Below are positions 1-64,000 of a stretch of 64,000 nucleotides of DNA, piece by piece (the stretch's first letter is position 1; the number at the start of each line of letters is the position of its first letter). Source of the DNA: [Pantoea] beijingensis (GTDB taxonomy: Bacteria; Pseudomonadota; Gammaproteobacteria; Enterobacterales; Enterobacteriaceae); assembly GCF_022647505.1 (NCBI RefSeq), contig NZ_CP071409.1, positions 2,170,001 through 2,234,000 of the forward strand. The letters are read 5' to 3'. Position numbers and translations under genes: made by a program. The notes beneath the pieces are model-generated. The model was not told the origin of the DNA. It searched no databases and was given only the letters and a program-made list of their open reading frames with translations.

Positions 1-1968
1 TCTTGCATGCCAGCTATTGCGGGTTCGTTCGATTAAACCACGTAAGCTAATGCCTGAAGCTGGCAGTTGCTTTTCCAATACCAGCGGATCAACCCCTTTA
101 TCAGCCAACAGACGCAACCATTCTCGCGTTAAGGTAGCCCGACCTTTTGGCGAGTGGATACGGTTGCCGGTGATTTTCATGGAAGGGCACATGGGGCTGC
201 GCGCGTCAAAGTTAAAACACAGGCCGTTGCCATTACACTCCATCGCACCACGCCAGTCGGTGCGAACATTGACGGGGATCTGGCGGTCAAACGCTCCTCG
301 CTTTTCAGCATCGACACGCATCATTGGCCGCTCAGCACCTTCTGGTGCACAGATTTTACCGGGATTGAGCCGGTTTGCGGGATCGAATGCCGCTTTGATG
401 CGACGGAGTTCATTGTAGAGTACATCACCAAAAAATGCCGGACTGTATTCTGCACGAAAACCTTTACCGTGCTCACCCCAAAGCAAACCACCATAGCGCG
501 CGGTCAGCGCCACAACCTCATCAGATATCTGTTTCATCAGCATTTCCTGCTGCGGATCGCACATGTCCAGAGCCGGTCTGACATGAAGCACGCCGGCATC
601 AACATGCCCGAACATACCGTAACTGAGGTTGTGGCTATCCAGCAGAGCACGAAACTCAACGATATAGTCAGCCAGGTGCTGAGGTGGCACTGCGGTATCT
701 TCAACAAAGGGAATCGGTTTCGCGCTACCTTTCGCGTTGCCCAATAGCCCAACGGCTTTTTTGCGCATCGCATAAATACGTTCAATCCCCGTAAGATCGT
801 CACAAAGTTGGTAACCGATAACTCCGCCCTGTCGTTCCGCCATTAACATATCAAGACGCTGACACAGCGCCTCAACCTGGCCATCGATCAGTGCTTTATC
901 ATCGCCAGCGAACTCAACTATGTTCAGGCCCAGCATCTCACGATCGGGAACATCGGTAATCAGTTCCCGAACCGAATGCCACACAATGTCTTCTCGTGCC
1001 AGGTTTAATACTTTTGAATCGACGGTTTCCACCGATAATGCCTGCGCTTCCACCATAAAAGGCGCATTGCGTAGCGCCGAATCGAAAGCGTCATATTTAA
1101 TATTCACTAGCCGGCGAACCTTCGGCAACGGCGTAATGTCCAGTTTTGCTTCGGCAATAAATGCCAGCGTTCCTTCCGCACCGCAGAGAATACGCGTTAA
1201 ATCTACATGCTGTAGATCGTCACTCAGCACATGGCGCAAATCATAGCCGGTTAGAAAGCGGTTCAGTTTGGGGAATTTTTCGAGGATCAGCGAACGCTGT
1301 TCGCGGCAGCTCGCCAGCACAGTACGATAAATCCGGCCTTCCGCCGTAGTGTCCTGCGCCAGTTGTTCCGCAAGCGCTACCGGAATTTCACGCGTGTCAA
1401 GGATATCTCCGCCCAGCAAAACCGCGCGTAGTCCCAGCACATGGTCGGACGTTTTGCCATAAACCAGCGAGCCCTGACCAGAAGCATCGGTATTAATCAT
1501 TCCCCCCAGCGTGGCACGGTTACTGGTGGAAAGCTCTGGCGAGAAAAAATAACCGAACGGCTTAAGGTAGGCATTAAGCTGATCTTTGATCACTCCCGCT
1601 TCAACTCTTACCCATCCCTGTTCTGGATTAATTTCCAGGATACGATTCATATGCCGCGACAGATCGACCACAATGCCCTGGTTAAGCGACTGTCCGTTCG
1701 TACCGGTGCCACCACCTCGTGGCGTAAACACCAGGCTGGTAAAACGTGACTCGCCGGCGATACGCGCGATGAGCGCGACGTCCGCAGTGGAACGTGGAAA
1801 TATCACCGCATCCGGCAGCAACTGATAAATGCTGTTATCCGTTGACATGGTAAGACGATCGGCATAGCTGGTGGCGATATCGCCGGTGAAGCCCTGCTGC
1901 TCTAACGCTTGCAAAAAAGTGAGCACCAGTTGAACAAGACCAGGCGCCTGGGAAATCTGTGGGATCAT
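1..1968 (-). CDS. ydiJ: FAD-linked oxidase YdiJ, N-terminal 656 codons (3' end outside window)
   Basis: Large flavin and iron-sulfur oxidoreductase; the E. coli homologue is reported as a D-2-hydroxyglutarate dehydrogenase. The ATG at 1966-1968 begins MIPQISQAPGLVQLVLTF, nearly identical to E. coli YdiJ as I remember it. A glycine-rich FAD-binding stretch (TPRGGGTGTNGQ) lies around residue 87, in the N-terminal FAD-binding-4 domain, and the FAD-oxidase C domain follows. The frame is open to base 1 and ends in ERTRNSWHA, so the cysteine-rich ferredoxin-like part and the C-terminal domain (family length about 1,018) are beyond the edge. The plus-strand ORFs in this interval are antisense shadows. 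Confidence 0.95.
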   Translation of the reverse strand, partial: MIPQISQAPGLVQLVLTFLQALEQQGFTGDIATSYADRLTMSTDNSIYQLLPDAVIFPRSTADVALIARIAGESRFTSLVFTPRGGGTGTNGQSLNQGIVVDLSRHMNRILEINPEQGWVRVEAGVIKDQLNAYLKPFGYFFSPELSTSNRATLGGMINTDASGQGSLVYGKTSDHVLGLRAVLLGGDILDTREIPVALAEQLAQDTTAEGRIYRTVLASCREQRSLILEKFPKLNRFLTGYDLRHVLSDDLQHVDLTRILCGAEGTLAFIAEAKLDITPLPKVRRLVNIKYDAFDSALRNAPFMVEAQALSVETVDSKVLNLAREDIVWHSVRELITDVPDREMLGLNIVEFAGDDKALIDGQVEALCQRLDMLMAERQGGVIGYQLCDDLTGIERIYAMRKKAVGLLGNAKGSAKPIPFVEDTAVPPQHLADYIVEFRALLDSHNLSYGMFGHVDAGVLHVRPALDMCDPQQEMLMKQISDEVVALTARYGGLLWGEHGKGFRAEYSPAFFGDVLYNELRRIKAAFDPANRLNPGKICAPEGAERPMMRVDAEKRGAFDRQIPVNVRTDWRGAMECNGNGLCFNFDARSPMCPSMKITGNRIHSPKGRATLTREWLRLLADKGVDPLVLEKQLPASGISLRGLIERTRNSWHAR

Positions 1969-2341
1969 TATCGGGTGACCAGTAAGTTATGTTAATCGTT
2001 TGCGTCGCGCTATAAGCGCATTATTCGTTTTATCATATTTTTTTATTACCTGCCTTTTTTTCAGGAAGACGGATAGCAGAATGCCAATATGCACTGTTGA
2101 AAAGCAAAAAAATGCACCATTATTAACAAGGTGCGCGATGCTTAACGGGTGAGGCTTCATCCTGCGCCATTTTATGGCTTAAACATTTTGTGTACGCGCG
2201 GATATAGCACGAATTTTATTTCCGCATCGATGGTTTCTGCCTGCGCCAATCAGCCGGTATACACTCGCCGACAACACGATTTAACACCGCTATTTAAGTG
2301 CGAAAAACAATGAAGGATTTATTTGAAGGATTAATGTTCAT
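1969..2341. other. Intergenic region between divergent ydiJ and ydiK
   Basis: AT-rich stretch of 373 bases between the starts of two divergent genes, so it should hold both promoters. A purine-rich GAAGGATT lies shortly before the ydiK start. I see no convincing ORF, hairpin with a T-run, or RNA gene. Confidence 0.5.
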
Positions 2342-3466
2342 ATGAAAAACCTGCAACGGGACGTGGATTTACCGCAGATTATCTTCACCTTGATGTTTGT
2401 CATCATCATGATCGTGGCCTGCTTTTGGATCGTGCAACCTTTTATTCTCGGATTCGCCTGGGCCAGCATGGTGGTTATTGCTACATGGCCACTGATGATT
2501 GCGCTGCAAGGTTGGCTATGGGGACGTCGTTCGCTGGCCGTGATTGTAATGACCCTGCTGCTGGTTTTGCTCTTTGTGATCCCGGTTGCGCTGCTGGTCA
2601 ATAGCCTGATCGATAACAGTGGACCACTAATCAACTGGGCAAAATCGGGACGTTTGGTCATCCCCCAATTGCTCTGGTTACAGGACCTGCCTATGGTTGG
2701 CAATAAACTCTATAGCAGTTATCAAACGCTGATCGAAGGCGGCGGTGGCGCAGTGATGGCCAAATTACAGCCCTACGTTGGCCGTACTACCGGCTTCTTT
2801 GTCTCACAGGCCGGACACTTTGGTCGTTTTATGATCCATCTTGGTCTGATGCTGTTATTCAGCGTGCTGCTTTATTGGCGTGGAGAGCAAGTGGGCAACG
2901 GTATTCGTCATTTTGCCTTCCGCCTCGCATCTCACCGCGGAGACGCGGCGGTGCTGCTGGCAGGCCAGGCTGTTCGCGCTGTTGCCCTAGGTGTCGTCGT
3001 AACGGCACTGGTACAAGGTGTACTGGGGGGGATTGGGTTGGTCGTCACCGGTATCCCTTACGCAACGCTGCTAACGGTATTGATGATCTTATGCTGTCTG
3101 GTACAGCTTGGGCCATTACTTGTGCTGGTCCCGGCAATTATCTGGCTTTACTGGAGCGGCGACACCACCTGGGGAACGGTGCTTTTGGTCTGGAGTTGTG
3201 TGGTCGGCACACTGGATAACGTCTTGCGTCCGATGCTCATCCGTATGGGGGCTGATTTACCCATGATTCTGATTCTCTCCGGCGTTATCGGCGGACTCAT
3301 CGCTTTTGGGATGATCGGATTATTTATCGGGCCAGTGGTATTGGCCGTCTCTTATCGACTGGTTTCCGTCTGGATGCACGAGGCCCCGGAACCAACAAAC
3401 GCACCCGAGGGTGTTATTGGGACGCCGGCTGAATCACAGAGTGAGATTTCAACTCAACAAAAATAA
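2342..3466 (+). CDS. ydiK: AI-2E-family (PerM-like) inner-membrane transporter YdiK
   Basis: Polytopic inner-membrane protein of 374 residues in the AI-2E/PerM transporter family; the substrate of YdiK is not known. Hydrophobic segments begin near residue 13 (IIFTLMFVIIMIVACFWIV) and recur to about residue 345, giving roughly eight spans. The blocks LLYWRGEQVGNGIRHFA and LDNVLRPMLIRMGADLP match E. coli YdiK (370 residues). The C-terminus is a short hydrophilic tail. A purine-rich GAAGGATT lies about 11 bases upstream of the ATG. A 7-bp inverted repeat (GACAGTC/GACTGTC, 3483-3506) follows the stop, but there is no T-run. Confidence 0.93.
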   Translation: MKNLQRDVDLPQIIFTLMFVIIMIVACFWIVQPFILGFAWASMVVIATWPLMIALQGWLWGRRSLAVIVMTLLLVLLFVIPVALLVNSLIDNSGPLINWAKSGRLVIPQLLWLQDLPMVGNKLYSSYQTLIEGGGGAVMAKLQPYVGRTTGFFVSQAGHFGRFMIHLGLMLLFSVLLYWRGEQVGNGIRHFAFRLASHRGDAAVLLAGQAVRAVALGVVVTALVQGVLGGIGLVVTGIPYATLLTVLMILCCLVQLGPLLVLVPAIIWLYWSGDTTWGTVLLVWSCVVGTLDNVLRPMLIRMGADLPMILILSGVIGGLIAFGMIGLFIGPVVLAVSYRLVSVWMHEAPEPTNAPEGVIGTPAESQSEISTQQK

Positions 3467-3660
3467 CCCCCATGACCATTGAGACAGTCGAAAGGAGTTG
3501 ACTGTCTTATCAACCCAGCAATTTCATTAGCATTATTTATTAGTAACCCCCCTTTTTTCCTCCTGACAGTGCAAAAGCCTGGTCATTTCCCTCTTTCTCG
3601 TCGCTATTTTGGTAATTAATACATTTTTTGCGTCAAAAAAGATTATGAGCCTTAAACTAT
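3467..3660. other. ydiK 3' flank and upstream region of rprA
   Basis: AT-rich sequence between the ydiK stop and the RcsB box of rprA. It holds the inverted repeat GACAGTC/GACTGTC at 3483-3506 and pyrimidine-rich runs near 3546-3600. The minus-strand ORF overlapping 3533-3736 covers the RcsB box and the RprA start and is not credible. Confidence 0.4.
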
Positions 3661-3674
3661 TAAGAGGATTCCTA
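3661..3674 (+). promoter_or_regulatory. RcsB/RcsAB box upstream of rprA
   Basis: TAAGAGGATTCCTA is close to the RcsAB consensus TAAGAATATTCCTA. It lies about 45-50 bases before the inferred RprA start, where RcsB activates rprA in E. coli. A TACTAT hexamer at 3698-3703 is a plausible -10. This supports Rcs phosphorelay (envelope stress) control. Confidence 0.75.
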
Positions 3675-3709
3675 ATGACGAATGAATCGATGCTGCATAC
3701 TATGAACGC

Positions 3710-3808
3710 CATGTTTAGAGTCACCTTTGATTTCAAAACACCCTGCTCCCTCAGATATCAGAATTGCTGTGTGTAGTCTTTGCCCATCCCAAGCGATGGG
3801 CTTTTTTT
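3710..3808 (+). ncRNA. rprA: RprA small regulatory RNA
   Basis: RprA is an Hfq-dependent sRNA that activates rpoS translation under Rcs control. The 3' half here contains GAATTGCTGTGTGTAGTC then TTTGCCCATC, which I recognise as the conserved RprA core. It ends in a terminator hairpin (GCCCATC/GATGGGC, 3782-3801) followed by nine T residues. Position (ydiK side, before ppsA) and the RcsB box agree with E. coli. The 5' half has diverged, so the 5' end is inferred from a TACTAT -10 element and is good to a few bases only. Confidence 0.85.
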
Positions 3809-3810
3809 TT
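3782..3810 (+). terminator. Rho-independent terminator of rprA
   Basis: A 7-bp GC-rich stem (GCCCATC / GATGGGC) with a 6-base loop is followed by nine T residues on the plus strand. It is the 3' end of RprA. Confidence 0.85.
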
Positions 3811-3821
3811 GCCCGCAAACT

Positions 3822-3847
3822 AAAAAAGGCCAGATAAACTGACCTTT
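3822..3847 (-). terminator. Rho-independent terminator of ppsA
   Basis: Read on the minus strand, AAAGGTCAG and CTGGCCTTT form a 9-bp stem (one G-T pair) with a 5-base loop, followed by a T-run, 24 bases after the ppsA stop codon. Confidence 0.75.
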
Positions 3848-3870
3848 TACTGAATATTAATAAAATGATG

Positions 3871-6246
3871 TTAGCTAATTTTTGCCAGGCTCAACCAGGT
3901 TTGAACTACGGTATCAGGATTAAGCGAAAGGCTATCAATGCCTTCCTGCATCAACCAGGCGGCAAAATCTTCATGATCGGACGGCCCCTGGCCGCAGATT
4001 CCGACATACTTACCCTGTTTCTTCGCTGCACGGATTGCCATTGATAGCAGTGCTTTTACTGCGTCGTTACGTTCATCAAACAGTTCTGAAACTACGCCCG
4101 AATCACGATCCAGACCTAATGCCAGTTGTGTCATATCGTTTGACCCAATGGAGAAACCATCAAAGTATTCGAGGAACTGCTCAGCCAGCAGCGCATTTGA
4201 TGGAATTTCGCACATCATGATCAGTTTCAGACCGTTTTCACCGCGCTTTAGCCCCTGACGTTCGAGCTCTTCCACCACCGCTTTTGCCTGCGCTACGGTG
4301 CGTACAAACGGCACCATAATTTCAACATTTGTAAGCCCCATATCGTTGCGCACGCGCTTAACCGCCTCACACTCCAGCGCGAAACAGTCTCTGAAACGAT
4401 CGGAAACGTAACGCCCTGCACCACGGAAGCCCAGCATCGGGTTCTCTTCTTCAGGCTCGTAACGTTCCCCGCCCACCAGATTGGCATACTCATTCGATTT
4501 AAAGTCCGACAACCGCACAATCACACGTTTTGGCGCAAATGCGGCGCCCAGTGTGGCAATCCCTTCGGTCAGGCGTCCGATATAAAATTCAACGGGATCG
4601 TCAAAACCTTTCATCAGGCCAGTAATTTGTTGCTGCAACTCGGGCGTTTGCTGATCGAATTCCAGTAACGCCTTAGGGTGCACACCGATCATACGGTTAA
4701 TAATAAACTCCAGACGGGCCAGCCCAACACCTTCATTTGGCAAACAGGCAAAATCAAAGGCACGGTCAGGATTACCCACGTTCATCATTATTTTCAGTGG
4801 CAGCGTCGGCATCTCTTCTATTTGTGAACTGGTCACGTCAAAGTCGAGCAGTTCATCATACACATAGCCAGTATCACCTTCAGCACAGGAAACGGTAACC
4901 TGATGTCCCTCTTTTAACTTCTCGGTTGCATCTCCGCAGCCCACAACGGCAGGTATCCCCAGCTCGCGCGCGATGATCGCAGCATGACAGGTGCGTCCCC
5001 CCCGATTCGTGACAATAGCTGAAGCTTTTTTCATGATCGGCTCCCAGTCGGGATCGGTCATATCAGTAACCAGCACGTCGCCTTTTTCAATGCGGTTCAT
5101 CTCACTGATATCATGGATGACCTTCACCGCACCGGCGCCAATACGGTGACCGATGGCACGCCCTTCAATAACCACTTTTCCGGTCCCCTGCAGGGAGTAA
5201 CGTTCCATTACCTGACCGTTTGAGCGAACCGTTTCCGGACGTGCCTGCACAATAAACAGCTTGCCAGTATGGCCATCTTTCGCCCATTCGATATCCATAG
5301 GACGCTTATAATGCTTCTCAATTTCTACCGCCTGGTGAGCCAGCGCCTGTACCTCATCATCCGTCAGGCAAAAACGATCGCGATCCTGTTCCGGCACATC
5401 CTCGATTCGTACCTGTTCGCCATGCGTTTGTGAATCGGCATAGACCATACGAATTTTTTTCGAACCCATATTGCGACGGACAATAGCTGGACGATTTGCT
5501 GCCAGCGTTGGCTTGTGCACATAGAATTCGTCAGGGTTTACGGCACCCTGTACCACCATTTCCCCCAGCCCCAGCGCGGCGGTAATAAAGACGACCTGAT
5601 CAAAACCCGATTCGGTATCAATGGTAAACATGACGCCGGAGGAGGCAAGGTCCGAGCGCACCATCCGCTGAACACCCGCAGACAATGCAACGCCGCGATG
5701 ATCGTAACCTTGATGAACGCGATAGGAAATCGCACGGTCGTTAAATAAAGAGGCATACACATGCTTGACGGCAACCATCACCGCATCAATACCCTGCACG
5801 TTTAAAAAGGTTTCCTGCTGTCCGGCGAAAGAGGCATCGGGCATATCTTCCGCCGTCGCGGATGAACGAACGGCAAATGAAGCCTCGGCATCGTCAGACG
5901 AGAGTTGGGTATAAGCCTCAAGGATAGCTTTTTCCAGTTCAGGCTGGAACGGTGTGTCGACAATCCACTGGCGGATCTGTTTACCGGCTTTTGCTAACTC
6001 GTCAACATCGTCAATATCGGTTTTATCCAGCAGATCGTAGATACGCTGATTAACGCCACTTTGATCGAGAAATTGATTGAAGGCATCTGACGTTGTCGCA
6101 AAGCCGTTCGGGACGGATACGCCCAGCGAGGACAAATTAGTAATCATTTCACCCAGAGAGGCATTTTTGCCTCCCACCCGATCAACATCATGCATGCCAA
6201 GCTGGTTGTACCAGAGCACTAGCGGCAGTTCGCCTTTATTGGACAT
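3871..6246 (-). CDS. ppsA: Phosphoenolpyruvate synthase
   Basis: Converts pyruvate, ATP and water to phosphoenolpyruvate, AMP and phosphate, the first gluconeogenic step from pyruvate, in the cytoplasm. The protein has 791 residues (792 in E. coli). The order is an N-terminal ATP-grasp domain, the swivelling phosphohistidine domain with [15 protein letters not shown] (catalytic His about residue 421), and a C-terminal PEP-binding TIM barrel with [18 protein letters not shown] and a catalytic Cys in [11 protein letters not shown] use the ATG at 6246 ([17 protein letters not shown]), which has AAGGA upstream and matches the E. coli start; an in-frame ATG 19 codons earlier is not supported. The divergent neighbour ppsR encodes its regulator. 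Confidence 0.97.
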
Positions 6247-6767
6247 TGAAACAATCCTTTTAAGATAATTGGGGCACAAGGAAACATACTTTACATCGGG
6301 CATCGCCCCGACTGGTTAAAAACCAGCGAAGCATGCAGTATTACGCACCCTGAGCCTGGCACATTCGTTTGATAATAAGGAAGAGGTGAATCGTTCAAGC
6401 AGCTAAAAAAAAGGCTTTTTAAGAAAACTCCGCCAATAAATCCCCCGTTGCGCAACAACACGACATTTCAATAACACATTTATTTTCATAAAGATAAGTG
6501 ATAACACCTCGAAAGCTGGCATTTTTGATTGCGCAACAGCGTGTGGGGGGAAATTAACCTTTACGTTGTGACTCAGATACGATATTTGACGCAATAAAAA
6601 AGAAACGCCATTTCACTTAGTTGTACTTTTAATTACAGCGCATTCCGGAAAAATAAAAAATTCCGTTTTTTATTCTAAGATTTTTTATAGGCTATGGTGC
6701 AGTCAATGCAAATTATGACGCGTTTTTTGACGCCGTCAGTAATCCCCCAAAGTTAGCAGGAGATAAA
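6247..6767. other. Divergent promoter region ppsA/ppsR
   Basis: AT-rich region of 521 bases between the divergent starts. It holds a Cra box (listed separately) and, on the minus strand, a TAATAC hexamer near 6340 that could be the ppsA -10. The ppsR side has CAGGAG just before its ATG. The minus-strand ORF at 6403-6594 lacks support. Confidence 0.5.
6385..6398 (-). promoter_or_regulatory. Cra (FruR) binding site upstream of ppsA
   Basis: GGTGAATCGTTCAA fits the Cra consensus RSTGAAWCSNTHHW at every position. It lies about 140 bases upstream of the ppsA start, consistent with Cra activating ppsA when fructose-phosphate levels are low, as known in E. coli. Distance to the promoter is inferred. 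Confidence 0.75.
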
Positions 6768-7601
6768 ATGGACGTAGCGGGTGAAAGAAGTGTTTTCTTT
6801 ATTTCTGATGGCACGGCAATCACCGCGGAAGTGGTAGGACACGCCGCGATGTCACAATTCCCGGTCGGGATAAATAGCGTAACCCTTCCTTTTGTTGAAA
6901 ATGTACAGCGCGCTCAGGCCGTAAAAGGGCAAATTAACGCGCTCTTTCAAAAGAGCGGCGTTCGGCCACTGGTCTTTTTCTCGATCGTCACGCCTGACGT
7001 ACGTGAAATTATCATGCAAAGTGAGGGCTTCTGCCAGGATATCGTTCAATCGTTGGTGGCTCCACTTCAGGAAGAGCTCGGCATTGCACCCGCGCCCGTT
7101 GCTCATCGGACTCACGGTCTTACCGCAAGCAATCTCGGTAAATACGATGCTCGCATCGCGGCGATTGATTACACCCTGGCGCATGATGACGGTATTTCAT
7201 TGCGCGGACTTGAGGACGCACAGGTCATCTTGCTGGGCGTCTCCCGTTGCGGCAAAACACCGACCAGTCTTTATCTTGCGATGCAATTTGGTATTCGTGC
7301 GGCTAATTATCCTTTTATCGCTGATGATATGGATAATCTGAAGCTACCTCCCGCGCTTAAAGCACATCAGCATAAGCTTTTTGGTCTGACTATTGACCCG
7401 GAACGCCTGGCTGCAATCCGGCAAGAGCGCGCGGAAAATACCCGTTATGCTTCAATGCGGCAATGTCGGATGGAAGTGGGTGAAGTGGAGGCATTGTTTC
7501 GCACGCACCAAATTCACTACCTCAACAGTACCAATTATTCAGTCGAAGAGATCGCCGCTAAGATTCTCGATATTATGGGGCTTAATCGCCGAATGTACTG
7601 A
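6768..7601 (+). CDS. ppsR: PEP synthase regulatory protein (bifunctional kinase/pyrophosphorylase)
   Basis: DUF299-family regulator that inactivates PEP synthase by ADP-dependent threonine phosphorylation and reactivates it by phosphate-dependent removal. The 277 residues include the P-loop GVSRCGKT at 157-164 and the N-terminal block [19 protein letters not shown], typical of the family. CAGGAG lies 5 bases before the ATG. It is divergent from its target ppsA, as in E. coli (ydiA), which makes the functional link strong. Confidence 0.95.
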
Positions 7602-7625
7602 TCGATACCGTGCACAGACATAAAA

Positions 7626-7654
7626 AACCTGATGCAATGCCTTAGCGTCAGGTT
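7626..7654. terminator. Hairpin downstream of ppsR
   Basis: AACCTGA and TCAGGTT form a 7-bp stem with a 15-base loop just after ppsR. The T-run (six T) sits on the minus-strand side of the stem, so as a rho-independent terminator it reads better leftwards than rightwards, although no leftward gene is obvious. Role is uncertain. Confidence 0.35.
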
Positions 7655-7768
7655 AATCGTCCACTTTTATCGGTTTTTCGGTTGAATTCATGATGATTTG
7701 GTTTATTGTGATCGCCATCACTTCCCGGCACTACGGCCGTCGCGAAGAACACTTTTCAGAGAAAAGAC

Positions 7769-8815
7769 ATGAATAAAACAGATGAACTGCGGACCGCGCG
7801 CATCGAAAGCCTTATAACGCCTGCTGAGTTGGCGCAACGGCATCCGATAGGCGCCACCATTGCAGAAAACGTGACAGCGTCACGAAAACGTATCGCTCGC
7901 ATCCTTGCCGGTGAGGATAAACGGCTACTGGTTGTTATAGGCCCCTGCTCACTACACGATCCTATAGCCGCAGTGGAATACGCACATAAGCTCAATACGT
8001 TACGTATCAAACATCAGGCACACCTGGAAATAGTGATGCGGACCTATTTTGAAAAGCCGCGAACCGTCGTCGGCTGGAAAGGATTGATTTCCGATCCCGA
8101 TCTTGACGGCAGTTACCGCGTCAACCACGGCCTGGATGTGGCGCGAAAACTGCTACTGGATATCAACGCTCTCGGGATGCCTACCGCTACTGAATTTCTG
8201 GATATGGTTATCGGCCAGTTTCTCGCCGACCTGATCAGTTGGGGCGCCATCGGCGCACGCACCACAGAAAGCCAAATCCACCGTGAAATGGCCTCGGCGC
8301 TTTCATGCCCGGTGGGTTTTAAAAATGGTACAGATGGCAACATTCAGATCGCCGTTGATGCCATTCGCGCCGCACGCGCCAGCCATATGTTCTTATCATC
8401 AGATAAACTGGGGCAGATGACCATTTATCAGACCAGTGGAAATCCTTCAGGCCATATAATCATGCGCGGCGGCAAGCAGCCTAATTATCACGCTGAAGAT
8501 ATTGCCGCCGCTGCCGCCAGCCTGCGCGCTTGTCATTTACCGGAACAGCTCGTCATTGATTTTAGCCATGGTAACTGCATGAAGCAGCATCGGCGCCAGT
8601 GCGACGTGGCGGAATCGGTTGCCAGACAGATTCGTGAGGGGACCAATGCGATTGCCGGAGTGATGATTGAAAGCTTCTTACAGGAAGGTGCTCAAAAAGT
8701 TGTTGCCGACCGTCCGCTGGTCTATGGTCAGTCGATCACTGATCCTTGCCTGGGTTGGGACGACAGCGAAGCCGTACTGGCGTTGTTAGCCGACGCCACA
8801 GCAAGCCGTTTCTGA
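7769..8815 (+). CDS. aroH: 3-deoxy-7-phosphoheptulonate synthase (DAHP synthase)
   Basis: Condenses PEP with erythrose 4-phosphate to DAHP, the first step of the shikimate pathway. The 348 residues carry class I DAHP synthase motifs: GPCSLHDP (metal Cys about residue 60), EKPRTVVGWKGLISDPDLDGS broken here as EKPRTVVGWKG, GARTTESQIHREMAS, and DFSHGNCMKQ. Position next to ppsR/ppsA and before selO matches E. coli aroH, the Trp-sensitive isozyme. I did not find an obvious TrpR operator in the roughly 90 bases upstream, so tryptophan control is not shown by the sequence. Confidence 0.93.
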   Translation: MNKTDELRTARIESLITPAELAQRHPIGATIAENVTASRKRIARILAGEDKRLLVVIGPCSLHDPIAAVEYAHKLNTLRIKHQAHLEIVMRTYFEKPRTVVGWKGLISDPDLDGSYRVNHGLDVARKLLLDINALGMPTATEFLDMVIGQFLADLISWGAIGARTTESQIHREMASALSCPVGFKNGTDGNIQIAVDAIRAARASHMFLSSDKLGQMTIYQTSGNPSGHIIMRGGKQPNYHAEDIAAAAASLRACHLPEQLVIDFSHGNCMKQHRRQCDVAESVARQIREGTNAIAGVMIESFLQEGAQKVVADRPLVYGQSITDPCLGWDDSEAVLALLADATASRF

Positions 8816-8857
8816 ATTAAGGTTGGATTCCAGACCCGCTGCATGTTGATGGATACG

Positions 8858-8881
8858 GGCTGATACCCACGGGTATCAGCC
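8858..8881. terminator. Bidirectional hairpin between convergent aroH and selO
   Basis: GGCTGATACC and GGTATCAGCC form a perfect 10-bp stem with a 4-base loop between two convergent genes. No T-run on either side, so termination is inferred from position. Confidence 0.5.
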
Positions 8882-8910
8882 ACGCTGTACGCCCCAATGC
8901 CAATAACAGA

Positions 8911-10350
8911 TTAACTTGAGCAACTTACCGTTATCTTTTTGCTCCAGTCTGGTGGCCGCTGCATGAAATCAGCAAATTCCGGCAGCGCCTCGAAAGGCCG
9001 CGATAACGCTTGGTGCAGGCGAGCCAATACGCTGATGTCATCCTTTTCCGCCCGCTCAATGGCTTCCTGCGCCAGGTAATTACGCAATACAATTGCCGGA
9101 TTCGCCGATAGCATATGCTGCTGACGTTCAACGTCGCTTTTTTCATCCCGAAGCAAACGCTGGCGCCAACTCTCATACCAGCGGTCAAAGGCTGTACGAT
9201 CTATAAACTCATCCCGCACAGGCGAACGCAACTGATGCTGCTCCGAATGGCTCAACAAACGGAAAGTTCGCGTATAATCGCTCCCTTCCTGAGCCATCAG
9301 CGCTAACAATTCCGTCAGGATATCGTTATCGCCTTTCTCCTGAGTCATCAACCCCAGTTTTGCTCGCATGTGTTCGCCCCAGGCACGCATTAGCTCCGGC
9401 TCATAATGCGACAACGCAGCCTTAAGTTGTTCAGTGCTCATTAACCCTGAGAGCGCGTGCGCCAACCGATTCAAATTCCATAAGCCAACGACTGGCTGAT
9501 TATCAAATGCATAGCGCCCCTGATAATCAGAATGATTACAGATATAGCCAGGTTGATAGTCATCAAGAAAGCCAAAGGGGCCATAATCCAGAGTAATGCC
9601 CAGAATAGACATGTTATCGGTATTCATTACACCATGGGCAAACCCAACGCTCTGCCAATGGGCAATTAACCTTGCGGTACGTTTAACCACGTCGATAAAC
9701 CATAGCGCGTAACGGTCAGTTGCATCAATCAGATGAGGCCAGTGATGACGAATAACATAATCAGCTAACTGCTGCAGTTTGTCAGGCTGCCCGTTATAGA
9801 AAAAATGTTCAAAGTGCCCAAATCGAACATGACTCTCAGCTACACGCAGTAGCATAGCGCCCTGTTCTGTGGTTTCACGGTATACAGGTTCATCGCTGGT
9901 CACTACTGTCAGCGCGCGTGATGTTGGGATCCCCAGGCTGTGCATCGCCTCTGAGGCAAGAAATTCGCGCAGCGTCGAACGCAATACCGCACGCCCATCG
10001 CCCATTCGGGAATACGGGGTTAATCCCGCACCTTTAAGGTGCCAGTCAAACTTGCGTCCATCGGGTAGCCGCTGCTCGCCGAGCATGATACCGCGACCAT
10101 CGCCCAACTGCCCGGCCCACACCCCAAACTGATGACCGCTGTAAACCTGTGCCAACGGCTGCATGCCTGGCAATAGTTCAGCACCGCTCCACAGTGCAAC
10201 CTGCTGGTGACTAAACCAGCGTTCATCGAGTCCCAGCTCCTGCGCCAGCGCTGTGCTGTGATACAGCAAACGTGGATTTTTAAGCGGCGTCGGTGACAGT
10301 GCGGTATAGAATCCTTCAAGCTCGTTAAACCAACTGTTATCAAACTGCAT
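8911..10350 (-). CDS. selO: Protein adenylyltransferase SelO (YdiU)
   Basis: Pseudokinase-fold enzyme that AMPylates Ser, Thr or Tyr residues of target proteins; bacterial SelO is linked to redox stress. The 479 residues match E. coli YdiU throughout, including [40 protein letters not shown] and [19 protein letters not shown]. The C-terminus is SCSS, the Cys form of the site that carries selenocysteine in eukaryotes. I use the ATG at 10350 ([13 protein letters not shown]) because AGGAG lies 6 bases upstream; an ATG 12 codons earlier has no such site. E. coli ydiE, between aroH and ydiU, is absent here. Confidence 0.95.
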
Positions 10351-10474
10351 AGCAACTCCTGAAAAATGAGGCATGGCTGATAACATTCAGACTACTGTGT
10401 CTACGTCGCCCCAACCTGCTAAGTGTAAACCCAGGCCGAGGCAATAAACAGTCACCGAGGGTAAGGTTATTTAT

Positions 10475-11209
10475 TTACCCACCGAAGAATTCCTGAGGAG
10501 GATAAATCAGGGCAGGCAACGACTCTTCGCCAACCGGTCTGAAGAGTGAGCTTTGGATACCGGAGAAACCCAAGGGTCGTACTTTTTCCATCATGGGTAA
10601 ATCATCGATACCCTGCACGATGATTTGCTGGCAATGCGGAGATATATTGTTCAGTATTGCATTCATAAATGGAAAAAAAGAGGGGCGAGTAATATTATGC
10701 TGAATAAAACCTTTATCCAATTTAATTCGATAAAAGAGATTATCGTACACCGCTTTTGCGGGTGCTTTTCCGGCACCGAAATTACCGAGACTTAAAAAAA
10801 AGCGTTCACTTAGCTCAGCCAGCAGTGGATTATTTCTTCCAAGAGAAAAGTCGGCAAGACTTTCACTTAGCTCCAGTTCAAGATACGTAAATGTCCCCAT
10901 TTTATGTAACAGGAATTCACTTTCAAGAATAGCCCACGCAAGCTGTTCATCAATCTTAATACCCACATGAAGTTGATGATGGATAAAAAAATCATGATAT
11001 TTTTCGATAACATTGATTTGATTTTTCAAAAGCGTAAGTTGCTGCTCAAATGTCATTTGGGGAAACAGTATTTCCTGAGGAATAGCAACATTCGCGCTTT
11101 TATGCATATAGTGCGTCATGACCTCTACAGCAAGCAAATGCCCGCTAAAGCTGTATACCGGGTAAAATGCTGTAAGGCTGTGATAGTCTTCAGCTATATC
11201 TATTTTCAT
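10475..11209 (-). CDS. ydiV: Degenerate EAL-domain protein, YdiV/RflP-like anti-FlhDC factor
   Basis: In E. coli and Salmonella, YdiV is an EAL-fold protein that does not bind or degrade cyclic di-GMP but binds FlhD and represses flagellar genes. This 244-residue protein shares HDFFIHHQL, LGNFGAGKAPAKAVYDNLF, RIKLDKGFIQHNITRPSF and IISPHCQQI-type blocks with it, and lies next to nlpC as in E. coli. The EAL motif is replaced by EVM (AVEVMTHY), so phosphodiesterase activity is unlikely. Start chosen at 11209 (MKIDIAEDYHSL) by similarity; the Shine-Dalgarno is weak, and the longer upstream ORF has no support. Function is inferred from family and position. Confidence 0.85.
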   Translation of the reverse strand: MKIDIAEDYHSLTAFYPVYSFSGHLLAVEVMTHYMHKSANVAIPQEILFPQMTFEQQLTLLKNQINVIEKYHDFFIHHQLHVGIKIDEQLAWAILESEFLLHKMGTFTYLELELSESLADFSLGRNNPLLAELSERFFLSLGNFGAGKAPAKAVYDNLFYRIKLDKGFIQHNITRPSFFPFMNAILNNISPHCQQIIVQGIDDLPMMEKVRPLGFSGIQSSLFRPVGEESLPALIYPPQEFFGG

Positions 11210-11571
11210 TTTTTTATAGCCGTTATATGAGTGGCAATTTTCGCGCCCTGCCAAGCATGCGCTGCCGACGTCCTGGTAAACAGGCCGAACGATTGAGCGA
11301 AGTAAATGACCGGACACGTCAGATTACCGCCGCACCCCGCGTTCACATTCCTTAAGGTATCTTTTAATTGTGGCCTGCCCGCTGTAACAGACCTGTATAG
11401 GAAGGCTTTTCGTTAAAATGAATAATTCTACAAAAAATTATTCAGGTGCGTGCTAAAAACGCACACTTTCAAAAATCAAGAAAACAATGCCAGATAATTA
11501 TTTTTCCATACTTCCCATCAAGTTTAAATAAGTATTTTCTTAATTTTATCTAAGATATTACCCGGCATCAA
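11210..11571. other. Intergenic region nlpC/ydiV
   Basis: About 360 bases, AT-rich towards nlpC. It should contain the ydiV promoter. A short stem (GTGCGT/ACGCAC, 11446-11464) could be a weak leftward terminator for nlpC, as T residues follow a few bases later on the minus strand. No credible ORF. Confidence 0.4.
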
Positions 11572-12030
11572 TTAAATACGTCGCGCTTGCCAAAATACTT
11601 TTCGCCAGTAAACATTATCCAGTGAAGAACGAATCACTCCCTGGCTGGTGGACGCATGAATGAACTGATTGTCAGTATCATAAATGCCGACGTGAAGACC
11701 ATTCTCCCCTCTGCCGGTTTTAAAAAACACCAGATCGCCGGGCTGCAAATCGTCTTTATCGATTCGTGTCCCAATATCTGTTTGGGCAGCAGTCGTGCGT
11801 GGTAGTTGCATATCAAACCGATCGCGAAAAGTGAGATAAACAAAACCGGAACAATCTACGCCGCGCCGATTCATTCCACCATAACGGTATGGCGTGCCGT
11901 GCCACTGCCCGAGTTGTTCATTAAGTTGAGCGATAACGGTGATGGAGTCTGACAGGCGACCATCAGGGGATGGCGCATGGCGGCTACAGCCTGCGAGAAT
12001 CATAACCACGAAGAAAAGCCACAACCGCAT
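11572..12030 (-). CDS. nlpC: NlpC/P60-family lipoprotein peptidase
   Basis: Putative outer-membrane or periplasmic cell-wall peptidase of 152 residues. A lipoprotein signal MRLWLFFVVMILAGC ends in the lipobox LAGC. The NlpC/P60 catalytic triad is visible: Cys in GVDCSGFVYLTF, His in NGLHVGIYD and His in QFIHASTS. Start at 12030 has AGGAAG 7 bases upstream; the 16-codon upstream extension would destroy the signal peptide. E. coli NlpC (154 residues) is nearly collinear. It follows btuCED in the same direction, as in E. coli. Confidence 0.93.
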   Translation of the reverse strand: MRLWLFFVVMILAGCSRHAPSPDGRLSDSITVIAQLNEQLGQWHGTPYRYGGMNRRGVDCSGFVYLTFRDRFDMQLPRTTAAQTDIGTRIDKDDLQPGDLVFFKTGRGENGLHVGIYDTDNQFIHASTSQGVIRSSLDNVYWRKVFWQARRI

Positions 12031-12105
12031 GCGAAAGCTTCCTGAACATGAATTTATATCGACATTTACTGTAGTCATAAACCGTTGATTTTGACAACGG
12101 CAATA

Positions 12106-12855
12106 TTACGCCAGAGTGACCAGCATTTCGTGATCGCCAACGGCAAACTTATGAAAAGCAATTCCATATACCTGCTCCAGCACATCCGGCTGCATTACCT
12201 GCAGCGTATTTCCCTGCCGGATGACTTCTCCTGCTTGCAATAACCAAACCTGCTGAGCATAACGCAGGCTATGATTCAGATCGTGACCGCTCATTATCAC
12301 CGTTACGCCTGACTGGCAAAGTGCGGTTAAGAGATTATCCAGCGCGGCCTGCTGCGCAACATCCAATCCTGCCATCGGCTCATCCAGCAGCAGCAGTTTA
12401 CCGTGTACGTTGATCTCCGGCGATACTTGCGCAAGTACGCCAGCCAGACGCACACGCTGCCATTCCCCACCAGAAAGTTGATTTATCGGACGTGCCAGCT
12501 TATCGCGCAACAGTAATGCGTTAACAATTCGGGTCAGTGCCGGGTCTACAGCCTCTGTGGCATACAGCAGATGCTGCTGCAGGAAGTGAAATACCGTCAG
12601 CTGACCACAAGGAAGTTGTTGCTGATGCAGCCAGGCGCGATGGCGGGCAAGTGCAGCCCCTTCCCAGTGCTCAAGGGGTTTCCCCAGAAACGCAATCCGC
12701 CCATTGCCGGCGAGTAATCCGGAAAGTCGGGCAAGCAATGAGCTTTTACCCGCACCATTGGGCCCCAGCAGATGAATCAGCTCCCCCGCTCCCACTTGAG
12801 CACTAAAAGGCGCGAGCCGTCCCGCAACAGCCGCGCCGTCAATAGCTAACAACAT
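12106..12855 (-). CDS. btuD: Vitamin B12 ABC transporter ATP-binding protein BtuD
   Basis: ATPase subunit that drives cobalamin import through BtuC with the periplasmic binding protein BtuF. The 249 residues show Walker A GPNGAGKS (31-38), the signature LSGGEWQRVRLAG, Walker B LLLLDEPMAGLD and the switch SGHDLNHS. The ATG abuts the btuE stop codon, so btuC-btuE-btuD look like one transcript. Confidence 0.95.
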   Translation of the reverse strand: MLLAIDGAAVAGRLAPFSAQVGAGELIHLLGPNGAGKSSLLARLSGLLAGNGRIAFLGKPLEHWEGAALARHRAWLHQQQLPCGQLTVFHFLQQHLLYATEAVDPALTRIVNALLLRDKLARPINQLSGGEWQRVRLAGVLAQVSPEINVHGKLLLLDEPMAGLDVAQQAALDNLLTALCQSGVTVIMSGHDLNHSLRYAQQVWLLQAGEVIRQGNTLQVMQPDVLEQVYGIAFHKFAVGDHEMLVTLA

Positions 12856-13401
12856 CTATTTTGTCAGTGCCTGCTTAATGCTGTCGATCACGATAGCATT
12901 ATCCGGTGTCATATCCGGCGAGAAGCGCTGAACAACCTTTCCGTCTCTGGCGATCAGGAATTTTTCGAAATTCCACAGTATATCGCCAGGCTGCTTCGGC
13001 GCCCGTCCCTTGCTGCTCATACGTTCAAAAAAACCGCTCTCTGCCGGCTCAATAGCCTTCGGCTGCGCTGCAACTAACTGTGTATACAGTGGATGGCGCT
13101 TTTCACCATTGACGTCAATTTTACTAAACATCGGAAAGGTGACACCGTAGGTAGTACGACAAAAAGTTTTAATTTCCTCGTTGCTGCCGGGCTCCTGTTC
13201 AAGGAAAGCATTACAAGGAAAACCTAATACATTGAATCCCTGCGCATGAAAGGTCTTTTGTAGTGCTTCAAGTTGCTCATATTGCGGTGTTAAACCACAT
13301 TTGGATGCCACGTTGACCACCAGTAAAACATCCCCTTGCCAGTGGGCCAGGGTCGTATGTTCGCCTTCCAGCGTTTCCAGTTGTGTGTCAAATATACTCA
13401 T
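12856..13401 (-). CDS. btuE: Glutathione/thioredoxin peroxidase BtuE
   Basis: Thiol peroxidase of the glutathione peroxidase family; despite its place between btuC and btuD it is not needed for B12 transport in E. coli. The 181 residues contain the peroxidatic Cys at about 35 (NVASKCGLTPQY), the Gln in EQEPGSNEEI and the Trp-Asn in ILWNFEKFLI. Start at 13401 (MSIFDTQLETLEG) has AGGAA 8 bases upstream; the 12-codon extension into the btuC gap is not supported. Confidence 0.94.
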   Translation of the reverse strand: MSIFDTQLETLEGEHTTLAHWQGDVLLVVNVASKCGLTPQYEQLEALQKTFHAQGFNVLGFPCNAFLEQEPGSNEEIKTFCRTTYGVTFPMFSKIDVNGEKRHPLYTQLVAAQPKAIEPAESGFFERMSSKGRAPKQPGDILWNFEKFLIARDGKVVQRFSPDMTPDNAIVIDSIKQALTK

Positions 13402-13440
13402 ATGTAGTTCCTGTTTTAGTAGCAGATTTGCCAGCAACCG

Positions 13441-14424
13441 CTAGCGACGATTATTCAGTAACAACCAGATGAAGACCGGTGCGCCAAGCGTGGCGGTGAC
13501 CACACCGATTGGCAACTCGGCAGAAGTCAGTACGACTCTTGCCACAATATCAGCAATGAGTAATATACAGCCACCGGCCAGCGCACAACCAGGTAACAGT
13601 ATGCGGTGATCGGTCAGACCATTCAGACGCAAAATGTGCGGAATAACCAACCCTACAAAGCCGATAGTCCCAGCCAGTGCAACGCTTACGCCGATCAACC
13701 AGCCGATGGCCATAACCAGCAAATTCCGCCACAGCACCAACGATAAACCAAGCTGGCGTGCCGAAGTTTCACCGAGGGCCAACAGATTAAGCGGACGCCA
13801 CTGGCACACAAGCCATATCAGTACCGGTAATAAAGCAAGCATCAACCAGCGGTAATGCCAGTCAATACCGCTAAAGCCGCCCATCATCCAGTACATTAAC
13901 TGTCGTAGATCGAGCGAGGTACTGAAATAAACCGCCCACGTCATCACCGCACTGCAGATAATTCCCAGTGCAATACCTGCCAGTAGCAATCGACTACTCG
14001 AAAGGTGTTTGCGCGCAAAACGCAGCAAGATGACGGTCACAAATAATGCACCGATAATTGACGAGAGACTTAACGTTAACGGGTGAGCACTTCCGAGCAT
14101 CACGCTCATGACCACCCCCACGCCGGCGCCATTCGATACGCCCAGCAGACCGGGCTCAGCCAGCGGATTCTCAAATAACGCCTGCATTATCGCCCCGGCT
14201 ACAGCGAGAGAAGCGCCAACCAACAACACTGCCAGCATGCGCGGCAAACGTAGCTGCCAGACAAATATCTCATTCTGTTGGCTGAACCATTTCGTTGGCG
14301 CGATCCAACTGTCACCTGCACAAAGACTGACGATGGCTGTAATCAGAGTCAAAAGCAAGAGTCCGATCAACCAGTGTCTGGCCCGACGTTCAGCACGCTG
14401 CGACAATTCGGATAGCAGGGACAT
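13441..14424 (-). CDS. btuC: Vitamin B12 ABC transporter permease BtuC
   Basis: Inner-membrane permease of the FecCD family, 327 residues with about ten membrane spans. Blocks such as [35 protein letters not shown] and [18 protein letters not shown] are characteristic; the last includes the coupling region for BtuD. First gene of a btuC-btuE-btuD-nlpC run. No cobalamin riboswitch is recognisable upstream. Confidence 0.95.
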
Positions 14425-14543
14425 CAGAGGCTCTTTATGAGATAAAACAGACGGTTGATTGTAGTCACTCTCACAGAAAAAGAAAGCATGGCTTCACGTA
14501 TTACGCGTTTCGCCGCCTACCCTGGCCTGCGCTCATATTCCTG

Positions 14544-14864
14544 TCAGGCAAGCTTTAATAAAACCAGTCCAGCTAAGAGCAGCATCAAGCCAATCCATCC
14601 CTTTTTATTGAGTCGCTGGTTGAATAAAATCCAGCCAGCAGCAACCGTTGCAGCGATACCGAAACCACCCCATAGCGCATAGGCGACAGCTAAATCTATG
14701 CCCTTCACAGCCTGGGCCAGCGCACTGAACGCCCCTAATACAGCCAGCAGAGAAAGTATTCCCGGTAATCGCTTTCTAAAGCCATCAGATTTTTTTAGTA
14801 AAATATTGGCGATAATTTCCAGCATGACGGCAAGCGCGAGATAAAGCAGATGTTCAAACAGCAT
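14544..14864 (-). CDS. mdtI: Spermidine export protein MdtI (SMR family)
   Basis: Small multidrug resistance family subunit of 106 residues with four membrane helices; with MdtJ it forms a heteromeric spermidine exporter in E. coli. The block [20 protein letters not shown] and the conserved Glu in the first helix ([15 protein letters not shown]) identify it. Its start overlaps the end of mdtJ by 11 bases, which implies translational coupling. Confidence 0.92.
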
Positions 14865-15204
14865 GCTTCACCTCACGTTGTGGCATTACCGTGCCGGACT
14901 TAACCAGAGCGATACCCGCTAATAACAGCAGCAGAGCCACTATTTTCTGAGGTGAGAGCGATTCACTAAATAGCAGGACGCTTAGCAGCGTAATAATAAT
15001 GATACCTGCCCCTTCCCATAACGCATAGGCAACCCCTAACGCGATACGCTTTATCGCAACGGAGAGCAAAATATAAGAAGTAGCAATTAACAGATACATG
15101 GCAATGTGGCCAGCAACGCCCCCGTTTACGGTTGCGTATTTCATTGCCAGAGTGCCAAGGATTTCACAAACGATAGCAACAGATAAAAATATCCAATAAA
15201 TCAT
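14854..15204 (-). CDS. mdtJ: Spermidine export protein MdtJ (SMR family)
   Basis: Partner of MdtI, 116 residues with four predicted helices. [18 protein letters not shown] carries the conserved Glu of the first helix, and [17 protein letters not shown] is the family signature. Start at 15204 has GAGG upstream; the longer ORF to 15273 would add 23 residues absent from E. coli MdtJ. Gene order mdtJ-mdtI is as in E. coli, although the chromosomal neighbours (btuC, ihfA) differ. Confidence 0.92.
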
Positions 15205-15819
15205 GGGAGCCTCACAAAACAAAAAACGAGCAATGCCGTCGCTCATGTCAAAGCAGAGCGAAAGTAACAACAATTTGTTTTGTCAGGACGCTAGAGTTCG
15301 CTGCACCATGCCAGAACGCTGGCCATGACGGCAGTGATAAAGAATTGAGCAGTAGAGAGTGTTACAACCATTCCTTTGGCGAAAATCATCAAGTTTATGT
15401 TTTCGGCGGCAACCGTGCCAACCTCACATCCTTACGTGGCTAAGAAGAGACCATATTACCATTGATGCAGTATGCTACGCCAGAGCAGCCGATAATCACC
15501 ATCTTTTTATCGGTTACAGGCGAAAGCAGCAGCGTTTTTCACCATACTCCCCACCATTCTCCCTCAGGAAGTAATACCTCAGACATGAAAAAGGCCGCAT
15601 CCGCGACCTTTTGTTTGTTACCCGAGTAAGCTGAAGCTACCCGTATAGGGATTCTGATGGTGACTCCGGCCCCTCCGTGGGCAATACTCATTCGGGTTTA
15701 CCGCAAGCCGTATGCATATTTGGTTCAAAACGCTCTGTCATCCCGGACGACCAGGCAAACCAGACCTGCCGGAATTTGCGCCTCCTGGCGTAATACAACT
15801 TCAATGTGTGTACAAAAAC
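15205..15819. other. Intergenic region mdtJ/ihfA
   Basis: About 615 bases with the mdtJ promoter side and the ihfA 3' flank. It holds the ihfA terminator near 15600. Short ORFs (for example 15359-15574 and 15657-15860) have no Shine-Dalgarno site or recognisable product. I see no RNA gene. Confidence 0.4.
15589..15612 (-). terminator. Terminator downstream of ihfA
   Basis: On the minus strand AAAAGGTCGC/GCGGCCTTTT forms a stem with one mismatch and a 4-base loop, ending in T residues about 210 bases beyond the ihfA stop. T residues on both sides make it potentially bidirectional. Confidence 0.6.
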
Positions 15820-16119
15820 TTAGTCTTCTTTCGGCGAAGCATTTTCAACACGACTTTTGAGCTTTTGCCCAGGACGGAACGTGACCACACGGCGAGCAGT
15901 AATCGGAATATCCTCGCCTGTTTTAGGGTTACGTCCCGGACGTTGATTTTTGTCGCGAAGGTCAAAGTTGCCAAATCCGGACAGCTTAACCTGCTCACCA
16001 TTTTCCAAAGCACGTCTGACTTCTTCGAAAAATAGCTCGACCAGTTCTTTGGCATCCCGTTTGCTCAGCCCCAGCTTCTCAAACAGGTATTCTGACATTT
16101 CAGCTTTTGTTAGCGCCAT
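15820..16119 (-). CDS. ihfA: Integration host factor subunit alpha
   Basis: DNA-bending architectural protein of 99 residues that pairs with Ihf[21 protein letters not shown] is nearly identical to E. coli, and the beta-arm [11 protein letters not shown] carries the Pro that intercalates into DNA. It begins 4 bases after the pheT stop codon with GAGGG upstream, so it is the last gene of the pheM-pheS-pheT-ihfA operon. IHF normally assists sigma-54 promoters such as that of ast in this window. Confidence 0.97.
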
Positions 16120-16123
16120 AGGT

Positions 16124-18511
16124 TCAATCCCTCAAGGTTGCCTGGAATCGCTCTTTTAACGCCGCAACACATGTGGCAACGGTCGCGGCAATCTCCTCTT
16201 CTTCGAGTGTCCGGGCGGTATCTTGCAAAATCAGGCTGATAGCGAGGCTCTTGAAACCTTCATTTACGCCCTTACCGCGGTACACGTCAAACAAGTTTAC
16301 GCCAACTACCTGATTTACGCCAACTTTCTTACACTCCGCGATAATATCCGCAGCGGGAACGTTTTCGGCAACCACAACCGCGATATCACGACGGTTTGCC
16401 GGGAAGCGTGAAACCTCGCGCGCCGCAGGTAAAATGCGGTCCGCCACCTTATCCCACAGCAGTTCAAAGACTAACGTACGGCCATTAAGATCAAGCTTGC
16501 GTTCTAACTCCGGATGAACGACGCCAATAAACCCGATGCACTCATTGTGCAAATAAATTCCAGCACTCTGACCAGGATGCAGCGCCGGAATCACTTCTGC
16601 ACGGAATTCAATTGCATCAAGTTTACCTGTCAAATCCAACACCGATTCAACATCGCCTTTCAAATCATAGAAGTCGACACTTTGGCGCGCCAGATCCCAG
16701 TGTTCTTCGTAGCGATTGCCACTCAACACACCGCCCAGCATAAGGTCCTGCCGAATCCCCAGATTTGCCTGCGTATCCGGGACAAAACGTAAACCACTTT
16801 CAAACAGGCGCACACGGCTCTGTTGGCGATTCTGGTTATACACCACTGCGGACAACAGCCCCGGCAGCAGGGACAGGCGCATAGCGGACATGTCTAGCGA
16901 AATGGGGCTTGGCAGTACCAGATTCTCTTCGCCAGGATGCAGCAATGCCTGAATCTTAGGATCGACAAAACTATAGGTAATGGCTTCCTGATAGCCTTTA
17001 TCAACCAGCATGGCCTTCACACGCTTCAGAGAAAGATTGGCTTCGCGATGTTGAGTCATCACCAGGCTAGCTTGTACCGGCACGTCTGGAATATTGTTAT
17101 AGCCATAAATGCGCGCAACTTCTTCAACCAGATCTTCTTCGATCTCGATATCAAAACGCCAACTGGGTGCTGTCGCTTGCCACTCATCCTGGCCCACAAC
17201 CACATCACACCCCAGGCTTTGTAAAATTTCCGTCACACGCTCGTCAGCAACCACATGCCCAATCAGTCGATCAAGCTTTTCGCGATGCAGCGTAATGCGA
17301 TGACGTGTTGGCAGAGAAGCCTCATGAGTCACATCAATAATCGGTCCCGCTTCGCCGCCGCAGATATCCAGCAGTAAGCGTGTAGCGCGCTCAATAGCCT
17401 TAAACTGCAGTTGCGGATCAACGCCGCGCTCATAGCGGTGAGATGCATCGGTATGCAGACCATGGCGTCGTGCACGACCCGTAATTGAAAGTGGACTAAA
17501 AAACGCGCACTCAAAGAGTACATTTTGCGTTTCTTCGTTAACACCGGAATGTGCTCCACCAAAGATCCCGCCCATTGCCAGTGCCTTATGATGATCGGCA
17601 ATGACCAGCGTATCACTGTGCAGTTTTGCTTCAGTGCCATCCAGCAGCGTAAGCGTTTCACCCTCTTCGGCCATACGCACCACAATACCGCCGTCAATGC
17701 GGTCGAGGTCAAACGCATGCATTGGCTGGCCCAGTTCCAGCAATACATAGTTGGTAATGTCCACTACCGGATCAATAGAGCGAATACCGCAGCGGCGCAG
17801 CTTCTCTTTCATCCACAGCGGTGTCGCCGCTTTCACGTTTATTCCCTTCACCACTCGCCCCAGATAGCGTGGGCAAGCGTCAGCTGCATCTACGCGGATC
17901 GGGAAGGTTGCATCAATCGTCGCGGCCACCGCGCTAATTTCCGGCTGACTAAGCGGTAACTGATTCAGGACGGCAACATCGCGTGCCACGCCGATAATCC
18001 CAAGGCAATCAGCACGATTAGGCGTCACGCTGATTTCAATGGTATTGTCATCCAACTGTAGATACTCGCGGATATCGGTGCCCGGCTGTGCATCAGCTGG
18101 CAGCTCAATAATTCCACTATGATCGTCGGCAATCCCCAATTCAGAAAAAGAGCACAGCATCCCCTCTGACGGTTCGCCTCGCAGCTTGGCTGCTTTGATT
18201 TTAAAATCACCAGGCAGTACGGCGCCGATAGTTGCTACCGCAACTTTCAGCCCCTGACGACAATTTGGCGCACCGCAAACAATATCCAGCAGGCGATCGC
18301 CGCCCACATTAATTTTTGTCACGCGTAATTTATCAGCATTAGGGTGTTGGCCACACTCAACGACTTCACCTACCACGACGCCGTGAAATAGACCCGCTAC
18401 GGCGTCAACGCCGTCCACTTCCAGACCAGCCATGGTGATTTGTTCGGCTAACGCTTCGCTATTAATCGCTGGGTTTACCCATTCGCGTAACCAGAGTTCA
18501 CTGAATTTCAT
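16124..18511 (-). CDS. pheT: Phenylalanine--tRNA ligase beta subunit
   Basis: Large subunit of the (alpha-beta)2 PheRS, 795 residues as in E. coli. [16 protein letters not shown] begins the protein; then come a tRNA-binding EMAP-like domain, the B3/B4 editing domain, B5 domains and a C-terminal anticodon-binding ferredoxin fold. Located 15 bases after pheS and 4 bases before ihfA, so co-transcribed with both. Confidence 0.97.
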
Positions 18512-18526
18512 CGGTCAAACCCGCCT

Positions 18527-19579
<1,053 letters not shown>

Positions 19580-19660
19580 CTATACACAAAATCATTCAGG
19601 ATGCGTCACGCTGGCAAGTACATAAATCCCCGGCAGCCTAGTAAATCACTGACCGAAGAG

Positions 19661-19705
19661 GTGCACACAGCCAACAATGCGCAGCCTAAAGGATGATGGG
19701 TATAA
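19661..19705 (+). repeat. Dispersed intergenic repeat, copy A
   Basis: Shares an exact 15-base core (CACAGCCAACAATGC at 19666-19680) with copy B at 61090-61104, and both copies end in a GGATGA...TATAA segment. It lies between the pheM attenuator and pheS. I recall similar short repeats in Erwinia, Serratia and Yersinia genomes, but cannot search here. Confidence 0.5.
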
Positions 19706-19711
19706 AATAAA

Positions 19712-19734
19712 AAAGCCTCCACGAGGGAGGCTTT
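19712..19734 (-). terminator. pheST attenuator (terminator hairpin)
   Basis: AAAGCCTCC/GGAGGCTTT is a perfect 9-bp stem with a 5-base loop and, on the minus strand, a T-run after it. It sits 46 bases after the pheM stop, where ribosome stalling at Phe codons would favour an anti-terminator, as in E. coli. Confidence 0.88.
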
Positions 19735-19779
19735 CAGCGCGATTTTTCGTTTCTCTTCTTATTGCGCAAAGCCCCCGAT

Positions 19780-19824
19780 TCAGGCGCTAAAGTAAAAAAA
19801 GAAACGGAAAATAGCAGCATTCAT
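19780..19824 (-). CDS. pheM: pheST operon leader peptide PheM
   Basis: A 14-residue peptide, MNAAIFRFFFYFSA, with five Phe residues; E. coli PheM differs only in the last residue (Thr). AAGG lies upstream of the ATG. Translation of these Phe codons senses charged tRNA-Phe and controls the attenuator at 19712-19734. It is too short for most gene callers, but position and near identity make it secure. Confidence 0.95.
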   Translation of the reverse strand: MNAAIFRFFFYFSA

Positions 19825-19916
19825 GCTTGCGTTACCTTGTCATCTTAAAGAATTCTGCATGATGGACCGATCAGCAGCTATAGATATCAATATGTTGGAG
19901 AAGCTTACATAAAATA

Positions 19917-19941
19917 AAAGAGGGAGACAAGCTCCCTCTTT
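19917..19941 (-). terminator. Terminator of infC-rpmI-rplT
   Basis: AAAGAGGGAG/CTCCCTCTTT forms a perfect 10-bp stem with a 5-base loop, followed on the minus strand by a T-rich stretch, 9 bases after the rplT stop. Confidence 0.88.
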
Positions 19942-19949
19942 CATCTGAC

Positions 19950-20306
<357 letters not shown>

Positions 20307-20406
20307 TTAGCTCTCCTGTTTACTATTCTGATTGATACCCGATCTCCTTCTCACTTCCACGCAATGCGTAATAAGGGAAAAACGACCAGGCAGGGAAAAA
20401 ATTAAC

Positions 20407-20604
<198 letters not shown>

Positions 20605-20699
20605 TTAAAAAATATCCACTTCGCATTGTTAATAAAATGAACCAGACAGGTGAATCTGTCCGCATCGACCAGGCCGCTACGGACAGGTTACTTGATAAC

Positions 20700-21251
20700 C
20701 TACTGTTTCTTCTTGGGAGCGAGCACCATGATCATCTGGCGGCCTTCGATCTTCGAAGGGAAGGATTCGACAATGGCCAAATCCAGATCTTCACACAAAT
20801 CTTTACGGACGCGGTTAAGCACTTCCATACCGATCTGCTGGTGCGCCATCTCACGGCCACGAAAACGTAGCGTGATTTTAGCTTTATCGCCATCTTCCAG
20901 AAAGCGAATCAGGTTGCGTAGTTTGACCTGATAGTCGCCATCATCGGTACCAGGACGGAATTTAATTTCCTTAACCTGGATAACTTTTTGCTTCTTCTTC
21001 TGTTCTTTAGAAGATTTGCTTTTTTCGTAGAGGAACTTGCCGTAATCCATAATACGACATACAGGCGGTTCGGCGTTAGGGCTGATCTCAACTAAATCAA
21101 CGCCTGCTTCTTCAGCTTTCTCGATAGCTTCACGCAGACTAACAATACCCAGCTGCTCGCCTTCGATGCCTGTCAGACGCACCTCTGTTGCACGGATTTC
21201 ACCGTTAATTTTATTTGGTCGCGTCGGTAGAACTCGTTTTCCGCCTTTAAT
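20700..21251 (-). CDS. infC: Translation initiation factor IF-3 (AUU start)
   Basis: Binds the 30S subunit, keeps subunits apart and proofreads initiation. From the ATT at 21249-21251 the protein has 183 residues (180 in E. coli), beginning (M)[25 protein letters not shown] lies 7 bases upstream of the ATT. The rare AUU start is the basis of IF-3 autoregulation in E. coli, because IF-3 itself rejects non-canonical starts. Annotations that begin at an internal GTG (about 21182) would lose 23 residues. The start is 3 bases from the thrS stop codon. Confidence 0.95.
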
Positions 21252-21254
21252 ACT

Positions 21255-23183
21255 TTATTCCTCCAATTGATGAAGATTTCGGCTGCGAATCTCTTGCTGC
21301 AGCTTTTCGATAACATTATCTACGTCCATGCTTCCAAGGTCTTTACCACGGCGGGTGCGAACGGCAACTTTGCCTGCTTCCACCTCTTTATCACCACAGA
21401 CCAGCATGTAAGGGACACGACGTAAAGTGTGCTCGCGGATTTTAAAGCCAATCTTCTCGTTTCTCAAGTCCGCTTTTACACGAATTCCCGCATTCTGCAG
21501 TTTACGGGTCAATTCTGTGACATATTCGGACTGACCGTCGGTGATATTCATAATCACCACTTGCACCGGAGCGAGCCAGGTTGGGAAGAAACCGGCATAC
21601 TCTTCGGTAAGAATACCGATAAAGCGCTCCATGGAACCCAGAATTGCACGGTGAATCATCACCGGCACCTGACGTTCATTATTTTCACCCACATACGAAG
21701 CGCTTAAACGCCCCGGTAGTGAAAAGTCGAGTTGAACAGTACCACATTGCCATGCACGATCCAGACAATCATGCAGAGTAAATTCAATCTTAGGACCGTA
21801 GAATGCACCCTCACCCGGCTGATACTCAAACTCAATGCCATTTTCTTTCAGCGCTTCCGCCAGATCGAGTTCAGCGCGGTCCCACATTTCGTCGCTACCA
21901 ATACGTTTTTCAGGACGCGTTGACAATTTTACCACGATCTTCTGGAAACCGAAGGTGCTGTACATGTCGTACACCATCTTAATACAGCTATTTACTTCCT
22001 CACGAATTTGCTCTTCGGTACAGAAGACATGCGCATCATCCTGAGTAAAGCCCCGCACACGCATCAATCCGTGCAATGCACCGGATGGCTCATTACGGTG
22101 ACAGCTACCGAACTCCGCCATACGTAATGGCAAGTCGCGGTAAGATTTTAGCCCCTGATTGAAAATTTGCACATGGCCTGGGCAGTTCATCGGTTTAATG
22201 CAGTATTCGCGGTTTTCCGATGACGTAGTAAACATAGCCTCTTTGTAGTTTTCCCAGTGGCCTGTTTTTTCCCACAGCACGCGGTCCATCATAAACGGAC
22301 CTTTCACTTCCTGATACTGATACTCTTTGAGCTTGCTGCGGACAAATACTTCCAGTTCGCGGAAGATGGTCCAGCCGTCGTTGTGCCAGAACACCATACC
22401 CGGTGCCTCTTCCTGCATATGATACAGGTCGAGTTGCTTTCCGATTTTCCGGTGGTCGCGCTTCGCGGCTTCTTCCAGACGGAGAAGGTAGGCCGCCAGC
22501 TGTTTTTTATCTGCCCATGCGGTGCCATAAATACGCTGCAGCATTTTGTTGCTGCTATCGCCGCGCCAGTACGCGCCGGACGTTTTCTGCAGTTTAAAAT
22601 GGTGACAGAAACGCATATTTGGCACATGTGGACCGCGGCACATATCAACATATTCTTCATGATGATACAGGCCGGGACGATCATCATGGCTGATATTTTC
22701 GTCAAGAATCGTAGTTTTATAGCTTTCGCCGCGGGCGGCAAAAACGTCACGCGCTTCCTGCCAACTCGCTTTTTTCTTGATAACGTCGTAATTTTTCTCT
22801 GCCAGCTCGTGCATCCGCTTTTCGAGCAGTTCGAGATCTTCCTGGGTTAACGTATGGTCAAGATCAACATCATAATAAAAACCGTTGTCGATCACCGGAC
22901 CAATCGCCATTTGGGTATCTGGCCACAATTGCTTAATGGCATGACCTAACAGGTGCGCGCAAGAGTGACGGATAATTTCCAGACCGGCTTCATCCTTCGC
23001 GGTAATAATAGCAACGCTTGCATCTTCGGTAATCGGATCGACTGCATCGACTAATTCACCATTAACGCGACCAGCAATACAGGCTTTCGCAAGGCCAGGA
23101 CCGATATCCTGCGCGATATCCATCACGCTGACAGCATGGTCAAAAGAGCGTTGGCTTCCATCAGGAAGAGTAATAACGGGCAT
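21255..23183 (-). CDS. thrS: Threonine--tRNA ligase
   Basis: Class II synthetase of 642 residues, as in E. coli. Order: TGS domain ([20 protein letters not shown]), editing domain with [15 protein letters not shown], catalytic core with the zinc ligand region MNCPGH and motif 2 [19 protein letters not shown], and the C-terminal anticodon-binding domain. AAGGATG lies upstream of the ATG. The ORF at 22257-22850 on the plus strand is antisense to this gene and is not real. Confidence 0.97.
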
Positions 23184-23330
23184 TTTACATCCTTAATTGC
23201 AGTGGTAACCCACACGAAAGATTACATGCAAATCATAGTTTATTTATATACAACAGGCGCTTGAGACTTGAAACCAACTTACATGTGTCAGTTTGGTACC
23301 CGGCCTGGTACACATATTCAAAAGTGTGCG
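23184..23330 (-). promoter_or_regulatory. thrS leader, candidate translational operator
   Basis: In E. coli ThrRS represses its own translation by binding tRNA-like hairpins in a long thrS leader. Here the leader contains a stem GTACC/GGTAC (23296-23311) set in a longer interrupted pairing, and AAGGATG just before the start. I did not identify a loop that clearly mimics the Thr anticodon, so this call rests on position and family knowledge. Confidence 0.35.
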
Positions 23331-23530
23331 TGAGCAAAAAACTTTTGACGGGGGAACATCTTACACGTCGGGTACAAGAAATGCACGGATTGGGCGACAA
23401 ACGAAGCGTTCGCCGCTCGGTAAAAGCCACTTCCTTTACCGCTGATCTAACGATTCCGATGGCCTAAAGAGGACTCAATGCGCGAGACGTGTGAAAAGCA
23501 TCAGGGCCGGAAAACCCGGCCCTGTGAAAA
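23331..23530. other. Intergenic region thrS/ydiY
   Basis: Should hold the thrS promoter and the 3' flank of ydiY. GGGCCGGAAAACCCGGCCC (23511-23523 region) is a compact inverted repeat right at the ydiY 3' end and may terminate it. No supported ORF. Confidence 0.45.
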
Positions 23531-24286
23531 TCACATTGCGTAGGACAATTGAATGGAGGTTTTGGTATCAGTTTTATCCGGCGCAGACTCTGGCGGATTC
23601 TGGTTCCAGGTGACGTTGTAAGCCAGTTTTAACGAGAAATGATCGTTAATGGCAACCTGCAAACCGGTTTCGGAGTTGACGGTCGTGTCGTCACTTCCCA
23701 GCACCGAAACACCCTGAATAAAGCGTGTAGTATCCGTCAACTGCCACTGGTAGCTCAGTGCACCATAAGCCAGCGCCTGAGTATCATGCCCCCCTTCGTG
23801 GAAGTCGTCGTAGCGCACACCCGGACCGGCTTCAATACGCAGTGAATGGATAGGTCCGTTCAGAATTTGACGACCATAACCTGCGGCGAAAATAGAACGT
23901 CCGTCATAACCGTTAAGGCGGTCACTTAACCAACTCGCCTGACCGAACAGGTAATCGTAATCAGTCATATTGTAACGGCTACGCGCGCCCACTTGATACG
24001 TTTCTGACGACCGCTCGTCGTTAGAAGAGGTATTTGATGCATTACCCCACAAGCTGTAAGCGGTTCTGGTTTGGTACCATGTCATATTCGTCGCAGCAGC
24101 CAGAGAAGAACTTTTTGTATTTCCCGTTTGCGCCAAATAGCCCGCAGACGCGCTACCTTCAAAAGGCTTTTTTGCCGTAGAAGGATCGTCCATGGAGGTA
24201 AAGACGGAGTTATCAGCCAGTGCCTGGTGACAGAATGTCCCCGCAGAGAGCAAAAGAACCGCAGACAGTTTATTAAGCGCTTTCAT
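23531..24286 (-). CDS. ydiY: YdiY, DUF481-family outer-membrane protein
   Basis: Predicted outer-membrane beta-barrel of 251 residues in the DUF481 (salt-induced OMP) family; function unknown. A signal peptide (MKALNKLSAVLLLSAGTFCHQALA) precedes the mature DNSVFTSMDDPSTAKKPFEG. Alternating aromatic strands and the block TDYDYLFGQASWLSDRLNGYDG match E. coli YdiY. No strong Shine-Dalgarno site precedes the ATG. In E. coli the divergent neighbour is pfkB; that gene is not here. Confidence 0.92.
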   Translation of the reverse strand: MKALNKLSAVLLLSAGTFCHQALADNSVFTSMDDPSTAKKPFEGSASAGYLAQTGNTKSSSLAAATNMTWYQTRTAYSLWGNASNTSSNDERSSETYQVGARSRYNMTDYDYLFGQASWLSDRLNGYDGRSIFAAGYGRQILNGPIHSLRIEAGPGVRYDDFHEGGHDTQALAYGALSYQWQLTDTTRFIQGVSVLGSDDTTVNSETGLQVAINDHFSLKLAYNVTWNQNPPESAPDKTDTKTSIQLSYAM

Positions 24287-24774
24287 TGAATATATGACCC
24301 GTACGACAGTTTAAAAAAAGGTAGTCTGACGAAATTTAGAGCGTGTTCAACGTCATTTACGCCAGATATTGTAAATAAGTATTAATTCGCTTTTTTTGCC
24401 AGGCATCGTGCCCGTATCGCTTGCTGATTGGGATGATTCCCATTACTGGCGCGCATTATAGAGTGTAATGCACGCTTTCACATCCGCTTTTACAGAAGAT
24501 TTTTCTGCCGACAACATGCCCGTTGGATCCACTACGCGGTATATTTTTAGGTGCCCGTGAATACATCTCTTTTTGCTTTCAGGCGTTGTCGTACTCCAGG
24601 CAATACCGCACGCCGATAATAGCCAGCCCCCCTTCGACAAGCGGTGGTGGACAGATAAAGGGGCAAACCGCAATCGCGCGCTCGTTCCCTTAACCGCGTA
24701 ACGTTACGCGATCGCTCCTCTTTTCCTGCGGATGTACTATGCTAAAAATACTTTCGATAACAATGAGGTAAATC
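24287..24774. other. Divergent region ydiY/ydiZ, site where E. coli has pfkB
   Basis: About 490 bases. I see no remnant of pfkB. It includes an imperfect inverted repeat around 24451-24477 (GCGCGCATTAT/GTAATGCACGC) and one doubtful minus-strand ORF listed separately. A TATGCT hexamer near 24738 could serve the ydiZ promoter. Confidence 0.45.
24443..24673 (-). CDS. Doubtful small ORF, Cys-rich, possibly a lipoprotein
   Basis: A 76-codon ORF that begins with TTG and has no close Shine-Dalgarno site. The interior reads GGWLLSACGIAWSTTTPESK and ends KADVKACITLYNARQ, with a lipobox-like LSAC near residue 21, two more Cys, and fairly ordinary codon use for the region (GAA, AAA, GCG common). I do not recognise it. 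It could be a real small exported protein whose start is misjudged, or chance. It sits upstream of ydiY, on the same strand. Confidence 0.25.
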   Translation of the reverse strand: MRFAPLSVHHRLSKGGWLLSACGIAWSTTTPESKKRCIHGHLKIYRVVDPTGMLSAEKSSVKADVKACITLYNARQ

Positions 24775-25065
24775 ATGAGCTCAACGTCATTAACACGTTA
24801 TGTCGTGACCTTTCATTATCAGGAAAATAGCTTGGGTGATATTAACAAACTCACCAGTACCCTGACTGAAGCTGGTTTTTCGGCCACGCTCAACGATGAT
24901 GAAGGAAAAGTACATGAGTTGGGAACCAACAGTTTTGGTATCGTCAGTACCCTGGAGGATCGGGAAATCAGGGAAATGGCTGAAGGATTTGGTCAAATCG
25001 CCCTTGGTGACCGGCCTGAAGTCGAAGTACTGCAATGGGAAGCGTATCGGCAACGCGACAAATGA
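24775..25065 (+). CDS. ydiZ: YdiZ-like type V toxin-antitoxin endoribonuclease GhoS-family protein
   Basis: Small cytoplasmic protein of 96 residues (MSSTSLTRYVVTFHYQENSLGD), with the ferredoxin-like alternation typical of GhoS/YdiZ proteins. GhoS cleaves ghoT mRNA, but YdiZ itself has no proven function. E. coli ydiZ is also 96 residues and lies beside yniA, which agrees with this position. GAGG lies 7 bases before the ATG. The GhoS-family link is from memory and less secure than the ydiZ identity. Confidence 0.75.
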   Translation: MSSTSLTRYVVTFHYQENSLGDINKLTSTLTEAGFSATLNDDEGKVHELGTNSFGIVSTLEDREIREMAEGFGQIALGDRPEVEVLQWEAYRQRDK

Positions 25066-25169
25066 GTGTCTGATTGTGTAAAGAGGAGACTAACCCGTGC
25101 ATGGACACTGGTTTTGGTTAATATTTAAGCGTTAGAATTAACTTCACGCAGCGAAATGAGGAAAGCCCG

Positions 25170-26063
25170 ATGTGGTCAGCCATTAGTCGTCTGTTGAGTG
25201 AGCAGTTAGGAAACGCAGAGATTCACCAGCGTATCGAGCTGGCTGGCGGAGAAGTTCATTCCGCCTGGCATATTCGTTATGGTGAACATGATATTTTCGT
25301 TAAGTGTAACAGCCGGGATAGGCTCGCTCTTTTCACCTGGGAGGCCGATCAACTGGCGCTGCTATCACGAAGCCAAACGGTCCGGGTACCTAAGGTTTAC
25401 GGTGTTGGCAGTGACCGTGATTACAGCTTTCTGCTACTCGAATATCTACCGGTTAAAGCGCTGGATGCACACAGTGCCCGGCAGTTAGGTCAACAATTGG
25501 CGCGCCTACACCAATGGAGCGAACAGCCGCAGTTTGGGCTCGATTTTGATAACAATATCACCACATCACCGCAGCCTAATAGCTGGTTGCGTCGCTGGTC
25601 AGTTTTTTTCGCTGAACAGCGTATTGGCTGGCAGCTCCAGTTAGCAGCAGAGAAAGGCATCCAGTACGGTAATGTCGAGCTAATCGTCAATTGCGTACAA
25701 AATGCACTGGCATCACATCATCCCCAACCTTCCCTGCTACATGGCGATCTCTGGCCAGCCAACTGTGCCGGAAGCCAGAATGGCCCATGGATTTTCGATC
25801 CCGCCTGTTACTGGGGCGATCGCGAATGCGATCTGGCAATGCTCTCCTGGTATGATGCGTTACCGCCGCAGATTTACGAAGGCTACCAGTCCGTTTGGCC
25901 GCTACCTACGGATTTTATGCAGCGCCAACCCATCTATCAACTCTACTATTTACTCAACCGGGCTAATGTCTTTGGCGGCGGTTGGTTAGGAGAAGCTCAG
26001 CGGGCAATAGGTCAGTTACTGGATGCCGATGAGCAGGGAAAAATCCAGGCAAGGCCAGCCTGA
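25170..26063 (+). CDS. yniA: Fructosamine kinase-family protein YniA
   Basis: 297-residue protein of the fructosamine/ketosamine-3-kinase family, with an aminoglycoside phosphotransferase-like fold. Visible are an ATP-site region (IFVKCNSRDRLALFTWEADQ with the catalytic Lys), the catalytic loop LLHGDLWPANCA and the metal motif IFDPACYWGDRECDLAM. E. coli YniA is 286 residues and its in vivo substrate is uncertain. GAGG precedes the ATG. Order ydiZ-yniA-yniB-hxpB is as in E. coli. Confidence 0.92.
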   Translation: MWSAISRLLSEQLGNAEIHQRIELAGGEVHSAWHIRYGEHDIFVKCNSRDRLALFTWEADQLALLSRSQTVRVPKVYGVGSDRDYSFLLLEYLPVKALDAHSARQLGQQLARLHQWSEQPQFGLDFDNNITTSPQPNSWLRRWSVFFAEQRIGWQLQLAAEKGIQYGNVELIVNCVQNALASHHPQPSLLHGDLWPANCAGSQNGPWIFDPACYWGDRECDLAMLSWYDALPPQIYEGYQSVWPLPTDFMQRQPIYQLYYLLNRANVFGGGWLGEAQRAIGQLLDADEQGKIQARPA

Positions 26064-26080
26064 TGCCCACGGCATCAGGC
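26058..26080. terminator. Bidirectional hairpin between convergent yniA and yniB
   Basis: GCCTGATGCC/GGCATCAGGC is a perfect 10-bp stem with a 3-base loop that includes the yniA stop codon. There is no T-run. Confidence 0.5.
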
Positions 26081-26085
26081 CAGAA

Positions 26086-26625
26086 TCACTGAATAAAACC
26101 AAGGAGTTTAAGAATGAAATAGCCAGCAATCGCGATCGCAACGGGCAAAATATAGAGCGGGAATATTTGTAAAAAAATCGTATTGCGTGGTACCACGATC
26201 TTCTCTTCCAACTGCTGACGGCTCCGCCCTTCGCTGCCTTTCGCATTTTCCATAATCATCTGATCTTCGAGCCCCTCTTTAATATGACGCGACTGACGCC
26301 ACATTCGCGCCCCGGAGGCCTGCAAAGCAATACCGACAAAAATCAGGATATAGATACACCAGAACAGCAGATTAGTGCTCCCGGAAAAATCCGGCACTGG
26401 CGAGTTTTTCCAGAACACACCAAGAAACGGTGTATTAAAGCGGATCATATCCACCATCACATGAACAAAATCCAGCATAACGGCATCAATGCCGGGACGT
26501 TTCTCGCTGTGCTGGAACATAAAGCTCAGCAGAGAAATGAGGGTGGACAGCAATGCCGGTATAAAGATAATCCAGCCAGCAAGGCGTTTAATGATGGCGA
26601 CTCTGCCAGCTTGTTGATAAGTCAT
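26086..26625 (-). CDS. yniB: Inner-membrane protein YniB
   Basis: Membrane protein of 179 residues (178 in E. coli) and unknown function. Hydrophobic segments near residues 13-35 (AGWIIFIPALLSTLISLLSF), about 80-105 and 155-178 are separated by a charged cytoplasmic loop rich in Glu and Arg. Start at 26625 (MTYQQAGRVAIIK) has GGAG upstream; the 16-codon extension is unsupported. Convergent with yniA, divergent from hxpB. Confidence 0.9.
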   Translation of the reverse strand: MTYQQAGRVAIIKRLAGWIIFIPALLSTLISLLSFMFQHSEKRPGIDAVMLDFVHVMVDMIRFNTPFLGVFWKNSPVPDFSGSTNLLFWCIYILIFVGIALQASGARMWRQSRHIKEGLEDQMIMENAKGSEGRSRQQLEEKIVVPRNTIFLQIFPLYILPVAIAIAGYFILKLLGFIQ

Positions 26626-26781
26626 GGTTTCTCCTTCCCCTGTATTTGGCTGTAAGTCTACCCGTTGATGCACAAAACTGCCTGCAAAAAATAAACGCTA
26701 AATGCAATGCCACGTCATCCCTGTACGCTATCAAGCTAAAATCACGGTAGCAATGTCCCGCCAGACCAGCGTATTCCAGCC

Positions 26782-26800
26782 ATATACCCTAAATAATTCG
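26782..26800 (+). repeat. Short repeat-like segment upstream of hxpB
   Basis: ATATACCCTAAATAATTCG resembles the end of an intergenic repeat that I recall from Yersinia, Serratia and Erwinia (TATACCC.AAATAATTCGAGTTGC). Only this fragment is present; it may be chance or a decayed copy. Confidence 0.35.
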
Positions 26801-26844
26801 GCTTCATGCTAGAGTATGCCCAACCTGTTAAACGGAGCCGCTGT

Positions 26845-27513
26845 ATGTCTTACAAACGACCTGTGCTTGCCGCAATTTTTGATATGGATGGTCTGCTGAT
26901 TGATTCTGAGCCGCTATGGAATCGCGCTGAATTAGATATTTTTGCCACCCTGAACATTGACTTAACTCGTCGGAGTGAACTGCCGGATACGCTTGGTTTG
27001 CGCATCGATCAGGTGGTTCGCATGTGGTACGAAACCCTGCCGTGGAACGGGCCGGACCAGGCCGAAGTTACCCGGAGAATTATTTCCCGCGCGTTAAACT
27101 TAATTGAAGAGCTGCGTCCTATACTGCCCGGCGTTGAACACGCGCTGACACTATGCCGTACGCAAGGTTTAAAAATTGGCCTCGCATCTGCCTCACCGCG
27201 TCATATGCTTGAACGCGTATTGGAATTGTTTAACCTGCGTGATTACTTTGATGTAGTGGTATCCGCTGAGGCATTGCCTTACAGCAAACCGCACCCACAG
27301 GTTTATCTGGATGCGGCGGCACAATTAGGAATTGACCCGCTTAACTGTGTCACGCTGGAAGATTCATTTAACGGGATGATTGCCACTAAAGCCGCCCGCA
27401 TGCGCTCGATCGTCGTTCCTGATGCTGAGCTGCGCGCCGACCCGCGCTGGACGTTGGCCAATGTCCAACTTGATTCTCTGCAATTGCTGACGCGTGAACA
27501 TCTTTTGGGATAA
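26845..27513 (+). CDS. hxpB: HAD-family hexitol phosphatase HxpB (YniC)
   Basis: HAD-superfamily phosphatase of 222 residues, the same length as E. coli YniC, which dephosphorylates 2-deoxyglucose 6-phosphate and hexitol phosphates. Motif I is FDMDGLLIDSEP (nucleophile Asp near residue 14), motif II lies in LASASPR, and motif IV is VTLEDSFNGMIATKAA. Start at 26845 has GGAG upstream; an earlier in-frame ATG (13 codons before) does not. Confidence 0.93.
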   Translation: MSYKRPVLAAIFDMDGLLIDSEPLWNRAELDIFATLNIDLTRRSELPDTLGLRIDQVVRMWYETLPWNGPDQAEVTRRIISRALNLIEELRPILPGVEHALTLCRTQGLKIGLASASPRHMLERVLELFNLRDYFDVVVSAEALPYSKPHPQVYLDAAAQLGIDPLNCVTLEDSFNGMIATKAARMRSIVVPDAELRADPRWTLANVQLDSLQLLTREHLLG

Positions 27514-27519
27514 TCTCAC

Positions 27520-27552
27520 TTTCAGGCCACGTCATATGGCCTGAAATTTTTT
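27520..27552 (+). terminator. Rho-independent terminator of hxpB
   Basis: TTTCAGGCCA/TGGCCTGAAA forms a 10-bp stem with a short loop, followed by a run of T, directly after the hxpB stop. Confidence 0.85.
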
Positions 27553-27588
27553 CTGCGGATGCAAATAATTGATCCGTGCTACAGAATA

Positions 27589-27607
27589 AATAAAACACCA
27601 TTTCATT
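27589..27607 (+). promoter_or_regulatory. KdgR-like operator upstream of kduI
   Basis: AATAAAACACCATTTCATT has the arrangement of the KdgR consensus (AATGAAACA..TGTTTCATT), about 100 bases before kduI. KdgR represses pectin and hexuronate catabolism genes in Enterobacterales. Match is imperfect; the call is inference. Confidence 0.4.
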
Positions 27608-27706
27608 TTTATTGAATTAACATCCCATCCTGCCTATCATCTGCCTATCAGCCCGCGCTATCTGTCCGGGTATCTTGTTAACTGCAGACATGAGAGAGGC
27701 ACCGAC

Positions 27707-28543
27707 ATGCAAGTCCGTCAAAGCATTCATAGCGACCACGCAAAATTGCTGGATACCAACGCATTACGCCGTGAGTTCCTCATCGAGACGATTTTTGACG
27801 CCGATAACTACACCATGACCTACAGCCACATTGATCGTATTATTGTGGGCGGCGTTATGCCGGTAGTAAAAAGCGTGACCATCGGCGCCGAAGTAGGCAA
27901 GCAGTTAGGCGTAAGTTATTTTCTGGAGCGCCGCGAGCTGGGCATTATCAATATCGGTGGCCCCGGCGTGATTGATGTCGATGGTAAAACCTGGGAAATC
28001 GATAACGAGCAGGCGCTGTATATCGGTATGGGCGCAAAATCCGTTATCTTTAAAAGCATTGATGCCAGCCATCCTGCCAAATTTTATTACAACAGCGCAC
28101 CAGCACATACGCGCTATCCCGATAAAAAAATCACGCTGGAAGAGGCCTCTTCCTCGACGCTTGGCGATCCGTCCACCAGCAACCGTCGCACTATCAACAA
28201 ATTTATCGTGCCGGATGTCTTACCAACCTGCCAGCTCACCATGGGGCTGACCAAGCTGGATGAGGGCTGCTTATGGAATACCATGCCGTGCCACACTCAT
28301 GAACGCCGAATGGAAGTTTACTTTTATTTCGACATGGATGAGGAAACCGCCGTTTTTCATATGATGGGCCAGCCGCAGGAAACCCGACATTTACTGGTGC
28401 ATAACGAGCAGGCGGTCATCTCCCCCAGTTGGTCAATACATTCGGGCGTAGGCACCAAGCGCTACACCTTCATTTGGGGAATGGTCGGCGAGAACCAGGT
28501 CTTTGACGACATGGATCACGTAAAAGTCAGCGAAATCCGCTAA
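27707..28543 (+). CDS. kduI: 5-dehydro-4-deoxy-D-glucuronate isomerase
   Basis: Cupin-fold zinc isomerase that converts 5-keto-4-deoxyuronate to 2,5-diketo-3-deoxygluconate in breakdown of oligogalacturonides and hexuronates. The 278 residues equal the E. coli length. Metal-binding residues lie in [18 protein letters not shown] and the conserved [12 protein letters not shown] region is seen as [19 protein letters not shown] precedes the ATG. Paired with kduD 52 bases downstream, so probably one transcript. Confidence 0.95.
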
Positions 28544-28595
28544 TTTTATTCGGCCAGTTCTGCTCTGGCTACACGTTGGAATAAGAGAGTAAAGA

Positions 28596-29357
28596 ATGAT
28601 TCTGAATGCATTTAACCTTGCAGGCAAAGTAGCTCTGGTCACTGGCTGCAATACGGGCCTCGGACAAGGGATGGCTATCGGCTTAGCGGAAGCGGGCTGT
28701 GACATCATTGGCGTTAACCGCTCCGGTCCTGATGATACGCAGGCACGTGTTGAAGCGATAGGCCGCCGCTTTTACGGAATTGATGCTGACCTTATCGACA
28801 CCCAGTGTGTTCCTCAAGTCATTGAGGACGCCATTGCGGCCTTTGGTCGTATCGATATCCTGGTTAACAATGCGGGAATAATTCGTCGTGAAGATGCCAT
28901 CGATTTCAGTGAACAGGACTGGGACGATGTGATGAACATCAACAGTAAAACGGTATTTTTCCTTTCACAAGCGGTTGCCCGTCAATTCATCAAGCAAGGC
29001 AGCGGCGGTAAGATCATTAATATTGCTTCAATGCTCTCTTTTCAGGGTGGCATTCGGGTTCCCTCTTATACCGCGTCGAAAAGCGCAGTGATGGGATTAA
29101 CGCGCTTAATGGCCAATGAGTGGGCGCGCCACAACATTAACGTCAATGCTATCGCACCGGGTTATATGGCCACCAATAATACCGAGCAATTGCGTAACGA
29201 TGAGGATCGTAGCCAGGAGATCCTTGGCCGCATCCCCGCGGGTCGTTGGGGCAAACCGGAAGATATGATGGGCGCTGTTGTTTTCCTCGCCTCGGCGGCA
29301 TCAGACTACATCAGCGGTTATACCCTGGCCGTAGACGGTGGCTGGCTGGCGCGGTAA
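28596..29357 (+). CDS. kduD: 2-dehydro-3-deoxy-D-gluconate 5-dehydrogenase
   Basis: Short-chain dehydrogenase of 253 residues that reduces 2,5-diketo-3-deoxygluconate to 2-keto-3-deoxygluconate, the step after KduI. The NAD site TGCNTGLGQGMA, NNAG (DILVNNAGIIRRED) and the catalytic Ser-Tyr-Lys (SMLSFQGGIRVPSYTASKSA) are all present. KduI and KduD are next to each other here, whereas in E. coli they lie elsewhere (with yqeF nearby), so kduID is an insertion relative to the E. coli hxpB-ydjM order. Confidence 0.95.
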   Translation: MILNAFNLAGKVALVTGCNTGLGQGMAIGLAEAGCDIIGVNRSGPDDTQARVEAIGRRFYGIDADLIDTQCVPQVIEDAIAAFGRIDILVNNAGIIRREDAIDFSEQDWDDVMNINSKTVFFLSQAVARQFIKQGSGGKIINIASMLSFQGGIRVPSYTASKSAVMGLTRLMANEWARHNINVNAIAPGYMATNNTEQLRNDEDRSQEILGRIPAGRWGKPEDMMGAVVFLASAASDYISGYTLAVDGGWLAR

Positions 29358-29373
29358 ACCGCCCTTGACGCAT

Positions 29374-29406
29374 CCGAATCATTAATCGTGACGGTTAGTG
29401 ATTCGG
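29374..29406 (+). terminator. Inverted repeat downstream of kduD
   Basis: CCGAATCATTAA/TTAGTGATTCGG pairs over 12 positions with one mismatch and a 9-base loop, just after kduD. There is no T-run, so it may be a terminator or an RNA 3' end stabiliser. Confidence 0.4.
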
Positions 29407-29525
29407 TCAGCTCCCGCTTACGTGCAATGAGATTGCCAGGTTCTGCACCAGGCGTTTCACGGTGGGGTATTTTTTAAATATTGTTACAGCGTCACTCGTT
29501 CATTTTACTGGATATATCCCCTATA

Positions 29526-29541
29526 CTGGATGCATTGACAG
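29526..29541 (+). promoter_or_regulatory. LexA-box-like site upstream of ydjM
   Basis: CTGGATGCATTGACAG fits CTGN8ACAG except T to G at the fourth base. E. coli ydjM is a LexA-regulated SOS gene with overlapping boxes at the same place. A second, weaker half-match lies 18 bases upstream. Repressor binding is inferred. Confidence 0.5.
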
Positions 29542-29563
29542 TTATTGCAGCCAGGTTACTCCC

Positions 29564-30154
29564 ATGACGGCCGAAGGCCACCTTATTTTTGCCATTGCCA
29601 GTGCTATATTTGCGAAACGCGCCGAACTGACGCCAGAGTTGGCAAACGGCGACTGGTGGCACGTTATCCCGGCAGCTTTATTAACCTGTCTGTTACCGGA
29701 TATCGATCACCCTAAATCTTTGCTGGGCCAGCGCCTGAAATGGATATCTCAGCCCATTGCGCGCGCTTTTGGCCATCGTGGCTTTACCCATAGCTTACTG
29801 GCAATTATCGCGGGGCTCGCCCTATTTCAGATCAATATCCCGCGCGGCTGGTTAGTCCCTGCAGATGCTCTGCAAGGACTGGTACTGGGCTATCTCAGTC
29901 ATATTGTGGCCGATATGCTAACCCCCGCCGGCGTGCCACTACTTTGGCCATGCCGCTGGCGTTTTCGCCTTCCTTTGCTTAATAGTCAAAAAAGTAATCA
30001 GTTGGAGCGCGTATTGTGTCTCGCGTTGGTGGGTTACGCCATTTGGTTCCCGCCGGGAATGACACCTTTTGGTCCATCTGGTTGGCCCACACAGGTGATT
30101 AATACCGTACAGGGAAATCTCGATAGATTAATAAACAAACATATTGAACATTAA
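29564..30154 (+). CDS. ydjM: Inner-membrane metal-dependent hydrolase YdjM
   Basis: LexB/YdjM (DUF457) family membrane protein of 196 residues, the same length as E. coli. It begins MTAEGHLIFAIASAIFAK and keeps the family motifs LPDIDHPKSLLGQRLKWIS and GHRGFTHSLLA; conserved His and Asp suggest a metal-dependent hydrolase, substrate unknown. Four or five membrane segments are visible. I start at 29564 because the upstream 34 codons run through the LexA box and are not conserved. Confidence 0.92.
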   Translation: MTAEGHLIFAIASAIFAKRAELTPELANGDWWHVIPAALLTCLLPDIDHPKSLLGQRLKWISQPIARAFGHRGFTHSLLAIIAGLALFQINIPRGWLVPADALQGLVLGYLSHIVADMLTPAGVPLLWPCRWRFRLPLLNSQKSNQLERVLCLALVGYAIWFPPGMTPFGPSGWPTQVINTVQGNLDRLINKHIEH

Positions 30155-30331
30155 TCACGCTAATTAATGCAAAAAGTAATAAACAATTCTATTTGAATAT
30201 AATGGTGCACCATAACGAGCTGCTACCATGCACCAACATGGCGCGTCTGGAAACTTATTCCGCGCTGGTAATGACACAGCTTAAAAGCCGACGAGTTATA
30301 ATACGAACGGCTGTTTTATGGAGAAATAAGG

Positions 30332-31723
30332 ATGAACATACCGCTCATTCTCAATATTGTGGCATTTATTGCCCTGATATTACTTTTGGCAAAAACGGGG
30401 CAAACCCAGTGGAGTTTGTCTAAAAAAGTCCTCGCTGGTTTGGTTATGGGTGTCGCATTTGGACTGGTGCTGCAACTGGTCTATGGCGAAGACGCCCCGG
30501 TACTGCAAGAGTCTATCAATTGGTTCAATATCGTCGGTAATGGCTACGTGCAATTACTGCAAATGATTGTGATGCCATTGGTATTCGCCTCAATCCTTAG
30601 CGCGGTCGCGCGCCTGCACAACGCCTCTTCGCTGGGCAAGATTAGCGTATTGACCATCGGCGTACTGCTGTTCACAACGGCGATTGCATCGCTGGTTGGG
30701 GTGTTCGTCACACATCTGTTTGGTCTGAGCGCGGAAGGTCTGGTGCAGGGGGCGCAGGAAAATGCGCGTCTGGCTGCGCTACAGAACAACTACGTCGGCA
30801 AAGTCGCCGATTTGACCGTCCCACAATTGCTACTCTCCTTTGTACCCAAAAATCCGTTTGCCGACCTGACAGGTGCCAAACCAACGTCAATCATCAGTGT
30901 CGTTATTTTCGCCGCTTTCCTCGGCGTGGCGGCGTTACAGTTGCTGAAAGATGATGAAGTGAAAGGCCAGCGCGTCTTAACCGCGATTGACACATTGCAA
31001 TCCTGGGTGATGAAACTGGTACGTCAGGTTATGAAGCTGACGCCTTATGGCGTTCTGGCTCTGATGACCAAAGTAGTGGCGGGATCAAGCCTGCAGGATA
31101 TCATCAAGCTTGGCGGCTTCGTGGTAGCATCCTACCTCGGACTGGCGATCATGTTTGCGGTTCACGGACTGTTGCTTTCGGTAAATGGCATCAATCCAAT
31201 GCGCTTTTTCCGCAAAGTATGGCCGGTGATTACCTTCGCCTTTACCAGCCGTTCAAGCGCGGCCAGTATTCCGCTGAGTGTTGAAGCACAAACACGTCGC
31301 TTAGGCATCCCGGAATCCATTGCCAGCTTCTCCGCCTCTTTCGGCGCGACAATTGGTCAAAACGGTTGTGCCGGGCTTTATCCGACCATGCTGGCGGTAA
31401 TGGTGGCACCCACTGTAGGCATCAATCCGTTTGATCCACTGTGGATCGCGACGCTGGTCGGTATTGTGACGCTGAGTTCTGCCGGCGTCGCTGGCGTGGG
31501 CGGCGGTGCAACGTTCGCCGCACTGATAGTTTTGCCTGCGATGGGCCTCCCCGTGACTCTGGTCGCTCTGCTGATTTCCATCGAGCCCCTGATTGACATG
31601 GGCCGTACGGCGCTGAACGTCAACGGCTCTATGACAGCAGGTACGCTAACCAGCCAGTGGCTGAAGCAAACGGATAAAAGTATTATGGACAGCGACGAAA
31701 AGTCTGAGCTGGCACATCGATAA
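30332..31723 (+). CDS. tcyP: L-cystine/cystine-sodium symporter TcyP (YdjN)
   Basis: Dicarboxylate/amino acid:cation symporter (DAACS) family protein of 463 residues that imports L-cystine in E. coli. Eight or so membrane segments and the family blocks [39 protein letters not shown] and [17 protein letters not shown] are present. GGAGAAATAAGG precedes the ATG. A CysB site is expected from E. coli, but I could not recognise one. Confidence 0.93.
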
Positions 31724-31729
31724 ACGTCA

Positions 31730-31750
31730 GGGTCGGGCATCACCCGGCCC
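31730..31750 (+). terminator. Terminator of tcyP
   Basis: GGGTCGGG/CCCGGCCC forms an 8-bp stem (one G-T pair) with a 5-base loop and TTATCGTT after it. Only a short T-run follows. Confidence 0.6.
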
Positions 31751-31873
31751 TTATCGTTCCGTGAAACAATTTTTTACCGCCTTTTATCGCCCTCATTTTC
31801 ATGTCTGTCACCGCCATAATGTAATTTATCTGCCTTAATCCCTGCCCTTCACAGGCGTATAGCTGCGGGTGTT

Positions 31874-31879
31874 CTATAG
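31874..31879 (+). promoter_or_regulatory. Candidate sigma-S -10 element of katE
   Basis: CTATAG, 43 bases before the katE ATG, is close to the sigma-S extended -10 (CTATACT). katE is a classic RpoS-dependent gene in E. coli. No conserved -35 is required for RpoS. Confidence 0.45.
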
Positions 31880-31921
31880 TTAGGGATGTCTAAATGCGAC
31901 ATCAACAGGAGCACATGCATA

Positions 31922-34186
31922 ATGTCGAAAGAAACCGATAACAAGGAACTCAGCCATAATGCACCAGCGACAGGCCCCGAATCTGCAAAGCCAGGCCTTG
32001 ACTCGCTGGCACCCGCAGATGGGTCACATCAACCTGCGCAGCACCCTTCTGCACCCGGCAAGCAACCCACTGCACCGGGCAGCTTTAAGACACCGGATAC
32101 GCATAATGCGAAAATCGATCAGTTGGAGAAAAACCGTAAAGGCGGCGAAAATTTCCCGCTAACCACTAATCAGGGAACACGCATCGCCAACGATCAGAAC
32201 GCATTGCGTGCGGGTACCCGTGGCCCTACGCTACTGGAAGACTTCATTCTGCGTGAGAAAATTACGCACTTCGACCACGAGCGTATTCCTGAGCGCATCG
32301 TTCATGCACGCGGCTCTGCCGCGCACGGTTACTTTCAGCCTTACCGTTCACTCACCGATATCACTAAAGCGGATTTTCTGCGCGATCCCGATGAAATCAC
32401 GCCGGTTTTTGTACGCTTTTCTACGGTACAAGGCGGTGCCGGTTCCGCTGATACCGTGCGGGATATTCGTGGTTTCGCCACCAAATTCTACACGCAGGAA
32501 GGCGTATTCGATCTGGTTGGCAACAACACACCGGTATTTTTTATTCAGGATGCGCATAAATTCCCGGATTTTGTTCATGCCGTTAAACCTGAGCCTCATA
32601 ATGAAATGCCGCAGGGCCAAAGTGCCCACGACACCTTTTGGGATTATGTCTCGCTGCAACCCGAGACATTGCATAATGTGATTTGGGCGATGTCAGATCG
32701 CGGCATCCCACGTAGCTATCGCACCATGGAAGGTTTCGGTATTCATACTTTTCGCATGATCAATGCTGAAGGAAAAGCCACGTTCGTGCGATTCCACTGG
32801 AAACCTGTGGCGGGTAAAGCATCGCTGCTTTGGGATGAATCACAAAAACTCACGGGGCGAGATCCCGATTTCCATCGCCGCGACCTGTGGGAAGCGATTG
32901 AAGCCGGTGATTTTCCCGAATATGAATTGGGCGTACAACTTATCCCTGAAGAGGACGAGTTCAAATTCGACTTTGACCTGCTGGATGCAACAAAACTCAT
33001 TCCAGAGGAGTTAGTGCCGGTTGATTTGATCGGCAAAATGGTTCTGAATCGTAACCCGGATAATTTCTTTGCTGAAACCGAGCAGGTCGCTTTCCACCCC
33101 GGGCATATTGTTCCCGGCCTTGATTTCTCCAACGACCCGCTGCTGCAGGGACGCCTTTTTTCCTATACCGATACCCAAATCAGCCGGCTCGGCGGCCCCA
33201 ACTTCCATGAAATTCCGATTAACCGACCAGTATGTCCCTATCACAATTTTCAACGTGGTGGCATGCATCGGCAAGACATCGATACGAATCCGGCCAACTA
33301 CGAACCGAACTCTATTAACGATAACTGGCCGCGTGAAACACCGCCCGGCCCGCATCGCGGTGGATTCGAAAGCTATCAGGAGAGAATTGAAGGCCACAAG
33401 GTTCGTGATCGTAGCCCGTCATTCGGCGAATATTATTCGCAACCGCGCCTGTTCTGGCACAGTCAGACGCCGATTGAGCAACAACACATTATTGACGCAT
33501 TTTCCTTCGAATTAGGAAAGCTCTCTCGCCCTTATATCCGCGAACGCGTCGTCGATCATCTGGTGCGGATAGATATCTCGCTGGCACATGCCGTGGCAGA
33601 AAATTTAGGGATCGCGCTTTCGGATGAAAAATTGCACACCGCCCCCCCCAAAGACGTAAACGGGCTAAAAAAAGATGCCAGCCTCAGTCTGTACGCGGTA
33701 CCAAGTGGAAATATCAAGGGACGCCAGGTCGCGCTTTTGGTGAGTGACGGCGTGAAGGCGGCCGATGTGCTGGAGATCCTGCAATCTCTCAAAGATAACG
33801 GTGTACACACGAAGCTACTGGCAGCGCATATGGGACAGATCCGTGCAGATGACGGTTCAGTGTTGCCGATTGATGCGACCTTTAGCGGACTACCATCGCT
33901 CACTTTTGATGCAGTCATTGTACCTGATGGCAATATTGATGCGCTGTTGCTCAGTGGCGATGCGCGTTATTACCTGCTGGAGGCATATAAGCATTTAAAA
34001 GTCATCGGCTTCAGTGGAGATGCCCGTCGTTTCAAGGCACAGTTCGGCCTTGCAGAGGGGGAGTTGGAGGAAGGGATCGTGGAAGATGACAAGGCAGAAG
34101 GTGTCTTTATCAGTGAATTTCTTTCCTTCCTTGCCGCACATCGAATCTGGTCACGCAGCCAGAAGGCATTAAGCGTGCCCGCTTGA
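31922..34186 (+). CDS. katE: Catalase HPII (KatE)
   Basis: Large-subunit, haem d catalase of 754 residues (753 in E. coli) that breaks down hydrogen peroxide, mainly in stationary phase. The catalytic His is in [12 protein letters not shown], the Asn in [13 protein letters not shown], and the haem Tyr in [16 protein letters not shown]. The C-terminal 150 residues form a flavodoxin-like domain. I use the ATG at 31922 ([11 protein letters not shown]) because AGGAG lies 10 bases upstream; an earlier in-frame ATG overlaps the promoter. E. coli has cedA downstream of katE; it is not here. Confidence 0.96.
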
Positions 34187-34286
34187 CGGACTTTTTCACG
34201 GCGGGCAAAGGATTCGCTCGCCGTTTAAATCCCTCTGCGCGGACGCTTTTCCGGACTTGCATGCAAAAAACAGCAGCATCACCCAT

Positions 34287-34313
34287 AAAAAAAGCGACCA
34301 TACACATGGTCGC
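34287..34313 (-). terminator. Rho-independent terminator of osmE
   Basis: On the minus strand GCGACCA/TGGTCGC forms a 7-bp stem with a 6-base loop, followed by seven T residues, about 70 bases past the osmE stop. Confidence 0.8.
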
Positions 34314-34385
34314 GGAGCTTGATAATAACGGTATCGAAAAGCAGACCGGCATCACCCGGCCAATCTCGATAAGCGTGTCAGTCGC

Positions 34386-34724
34386 TTACTGCTGAGGCGC
34401 TTGTGGATCGGTATCATACTCTTTACAGCTCTGGAAACCGTAGTTCATCACGCGCCCCGTATCGCTGTAACTTACAAAATACGTTTGCGGCTGACCATCA
34501 CGCTCGCCCAGTACATAAGTCTGGCAGGTACCGCGTGCGTGCGTCATCGTAATCTCAGTAGAAGGTGCACCCGCCACTTCACGCACCTGCTCGCGGGTCA
34601 TGCCCTTTTTGACATCCTTCACCACCGGTTTTGTGACGTAACTTTCTGCACGATCATAGGCCGAACAGCCAGACAACACAGCCAGAGCCACTGCAGCACC
34701 AATAAATCCCGTTACTTTAATCAT
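34386..34724 (-). CDS. osmE: Osmotically inducible lipoprotein OsmE
   Basis: SmpA/OmlA-domain lipoprotein of 112 residues, the same length as E. coli OsmE. The signal [20 protein letters not shown] ends in the lipobox LSGC. The fold region [19 protein letters not shown] and [15 protein letters not shown] matches. I start at 34724 because GAGG lies 9 bases upstream; the alternative ATG five codons earlier overlaps that site. In E. coli expression depends on RpoS and osmolarity; TATAGT (minus strand of 34754-34759) is a candidate -10. Confidence 0.92.
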
Positions 34725-35104
34725 CTTTTTGTACCTCATTTATTATCCATGTAACTATAAGCCTGGAATATAAATGCTGATTTTTCAAATTTATGGCGCA
34801 TTATAATGGCTTTTTAAGAGTCCGCCGATGTCGCCACAATCCTCAACTGGGTGCGCGTACTACACATTTACCACTGTGCCATCCACGCAGGAAGGCGGTT
34901 AAGACCACAGTCTCCTCTCTCAGAACGTCGCGCCAACCTTTTTTCTTCCCTGCCCTGAAGCCATTAGCGGTTGAACTGACTGATTTAGCAGCAGATGACC
35001 GCTAGCGCAGCAGATTGTTTCTTGTCGTTTTATCCGATGCGCGTTAGCTTAACGGTAATACTATTCGCAACGGCCCATCAGGCAACTGACGTGAGGAGAG
35101 GTTC
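34725..35104. other. Divergent promoter region osmE/nadE
   Basis: 380 bases between the divergent starts. The osmE side carries a TATAGT -10-like element (34754-34759, minus strand). The nadE side has GAGGAGAGG just before its ATG. No supported ORF. Confidence 0.5.
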
Positions 35105-35932
35105 ATGGCACTGCAACAGAAAATTATTGAAGCACTTGGCGTTAAGCCAGTGATTGATGTCAAACAGGAGATTCGTACCAGCGTTGAGTTTCTTAAATCC
35201 TATCTGAAAACCTATCCTTTTATTAAAACGCTAGTGTTGGGTATCAGTGGCGGTCAGGACTCCACCCTGACCGGGAAACTGGCGCAAACGGCCATCAGTG
35301 AATTACGTGAAGAAACGGCGAATCCGGAGTACACCTTTATTGCCGTTCGCCTACCGTATGGCGTCCAGGCCGATGAGCAGGATTGCCAGGATGCCATCAA
35401 TTTTATCCAGCCGGACCGCGTGCTGACCGTCAATATTAAAGAAGCTGTGCTTGCGAGTGAGAAAGCTCTGAAAGAGGCGGGAATTACTCTGTCAGATTAT
35501 ATTCGCGGTAATGAAAAGGCACGCGAACGCATGAAAGCGCAATACAGCATTGCCGGAATGAACGCGGGTGTTGTGGTCGGTACCGATCACGCGGCAGAAG
35601 CCATTACCGGTTTTTTTACCAAATACGGCGATGGCGGCACCGATATCAACCCTATTTTCCGGTTACATAAAGGCCAGGGAAAGATGCTACTGAAAGCGCT
35701 GGGCTGCCCGGAACACCTCTATCTGAAACAACCTACCGCCGATCTGGAAGACGATCGTCCGGGCCTGCAGGATGAAGTGGCTTTAGGCGTAACCTACGCA
35801 CAAATTGATGCCTATCTTGAGGGGCAATCGATTGATCCCGCAGCCGCCAGGATTATAGAGGGATGGTATCAGAAAACCGAGCATAAGCGCCGTCCGCCAA
35901 TTACCGTGTTTGATGAATTTTGGAAAAAATAG
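35105..35932 (+). CDS. nadE: NH3-dependent NAD+ synthetase
   Basis: Amidates nicotinic acid adenine dinucleotide to NAD+ using ATP and ammonia, last step of NAD synthesis. 275 residues as in E. coli. The N-type ATP pyrophosphatase P-loop SGGQDST lies at 48-54, followed by [24 protein letters not shown] and the C-terminal [22 protein letters not shown] precedes the ATG. A terminator follows. Confidence 0.96.
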
Positions 35933-35938
35933 TGCTGC

Positions 35939-35962
35939 AGGGCGACCATACGTCGCCTTTTT
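35939..35962 (+). terminator. Rho-independent terminator of nadE
   Basis: GGCGAC/GTCGCC forms a 6-bp stem with a 5-base loop, followed by five T residues, immediately after the nadE stop. Confidence 0.75.
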
Positions 35963-36020
35963 ACTTTTCGTTCGACCTTTTTCCCTCAGCCTCTTTTTTC
36001 AGCATACCTTGCCTGATACA

Positions 36021-36036
36021 CTGTATAAAAACACAG
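36021..36036 (+). promoter_or_regulatory. LexA (SOS) box upstream of cho
   Basis: CTGTATAAAAACACAG matches the LexA consensus CTGT-N8-ACAG in all eight fixed positions, 15 bases before the cho start codon. E. coli cho is a known SOS gene. Confidence 0.9.
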
Positions 36037-36051
36037 CATCAGGATGAGTAA

Positions 36052-36921
36052 GTGGCAAAGCGAGTAGCAACCCACCGGCTGGAATTTGAACCCGCCGCGA
36101 TTTATGAATATCCGGAACATCTTCGCCAGTATCTGGCGGATCTTCCAAACCTGCCCGGTGTCTATATTTTTCATGGTGAAAGCGAAGTAATGCCGCTCTA
36201 TATTGGCAAAAGCGTCAATATTCGCAGCCGCGTAATGTCGCATTTTCGTACACCTGCCGAAGCAAAAATGCTGCGGCAGACAAAACACATCAGTTGGGTC
36301 ACCACGGCAGGAGAACTTGGCGCGCTGTTACTGGAAGCACAGATGATTAAAAATCAGCAGCCACTTTTTAATAAGCGACTGCGTAAAAATCGTCAACTCT
36401 GTTCCTTGTGGTTGAACGACCAGCGGCCCGCGGTAGTGTACGCCAAGGAACTGGATTTCTCCTCGTCCCCTAACCTGTTTGGCCTGTTTGCTCACCGCCG
36501 TGCAGCTCAGGACACGCTGAAAAAAATCGCCGATGAACAGCAACTGTGTTACGGGGTACTTGGACTGGAGAGCGTTGGCGCTCATCGCGCCTGCTTCCGC
36601 GCCAGCCTTGGACGCTGCGCCGGAGCCTGCTGTGGTAAAGAAAGCCTTGAAGCACACCATCAACGTCTGCTCGCCGCGCTGGACAGGCTCCGCGTGGTTT
36701 GCTGGCCCTATGATGGCGCGATAGGTTTAGTCGAGCAAGGGCCAATGGAAACGCAGATCCATATTATTCATAGTTGGTTTTGGCTGGGTTCGGTCACGGA
36801 GATTGCCGATGCCCCAACGCTCGTTCGCACGCCAAAAGGGTTTGATAGCGACGGCTATAAGATTCTGTGCCGCCCGGTACTCAGTGGCAAATACCCCATC
36901 ATCCCCCTACCGACACTATAA
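36052..36921 (+). CDS. cho: Excinuclease Cho (UvrC homologue)
   Basis: Second 3'-incision endonuclease of nucleotide excision repair, homologous to the N-terminal half of UvrC. The GIY-YIG domain is visible as GVYIF (36-40) and LYIGKSVNIRSRV (49-61), with the Cys-rich block RACFRASLGRCAGACCGKES. 289 residues (295 in E. coli). The start is GTG at 36052 with AGGATG upstream; the nearby ATG at 36044 runs into a stop after seven codons. A perfect LexA box is 15 bases upstream, so it is very probably SOS-induced. Confidence 0.95.
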   Translation: MAKRVATHRLEFEPAAIYEYPEHLRQYLADLPNLPGVYIFHGESEVMPLYIGKSVNIRSRVMSHFRTPAEAKMLRQTKHISWVTTAGELGALLLEAQMIKNQQPLFNKRLRKNRQLCSLWLNDQRPAVVYAKELDFSSSPNLFGLFAHRRAAQDTLKKIADEQQLCYGVLGLESVGAHRACFRASLGRCAGACCGKESLEAHHQRLLAALDRLRVVCWPYDGAIGLVEQGPMETQIHIIHSWFWLGSVTEIADAPTLVRTPKGFDSDGYKILCRPVLSGKYPIIPLPTL

Positions 36922-37023
36922 AACCGCCGGCGCTAACCACAACCTTAACAGGCAATATGGGTAACGTCGGCGGTCTCAATTTCACTGTGTCAGTGTCTGC
37001 GGACGATAAGGGTCACGCCGCCA

Positions 37024-37512
37024 TTAGCCTGCCGCTGGCAGCATCTTTTTGCCCTGATGCTGTGGTTTTGCCGTCAGTTGCTTCTCGAAGTTGTCGTTGT
37101 ACTGTTTTTTCTGTTCCGGCGTCAGCACGTTATACAACTTGTTTTGCGTCTCAAGCATCGCTACCGCATTCTCTTTAGCATTCGCTGTCAGCTTGTCTGC
37201 CTGCGCTTCCGCCTTCGCTTGATCAAAGCTATCCGCGGCAATAATCGCATGATTAGCGCGCCGATCGTCCAGCGACGGACGCTGCATTTTTTTATGGGAC
37301 GCTTTCATGATGCTGTGCATCTGTTCTTTTTGCGCATCCGTCAAATTCAGACCGCTAAACAAGGTTTGCATATTCCGATGCATTGGCATTTTATGCTGGC
37401 TCTTTTCGCCTGCAGCCGGAGGAGGTGTCAGGTTATCAGCTGCAGCATGAACGATATTAGCCGCGCCCAGAGCCAACGTTGAAGCAACTAAGAGGGATGT
37501 TAATTTACGCAT
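37024..37512 (-). CDS. spy: Periplasmic ATP-independent chaperone Spy
   Basis: Cradle-shaped all-helical periplasmic chaperone of 162 residues with a signal peptide (MRKLTSLLVASTLALGAANIVHA). The two LTxxQ motifs are present (LTDAQKEQM and LTPEQKKQY). In E. coli expression depends on the Cpx and Bae envelope stress systems. A GTAAAACCCTGAAAG segment upstream (about 37612) only loosely resembles a CpxR box, so regulation is not demonstrated. Confidence 0.92.
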   Translation of the reverse strand: MRKLTSLLVASTLALGAANIVHAAADNLTPPPAAGEKSQHKMPMHRNMQTLFSGLNLTDAQKEQMHSIMKASHKKMQRPSLDDRRANHAIIAADSFDQAKAEAQADKLTANAKENAVAMLETQNKLYNVLTPEQKKQYNDNFEKQLTAKPQHQGKKMLPAAG

Positions 37513-37820
37513 AATATTGTCCTTACTTTTCAGTTTTATAACGACAGACCGTGTCGCGAGTTCGACATCAATTGTAAAGCGCCGAACGTCAATTACTCAG
37601 AGCCAGAGTAAAACCCTGAAAGTATAAAACTCATAAAGAGAACAATCATGGAGAGAATGAGAAGAATATAAGGAGGTATAAGAAAAGATGTATCGCGATT
37701 GGATGAAACGGCGACAATAGTGCAGAAATTAAGGTGGAGTGTACCGCGTAGGGTCCAATCTAAAAAGTACCCATTTCTCTTTTAACTAAGTCACGGGAGC
37801 ACATCGCGCCCGTTGTGGCC
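37513..37820. other. Intergenic region spy/astE
   Basis: 308 bases, AT-rich near spy, with the spy promoter side and the astE 3' flank. It contains a tiny ORF with a strong Shine-Dalgarno site (listed separately). No clear astE terminator is seen. Confidence 0.45.
37688..37720 (+). CDS. Tiny ORF (10 codons) with a strong Shine-Dalgarno site
   Basis: ATG at 37688 encodes MYRDWMKRRQ and then TAG. AAGGAGG lies about 11 bases upstream, the strongest ribosome site in the area, which is why it is listed. There is no known family, and the spacing is a little long. It runs opposite to spy and astE. It may be a real leader or microprotein, or chance in a purine-rich stretch. Confidence 0.2.
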   Translation: MYRDWMKRRQ

Positions 37821-38813
37821 TCAGCCCAATACATCATTATGCGCATTATCCTCTACCAGCAGCAGCCCGGCGCGGAGCCCTGGCGCCACATTGGGATTGG
37901 GAAACAGCACATATTCTCGCGCCTGCTTAACGTAGTAGCGCGTATCTCCGTCCTCGGCCAACAGGGTTCCCTGTGGAAATGCGGTGAAGTTCAACGTGTC
38001 CGTATCCATATGCAGTTGAAATGCATTTGATGTCCGCGTGATCTGCTGTGACACGCGATAGCGGCGTGGAGCATGTTTACCCGCGGGTAACGCTTCGCCA
38101 AAGAGCAGTGATGCCAGCGCCTGTTTTGCCTCACTGAACTGGGTTAAATCATTTTCACCAAACGGTTGCGCCTTCCCCAGCTCCAGCGTGCAGCTGGATG
38201 CGCCGAAGTGTTCGCAACTATAATGCGTGAATGTGCCGCCAGGTGCGCGATGAAACACTAAAGCTTCCAGCCCTGCAGCGGTTAACCATTGCATAAACGC
38301 TTCAGGCCATGCGCGTTCATTGAGGGGTAATACGCCAAAGCGAGGATGATATGAGCCACGGATCGCAGTATGCAGATCGAGGTGCCACCCTATTTCTACG
38401 TTATTTCCCGCCTGCCAGAACGTTTCCAGCGCCTGTTCAAGGCGCCAGGCACGGCGTGCCTCCGGACAATCCTCATACTGTTGCCAGCGGCCGCCAAAAA
38501 GACGGTTAAGATCGCAACGTAAATAGCGCTTATTAGCCCTCAATGCCGCAGGATTACCCAATATCACCAGCAAACGCGGCACCAGCATCTTTTCGCCCTG
38601 CAGTAACAGGGTGACTAACTGATTCAGGATCTCAACCGGAGCGGTTTCATTACCATGAATACCGGCAGAAATAACAATCGCCTGCCGCGTTGGCTGATGA
38701 GGCGTTAACTCCAAAATCCCTTCGTCCAGCCACTGCCAGCGTAACTGATCGTTTTCCCCCGCCGAGGGATACGGTTTTTCGCCTGAAAGCGTATGCTTAA
38801 GAAAGTCCTGCAT
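37821..38813 (-). CDS. astE: Succinylglutamate desuccinylase
   Basis: Zinc carboxypeptidase-like enzyme that releases glutamate and succinate, the last step of the arginine succinyltransferase pathway. 330 residues. The metal and catalytic residues lie in SAGIHGNETAPVEIL, DLNRLFGG and WHLDLHTAIRGS. Start at 38813 (MQDFLKHTLSGEK) is preceded by GGGG. Unlike E. coli, where astB and astE abut, 103 bases separate it from astB. Confidence 0.94.
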   Translation of the reverse strand: MQDFLKHTLSGEKPYPSAGENDQLRWQWLDEGILELTPHQPTRQAIVISAGIHGNETAPVEILNQLVTLLLQGEKMLVPRLLVILGNPAALRANKRYLRCDLNRLFGGRWQQYEDCPEARRAWRLEQALETFWQAGNNVEIGWHLDLHTAIRGSYHPRFGVLPLNERAWPEAFMQWLTAAGLEALVFHRAPGGTFTHYSCEHFGASSCTLELGKAQPFGENDLTQFSEAKQALASLLFGEALPAGKHAPRRYRVSQQITRTSNAFQLHMDTDTLNFTAFPQGTLLAEDGDTRYYVKQAREYVLFPNPNVAPGLRAGLLLVEDNAHNDVLG

Positions 38814-38916
38814 TCATGCCCCATATAGTTAACTGCACCGGGTAAGCGCCTGATGATAGCAGACGCACATTATCACTGTCTTACCTCTCAAAATGAGATC
38901 CCAGCGCCGATGCTTT

Positions 38917-44615
<5,699 letters not shown>

Positions 44616-46034
44616 ATGTTCGGTTTAGATGCATTCGAACTGGCAAGGATACAATTCGCGTTCACGGTCTCTTTCCATATTATTTTCCCCGCCATTACTA
44701 TCGGTCTTGCAAGTTTTCTGATGGTGCTGGAGGGGCTATGGCTGAAAACTAAAAATGAAACCTGGCGCGATCTTTATCATTTCTGGTTGAAAATTTTCGC
44801 GGTTAACTTTGGTATGGGCGTGGTGTCCGGGCTGGTAATGGCTTATCAGTTTGGTACGAACTGGAGCGGTTTTTCAGCGTTTGCCGGCAGTATTTCCGGT
44901 CCGTTGCTGACCTATGAAGTATTAACGGCATTCTTCCTTGAGGCAGGTTTCCTCGGGGTTATGATGTTTGGCTGGAACCGCGTTGGACCAGGACTCCATT
45001 TCTTCTCCACTTGTATGGTCGCGTTGGGTACGCTGATGTCCACCTTCTGGATCCTGGCGTCCAATAGCTTTATGCAGACGCCCCAAGGATACGAAATCGT
45101 CAATAATCAGCTGATCCCCGTCGACTGGCTTAAAGTGGTCTTTAATCCCTCTTTCCCTTACCGCCTGTTGCATATGGCCACAGCATCATTCCTTGCAACC
45201 GCCTTTTTTGTCGGTGCCTCCGGTGCCTGGCATCTCCTCAAGGGGAACAAAACGCCAGCCGTGAAAAGAATGTTCTCAATGGCAATGTGGATGGCGCTGA
45301 TCGTTGCGCCTATTCAGGCAGGAATTGGTGATGCACACGGCCTGAATACGCTGGAGCACCAGCCGGCTAAGATTGCCGCAATTGAAGGACACTGGGAGAA
45401 TAAAGGCAGTGAGCCCACGCCACTGATCCTGTTTGGTTTACCGGATATGCAGGCAGAACAGACAAAATATGCGGTGGAGATCCCTTATCTGGGGAGCCTT
45501 ATTCTGACCCACAGTCTCGAAAAACAGATCCCGGCACTAAAAAGCTTTGCGCCCGAAGATCGACCAAATTCGACTATCGTTTTCTGGTCATTTCGTATCA
45601 TGGTCGGCCTGGGGTTACTGATGATAGCGGCGGGTCTCTGGAGTCTGTTATTGCGTTTTCGTCATCGCCTGTACGAACAACGCCTGTTTCATCGATTTGT
45701 ATTGCTACTGGGGCCCTCCGGCCTGCTGGCCATTCTTGCTGGATGGTTTACAACTGAAGTGGGTCGCCAGCCGTGGGTTGTGTATGGTCTGCTACGGACG
45801 CGTGATGCGGTTTCTGCCCACGGGACTCTGCATATGTCGCTGAGCCTGCTGGCATTTATCCTGGTCTATGGTTCGGTATTTGGTGTTGGCGTAGTTTATC
45901 TACTGAAACTGATCAGTAAAGGGCCACAACCCTATGTCGAACACGCTGCGACAGGTGGGCCCGGTACACCGCGCACCGCCTCTCGACCACTTTCCGCGGC
46001 GGATGAGCCCCTTGACGATCGGAGAAACCACTGA
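44616..46034 (+). CDS. cioA: Cytochrome bd-type quinol oxidase subunit I (CioA-like, short Q-loop)
   Basis: Haem-bearing subunit of a bd-type terminal oxidase that oxidises quinol and reduces oxygen to water in the inner membrane. 472 residues, shorter than E. coli CydA (522), consistent with the short Q-loop, cyanide-insensitive CIO type. The N-terminal haem His lies in VSFHIIFPAITIG, and the signature GWFTTEVGRQPWVVYG is present. ATG at 44616 has GAGGTGG upstream; the GTG two codons earlier is less likely. It overlaps cioB by one base. The symbol is by type; the strain might call it cydA-like. Confidence 0.88.
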   Translation: MFGLDAFELARIQFAFTVSFHIIFPAITIGLASFLMVLEGLWLKTKNETWRDLYHFWLKIFAVNFGMGVVSGLVMAYQFGTNWSGFSAFAGSISGPLLTYEVLTAFFLEAGFLGVMMFGWNRVGPGLHFFSTCMVALGTLMSTFWILASNSFMQTPQGYEIVNNQLIPVDWLKVVFNPSFPYRLLHMATASFLATAFFVGASGAWHLLKGNKTPAVKRMFSMAMWMALIVAPIQAGIGDAHGLNTLEHQPAKIAAIEGHWENKGSEPTPLILFGLPDMQAEQTKYAVEIPYLGSLILTHSLEKQIPALKSFAPEDRPNSTIVFWSFRIMVGLGLLMIAAGLWSLLLRFRHRLYEQRLFHRFVLLLGPSGLLAILAGWFTTEVGRQPWVVYGLLRTRDAVSAHGTLHMSLSLLAFILVYGSVFGVGVVYLLKLISKGPQPYVEHAATGGPGTPRTASRPLSAADEPLDDRRNH

Positions 46035-47044
46035 TGGGTATCGATCTTGCTTTGATCTGGTTCATTATTATCGTCTTTAGCATCCTGATGTATGTTGTCA
46101 TGGACGGCTTTGATCTGGGTATCGGTTTGCTGTATCCCATGATGCGTAAAACCGCAGATCGCGATGTCATGATGAATACCGTCGCCCCGGTATGGGACGG
46201 TAACGAAACCTGGCTGGTCATGGGCGGAGCTGCCCTGTTTGGCGCCTTCCCTCTCGCATACTCGGTTATACTGGATGCGCTGGCGATACCTCTGATGGTG
46301 ATGCTTATCGGCCTGATCTTCCGTGGTGTTGCCTTTGAGTTTCGCTTCAAAGCGACCCCTGCACACCGACCGTTTTGGGACAAGGCATTTATCGCAGGTT
46401 CATTTGTGGCCACCTTTGCGCAAGGTGTAGTACTGGGTGCTTTTTTGAATGGGTTCCCGGTTGATGGACGTCGCTGGTCAGGCGACGTGTTCGACTGGTT
46501 TACCCCCTTCAGCCTGTTTTGCGGCGTGGGACTACTGGTGGCCTACGCGCTGCTGGGATGCAGTTGGCTGATTATTAAAACGGAAGGCGAACTGTTAATC
46601 GCTATGCGTAAACTGGCACGTCCGCTGCTGCTGGCCCTGCTGGTGATCCTGGCTATCGTCAGTGGCTGGACACCACTTACACATGTGGCCATTGCTGAAC
46701 GGTGGTTTACCTTGCCGAATCTGTTCTTCTTCCTGCCCGTACCAATTCTGGTGCTGCTGGTATCATGGGGATTGTGGCGTTGCGCGTGGGATCCGAATGC
46801 GCACTATGCTCCTTTTATCCTGACGCTGGTGCTGGTGTTCCTCGGTTTTAGCGGGCTGGGAATCAGCATCTGGCCAAATTTGATCCCTCCGGCAATCAAC
46901 TTCAGAGACGCCGCCGCGCCGCCGCAAAGTTTGGGCTTTATGTTAGTCGGTGCTCTGTTCATTATCCCGCTGATTCTGGTGTACACCTTTTGGAGCTATT
47001 ACGTTTTCCGCGGCAAAATTAAACCTGAACACGGCTATCATTGA
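46034..47044 (+). CDS. cioB: Cytochrome bd-type quinol oxidase subunit II (CioB-like)
   Basis: Second subunit of the same oxidase, 336 residues with about eight membrane segments. The N-terminus (LIWFIIIVFSILMYVVMDGFDLG) and WDGNETWLVMGGAALFGAFP are typical of CydB/CioB. ATG overlaps the cioA stop (TGATG), so translation is coupled. Followed 12 bases later by a small membrane protein. Confidence 0.92.
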   Translation: MGIDLALIWFIIIVFSILMYVVMDGFDLGIGLLYPMMRKTADRDVMMNTVAPVWDGNETWLVMGGAALFGAFPLAYSVILDALAIPLMVMLIGLIFRGVAFEFRFKATPAHRPFWDKAFIAGSFVATFAQGVVLGAFLNGFPVDGRRWSGDVFDWFTPFSLFCGVGLLVAYALLGCSWLIIKTEGELLIAMRKLARPLLLALLVILAIVSGWTPLTHVAIAERWFTLPNLFFFLPVPILVLLVSWGLWRCAWDPNAHYAPFILTLVLVFLGFSGLGISIWPNLIPPAINFRDAAAPPQSLGFMLVGALFIIPLILVYTFWSYYVFRGKIKPEHGYH

Positions 47045-47055
47045 GGAACGGTATA

Positions 47056-47217
47056 ATGACCCTGATTCAACGGATGACGCGCAAGAGTGAGAAACAACCG
47101 CTTTGGAAAAGGCTCGGCTGGATGCTGCTAATTTGGACCAGCAGTGTGTTAGCGTTATTTCTGGTCGCCGCGCTGTTCCGGGCACTGATGACTGCCGCAG
47201 GCCTAAAACTTCACTGA
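47056..47217 (+). CDS. Small single-span membrane protein of the DUF2474 type, cio-associated
   Basis: 53 residues, MTLIQRMTRKSEKQPLWKRL followed by one hydrophobic helix (WMLLIWTSSVLALFLVAALF) and a short tail. Position 12 bases after cioB, with GAGGAAC upstream, and its length and topology fit DUF2474 proteins that accompany CIO oxidases and are thought to play a CydX-like role in assembly or stability. Function is inference. Too short for many gene callers. Confidence 0.75.
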   Translation: MTLIQRMTRKSEKQPLWKRLGWMLLIWTSSVLALFLVAALFRALMTAAGLKLH

Positions 47218-47272
47218 TCGTGAATGCGGATTTCCCCATTTGCTCTTCATAATGCAGAAACGCACTCCCTTG

Positions 47273-47298
47273 AAGCGGCGAATCCTCGCCGCTTTTTT
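47273..47298 (+). terminator. Rho-independent terminator of the cio operon
   Basis: AAGCGGCGA/TCGCCGCTT is a perfect 9-bp stem with a 4-base loop, followed by a run of T, 55 bases past the DUF2474 stop. Confidence 0.9.
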
Positions 47299-47322
47299 AT
47301 GAATGATCCGCAGCATAGGCCA

Positions 47323-48228
47323 TCAGGTTAACCGGAAACGCACATCGGGGTGCATCGCCTCCGGCAAATCACGTTCCTGATTCATTTCACGCAGGTTAAT
47401 TTCAATGTTGTTACACATCGCATCCATCGGCAGATGGTTTTTCGCATAGCCAAAAGGCGTTTCCAGCTCTTCCGCCAGCGTGTCCAGGGAAAGAAACGTG
47501 TACGAAATAAATACGGAAACAACTGGCGTCATATAGTGCAAATCAGGCACCAGGGCAAATGGCAGCAGCGTACAAAAAAGGTAAACCGTGCGGTGCAGCA
47601 ATAAACCATAGGCAAAGGGCACGGGCATACTGGCAAGACGCTCGCAACCGCCCAAAACCTGGGTCAATTGGTTAAGATTCTGGTCCATATTGGTGTAGAG
47701 AATATCGGAGATCTGGCCATTACGCCGCTGCTCAGCCAGCCATTGCGATAACTGTAACTCAATAAAGTTAGTTGGCGCCCGGCGATGCAAAATTTTCTCG
47801 GCATTTTCACCCAGGAAGCGGGTGAGATCATGACGTGCGTCGGTGCCACGTAGCTGGTGCTTCATGCTGTAGCAAAATGCCAGCAGCAGCGATGTCACTT
47901 GCTGTGCTTCATGTGGACAAATGGCCAATGCCTGTCGCTGAATATTACGGCAGGCAATCAGCAAATTTCCCCACATCTGTCGTGCTTCGGTATAACGCGC
48001 ATAACATACGCTGTTACGAAAACCGAGAAATATTGCAATGGAAACACCTAACAGGCTGAATGGGGCGAGCGTTAATTTGATGCCCAGAGACTCATACCAG
48101 CCCAGGCAAAAAATAGCGATAAGGGACATCGCCAGATTAAGACCGAGCCGAAACAGAATGCCTGGCAGCACTGAGCCCTGCCAGGCAAAGAGGCGGATAA
48201 ACCAATGACAATTGGGACGAATGATCAT
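47323..48228 (-). CDS. yneE: Bestrophin-family membrane protein YneE
   Basis: Inner-membrane protein of 301 residues in the bestrophin/UPF0187 family; bacterial members form pentameric ion channels. Conserved features include RLGLNLAMSLIAIF, the FLGFRNSVCYARYTEARQMWG block, and FVSYTFL-like SVFISYTFLSLDTLAEELETPFG near the C-terminus. E. coli YneE is 304 residues. The ion carried here is not shown. Convergent with the cio operon. Confidence 0.9.
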   Translation of the reverse strand: MIIRPNCHWFIRLFAWQGSVLPGILFRLGLNLAMSLIAIFCLGWYESLGIKLTLAPFSLLGVSIAIFLGFRNSVCYARYTEARQMWGNLLIACRNIQRQALAICPHEAQQVTSLLLAFCYSMKHQLRGTDARHDLTRFLGENAEKILHRRAPTNFIELQLSQWLAEQRRNGQISDILYTNMDQNLNQLTQVLGGCERLASMPVPFAYGLLLHRTVYLFCTLLPFALVPDLHYMTPVVSVFISYTFLSLDTLAEELETPFGYAKNHLPMDAMCNNIEINLREMNQERDLPEAMHPDVRFRLT

Positions 48229-48345
48229 GATATGCAGGTGATAATGATTTTCGCTGATTGTGGCAAAAACCTTATCACCTGCCTAGCTAATTTTGAGAGA
48301 TTGATCACATTTATTTGCCGTATGAAATCGGGCACGAAACGCGTC

Positions 48346-49803
48346 TTACGGTGACATAATATTGAGTGAGTCCGCAGCAGGATGTTGCTGCAGCGATATA
48401 GGCGGTGCAAGTTTTAACGTGATCCAGTTTGAGGTTACGCGTTGTTGCTTGCTGTCTTCCAGCGTTACCGATAGACGATATTCATTGCTGGCTTCAGGAG
48501 CACTGTCCCACACGGGCATAATGACTGACCATCCCTGCGGGTCATTATTGTTCTCAGGTGGCGTCAAACTCAGCGCCTGCGTATCACCCTGCCAGCTTAC
48601 GCGGATAATTTTATTCGCGGCACGGATCTGCAGCTTAAGTGGCAGATACTCGCCGGGCTGGACCTGCCACGGAGGCGTCGCAAGGAAAACACCCAGCGTT
48701 TTCCGCTGGCGAAACTCCAGCACTGGCGTGTTGCTACGTTCGACGCTGTTATAACGACTCCCGCGCAGCGAGTGGGCTTCAGCCACGTTATCGGCAGACA
48801 GTTGTTTGCTCAGGGCTACACCCGGCCGGTAGTTCAGCCGTAACCCGAGCTGATCCTGCGAGACACCGCCTTCCCCTTCTTTATGCGACGCCGTCAAGGT
48901 GATCAGCGGTACTGGTGTGTAATTAACGCCCAACTTAACTGCGACCGGATTATTATATCCACTGCCGTTATTAAACAGATCGACGCTGTTCCCAAGGTAC
49001 TGCTCATACGTTACGGATAGACCTAACTGGCGATAAAAAGGGAGATAGCCTTGGGTTGTAATGTCGTAGCCGCGTGCCATCCTCTGTTGAGCACGGGCAG
49101 AGCTATTACGCCAACCTGAAAGCGGCGAATAGTAATTGGCGGAAAAGCGTAGGTAATCTCCCCATGCTTCAGTACCAACCGACGCTCGTTGTAATCCACT
49201 CTCTAAAAGACGATCGACAAAAGCGTTGTAGCCTAATAACCATTTCCCTGCGATCACGCGTTGACCCAGACCCGCATTCCCTACCGTGCCATCATCAGTC
49301 TGCTCAATGCCCAACTGGGTAAACGTCAGATATTGATACTTATCCTGCCAGGGCGTAAAAAGCTGCACACCACTGCCATTCAGATTACCGTCCATATCCA
49401 CGTTAAGCGCCAGGCTGGCAGTGCCGTAAGGTGAAAGCAACGATTGCCCGGTGTTAGCAACCCGTTCAGCAATTTCATCACGAAAGTGATTAAACGCCCA
49501 GCGGCTTGCCTGCAGGCGCAATGAGTCATCACTGTTATGATTCATGCTGGCTTCACCGATACTTTTCGCAACCGTTGCCAGTTGTCTGGAGAACGCCTCG
49601 CTGTCGCTGACGTTTCCAAGCTCGGGCAGCGTGCTCTGCATGTCAGTAAAACGAGAAGGATTATCGAAAGGGTAGGCTTCAACCGTGGAGTCCACCTGCA
49701 GCGCATATGCTGCAGGGAAAACGTTACTCATGCATCCCAGCACCAATAGCACGACGTGCTTTTCTTTGGCGAATGACTTAACTGCACAGTTCATACTTAA
49801 CAT
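48346..49803 (-). CDS. ychO: Inverse autotransporter (intimin/invasin-like) YchO
   Basis: Outer-membrane beta-barrel of the intimin/invasin family, 485 residues, close to E. coli YchO (464). After a signal peptide (KHVVLLVLGCMSNVFPAAYA), the barrel is recognised by NVDMDGNLNGSGVQLFTPWQ-type strands, GQRVIAGKWLLGYNAFVD and YLPFYRQLGLSVTYEQYLG. A single immunoglobulin-like domain follows; there is no long adhesin passenger. Start is uncertain: ATG at 49803 (MLSMNCAVKS) is preceded by AAGGG, while 49794 would also keep the signal. Confidence 0.88.
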   Translation of the reverse strand: MLSMNCAVKSFAKEKHVVLLVLGCMSNVFPAAYALQVDSTVEAYPFDNPSRFTDMQSTLPELGNVSDSEAFSRQLATVAKSIGEASMNHNSDDSLRLQASRWAFNHFRDEIAERVANTGQSLLSPYGTASLALNVDMDGNLNGSGVQLFTPWQDKYQYLTFTQLGIEQTDDGTVGNAGLGQRVIAGKWLLGYNAFVDRLLESGLQRASVGTEAWGDYLRFSANYYSPLSGWRNSSARAQQRMARGYDITTQGYLPFYRQLGLSVTYEQYLGNSVDLFNNGSGYNNPVAVKLGVNYTPVPLITLTASHKEGEGGVSQDQLGLRLNYRPGVALSKQLSADNVAEAHSLRGSRYNSVERSNTPVLEFRQRKTLGVFLATPPWQVQPGEYLPLKLQIRAANKIIRVSWQGDTQALSLTPPENNNDPQGWSVIMPVWDSAPEASNEYRLSVTLEDSKQQRVTSNWITLKLAPPISLQQHPAADSLNIMSP

Positions 49804-50123
49804 GGACAAACTATACCCTTAAACATTCAGGTCGCAGAGCAACGGCAAGGTCCGGGGACACGAGCCGAGACGTTGACCGAAGGATAAAGCAAGCAGCCAA
49901 CTTACCTGCACTCTGCAACAGAACGTATGTTTTTAAGAATTTTATGATCCAGTTAACAGATTTTCATAAAAGAGTAATGGCTATCGTAACATATTGCCAG
50001 GTGGAAAATAAAAAACCGCTGAAATAGCCATATTCCCCAGCGGGTTATTGACCTGCACGGTGGCAATGTTCCCAATTACAGACCAGGCTTGAGTATATTT
50101 ATCAACCATAAGAGTCTTTACCT
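49804..50123. other. Divergent region ychO/PEBP gene
   Basis: 320 bases holding promoters for both genes and a leftward hairpin with a T-run near 50010-50043 that may end a small RNA (listed separately). The AT-rich part (49921-50012) has no supported ORF. Confidence 0.45.
50010..50085 (-). ncRNA. Candidate leftward small RNA with rho-independent terminator
   Basis: On the minus strand CCGCTG/CAGCGG pairs with an interrupted inner stem (GAATA/TATTTC) and is followed by six T residues at 50015-50010. A TATACT hexamer lies at 50097-50092 on the same strand, which would place the start near 50085. There is no leftward gene upstream to use this terminator, so an RNA of about 76 bases between ychO and the PEBP gene is plausible. 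The -35 is weak, and I match no known sRNA. Confidence 0.3.
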
Positions 50124-50669
50124 ATGATGCGAAAATGGCTTAGCAGTGCCCTGTTACTTGGCTGTTTCTCGGCCAGCGCTCAGGATATTTTTACGCTCAG
50201 TTCGCCTGACTTCACTGATAATGCAATGCTGGAGGTGAAATTTGCAGGTAATACGGCGAGTAATGCCAGTTGTACAGGTGAGAATGTCTCCCCGGCCTTA
50301 AGCTGGTATTACGCACCCGACGGGACAAAAAGTTTCGCACTCATATTGTTCGATCATGAAGGAGCCAGGGGGTTAGGCGTAACGCATCTTGTCGCCTACA
50401 ACATCCCCTTTCAGCGCAGCAGTTTTGTACAAGGAGAATTAACCGAAGGCAAGGGTTACACTGGCGGTAAAAATACCCACGGCACGCTGCGCTACTCTGG
50501 TCCATGCCCGCCAGCAGGCAGCGGCGCACACCATTATGTCTTCACCTTAATTGCTACCGACCTGCAGGCTAACGCACTGCCAACAGGGCTCACGCACGGC
50601 GCGCTGTTAACCCAACTGAAAGGTCATACCCTTGGCGCAGTGAGCCTTATTGGTCGTTACGGTAATTAA
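50124..50669 (+). CDS. Periplasmic PEBP (YbhB/YbcL)-family protein
   Basis: Raf-kinase-inhibitor-like protein of 181 residues with a signal peptide (RKWLSSALLLGCFSASAQ). The PEBP fold is shown by the ligand site in SFALILFDHEGA and GPCPPAGSGAHHYVFTLIATDLQA. E. coli YbcL is a periplasmic homologue. Function in bacteria is largely unclear. Two tandem ATG codons begin it. It is the last conserved gene before the T6SS-like module and has no clear functional link to it. Confidence 0.85.
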   Translation: MMRKWLSSALLLGCFSASAQDIFTLSSPDFTDNAMLEVKFAGNTASNASCTGENVSPALSWYYAPDGTKSFALILFDHEGARGLGVTHLVAYNIPFQRSSFVQGELTEGKGYTGGKNTHGTLRYSGPCPPAGSGAHHYVFTLIATDLQANALPTGLTHGALLTQLKGHTLGAVSLIGRYGN

Positions 50670-51171
50670 ACCTGACTATCTGGTATTCATTACGGACTCT
50701 CTGCTCAGGCACGCGTCGTACAGAAGGAAATGTGATCGATACGACGTTGTGCCCACTCAGTGATAAAAAATATGCGACTGTTAATCGTGTTTATTCATGG
50801 ATAATGGTAAATTTATCTTATGTAAAAAAACACCACCTGTAATCAGGAGTACTGCATCGCCCTCGTCCTTCATTTCACTTATCGTCCTAAGTATAAATTC
50901 ACTTAAACAGAAAGCCACTAAGCCAAGTCTGAAGCGGGTTTTGCCCTGCTCGTCATTTGCATTTAACACGATCATGTTTATCATGCAATGGTTTAAAATC
51001 CCAAAAGTGTCATGTAGACTGACCGCAACTTTATGTTTATGTAAAACTGAGTAATTTTTGAAGCAGGTACATTATGATCGCACCGAATAAAGCAACCTTC
51101 ATTTCGGGCATATGTACGAAAACACGGCCTGAAATAGTTCAGGCTCACTGATGACATTCACGAGGAATATT
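50670..51171. other. Intergenic region before the T6SS-like module
   Basis: About 500 bases, AT-rich. It should hold the promoter of the module. Opposed ORFs of 85 (50797-51054, plus) and 67 codons (50781-50984, minus) overlap each other; neither has a Shine-Dalgarno site. No repeat or attachment site is recognised. Confidence 0.4.
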
Positions 51172-51663
51172 GTGAAAACTGGTATCGCGTTAACATTGTT
51201 AGCTGTGCTTACCGTGGCCGGATGTAAGGCCCCGCCGCCACCGATGACGGATGAGACTATGGTGACCAGCGTTGTTAATGGCGTCACGTTGACCCATCGT
51301 AATGCGGTAAAAGCACCACTGGCGTTTACCCCGGTAAATCAAACCTATCGTGCTTTATATAACGCATCGGTTATGACCCTGCCGGATTATGGCGGGAACG
51401 TGGTGGAACACCTGGAGAATGGCAAACCTTTCACCGTTCTGGGTGAGGTCGAGAATCACTGGCTTGCCATTGCCAGAACCGATGACACACGTCTGATCGG
51501 TTATGTGCCATTCAAGGCAGGAGTCATCAGCGATCGGTATGAAGCAACGATCCGTAGCGATCGCCCACGACCACGTAAGTCAACCAAACAGGTTTGCGTC
51601 GACGTGGGGGGGACCAGCAAAGCGTGCCGGAAGAACAATACCGCAACCTGGATCCTCGAATAG
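51172..51663 (+). CDS. SH3-domain lipoprotein, first gene of the T6SS-like module
   Basis: 163-residue putative lipoprotein, with signal MKTGIALTLLAVLTVAGC and lipobox VAGC. The rest has a bacterial SH3 (peptidoglycan-binding) look: LYNASVMTLPDYGGNVVEHLENGKPFTVLGEVENHWLAIART broken as NGKPFTVLGEVENHWLAI, then a basic tail. The GTG at 51172 has GAGGAA 5 bases upstream; an ATG 7 codons earlier would spoil the signal. It sits where a TssJ lipoprotein would stand, but sequence does not show TssJ homology. A hairpin (51673-51694) separates it from tssL. Confidence 0.75.
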   Translation: MKTGIALTLLAVLTVAGCKAPPPPMTDETMVTSVVNGVTLTHRNAVKAPLAFTPVNQTYRALYNASVMTLPDYGGNVVEHLENGKPFTVLGEVENHWLAIARTDDTRLIGYVPFKAGVISDRYEATIRSDRPRPRKSTKQVCVDVGGTSKACRKNNTATWILE

Positions 51664-51672
51664 CCCAGATCT

Positions 51673-51694
51673 CAGAGGGGCATCGAACCCTCTG
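51673..51694 (+). terminator. Hairpin between the SH3 lipoprotein and tssL
   Basis: CAGAGGG/CCCTCTG is a 7-bp stem with an 8-base loop shortly after the lipoprotein stop. It lacks a T-run and may attenuate rather than end transcription. Confidence 0.35.
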
Positions 51695-51758
51695 ATACCG
51701 TGCATTCCCTTTACATACTCTGATGGATCAGATGTTTCACCAGGATTTATAACATTCG

Positions 51759-52979
51759 ATGACGCTTGAAACTTCTGCACATGATGAAAGTCCTGCAGGT
51801 TCAGAAAACCCATTGCTCAGTGCGGCTGCACCGCTGCTGAACGCAATTGTACAAATTCGTCTTGCCGCCACTCATGACGATCCGGCGGGGTTGCGCCATC
51901 AGCTTATTGAAGAAATCCGTCAGTTCGAAACGCGCTGCAAGAAAATGGCATTGCCCTTCGAGACGATCATCGGGACCCGCTACTGCTTATGCAGCGTACT
52001 GGACGAGGCTGCTGCACAAACCCCCTGGGGAACGCGTGGCGTATGGTCAGGTAATGGCTTGCTGGCGACATTTCATAATGAAAGCTGGGGTGGCGAGAAA
52101 TTTTTCCAGTTGCTTTCGCGGATTTCGCAATCTCCCCATCAACATTTATGGCTGCTTGAAGTCATCCATTATTGTTTATTGCTCGGCTATGAAGGACGCT
52201 ATCGGGGTGTCGAACACGGCCGGACGCAGCGCGACCTGATTCGCTCCCGGCTGGCACAGCTTATTGAAACCACTCGCGGTGTGTCGCACTACCAGCTTGA
52301 TACACAAATTGTCGTGCGTCCATCACAGCAAAGCTTGTGGCGTCCCCCTATTCCCTTATGGGCATGCATTACGGTAATAGCCTTTCTCGGGTGTTTGATC
52401 TATACCGGGCTCAACTGGCGTCTGGGTAATGCAGCCGAACCCCTGTTGCGTGCTATTTATCAGACGCCGCTGCCCGACATGTCTACCAACCGGCGCGCCT
52501 CTCCCGCGCAGGCTTTGTTGGATCTGCATAACCGTCTGAATGATTTGGTTTCCACCGGACAAGCCGAGGTAAGCGATGGGCCTTTTGGCAGCCGTGTCAT
52601 TTTATCCAGTGACAGGCTGTTTAACGACGGTGCGACCACCCTGAATACGCCAGGCCGCGCGTTAATCGCACGCGTGGCCTTCTCAATGAGAGATGTCAAA
52701 GGAATGGTCCTGGTGACTGCGTATACCGATAATGTCTTGCCCGGCAGTAGTCGCTTTGCCTCGAATTATGAATATTCGCTGGCGCTGGCCAACAGTGTGG
52801 CTTCCCAGTTAGACCAGCAACTGTCTCCGGGACATCGCGTTAAGCCCGAAGGCCGCGGGGACAGTAACCCAATCGCAACGAATGATAATCAGCAAGATCG
52901 TGCACGTAATCGTCGTATCGAAATTACACTGTTTGCCATGCCTACGGCCGGCAAACCGACTCAACAGGGAATAAGGTGA
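51759..52979 (+). CDS. tssL: T6SS protein TssL (DotU family) with C-terminal OmpA-like domain
   Basis: Membrane-complex component of type VI secretion. 406 residues: a cytoplasmic DotU domain (about 20-200), one membrane segment (LWACITVIAFLGCLIYTGL, about 206-224), and a periplasmic OmpA-like peptidoglycan-binding domain (about 270-395) with VTAYTDNVLPGSSRFASNYE and ARNRRIEITLF. DotU hallmarks RYCLCSVLDEAA and SWGGEKFFQLL are present. It overlaps tssM by 4 bases. All known domains are intact, unlike TssM. Confidence 0.92.
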   Translation: MTLETSAHDESPAGSENPLLSAAAPLLNAIVQIRLAATHDDPAGLRHQLIEEIRQFETRCKKMALPFETIIGTRYCLCSVLDEAAAQTPWGTRGVWSGNGLLATFHNESWGGEKFFQLLSRISQSPHQHLWLLEVIHYCLLLGYEGRYRGVEHGRTQRDLIRSRLAQLIETTRGVSHYQLDTQIVVRPSQQSLWRPPIPLWACITVIAFLGCLIYTGLNWRLGNAAEPLLRAIYQTPLPDMSTNRRASPAQALLDLHNRLNDLVSTGQAEVSDGPFGSRVILSSDRLFNDGATTLNTPGRALIARVAFSMRDVKGMVLVTAYTDNVLPGSSRFASNYEYSLALANSVASQLDQQLSPGHRVKPEGRGDSNPIATNDNQQDRARNRRIEITLFAMPTAGKPTQQGIR

Positions 52980-54991
52980 TGTGTAGTAACCCCTTCTTTT
53001 CACTGCTCAATAGCCGCCTGTTTTGGGGTTTTATTGGGATCACCGCCCTGTGCAGCCTTATCTGGATGTTGGGGCCGTTGCTAACAATCAATGCCACGCA
53101 ACCGCTGGATTCTCCATTTAATCGTCAGGCCCTGATTGGCCTCTGCTATTTTTGTTGGATACTGTTCCAACTTATTCCAAAGCTTTATAGTGCCTGGTTT
53201 AATGGCAAACTGTTAGATAACTTGCAGTACAAGACCGGCGATAATTCAGATTCCGCAGCAACCGAAGCGCTGCTGGCTGCTCGCTTTAGCGAAGCTGTCG
53301 CGATGCTAAAGAAAGCGCATTTCTATCAAAAATCGTCCTCCGCATGGTTTGATCGCTACAGCGCCCAATATCTGTATCAACTGCCCTGGTATATGATAAT
53401 CGGTGCCCCCGGTGCTGGGAAAACCACGGCCTTAATTAACTCTGGCCTCAATTTTCCGCTAAGCGATAATCTGGGTAAACGTGCGGTACGTGGCGTAGGG
53501 GGAACACGTCATTGCGACTGGTGGTTTACCGATCGTGCCGTATTGCTCGATACAGCCGGACGTTACACGTTGCAGGAGAGCATTCGTGCACGTGATGCCG
53601 CTGAATGGCAAAGCTTTATTAAACTGTTGAAATATTATCGTGCCCGCCAGCCGATCAATGGTGTGATCATAACCATTAGCGTTGCTGACTTACTCAGTGA
53701 TTCAGTTGAGGCTCGTTTTACACAGGCCTGCGCGTTACGCCAGCGTCTGAAAGAGCTTCATCGCCAAACCGGCATCCATTTCCCGGTCTATATTATGGTG
53801 ACGAAAACTGACTTACTTAAAGGGTTTATGAGCTATTTTTCCGCTCTGGATAAACAGCAGCGCGATAAAACTTGGGGTTTCACCTTTCCCTGGGAGCCAA
53901 ACCGCGTCAGCGAACATGCACTTAATGCACTTTTTGATCGACAGTTTCATCGGCTTTCATTACAGATATCAAATAATCTCGCCGAAAAAATGGCGCAGGA
54001 AACGGATTTAATCCAGCGGGCAGACTGCTTTCTCTTCCCCCAGGAGTTCGCCTCACTGCGCCCATTACTGGCCGAATATCTCGACATTATTTTTTCACCG
54101 GACGAGGAAGATGTTGCCTGGTCCGCGCGCGGACTGTTTTTTACCAGCGGCACGCAGGAAGGACTGCCTTTCGATCGCGTAATGGGCGCACTCACGCGTA
54201 AACTGCAGTTACCGCAGGCAAAAAACCATTCGATTGCAGCGTGGGATAGCGTAACCCGCACTGCCCCTATTCCCGCCAGCAAAGGCCAGAGTTTTTTTAT
54301 CCATGACCTGCTCACAACCGTAGTGTTTAGAGAGTGTGGGCTGGCTGGCAGCAACCGGGCCTGGGAGTATCGTAACCGCCTGTTTCATTGGCTGGTCTAT
54401 AGTCTGTTAGCCATTACGTTATGCGTCACCTCTGGCTATTGGGGGCTGAGTTATTATCAGAATAAGCGTTACCTGCAACAGATCGAAGCAAGAATGCCGG
54501 ATATTTATACTCAAGGTAAAAAATTTGCCACCGGCAAACCTGAAAATATGCTCAGCCTGTTACCTTTTTTAAATGAGCTTGCTGCCCTGCCGCAACCGGA
54601 CTATTTTTCACTTGATACGCCTCCGCTTAGTATGCGCGTGGGGCTTTATCGGGGTGACCAGGTCAGGGATGCTGCAGCAGTACTTTATCAGAATGCCCTG
54701 AAAACCCTGCTGTTGCCGTGCATCGCCGAGCAAATTACCGCGACGCTGCGAAATAACAACGGCGTTGATAGCGAATTCAGTCGTAATGCCCAGCGGGCTT
54801 ATCAAATGCTGTATCAACCCCGCAGCTACGATGGTGAGTTTTTACATGGTTGGGTAATGCAGAATTTACAGCGGACACTGCCACCTAATGTGACCGCGCG
54901 CGATCTACAGCAGCTTGATGAACATTTGAGGCAATTACTCGACCGCCAGATTCAAAGCTCACCGTATGCGCGCGATAATACGCTTAATTAG
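52976..54991 (+). CDS. tssM: T6SS protein TssM (IcmF), truncated to the N-terminal 671 residues
   Basis: TssM is an inner-membrane NTPase that links TssL to the outer-membrane TssJ; typical proteins have 1,100-1,250 residues. This one has TM1 (about 13-36), TM2 (about 49-66), Walker A GAPGAGKT (142-149), Walker B VLLDTAGRY (188-196) and TM3 (about 465-488), then only about 180 periplasmic residues before a clean stop. The large periplasmic part that binds TssJ is missing. Only 101 bases separate the stop from the next start, and no remnant coding frame is obvious. The cytoplasmic half looks under selection. Confidence 0.88.
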   Translation: MMCSNPFFSLLNSRLFWGFIGITALCSLIWMLGPLLTINATQPLDSPFNRQALIGLCYFCWILFQLIPKLYSAWFNGKLLDNLQYKTGDNSDSAATEALLAARFSEAVAMLKKAHFYQKSSSAWFDRYSAQYLYQLPWYMIIGAPGAGKTTALINSGLNFPLSDNLGKRAVRGVGGTRHCDWWFTDRAVLLDTAGRYTLQESIRARDAAEWQSFIKLLKYYRARQPINGVIITISVADLLSDSVEARFTQACALRQRLKELHRQTGIHFPVYIMVTKTDLLKGFMSYFSALDKQQRDKTWGFTFPWEPNRVSEHALNALFDRQFHRLSLQISNNLAEKMAQETDLIQRADCFLFPQEFASLRPLLAEYLDIIFSPDEEDVAWSARGLFFTSGTQEGLPFDRVMGALTRKLQLPQAKNHSIAAWDSVTRTAPIPASKGQSFFIHDLLTTVVFRECGLAGSNRAWEYRNRLFHWLVYSLLAITLCVTSGYWGLSYYQNKRYLQQIEARMPDIYTQGKKFATGKPENMLSLLPFLNELAALPQPDYFSLDTPPLSMRVGLYRGDQVRDAAAVLYQNALKTLLLPCIAEQITATLRNNNGVDSEFSRNAQRAYQMLYQPRSYDGEFLHGWVMQNLQRTLPPNVTARDLQQLDEHLRQLLDRQIQSSPYARDNTLN

Positions 54992-55092
54992 CAAGCCGAT
55001 GTCACGGTAGCTCAATGCCGGATTCGCTAACCATAGAACACCGACACCGGCAATATGGCATCCCGACAACTCAGGCTTTAAGGATTAAGGTT

Positions 55093-55782
55093 ATGCCAGA
55101 AAAATGTAGCCCCGGCTGGTATGGGAAACTTCCCGTTACCGGGGACTTTCTTCAGCAACGGCTCACGGAACATATTGTTACCGGTTGGGCAAACTGGTTT
55201 CAGCAGGGGCTGACCCACTGGCATCACCATACAGCTGCCTCAACGACGGAATTCTTACGGGCACCGGTATGGAATTTTATTCTGCCATTAACCCCCGGCG
55301 TTCAGCGTGTTCAGATGGGCTGTTTATTACCCTCTTGCGATCGAATTGGGCGCGCCTGGCCCCTACTGGCACTCTGTAGCTTCCCCCTGGCCGACTGGTT
55401 TCCCGGTCAGCTCGCACTTTCAGGCGACTGGTATCAAAAGTTGGGCGGCATACTGCTAAAAGGCGTGCGTGAGAGACAGTCGCCGACGGAACTTGAGGCT
55501 AATCTGATCGCCCTGACGCCCCTTCCAACACGGGAAAATCAGCAATCCATGATTGTGGGGTATGATGATTTGCCCATTAGCCTGAGCTGGCGTGGCGTGG
55601 CCGATCATTTTGATCCACAGAAATCCATCAGCTACTGGTGGAGTAACCGCAGCGATGGTTATCCGCACGCAACACATAAACACAGCGGAACGCTGACGGC
55701 GGAGCTCTTTTCTCTATTATTTAATCCGGCGGCGGGGGCGCAGCCGGGGCGTAACGGGCTCTATCCGCCCATGTTTGAATAG
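55093..55782 (+). CDS. tagF: T6SS-associated protein TagF
   Basis: Member of the TagF/SciT family, 229 residues; in Pseudomonas aeruginosa TagF represses T6SS assembly after translation. It begins MPEKCSPGWYGKLPVTGDFL, with the family signature GWYGKLPxxGDF, and contains GCLLPSCDRIGRAWPLL. ATG at 55093 has AAGG upstream; a longer ORF from 55015 would add 26 residues that look unlike the family. Overlaps the next gene's ORF region but not its chosen start (55820). Confidence 0.9.
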   Translation: MPEKCSPGWYGKLPVTGDFLQQRLTEHIVTGWANWFQQGLTHWHHHTAASTTEFLRAPVWNFILPLTPGVQRVQMGCLLPSCDRIGRAWPLLALCSFPLADWFPGQLALSGDWYQKLGGILLKGVRERQSPTELEANLIALTPLPTRENQQSMIVGYDDLPISLSWRGVADHFDPQKSISYWWSNRSDGYPHATHKHSGTLTAELFSLLFNPAAGAQPGRNGLYPPMFE

Positions 55783-55819
55783 CGTTATGCCATTACGGCC
55801 TTCTATTGCAGGAAAATTC

Positions 55820-56989
55820 ATGCGATTTACCCTTATTCAAAACTACACAGAGATGCCGCTAACCACTGTTGATTTCTCACCTCCGGGGGGCACAATCGGT
55901 CGCAGCCTTGATAACGATCTGGTTCTGCCGGATGAAGAACGGGTTATTTCACGCCTGCAGGCACTGGTGCACGTTGCGAATAACGGAGAGTGTCGTCTCA
56001 CCAACCTGGGTAGCGTAACGGCGGTTGTGCTGAATGGCACGCCGCTGGAACGTGGCCGTCAGGTCGCGTTACAGCACGCCGATCGGCTCGGTATTGGCGA
56101 TTATACTCTTGAAGTTAGCGACCCCAACATCCCGGTATCACCGCAGGAAGATCCTTGCGACCCCTTGGTCCTTTTTGGCCAGCAGGAGGACTCGACGCTC
56201 GATCCTCTCGGAATTCTGCGACCTGCAGAACCGCCGGCCCATCCACCGATCGGTGACGAACCCGCCTCAGAGTTGCCTCCCGTTCGCAGCGCTAAAACCG
56301 GCGGTGCACGGTTAGATATCGATCCGTTACCGCACGAGGCCATTGGACGTAGCGGAGATGAAGACTGTACCGGCGATACGTTATTAGTTGAAGCGCTTCT
56401 TGAAGGCATGGGACTGGATCGTAACCAAAGCGCCATGCAGCTTACGGAAGAACAGATGCGGATGACGGGCCGAATGCTGAGTTTGTTTTCCCAGGGAACG
56501 GTCGCGTTGCTCTCTTCCCGCTCGATCCTGAAGCGCGGCGTAAAAGCAGAGATGACCATGATCCTCAATGAGGCAAACAACCCGTTTAAAATTTTGCCGT
56601 CCGGAAAAACCGTACTGATGCAAATGTATCAGAGCCAAATGCCCGGCTTTATGCAGCCTGAACAGGCAGTACGGGATGCGCTGGTTGATTTACAGGCGCA
56701 TCAGTTGGGTATGATTTCAGGCATCCGCGCTATTATTGCCGCCATGCTGCAATCTTTTAATCCGCAACATTTAGAAGAAGAAGCAAAACGCAGCGGCGCA
56801 CTACCGAAAATGGCCCTCTCCGCTTCACGTAAAGCGGCACTGTGGGACTATTTTATGCGCAATTATTGCCATACCGCTGGCGAGATAGAAGATGATTTCC
56901 ATACGCTCTTTGGTGAAGCCTTTTTGCATGCGTATGACGTTGAAGTTAATCAGTATAAAGACTCACAAACGAAAGCGGATGACGAATGA
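55820..56989 (+). CDS. FHA-domain T6SS protein (TagH/Fha1-like)
   Basis: 389-residue forkhead-associated protein, the phosphothreonine reader of the T6SS threonine phosphorylation pathway. FHA residues are GRSLDNDLVL (27-36), ISRLQALV (43-50) and NLGSVTAVVLNG. The usual His of SxxH is Gln here. A linker (about 110-190, Pro-rich) leads to the C-terminal T6SS-FHA domain with LLVEALLEGMGLD and LLSSRSILKRGVKAEMTM. Start at 55820 has CAGGAAAA upstream. Ends in an ATGA overlap with the phosphatase gene. Confidence 0.88.
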   Translation: MRFTLIQNYTEMPLTTVDFSPPGGTIGRSLDNDLVLPDEERVISRLQALVHVANNGECRLTNLGSVTAVVLNGTPLERGRQVALQHADRLGIGDYTLEVSDPNIPVSPQEDPCDPLVLFGQQEDSTLDPLGILRPAEPPAHPPIGDEPASELPPVRSAKTGGARLDIDPLPHEAIGRSGDEDCTGDTLLVEALLEGMGLDRNQSAMQLTEEQMRMTGRMLSLFSQGTVALLSSRSILKRGVKAEMTMILNEANNPFKILPSGKTVLMQMYQSQMPGFMQPEQAVRDALVDLQAHQLGMISGIRAIIAAMLQSFNPQHLEEEAKRSGALPKMALSASRKAALWDYFMRNYCHTAGEIEDDFHTLFGEAFLHAYDVEVNQYKDSQTKADDE

Positions 56990-57762
56990 ATATCGCCTTT
57001 GCATCAACGTCACAAACCGGTGCCAGAGAGAGTAATCAGGATCAAATTGGAACTATGCTGGGAGAAAACAGCGCCTGTTTTATCGTCTGCGATGGCGTCG
57101 CGGGTTCACCTGGCGGCGGCGAAGCGGCAAAAATAGCGTGCCATACATTGTTGAGGACGCTGCAGGATAACAAACATTTTACCGCCGAGGATACCCGACT
57201 GGCGGTGGAAAAAAGTGCAAGAACCCTTCGGGAAGCACAAGGGATTAATCCGAAACTTCAGCACATGAGCACCACGCTGGCTGCCCTGTTTATCGATCGT
57301 GATTATTCGCTCTCATGGTGGGCGCACGCAGGCGACAGCCGCATTTACCACTTCCGACGGGGCTATATCAATCGCGTCACAAGTGACCATAGTCTGGCCC
57401 AACAGATGAAGGAAGCCGGTTATGAAAATACCGGAATTAACAGCAATTTACTTTATAATGCGCTGGGCGTTGATACCGCAGGTTATGTGGCCTTTAGTGA
57501 GATGCTTACGCTTGAAGATGGCGATGCTTTTTTAGTCTGTAGTGACGGATTTTGGCTGAGTCTGCAGGCAGAAGAGATGGAACTGGCATTACGGATGGTG
57601 AACTCACCCGATGAGTGGCTGACCCTGATGCTAAAAGCCATCGACCGGGGTGCCGCCAGCGATAACTTAAGCGCTATTGCGGTATGGGTTGGCTCCCCGC
57701 AGGAAACGACGTTGTTATATTCACTGGCTGATTCGGCGCGCTTGATGCCGCCACGCGATTAA
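56986..57762 (+). CDS. pppA: PP2C-family Ser/Thr phosphatase (PppA-like)
   Basis: 258-residue metal-dependent phosphatase that should reverse PpkA phosphorylation of the FHA protein. Metal ligands are Asp19 (SNQDQ), Asp36-Gly37 (CDGVAG), then HAGDSRIYHFRRG, VCSDGFW and AASDNLSAIAVW, covering all PP2C motifs. It overlaps the FHA gene by 4 bases, so coupled translation is likely. The catalytic set appears complete. Confidence 0.9.
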   Translation: MNIAFASTSQTGARESNQDQIGTMLGENSACFIVCDGVAGSPGGGEAAKIACHTLLRTLQDNKHFTAEDTRLAVEKSARTLREAQGINPKLQHMSTTLAALFIDRDYSLSWWAHAGDSRIYHFRRGYINRVTSDHSLAQQMKEAGYENTGINSNLLYNALGVDTAGYVAFSEMLTLEDGDAFLVCSDGFWLSLQAEEMELALRMVNSPDEWLTLMLKAIDRGAASDNLSAIAVWVGSPQETTLLYSLADSARLMPPRD

Positions 57763-57776
57763 CACCAAGGAACGAT

Positions 57777-58727
57777 ATGAAATATTGGTTACCCGGGGTT
57801 GCCATGCTGTTGATGGCTTTTACTACCCACGCGGAAAATTATCGCGTTGTCTATTCACCCAATCTGTCGCTTGAGGTGTTTATTGATAACGTTGAGAGCA
57901 ATGCGTTGCAGGACTGGTGTCAAAAATCCCTGCATCTGCGTATTGTTTCCGGTGCGCGTAATGAATCACAGATATTGGATAACTTTCTTCCCCGCGTCGG
58001 TAAGCTATTAACCAGTCAGTGCAGTAAATTGACCAATCTGTCATGGCAAATGACCAACCGGCAGGGTACGGCTCTGGCCAGCGGGACAGCGGATAATACC
58101 AACGACTGGAAACCGGTAGTGACCGCGGATGCCACGGCAACAGCGAATGCATCCAATGCGGCGCCATTAGATCTCTCCCGCCCGGCAAACAGCGCATCAC
58201 TGCCACAATTTGAACTGCCCGGTGGTTGCCGTTTCAGGACCTGGTGGGATGAAAACAGTCAGTCAATATTTATACCCGACGATCGAGCCCTGACCTGTTC
58301 ATCTGAAGGCTGGCTTGAAGGAAGTAGCCAGATTACGCGCGCGCACGGAGATAAAACGACGACAACCGTAGTCGACTTTTACCAGGGCTATCCGCTGGTC
58401 AATATACACGCGGCCAAGAACAGCATGAACGTTGTGACAGTCAACAATCAGCGGATGGTCGTTGCCGCTCAGGACGCTCCCGATAGCTGGCTGGTATTAC
58501 CATTTAATCCTGCGTTGCATGCTTGGTCTTTCGGCGGCACGCTACTGGTGAAAATGGATAAAAGTCAGGCTGATGATGTTGCCCGTGTCAAAGCCCATGT
58601 CGATGCCCTCAAAAAAACCTGGACACCCCTGGTCGCTTCCGAAGTTAAGATGACCGTGTTACTGGTTGACGATCTTCATGCCGACCTCGCCGATCCGGCC
58701 ATTGGGGCATACCGTACCGTTAATTAA
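57777..58727 (+). CDS. Unknown exported protein within the T6SS-like module
   Basis: 316 residues with a signal peptide (MKYWLPGVAMLLMAFTTHA) and hence probably periplasmic. I recognise no domain. The mature part begins ENYRVVYSPNLSLEVFIDN, has an Ala/Thr/Asn-rich linker near residues 115-140 (ATATANASNAAPLDLSRP), four or more Cys, and a C-terminal part of alternating strands. It starts 14 bases after pppA and ends 61 bases before the kinase gene, so it belongs to the same transcript. It may sense or bind something on the periplasmic side of the kinase; that is speculation. Confidence 0.7.
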   Translation: MKYWLPGVAMLLMAFTTHAENYRVVYSPNLSLEVFIDNVESNALQDWCQKSLHLRIVSGARNESQILDNFLPRVGKLLTSQCSKLTNLSWQMTNRQGTALASGTADNTNDWKPVVTADATATANASNAAPLDLSRPANSASLPQFELPGGCRFRTWWDENSQSIFIPDDRALTCSSEGWLEGSSQITRAHGDKTTTTVVDFYQGYPLVNIHAAKNSMNVVTVNNQRMVVAAQDAPDSWLVLPFNPALHAWSFGGTLLVKMDKSQADDVARVKAHVDALKKTWTPLVASEVKMTVLLVDDLHADLADPAIGAYRTVN

Positions 58728-58788
58728 TTGCAGGCGTACCGCCTGCGACGATCAGGTTGCTAGCATTAACGCTCAGAGAGTGTCAAAT

Positions 58789-60207
58789 ATGTCGGGAAAT
58801 GAAAATCAGAAAAACGTGCCTAATGCATTACCTGCCGGGTATCGTTTTAATGAGTTTGAGATTAAAGAAGTAATTGGTGGCGGCGGATTTGGCATTGTTT
58901 ATCGTGCGTGGGACCATTTGCTTGAACGCTCTATTGCCATCAAAGAGTATATGCCGGTATCGCTGGCCATGCGAAACGATGACCTGAGCCTGACGCTGCG
59001 GGGTGAACGTCATCATAAAATTTTCACTGCTGGCCTAAATAGTTTTATTCATGAGGCGCGCCTGCTGGCCCGCTTTAATCATCCTGGCCTGCTGCACGTA
59101 TTACGTTTTTGGGAAGAGAATGGCACCGCCTATATGGGCACGCTCTACTATAGCGGCATAACGTTAAAGGAGTGGCAGCAGAACAGCCCTGAACGCATTA
59201 ATGAAGCATGGATAAGGCGACTACTGCCCCCACTTTTTAGCGCCATTAACACCATCCACCTCGCCGGTTACCTGCACCGGGATATCTCACTGGATAATAT
59301 TCAGATCCAGGATAACCAATTGCCAGTTTTGCTGGATTTCGGTTCAGCCCGTAAGGAAATAGGCAACCTCTCCGATGAAACCGAAATCATGCTTAAACCC
59401 GGTTTCGCCCCTATCGAACAGTACAATGAAGGATGCGATAGCGAACAAGGACCCTGGACCGATATTTACGCTCTTGGCGCGGTATTACACGCACTGGTCA
59501 CCGGTGCGCCACCACCAATCAGCGTCGTGCGCTGTATTGAAGATAATTATCAACCTCTGGTTGAACGTTGTCCCGATGGTTATTCACTGCCGCTACTGCA
59601 CGCAATTGATCGGGCGCTGGCCCTGCAAGCTGATGAGCGCCCCCGCACCATAGATGAATTCGCCGCCCTGATTAATCTGCCAGTAAGCGATGTCCAACAA
59701 TTGGTCACCGCGGTGGCGCCGCTCGTCAGTCTTGATGACAAGCCCGAGGTCGCCGAAGCCGTCGAGCCTGTTATTCTGGCCGTGAATCCGGCGGCAGGTG
59801 CGGCAGAAAATGTAGTCACTGGAAGCACACGCCGTCTGTCGCGTCCGCTGATAGCATTAAGCGCGCTTGCCGTCGTCATGGTTATTGGTCTGATCTGGTT
59901 GCTTGATAGTGGCAATGCACCGCAGCAGGAAGTCGGGCAAGCGGCTCTTTCGGAGGGTTCAACGCCATCCCATTCTGACGCAGCCGCATCACCAGCCCTC
60001 GCCACCGTCTATCTACAATTAAAAAACGGTGAGAACGTGCGCCTGAATGGCACCAGAGTCACCCCCCAACCCGCCAATCGCGGCTATGCCTCACTGCATC
60101 TGGCAGCAGGGGAATACACCCTTGAGATTGAACGTCAGGACGGCGCGCACTCACAGCAGTTGAAGATCGATCGGGCGGGTACCTGGCTGATTAACCCTGG
60201 CTTATAA
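58789..60207 (+). CDS. ppkA: Membrane Ser/Thr protein kinase (PpkA-like)
   Basis: 472-residue Hanks-type kinase. Glycine-rich loop GGGGFGIVY (30-38), catalytic Lys52 (AIKEYMP), Glu89, HRDISLDN (163-170) and DFGSA (183-187) are all present, so it should be active. A single membrane segment (about 353-372, PLIALSALAVVMVIGLIWLL) is followed by a 95-residue periplasmic PEGA-like domain. In P. aeruginosa, PpkA phosphorylates Fha1 to start T6SS assembly. Start at 58789 is chosen by similarity; the ORF extension overlaps the upstream gene. Confidence 0.9.
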   Translation: MSGNENQKNVPNALPAGYRFNEFEIKEVIGGGGFGIVYRAWDHLLERSIAIKEYMPVSLAMRNDDLSLTLRGERHHKIFTAGLNSFIHEARLLARFNHPGLLHVLRFWEENGTAYMGTLYYSGITLKEWQQNSPERINEAWIRRLLPPLFSAINTIHLAGYLHRDISLDNIQIQDNQLPVLLDFGSARKEIGNLSDETEIMLKPGFAPIEQYNEGCDSEQGPWTDIYALGAVLHALVTGAPPPISVVRCIEDNYQPLVERCPDGYSLPLLHAIDRALALQADERPRTIDEFAALINLPVSDVQQLVTAVAPLVSLDDKPEVAEAVEPVILAVNPAAGAAENVVTGSTRRLSRPLIALSALAVVMVIGLIWLLDSGNAPQQEVGQAALSEGSTPSHSDAAASPALATVYLQLKNGENVRLNGTRVTPQPANRGYASLHLAAGEYTLEIERQDGAHSQQLKIDRAGTWLINPGL

Positions 60208-60218
60208 CGGCATTTACG

Positions 60219-60242
60219 CTATCCCCACGATGCTGGGGATAG
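60219..60242. terminator. Bidirectional hairpin between convergent ppkA and chaC
   Basis: CTATCCCC/GGGGATAG is an 8-bp stem with an 8-base loop, just outside both stop codons. No T-run; function inferred from position. Confidence 0.5.
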
Positions 60243-60245
60243 GTA

Positions 60246-60923
60246 TCATCCTGCCGATGACTGCTTGCAGGTTTGTAGCGCACGCACCCGCTGCACTAAA
60301 TCTTTCAGGCAGTCGTCCTGCATACCCCGTTTAATTAACTCTTGTTCCAGCGAAAACAGATATTGTGCATTGGTCCCCAGTGGGCCACTGGCGTGCGCAA
60401 TTAGGGGAGCAATAGTGCCCGGGCAAGAATCCGCTTCATAATGTGGATGACGCGGATCCATCACAAACACCATCGCCGTAACTTTACGCCCATCCTCAAG
60501 CGTTAGCTCACACCAGGTTGGCAAATAGCACCCGGTCACCATTTCGCGTTTCCACAACAGCGTCAACTCTTCGTGCAGCATCTCTTCCGGCAAACGAAAC
60601 GCCAACCCGCTGGTTTTTCCCCCTGCTTTCAGGGCCAACATACGGCCCGGCTGAAGCGATGTGCCCCGCCCTGCAGTTAAGCGCAGGCAAAAGGCGCGGT
60701 GCCAACCCTCAAGGGTTCCGCTCGCCACCTCATCCGATTCAAAAACAGGATTCCACATCAGTGAGCCGTAGCCAAATATCCACACCGGACTATTATCAGG
60801 CCGGCATGCCAACGTCGCGGCCAAAGATGCAGCGCGTTGTTCACTACTCCACAGCAGCGATTCCTCAATAGTGCCATAAGCAGTTTTACAGTCTGCTTTC
60901 ACCAGGAAATCACGCGTCAACAT
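60246..60923 (-). CDS. chaC: Glutathione-specific gamma-glutamylcyclotransferase ChaC
   Basis: Degrades glutathione to 5-oxoproline and Cys-Gly in the cytoplasm. 225 residues with the substrate-binding motif VWIFGYGSLMWNP near residue 47 and ChaC blocks GWHRAFCLRLTAGRG and SCPGTIAPLIAHASGPLG. Start at 60923 has AGGAGG 5 bases upstream, a strong site that excludes the six-codon extension. chaB and chaC share a strand; chaA is divergent, as in E. coli. Confidence 0.93.
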   Translation of the reverse strand: MLTRDFLVKADCKTAYGTIEESLLWSSEQRAASLAATLACRPDNSPVWIFGYGSLMWNPVFESDEVASGTLEGWHRAFCLRLTAGRGTSLQPGRMLALKAGGKTSGLAFRLPEEMLHEELTLLWKREMVTGCYLPTWCELTLEDGRKVTAMVFVMDPRHPHYEADSCPGTIAPLIAHASGPLGTNAQYLFSLEQELIKRGMQDDCLKDLVQRVRALQTCKQSSAG

Positions 60924-61280
60924 TTGAACCTCCTGCGCCACTGCTCTATTTCCCTGTAATAGATGGCCACTTTTATCATTGGAATAACATTATCTCACTT
61001 GCCATCACGTCAACCCGCCAATTATTCGGGCTGTAACGCAGCAACAAGTCGGTAAAGCTTACTCAGGTTATTTTGCCTATGTGCTCAGCCACAGCCAACA
61101 ATGCTGTAACCTGTCGTAGGATGAGTATAAGAACTTATTCATTTATTCCGACACAATCAAGCCAGATTGTGACAACACAGGAAAAAATCTTAGTACCGCA
61201 AATAATTAGCGAATAAAGGACCTGTTCGCGATAACGTCGACAATGCAGACAGGACTCAGATACTCGCTGAAGCGGACTAC
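60924..61280. other. Intergenic region chaC/chaB with repeat copy B
   Basis: 357 bases between two same-strand genes, holding the dispersed repeat and possibly a chaC promoter. No ORF is supported. Confidence 0.4.
61081..61130 (+). repeat. Dispersed intergenic repeat, copy B
   Basis: Shares CACAGCCAACAATGC (61090-61104) exactly with copy A at 19666-19680, and ends AGGATGAGTATAA where copy A ends GGATGATGGGTATAA. The left flank here (TTACTCAGG near 61058-61068) looks like the outer part of the same element. Both copies are on the plus strand. Confidence 0.5.
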
Positions 61281-61508
61281 TCACTTCTTATGCCATTTAT
61301 CATCATCGCCTTTTTGATATTGATGTTTCACCGCAGACCAGGCAACTTTATGCGCGGTTTCCTCGCGCGAGTCATCACCTCGCCGGTCCTGCTTTTCTTT
61401 ATATTCATCCCACGCGTGATTATACGCCTCTTTATAAATATCCTGAGCATGGTCGGGCAGAACGCGCTTTACGCTATCCGGTAACGCATTTTTCGTTTTA
61501 TACGGCAT
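61281..61508 (-). CDS. chaB: ChaB, putative cation transport regulator
   Basis: Small acidic and basic helical protein of 75 residues (76 in E. coli), MPYKTKNALPDSVKRVLPDH. It was proposed as a regulator of the ChaA antiporter, mostly from its position. KEAYNHAWDEYKEKQ and AHKVAWSAVKHQYQK are conserved. Start at 61508 has AGGAGAG upstream; the 11-codon extension is not supported. Confidence 0.93.
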   Translation of the reverse strand: MPYKTKNALPDSVKRVLPDHAQDIYKEAYNHAWDEYKEKQDRRGDDSREETAHKVAWSAVKHQYQKGDDDKWHKK

Positions 61509-61952
61509 TTCTCTCTCCTGAAGATTACATCCGCATTGCATGGCAGTGCCTAACAGCGCATGTGAGAAAAATTACGGTTATATCAGTGTGGCCTATCGTC
61601 ACTAAAGTGCAAGCCGACATTTAAAGACAACTAAAGCAGAAAAATAAAAATAGACGCTATTTATCCATATAATCATAGCGATTTATCATTTTTATTAAGC
61701 AGTAATATCACTTTATAAAGATGCTAATCGCCTTAAAGATAGAATATTATTTCAGTTAACACGCAGTAATAGCCATTATTATGGTATTTAACAGTTAATC
61801 AGTAAAATAGCGTAAACAGAGAATCAATTTTTGTCACAACGTTCTATACTCTTTTGCTTGTAATATCGATGAAGCACAATAATGATGATAAGCCTGCTGC
61901 AGGTATATGCTGATTTAGGTGTTCAGGACACGTTAAAAGGAGAAAACCGCCT
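61509..61952. other. Divergent promoter region chaB/chaA
   Basis: 444 bases, very AT-rich between about 61620 and 61870. It should contain both promoters. GGAG precedes chaA. No supported ORF or hairpin with a T-run. Confidence 0.45.
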
Positions 61953-63044
61953 ATGGGGGCACATGAAGGCTCGAAAACTCGCCACACAGAATATTCACTC
62001 ATTCTTCCCGTCGCAGCATTAATTATTCTTGCTCTGTGGGGTTCAACTCAATCATTCCCGGTAGTCGTTAGCATTAACCTGCTCGCGCTGGTTGCCATTC
62101 TCAGCAGTGCTTTTAGTGTCGTGCGTCACGCTGACGTTCTCGCGCATCGTTTGGGCGAACCTTTTGGCTCGTTGATCCTGAGTCTTTCCGTAGTAATTCT
62201 TGAAGTGAGTTTGATCTCCGCACTAATGGCAACAGGTGATGCTGCACCTGCGTTAATGCGCGATACGCTTTACTCCATTATCATGATCGTCACCGCCGGG
62301 CTGGTCGGATTCTCTCTGCTACTCGGTGGACGTAAATTCGCCACGCAATACCTTAATCTGGCAGGTGTGAAGCAGTATATGATCGCCATTTTTCCGTTGG
62401 CTATCCTGGTACTGATTTTTCCGAACGCGCTGCCCGGCGGCAATTTCACCACTGGCCAGGCATTGTTAATTGCTGCCATTTCGGCCGCCATGTATGGCGT
62501 GTTTTTGCTTATCCAGACGAAGACTCACCAGAGCCTGTTTGTTTATGAGCACGAAGACGATGGAGACGATCCGCATCACGGTAAACCTTCTGCGCATAGC
62601 AGTCTACGGCATACGCTTTGGCTGATCGTGCATCTTATCGCAGTGATTAGCGTCACCAAGATGAATGCCAATCCGCTGGAGTTTTTGCTGACCGAACTGA
62701 ATGCACCTAAGCAGTTTACCGGGTTCCTGGTCGCGCTGTTGATTCTATCCCCCGAGGGGTTAGGGGCAATACGTGCCGTACTGGCAAATCAGGTACAGCG
62801 CGCAATGAATCTGTTTTTCGGTTCAGTACTGGCGACCATCTCCCTCACGGTACCAGCAGTCGCTATTATTGCCACCCTCACCGATCAGCAACTGGTTTAC
62901 GGGCTGGAGCCTCCGCAGATGGTGATGATGTCAGCCGTATTAATTCTTTGCCACATTTCGTTCTCTACCGGACGTACCAATGTGCTGAACGGCGCAGCGC
63001 ATCTGGCACTGTTTATCGGTTACTTAATGACCATTATGTTATAA
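61953..63044 (+). CDS. chaA: Sodium-potassium/proton antiporter ChaA
   Basis: Cation/proton antiporter of the CaCA family, 363 residues (366 in E. coli), exporting Na+, K+ and Ca2+ at high pH or salt. Two repeats of about five membrane segments surround an acidic His-rich loop (YEHEDDGDDPHHGKP, about residues 196-210). Conserved alpha-repeat residues occur in GEPFGSLILSLSVVILEVSLI and LLILSPEGLGAIRAVLAN. GGAG lies 11 bases before the ATG. Confidence 0.94.
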   Translation: MGAHEGSKTRHTEYSLILPVAALIILALWGSTQSFPVVVSINLLALVAILSSAFSVVRHADVLAHRLGEPFGSLILSLSVVILEVSLISALMATGDAAPALMRDTLYSIIMIVTAGLVGFSLLLGGRKFATQYLNLAGVKQYMIAIFPLAILVLIFPNALPGGNFTTGQALLIAAISAAMYGVFLLIQTKTHQSLFVYEHEDDGDDPHHGKPSAHSSLRHTLWLIVHLIAVISVTKMNANPLEFLLTELNAPKQFTGFLVALLILSPEGLGAIRAVLANQVQRAMNLFFGSVLATISLTVPAVAIIATLTDQQLVYGLEPPQMVMMSAVLILCHISFSTGRTNVLNGAAHLALFIGYLMTIML

Positions 63045-63210
63045 ACAGGGACCGGATTACAGGCTCCTGCTGTGCGGCCATAAGAACAGATGTATGGCCG
63101 CTCTCTGCCAGATTCAATCAATTCGTGACATTGTCACATAGTCTCGCTTTGGCGTTCTGCCATTCCGCGGTCCTGTAACCGCGCTGTGTATCACAAACAT
63201 CTTTGCAATA

Positions 63211-63242
63211 ATGCTAAAGGCGCCCTGAGGCGCCTTTAGCAT
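63211..63242. terminator. Strong bidirectional hairpin between chaA and kdsA
   Basis: ATGCTAAAGGCGCC/GGCGCCTTTAGCAT is a perfect 14-bp stem with a CTGA loop. No T-run, but placed between convergent genes; a shared terminator is likely. Confidence 0.6.
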
Positions 63243-63279
63243 GTCTCTCCCCCAACATCCTTCAAACAGGGTGGTGAGA

Positions 63280-64000
<721 letters not shown>

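Follow-up and report, generated by a model that had tools for sequence, protein, structure and literature searches.

The reduced T6SS-like locus of [Pantoea] beijingensis described here is probably a working signalling device, not a wreck. It lies in the window that we analysed (the whole stretch of 64,000 nucleotides, positions 2,170,001 to 2,234,000 of contig NZ_CP071409.1), is by gene content the T6SS-2 of Pantoea and Erwinia, has stayed intact in many bacteria associated with plants, and is under purifying selection with dN/dS as low as that of complete T6SS-1 clusters. T6SS-2 as such is already known, and the available parts of the earlier reports describe it as partial, potentially non-functional and derived from a partial duplication of T6SS-1 (PMC3235180, PMC3942780). 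What is new is a test of the published non-functional view, the outcome of which goes against that view.

Gene content and identity of the locus

Profile matches confirmed the eight-gene T6SS-like module of the initial annotation (Table 1), and its mention of a reduced T6SS locus in Pantoea and Erwinia was right, this being the T6SS-2 described in the accessible text of PMC3235180. According to that text and to the corresponding part of PMC3942780, T6SS-2 comprises eight syntenic genes, four of which encode conserved T6SS proteins; it is named PA T6SS-3 in the accessible part of the P. ananatis paper. The eight genes found here include those for TssL, IcmF/TssM, an FHA protein, a kinase and a phosphatase, and the TssM falls in a clade of its own next to T6SS-1, as expected of T6SS-2.

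Table 1. The eight genes of the locus, with window coordinates and the basis of each assignment.
Gene	Coordinates	Strand	Description and matches
tagV-like	51151..51663	+	SH3-domain lipoprotein; NF041850 TagV E 4.7e-59
tssL (long form)	51759..52979	+	DotU domain PF09850 5.8e-62; OmpA domain PF00691 5.2e-08
tssM, C-terminally truncated, 671 aa	52976..54991	+	TIGR03348 1.3e-187, model positions 1-627 of 1168
tagF	55015..55782	+	PF09867 5.4e-31; structures 2qnu, 6iz8
fha (TagH)	55775..56989	+	T6SS_FHA_C PF20232 4.2e-48; FHA domain PF00498 1.1e-11
pppA, PP2C phosphatase	56986..57762	+	PF13672 6e-16; 53-54% to T6SS-1 PppA
rtkS, periplasmic partner of PpkA	57777..58727	+	sequence and fold of RtkS; adjoins pppA/ppkA
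ppkA, kinase	58666..60207	+	PF00069 5.5e-21; PpkA kinase 5hnv E 4.1e-152

The start codon of tagF is probably at 55093, most relatives matching from about residue 26, and the starts of fha and ppkA are probably at 55820 and 58789. The NF041850 match of the first protein is full-length but scores 198.8 bits, below the model's cut-off of 300, for which reason we name the protein TagV-like and not TagV; it is 50-59% to the T6SS-1 protein at the corresponding place. TssL has a membrane helix, placed by eye, between its DotU and OmpA domains, and in PpkA the kinase domain is followed by a membrane helix (likewise by eye) and then a C-terminal domain. What had been listed as an exported unknown is now assigned as rtkS by its sequence, its fold and its position beside pppA and ppkA, although within the window protein the RtkS crystal structure (9k1u) spans only residues 133-316. 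PpkA matches the kinase chain of the same structure (9k1u_D) at E 4.4e-13, and the locus encodes the two proteins whose complex has been solved, RtkS and PpkA. The parts of a threonine phosphorylation pathway are present, namely a kinase with catalytic residues, a PP2C phosphatase and an FHA reader. The HRD, DFG and PP2C aspartate motifs, which we take to be the catalytic residues of kinase and phosphatase, and GR/S/N, presumably the FHA reader motif, are conserved in 57, 58 and 61 sequences, bearing out the earlier remark that the signalling enzymes keep their catalytic residues.

TssM keeps its N-terminal part with the Walker A motif GAPGAGKT. IcmF_C (PF06744) and the second half of PF06761, both present in T6SS-1 TssM, are absent from it, and the full TssM with C-terminal domain expected of a functional T6SS is not encoded here. 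In an alignment of 26 sequences TssM is conserved up to residue 670 and Walker A is invariant, and TssM is without its C-terminal part in 61 of 61 usable loci, the window included. The protein is therefore short, as the initial annotation had it, but its idea of a damaged membrane anchor does not hold, since the same truncation is found in all of these loci; an assembly error or local deletion is rejected on the same ground, TssM being truncated in 60 other loci too. At 671 aa the window's TssM stops earlier than that of most relatives, which has about 704 aa. We considered this as a sign of decay and discarded the idea, because lengths among the kept relatives run from 674 to 749 aa and the sequence varies past residue 670. 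In a TssM tree that left out L065 (one of 37 full-length TssM loci), the 61 T6SS-2 rows including the window lie on one side of a branch with an SH-aLRT of 100, the join of this clade with T6SS-1 being supported at 81 only, and sequences group broadly by genus. An invariant Walker A, together with an OmpA and an SH3 domain, would suit a minimal export or envelope-remodelling complex in which the truncated TssM, with its nucleotide-binding motif, transports a substrate or works on peptidoglycan, phosphorylation serving only as a gate. However, the outer-membrane part (TssJ and the C-terminal domain of TssM) is absent and no candidate substrate gene was recognised at the locus, and we consider such a complex very improbable.

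Conservation and purifying selection

All eight genes are present at a coverage of at least 80% in 57 of 64 loci, and in 58 of 63 relatives the locus occupies one chromosomal place, adjoining chaC. This shared site, the genus-wise TssM tree and the GC content of the locus (0.50-0.53) lead us to reject a recent horizontal gain. Median dN/dS per gene is 0.040-0.094 for T6SS-2 (13-20 disjoint pairs) and 0.033-0.101 for tagV, tssL, tssM and tagF of T6SS-1 (8-9 pairs, with 9 of 37 full-length TssM loci omitted); the T6SS-2 medians are higher, at 0.10-0.20, when all 151 close pairs are used, which are not independent of one another. L063 and L073 were removed before all alignments and dN/dS estimates, genes of less than 80% coverage were left out (the tssM of L121 among them), and L124 was left out of the disjoint-pair medians because its dN/dS of 0.22-0.44 with L025 looks like saturation of dS. 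The whole-locus value is not raised where T6SS-1 is absent (0.065 in seven pairs without T6SS-1 and 0.080 in seven pairs with it; p 0.62, kinship ignored). Random decay is rejected by this purifying selection.

The published reading, a decaying and non-functional remnant of a duplicated T6SS-1, accords with the loss of most core genes and with decay in particular loci. L115 and L121, similar to the four-gene form reported from E. amylovora, lack the kinase, phosphatase, RtkS and TagV; the kinase and phosphatase are broken in L063, and decay in E. pyrifoliae and E. tasmaniensis is described in the available part of PMC3235180. The losses in L115 and L121, with the absence of the locus from 4 of 37 genomes of the genus (by a test for Fha), imply that it is dispensable there. 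A T6SS-2 knock-out of P. ananatis also left virulence and antibiosis unaffected (Shyntum 2015, as told in the accessible part of PMC5603701). Against a remnant stand the retention of all eight genes in most loci, the medians matching those of T6SS-1 and the constant chromosomal place, and we regard this reading as disfavoured, with little chance of being right. Frameshifts and relaxed selection in the kinase and phosphatase of relatives, which the initial annotation had named as refuting its reading, did not turn out to be general: both genes are intact and constrained in most relatives, the exceptions being the three loci above, so that the reading is not refuted on this count.

Machine genes at the locus and elsewhere

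Whole-genome searches for TssB, TssC, TssF, TssK and TssM found sheath (TssB/TssC) and baseplate (TssK/TssF) matches only at about 0.70 and 2.72 Mb, and at the locus only its own tssM; the ORFs of the next 16 kb were also listed, and core genes linked just outside the window are ruled out for these five proteins. The absence of linked sheath and baseplate genes noted in the initial annotation was thereby upheld, and the search that it proposed for machine genes elsewhere in the genome returned two distant loci. Hcp, VgrG and ClpV were not recognised among the window ORFs on reading the ORF list. The genome therefore holds two other T6SS loci, yet no second T6SS Fha, the window's fha being its sole PF20232 match, and blastp of the window proteins against these loci gave no match beyond an OmpA domain.

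Across the 63 genomes with the locus, a T6SS-1-type Fha is found in 37, Fha pieces of 253 and 443 aa being counted as T6SS-1, and 26 are without an Fha of T6SS-1 length; one Fha survey covered 39 genomes and 40 of 43 named T6SS-2 loci, leaving out L027, L043 and L073, and also L031. TssC was found in 59 of the 63, and in the other four, none of which is known to be closed, TssC, TssF and TssK were not found. Three of these four have all eight genes, and P. stewartii is without tagV.

The initial annotation had offered two options, a circuit that acts on another T6SS of the genome or reuse as a stand-alone device. Every part of the locus is a T6SS control part, and given the T6SS-1-type Fha and TssC counts and the two other loci of the window's genome, the T6SS-2 kinase, phosphatase and Fha could regulate another T6SS of the same cell in trans. 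As a general role this is unlikely, because the genes are still under purifying selection in the four genomes in which no machine was found; the dN/dS comparison, the single Fha and lack of blastp matches in the window's genome, and the unchanged antibiosis of the knock-out argue in the same direction. The low dN/dS, no higher without T6SS-1, favours stand-alone reuse. It might also be imagined that an incomplete TssL-TssM inhibits or decoys, poisoning or tuning the membrane complex of the cell's T6SS-1 by subunit mixing, as TssL is whole, the truncated TssM retains its N-terminal part and the window's TssM shares about 50-55% identity with that of Enterobacterales T6SS-1. The locus is nevertheless retained in genomes without a T6SS-1-length Fha, and the kinase, phosphatase and RtkS would be superfluous to a decoy, which we think most doubtful.

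A proposed stand-alone device and known systems

With moderate confidence, we favour a stand-alone envelope signalling device that arose once in an ancestor of the Erwiniaceae by loss of the machine, the control part being kept. The evidence for this is gene content and order, one TssM clade, the common truncation, purifying selection, and retention where no machine was found. Whether the peptidoglycan-anchored TssL-TssM hub and the RtkS-PpkA-PppA-Fha-TagF switch, both T6SS-derived, form a general Erwiniaceae envelope sensor independent of any secretion machine is a question on which our judgement is evenly balanced. In the mechanism that we propose, all interactions and the direction of signalling are carried over from relatives. 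The starting point would be a cluster of T6SS-1 type, either the original or its copy, that shed its machine parts once in the Erwiniaceae ancestor, with the control part remaining. TssL, with its OmpA domain, and the truncated TssM would make up a peptidoglycan-anchored hub in the inner membrane, and the TagV-like lipoprotein may be a second peptidoglycan contact; TagV has been proposed to bind peptidoglycan, but it speaks against this arrangement that Serratia TagV showed no interaction with TssL or TssM (PMC7614798). RtkS would bind and stabilise the periplasmic domain of PpkA and relay an envelope signal. Fha, and perhaps TssL, would be phosphorylated by PpkA, the phosphate would be taken off by PppA, and Fha would be held back by TagF, which in other bacteria is a brake that binds Fha. 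Active Fha would then collect at the membrane with PpkA and the hub, and would have a target other than an injection machine, probably in envelope or gene-expression control; no output gene is linked to the locus. A TssL-Fha link is known from Agrobacterium (PMC3953482), and the available parts of two further reports describe control of hemolysin as well as T6SS by the Fha protein TagH of Vibrio cholerae (PMC8993066), and Fha foci in Acidovorax citrulli that require active PpkA and no gene from tssJ to clpV (PMC12607579). The A. citrulli foci still form when the phosphorylated Thr is replaced, and so need not report phosphorylation.

If the stand-alone reading is right, what has been classed since 2011 as a partial and potentially non-functional T6SS is a case of the controls of an injection machine outliving the machine. 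The locus would then allow the PpkA-Fha switch and TssL-TssM hub to be studied in a natural setting without firing apparatus, where their own capacities would show, and would be a caution for annotation pipelines in which TssL, TssM or Fha is taken as evidence of a T6SS.

In contrast to the published account of T6SS-2, we find purifying selection equal to that on T6SS-1, identify RtkS and a TagV-like protein, and find the truncation common to the loci and the locus retained where TssC, TssF and TssK were not found. Erwiniaceae T6SS-1 and the Serratia marcescens T6SS likewise have TagV, RtkS, PpkA, PppA, Fha and TagF, and the authors of the RtkS work suggest, which counts against a stand-alone device, that an RtkS homologue marks an offensive T6SS (PMC6082577). 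In the two T6SS-1 clusters compared (G119 and G222) all eight genes have counterparts in identical order, the order at the locus being that of T6SS-1 minus the machine genes. Between tagV and tssL, T6SS-1 has two genes that by their position are tssJ and tssK, and it has two further blocks, one between tagF and fha and one between rtkS and ppkA, all lacking from the window locus; its TssM has the C-terminal part that the window's is without, and its Fha is 520-807 aa long, against 371-431 aa in T6SS-2. The pathway of Pseudomonas, Agrobacterium and Acidovorax likewise has a kinase, phosphatase, FHA reader and TagF. Unlike the window locus, which has no adjoining machine, in these bacteria PpkA/PppA/Fha gates the machine of its own system.

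T6SS-2 and its conservation

The locus in the window is T6SS-2, already known from Pantoea and E. billingiae as eight syntenic genes, judged partial and potentially non-functional, and proposed to stem from a partial duplication of T6SS-1, the complete cluster type of Erwiniaceae (De Maayer et al. 2011, PMC3235180); the reduced T6SS locus of Pantoea and Erwinia mentioned in the initial annotation matches this description. E. amylovora and E. pyrifoliae are reported to carry four genes only (PMC3235180; for E. amylovora also PMC5561584), and De Maayer et al. also describe a T6SS-3 type that lacks PpkA, PppA and Fha (PMC3235180). In P. ananatis, T6SS-2 is named PA T6SS-3 and was present in every strain tested (PMC3942780), and its knock-out left virulence and antibiosis unchanged (Shyntum 2015, as told in PMC5603701); P. 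stewartii DC283 retains T6SS-2, with T6SS-1 absent (PMC5603701). In the portions of the literature searched, neither a selection test on T6SS-2 nor a stand-alone role for it was met.

Scanning genome contigs with the TssM of the window gave 192 confirmed loci. The best 80, which carry L numbers here, were kept and split by blastp into 43 of T6SS-2 type (L012-L048, L063, L067, L073, L079, L080 and L085) and 37 whose TssM is full-length. Adding 20 loci from same-genus genomes and the window itself brought the T6SS-2 loci to 64, 57 of which have all eight genes (a tagV-like lipoprotein gene, tssL, tssM, tagF, fha, pppA, rtkS and ppkA) at a coverage of at least 80%. L018 and L073 come from one assembly and give equal values, and L015 and L131 have identical TssM. 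Three loci are incomplete because contig ends cut them (L027, L043 and L079), tagV is absent from L030 (P. stewartii), and several genes are broken in L063 (Candidatus Pantoea haifensis). L115 and L121 retain tssL, tagF and fha without tagV, pppA, rtkS and ppkA, tssM being broken besides in L121, and so resemble the four-gene form of E. amylovora and E. pyrifoliae; this joint loss gives a hint that all eight genes form one working unit. A TssM tree of 97 rows (quick method, rooted at the midpoint, some rows long) sets the 61 T6SS-2 rows apart from the rest by a branch of support 100, and the join of T6SS-2 with most T6SS-1 has support of only 81. The gene chaC adjoins T6SS-2 in 58 of the 63 loci outside the window. 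A relative of the autotransporter encoded upstream (see table) lies near T6SS-2 in 12 of the 63, within the flanks covered.

Features near T6SS-2 and blocks common to the two other T6SS loci of the same genome (G000)
Feature	Location	Strand	Remarks
Inverse autotransporter beta-domain protein	window 48346-49809	-	upstream of T6SS-2; PF11924, E 1.4e-93
Common block, 2.2 kb (tssB-tssC region)	G000:C1 697.9-700.1 kb and 2721.6-2723.9 kb		99.8% identity
Common block, 1.4 kb	G000:C1 703.4-704.8 kb and 2716.9-2718.3 kb		99.2% identity

Selection with and without the machine

The initial annotation had called for a search of the remaining genome (one contig, 4.107 Mb) for tssB, tssC and a full-length tssM. 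TssB and TssC were found, together with TssF and TssK, at two further T6SS loci; the TssM match at both runs only from model position about 430 onward. Blastp detected no relatives of T6SS-2 proteins at these two loci except an OmpA domain, and the T6SS Fha C-domain occurs in this genome only in the window copy. Outside the two common blocks, which look like recent gene conversion between the two systems, the 40 kb stretches are unalignable as DNA bar one 0.75 kb block at 71%.

Among 37 same-genus genomes, typed by Fha length, T6SS-2 is present in 33 and T6SS-1 in 25; 10 have T6SS-2 only, 2 T6SS-1 only and 2 neither (sign test, p 0.039, kinship ignored). T6SS-1-type Fha is absent from 19 of 39 named genomes picked for carrying T6SS-2. 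The sets overlap in 9 genomes, by coordinates, and when combined, T6SS-1 is absent from 26 of 63 T6SS-2 genomes. TssC, the sheath marker of the machine, had no match in four of these 63: G310, G340 (P. latae), G345 (P. stewartii) and G351 (P. eucrina Russ). The baseplate markers TssF and TssK were not found in these four either, while the window's genome matched as positive control. Three of the four keep all eight genes, and the P. stewartii genome lacks tagV. In unfinished genomes a missing match does not prove absence, and the best machine-free case is G310, whose assembly has 6 contigs and a completeness of 100%.

We estimated dN/dS by simple Nei-Gojobori counting on codon alignments of disjoint close pairs (dS 0.05-0.8). 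T6SS-2 medians (13-20 pairs per gene) were 0.061 for tagV, 0.040 for tssL, 0.043 for tssM, 0.077 for tagF, 0.094 for fha, 0.069 for pppA, 0.094 for rtkS and 0.075 for ppkA; those of T6SS-1, from 28 of the 37 full-length TssM loci (8-9 pairs), were 0.075, 0.033, 0.059 and 0.101 for tagV, tssL, tssM and tagF. All 151 non-independent pairs of a less strict T6SS-2 set, many with high dS, gave higher values, with medians of 0.10-0.20 and a maximum of 0.57. Among the disjoint pairs, the highest tssL (0.14) and fha (0.19) values belong to the pair L115/L121, which has lost kinase and phosphatase. The four TssC-negative genomes gave 0.02-0.16 per gene against their nearest kin. Whole-locus medians were 0.065 without T6SS-1 and 0.080 with it (7 pairs each, p 0.62), and selection on T6SS-2 is thus not relaxed after loss of the parent machine.

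Proposed working

In other bacteria, RtkS binds to PpkA at its periplasmic domain, and both PpkA stability and normal Fha phosphorylation depend on RtkS (PMC6082577); in Agrobacterium, TssL phosphorylation requires PpkA activity and TssL is bound by Fha (PMC3953482). Elsewhere Fha is known to be bound by TagF (PMC5995506). Carried over to the parts kept in T6SS-2, these links would join RtkS, PpkA, Fha, TssL and TagF. Peptidoglycan binding has been proposed for TagV, which showed no interaction with TssL or TssM (PMC7614798). In A. citrulli, Fha foci persist after deletion of tssJ to clpV, yet require active PpkA, and are independent of the phosphorylated Thr of Fha (PMC12607579), so that an Fha-gathering switch can operate in the absence of the machine. 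The T6SS Fha protein of V. cholerae controls hemolysin too (PMC8993066), and so can act outside T6SS. By analogy with these systems, the most likely working of T6SS-2, which we consider moderately probable, would be such a switch, running without the machine and with Fha acting outside T6SS.

Anatomy compared with T6SS-1

Fha ORF length separates the two types, at 371-431 aa in T6SS-2 versus 520-807 aa in T6SS-1, pieces of 253 and 443 aa also being scored as T6SS-1. The Fha C-domain (residues 231-330 of the 404-aa window ORF) is nearly invariant across T6SS-2 and much like that of two T6SS-1 Fha proteins. Thr 261, a candidate phospho-site, is invariant in 61 of 61 T6SS-2 sequences. T6SS-1 TssM (L056) has three Pfam domains, whereas T6SS-2 TssM keeps the first, has the second halved and lacks IcmF_C; in T6SSs the lost parts extend to the outer membrane and the baseplate. 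Across 26 aligned sequences, T6SS-2 TssM is conserved up to residue 670, where the retained part stops at a sharply conserved border and a variable tail follows.

In two T6SS-1 clusters (genomes G119 and G222) the order is tagV, two genes, tssL, tssM, tagF, a block with both machine genes and variable ones, fha, pppA, rtkS, another block and ppkA. Blastp matched only the eight window homologues there; the remaining gene names derive from position and first residues, by their place in the cluster, the two genes between tagV and tssL are taken as tssJ and tssK. Gene order in the window locus is identical, minus the two genes after tagV and both blocks.

Follow-up and report, generated by a model that had tools for sequence, protein, structure and literature searches.

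A partial type VI secretion locus of Pantoea and Erwinia as a possible stand-alone, phospho-switched TssL/TssM platform

Control of the type VI secretion system (T6SS) by threonine phosphorylation is mostly interpreted in terms of when the weapon fires. A partial cluster carrying genes for such control, T6SS-2, has been described in Pantoea and Erwinia (De Maayer et al., 2011, PMC3235180) and corresponds to PA T6SS-3 of P. ananatis (Shyntum et al., 2014, PMC3942780); in the passages of these papers on the cluster it is described as partial and potentially non-functional, or its role is given as unknown. PMC9641835 reports T6SS-2 in every related strain of its comparison, and related T6SSs in Pantoea and E. 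amylovora have been noted to encode RtkS homologues (PMC6082577). Gene deletions made in each of the three T6SS clusters of E. amylovora reportedly had varied effects on exopolysaccharide and competition (study cited in PMC5561584), and a search of open-licence full-text literature found no reports of expression, phosphorylation or phenotype for this locus.

The window, by which we mean the whole stretch of 64,000 nucleotides analysed from [Pantoea] beijingensis, carries a locus that is the same as T6SS-2 in its eight collinear genes over ~9 kb, with icmF, dotU, FHA, kinase and phosphatase genes, and in its occurrence across both genera. The first-pass annotation had mentioned a partial T6SS locus in Pantoea and Erwinia, which matches the description in PMC3235180, and had read eight plus-strand genes at 51172-60207. 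All eight are real and the collinear run was confirmed, with families assigned by profile search. The genes and the element in front of them are as follows.

50964..51059 (core 50986-51019), plus strand: conserved upstream element, ~95 bp, aligned in relatives
51172..51663, plus strand: tagV, SH3b lipoprotein with lipobox-like LTVAGC; NF041850 TagV, 198.8 bits
51759..52979, plus strand: tssL (DotU); PF09850 5.8e-62, C-terminal OmpA domain PF00691 5.2e-08
52976..54991, plus strand: short tssM, 671 aa; TIGR03348 positions 1-627 of 1168, PF14331, and PF06761 positions 1-143 of 308 only
55093..55782, plus strand: tagF; PF09867 5.4e-31
55820..56989, plus strand: fha/tagH; FHA domain PF00498 and T6SS_FHA_C PF20232
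56986..57762, plus strand: pppA, PP2C Ser/Thr phosphatase; PF13672 6e-16
57777..58727, plus strand: rtkS; matches PDB 9k0l/9k1p/9k1u by sequence and structure
58789..60207, plus strand: ppkA, Ser/Thr kinase with TM 354-372 and a periplasmic domain; PDB 5hnv match

Comparison with relatives favoured the starts GTG 51172 for tagV, 55093 for tagF, 55820 for fha and 58789 for ppkA. The tagF start was placed at M27 (55093) because the alignments of most relatives begin at about residues 23-27 of the ORF as listed, and the tagV start context GAGGA...GTG is conserved among relatives. Adjacency to chaC has been retained in 31 of the 33 genus loci retrieved.

Gene 7 (57777..58727) has no match in Pfam or NCBIfam. 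A phmmer search matched it to PDB entries 9k0l, 9k1p and 9k1u (5.3e-43), and Foldseek matched it to 9k1u, entitled "crystal structure of Rtks and Ppka complex", at 1.2e-21 with 40% identity and an rmsd of 1.5; the structure work sampled 44 of 125 RtkS-family proteins, of which 120 were listed, and 27 TssM. The gene product, an exported unknown in the first-pass annotation, is RtkS, the periplasmic partner and activator of PpkA. PpkA itself matches PDB 5hnv over the kinase domain (4.1e-152), has a TM at 354-372 assigned by hydropathy, and over residues 404-471 matches chain D of 9k1u, which is the kinase in that complex with RtkS (4.4e-13). Two features of the TPP pathway, RtkS and a PpkA periplasmic domain of the kind that pairs with it in the solved relative, are both encoded. 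TagF is a negative regulator of membrane-complex assembly in Serratia. Since gene 1 is TagV-like and gene 7 is RtkS, no element of the circuit is missing, from the input through kinase, phosphatase, reader and repressor to the TssL/TssM target.

The catalytic residues of the signalling enzymes, noticed at first pass to be intact, are invariant in the intact orthologues aligned: the glycine loop, Lys, HRD, N and DFG of PpkA in 59/59, and the metal-site Asp/Gly of PppA in 60/60. Invariance extends to the Gly-Arg-Ser and Ser-Arg of Fha (63/63 intact orthologues aligned) and to its Thr246 (63/63), which has similar surroundings in the Fha of T6SS-1. From the alignment, Thr246 is a candidate site for PpkA and may correspond to Thr438 or Thr362 of the Serratia or Pseudomonas Fha.

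As for the envelope parts, the TagV model NF041850 is the best NCBIfam match of gene 1, yet under its cut-off (199 vs 300 bits); Serratia TagV is an outer-membrane lipoprotein for which peptidoglycan binding has been proposed (PMC7614798). TssL has one TM helix at 200-218 by hydropathy, and the Asp and NRR motif of its OmpA domain are conserved in 65 orthologues. TssM consists of a TM pair, a nucleotide-binding domain, TM3 and a helical periplasmic domain, with Walker-A Lys and DTAG invariant in 66/66 intact orthologues aligned; the later IcmF domains were unmatched in the Pfam/NCBIfam profile search.

The first-pass annotation took the short TssM for a damaged membrane anchor, and this view was rejected, as the same end is found across relatives. 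Among 27 sequences, 62 of 141 positions are invariant in the periplasmic part and 157 of 335 in the NTPase region, the final invariant position being 670; judged by alignment, the periplasmic part is as conserved as the nucleotide-binding part and the short TssM is a conserved form, although the window copy is without the ~34-residue tail of most relatives, which is well conserved over its first dozen positions. In the IcmF tree all 66 of 66 short TssM form a single clade (support 1.0) apart from T6SS-1, and the next clade unites them with 24 enterobacterial T6SS-1 TssM (support 0.947); TssM identity to T6SS-1 is 50-56%. The periplasmic stretch 490-660 is predicted to be helical, with block pLDDT of ~70-87 in a model whose overall confidence is low (mean pLDDT 68). 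There was no match of TssM to PDB sequences at E 0.001, and the fold search with this low-confidence model gave weak GTPase-like matches only, none with E below 0.001.

Two tssC, at 698801 and 2722026, and two tssF, at 722898 and 2702690, are all that the 4.107-Mb chromosome has of these genes. Its hcp lie at 703985, 1384055 and 2717294, and the other two tssM genes, among the matches listed by a search that scored at most four candidates in each genome, are at 716631 and 2704695. All copies of tssC, tssF and hcp are placed elsewhere than in the window, from which the first-pass annotation had reported them missing; there is no additional tssM inside it either, and the closest tssC is ~0.49 Mb off. 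Core genes directly linked to the locus were the finding named beforehand as speaking against the first interpretation, and no tssC, tssF or further tssM is so linked. A functional T6SS is not encoded at the locus, which has no tssC, tssF or hcp and whose TssM stops at 627 of 1168 model positions. T6SS-1 is absent from this genome, BLAST of the window's signalling proteins against the ORFs of the two T6SS loci that it does have was negative, and its sole T6SS_FHA_C protein is the window Fha.

Distribution was compared in 37 genomes of the genus. The short tssM is present in 35, being intact in 34 of them and split in two in the other, and the T6SS-1 tssM in 24; 11 genomes have the short tssM without T6SS-1 and two (G178, G179) have neither. 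All eight genes are intact in 11/11 T6SS-1-less genomes with the locus and in 19/23 T6SS-1 genomes whose locus was retrieved (30/34 genus loci, window included); the survey leaves aside named loci that duplicate a genome of the genus (L010, L011, L013, L014, L016, L017, L019, L024, L039, L071), and the locus of G151, with 10% contamination and two locus copies, was not included. On the concatenated tree the genomes without T6SS-1 occupy five distinct positions and represent five separate losses. Among further named loci, 27/33 have all eight genes intact, three of the six misses being cut by a contig end. The locus occurs without tssC and tssF in E. pyri, P. latae, P. stewartii and one MAG, and Erwinia pyri and Pantoea latae keep it whole (L029 and L035, the latter with the species name of L031, are not part of this survey of named genomes).

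These data bear on the two options offered at first pass, a regulator of a distant T6SS and re-use as an envelope device in its own right. In the first, the locus would be an accessory regulator or decoy that works in trans, perhaps through Fha, PpkA or TssL shared with T6SS-1. This would agree with the paralogy of the parts to those of T6SS-1, as seen in the TssM identity and the much alike Thr246 region of Fha, and with the presence of T6SS-1 in 24 of the 35 locus-bearing genomes. Since G178 and G179 are without T6SS-1 too, the locus is absent from 2/13 genomes without T6SS-1 vs 0/24 with it. We nevertheless regard this option as unlikely, in view of the 11 of 35 locus-bearing genomes without T6SS-1 (with low dN/dS in the two clades measurable), the four genomes without tssC and tssF, and the confinement of partial gene loss within the genus to four genomes, all having T6SS-1. 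The stand-alone option is favoured because the window's genome is without T6SS-1 and shows no signalling-protein match at its T6SS loci, and because its sole T6SS_FHA_C protein is here and the locus is intact in genomes lacking tssC and tssF.

The dN/dS values were obtained by the Nei-Gojobori method from non-independent pairs, with dS near 1 in many, the close pair G176/G177 (median dS 0.016) being excluded; they describe other lineages, as that of the window has no pair with dS below 1.2. Inside a four-genome T6SS-1-less clade dN/dS was 0.04-0.13. With G170 excluded, means were 0.05-0.12 for nine T6SS-1-less pairs vs 0.08-0.16 for 25 T6SS-1 pairs; with G170 included, those of 13 T6SS-1-less pairs were 0.10-0.18, slightly above the T6SS-1 pairs in 7/8 genes, so the T6SS-1-less mean is the lower one only if G170 is excluded. 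Pairs with G170 reached 0.48, with near-saturated dS and a TssM GC3 of 0.85, and selection has possibly been relaxed in this lineage. Every measured pair is well below 1, and the locus is under purifying selection in the measurable lineages.

The first description raised the possibility of a functionless relic of a duplicated T6SS-1-like locus in decay. Most core genes are indeed missing, G170 evolves fast, and in the E. amylovora group (G150, G163, G166, G180) tagV, pppA, rtkS and ppkA are missing, fha is missing in two genomes and tssM is frameshifted in one; PMC3235180 likewise reports gene loss and a tssM frameshift in this group. Lesions are also seen in a few Pantoea: P. stewartii is without TagV, P. 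wallisii has a shortened TssL, and several genes are shortened in Ca. P. haifensis. Frameshifts and relaxed selection in the kinase and phosphatase of relatives were the other finding named at first pass as speaking against its interpretation; dN/dS of the two genes is low in the measured pairs, but both are lost in these four E. amylovora-group genomes. A relic is improbable in our judgment, given a TssM end and eight intact genes shared over deep divergence, catalytic residues invariant in 59-66 orthologues, dN/dS well below 1, the retained chaC adjacency and the conserved upstream element.

This element is alignable in 30 genus sequences and 31 other Erwiniaceae loci. Its core pattern occurs in 34/37 genus genomes, always at this locus, and in none of 100 shuffles of the window; on sequence grounds it is probably the promoter/operator of the operon. 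A co-regulon sharing the element was rejected, since no second copy exists in the genus. Rfam gave a single chance-level match. Patterns for CpxR, sigmaE, PhoP and Fur matched none of 61 upstream regions, that for RcsAB matched L025 alone, and sigma-70-like sites in 50600-60400 numbered 10 vs 10.7 in shuffles.

Export by TssL and the short TssM with an orphan Hcp, in a minimal device without sheath or baseplate, appears very unlikely. The TssL/TssM of Agrobacterium binds Hcp in a phosphorylation-dependent manner (PMC3953482), and E. pyri, with no tssC or tssF, has orphan hcp (four matches, one a short fragment). However, the locus has no hcp, the N-terminal Thr/Ser positions of TssL show no conservation among locus orthologues, and extra hcp is common in the group anyway (nine matches in G119). 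Because there is neither a TssJ gene in the locus nor a distal TssM, such a device would also have no known outer-membrane route. An anti-phage kinase module was rejected, as PADLOC matched the kinase, phosphatase and TssL through what look like shared domains (kinase, PP2C and OmpA/MotB).

We lean, at slightly better than even chances, towards a stand-alone, phospho-switched, peptidoglycan-linked TssL/TssM platform, which would be neither a secretion system nor a regulator of T6SS-1. It would with the same slight preference be a standing envelope device of Erwiniaceae, a membrane base of T6SS origin, domesticated to sense or to scaffold and working without any T6SS machine; jointly with this, and just as narrowly favoured, the periplasmic TssM domain would be a conserved, self-contained form. 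If the signalling steps follow one another as in Serratia (PMC6082577), periplasmic RtkS would bind and stabilise the PpkA periplasmic domain, and PpkA would phosphorylate Fha, perhaps at Thr246. Phospho-Fha would then overcome TagF and drive assembly or nucleotide cycling of the inner-membrane TssL/short-TssM platform, and PppA would reset the switch. The OmpA domain of TssL may tie the platform to peptidoglycan, with TagV acting from the outer-membrane side. Since the locus has no TssJ, distal TssM periplasmic parts, baseplate, tube or sheath, the known trans-envelope channel cannot be built, and so the output would have to be local, such as an envelope-integrity or peptidoglycan-linked scaffold.

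That selection maintains a switch and its inner-membrane base also in certain species that have lost the machine points to an independent role for the switch. With the full switch and its membrane target preserved in the absence of the weapon, the action of the switch on TssL/TssM could be studied in isolation. If the proposal is true, a T6SS remnant regarded as probably dead would become an envelope system conserved in a family that is associated with plants and insects.

Among known systems, the type IVB IcmF/DotU are distant homologues of TssM/TssL, and a type IVB remnant was rejected on the TssM scores (TIGR03348, 626 bits; type IVB IcmF NF038226, 56 bits). The switch of Agrobacterium tumefaciens likewise consists of a kinase, Fha, TssL and TssM (PMC3953482), but its target, Thr14 of TssL, lacks a conserved equivalent in the N-terminal region of the TssL described here; phosphorylation of that type was rejected, and Fha Thr246 is the better candidate. 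The TPP pathway of Serratia marcescens Db10 shares PpkA, PppA, Fha, TagF and RtkS, with rtkS adjoining fha-pppA and tagF adjoining tssM; the Db10 circuit controls a complete T6SS (PMC6082577), whereas the window locus is without anything downstream of TssL/TssM. Relative to published T6SS-2, whose passages in PMC3235180 and PMC3942780 do not contain RtkS/TagV naming, the TssM end, the upstream element, codon selection or T6SS-1-less and tssC-less retention, what is new is the naming of TagV and RtkS, the conserved form of TssM, retention without T6SS-1 or tssC/tssF, selection at the codon level and a locus-specific upstream element.

The unbroken run of eight plus-strand genes described in the first-pass annotation is present in the window. 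Its products were assigned to families as a TagV-like SH3 lipoprotein, TssL with an OmpA domain, a short TssM, TagF, a T6SS FHA protein, a PP2C phosphatase, an exported protein left unassigned at this step and a Ser/Thr kinase.

51172 to 60207, plus strand: tagV, tssL, short tssM, tagF, fha, pppA, rtkS and ppkA
57777 to 58727, plus strand: gene 7 of the run, rtkS
50964 to 51059, 5' of tagV: conserved upstream element of about 95 bp
48346 to 49809, minus strand: 487-aa exported ORF, possibly an inverse-autotransporter beta-domain protein, which it resembles by impression

The starts favoured by relatives are 51172 for tagV (GTG), 55093 for tagF, 55820 for fha and 58789 for ppkA. Gene 7, at first called an exported unknown, is RtkS by match to the solved chains 9k0l, 9k1p and 9k1u (phmmer, 5.3e-43). 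Its predicted structure (mean pLDDT 84) superposes, with 40% identity, on the RtkS chain of entry 9k1u, titled "crystal structure of Rtks and Ppka complex" (1.5 A, 186 columns). The window's PpkA resembles solved chains in two places: its periplasmic end hits the kinase chain of 9k1u (4.4e-13), and its kinase domain hits solved PpkA (4.1e-152). In Serratia, rtkS is reported to lie directly 3' of fha and pppA, and RtkS to bind the periplasmic domain of PpkA and to be required for PpkA stability and full Fha phosphorylation (PMC6082577); Serratia TagV is described as a lipoprotein of the outer membrane with a proposed affinity for peptidoglycan (PMC7614798). From these gene identities, the locus is therefore a Serratia-type T6SS control layer plus TssL and part of TssM. 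Foldseek also pairs the RtkS model weakly with EpsS/AspS, pilotins of type II secretion (probability 0.87-0.89, E 0.14-0.27).

The view of the short TssM as a damaged membrane anchor was not borne out. Across 27 aligned short TssM, the final position without variation corresponds to residue 670 of 671 in the window copy, and 24 of the 26 others carry a tail of 25-36 extra residues, absent from the window protein; the first dozen residues of that tail are well conserved (e.g., Leu in 25 of 26), and beyond them it varies. Invariant positions number 62 of 141 in the periplasmic part (530-670) and 157 of 335 in the nucleotide-binding region; the periplasmic part is predicted to be helical (block pLDDT about 70-87, in a model that is poor as a whole). 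The short TssM thus looks like a settled protein form, not a torn end. The missing portion spans the periplasm and meets TssJ in known systems, according to PMC7614798. Among the matches listed for 149 genomes sampled evenly across the family (up to four TssM candidates scored per genome), at least nine genomes have a TssM match ending near 630 of 1168 profile positions. A different short TssM in another genus of this sample (G017:C1:1448087-1450264; profile 3-700/1168, 820-aa frame, 478 bits) is perhaps a second, independent reduced TssM. The TssM tree places all 66 short TssM in a single clade (support 1.0) at the end of a long stem. Sister to that clade are 24 TssM of the paralogous T6SS-1 (Erwinia, Mixta, Kosakonia and others; support for the joint clade 0.947), and five Pantoea-type T6SS-1 TssM branch outside. 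The split therefore predates a recent duplication within the genus. Of the 33 genus loci fetched, 31 have chaC beside them, which fits vertical inheritance.

The reading we lean to, at slightly better than an even chance, is that the locus works as a stand-alone switch of the envelope: RtkS/PpkA, PppA, Fha and TagF would govern, in a signalling order borrowed from Serratia, a TssL/short-TssM platform that would be tied to peptidoglycan. Among 37 genomes of the genus, short tssM was found in 35 (34 intact, one in two pieces) and T6SS-1 tssM in 24. INDEPENDENCE from T6SS-1 was seen in 11 of the 37, which have short tssM without T6SS-1; none has T6SS-1 without short tssM, and two have neither. 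All eight genes are intact in each of these 11, and the T6SS-1 absences fall at five separate places on a concatenated-protein tree, which is a tree of the locus itself and not of species. Against the locus standing alone, it is absent in 2 of 13 genomes without T6SS-1 versus 0 of 24 with it. Among 31 further genomes reached via named loci, 28 have tssC; neither tssC nor tssF was found in P. latae (all eight locus genes), P. stewartii CCUG 26359 (locus without tagV) or MAG UBA2655 (locus ending at a contig end). Erwinia pyri, one of the 11, likewise has no tssC and no tssF, only orphan hcp (four matches, one a short fragment). Hcp export by the locus, to which an hcp without tssC or tssF might speak, ranks below action in trans and is the least probable reading.

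The window's genome is one contig of 4.107 Mb (window, bases 2170001-2234000), and the search of its remainder proposed in the first-pass annotation did reveal T6SS genes: two tssC, two tssF and two further tssM, at two loci, one near 0.70 Mb and the other near 2.71 Mb. When the eight window proteins were run by BLAST against ORFs (100 aa or more) of both regions and of 16 kb beyond the window, only the TssL OmpA domain gave a match, and the genome's single T6SS_FHA_C protein is in the window; these two T6SSs therefore have no visible signalling set of such kind. Action of the locus on a T6SS in trans, against which these results and the genomes without tssC and tssF count, is in our view unlikely and ranks below the stand-alone switch. 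The genome has no T6SS-1: a search with the window's TssM gave no second match, and the two TssC of this genome reach 416 bits versus 451-463 for TssC near T6SS-1 TssM in relatives. The two other loci (697904-726224 and 2701073-2723825) share 100% identical TssC and a 99% identical hcp-covering ORF, with TssK, TssL, TssM, TssF and TssG only 36-62% identical; sheath and tube seem to have been homogenised between systems that otherwise diverged. An orphan hcp lies away from them (1384055-1384447).

Pairwise dN/dS (Nei-Gojobori), which covers relatives, the window's genome having no pair close enough to measure, is below 1 for every locus gene, and is 0.04-0.13 across six pairs within a four-genome clade without T6SS-1. 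Means over pairs with median dS of 0.1-1.2 are 0.10-0.18 where both lack T6SS-1 (13 pairs) versus 0.08-0.16 where both have it (25 pairs), seven of eight genes being slightly higher without it. This is because of four pairs with one genome, G170; the other nine gave 0.05-0.12. The G170 locus has a long branch, TssM GC3 of 0.85 and pair dN/dS up to 0.48, which saturation and codon bias may explain, relaxed selection in that lineage being a further possibility. It is the fastest-evolving copy in the genus (TssM 56% to the window), with eight intact genes. No intact orthologue in the alignments departs from the catalytic and ligand residues of the kinase, the phosphatase, the FHA domain or the TssM nucleotide site. 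Thr246 is found in every one of 63 Fha and also in the T6SS-1 Fha that cover the position; guessing from position, it would be the counterpart of Fha Thr438 (PMC6082577) or Thr362 (PMC3953482).

Kinase and phosphatase, for which a check for relaxed selection or frameshifts had been advised, have low dN/dS across the measurable pairs, but both genes are lost in the E. amylovora group. Its four genomes (G150, G163, G166, G180), all with T6SS-1, have lost tagV, pppA, rtkS and ppkA, two also fha, and tssM is frameshifted in one; TssL, TssM and TagF there have dN/dS of 0.12-0.18. These three are therefore a functional core, or decay is under way there. The four loci (L118-L120, L122) retain the upstream element, tssL and tagF, and three retain tssM, possibly a minimal core. 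Protein cluster P0015, labelled E. amylovora, has a full RtkS and may be another strain or mislabelled. That the whole locus is a relic, as these losses could suggest and the low dN/dS elsewhere does not, is quite improbable and ranks below action in trans.

The upstream element is conserved across the family and kept in the E. amylovora group, 5' of tssL. In 34 of the 37 genomes of the genus its core pattern sits at the locus; the pattern is missing in G182 and in the two genomes without the locus, and has no further copy in the 37 at up to three mismatches. True matches have zero mismatches in 28 of 35; since a reversed-pattern control gave nine scattered matches at up to three mismatches, a lone match at three weighs little. 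No known operator or RNA family sought was recognised in it.

The existence of the locus is not new, because it has been in print since De Maayer et al. (2011; PMC3235180), whose T6SS-2 it is: eight syntenous genes, four being conserved T6SS genes, judged "partial and potentially non-functional" and possibly a partial T6SS-1 duplication, with four genes left in E. amylovora and E. pyrifoliae. It is also PA T6SS-3 of Shyntum et al. (2014; PMC3942780), who noted 11 of 13 core genes missing, took its conservation as a sign of strong selective pressure and stated its role as unknown. Kamber et al. (2017; PMC5561584) excluded it from their mutants as incomplete and cite a study that made deletions in each of the three E. 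amylovora clusters; T6SS-2 is reported from every other strain in a P. agglomerans comparison (PMC9641835). New here are the identity of the parts, the persistence without T6SS-1 and a likely active role for the locus. Compared with a Serratia-type T6SS, the locus is without anything downstream of TssL/TssM, and it has the same gene order as Serratia, with rtkS just after fha-pppA.
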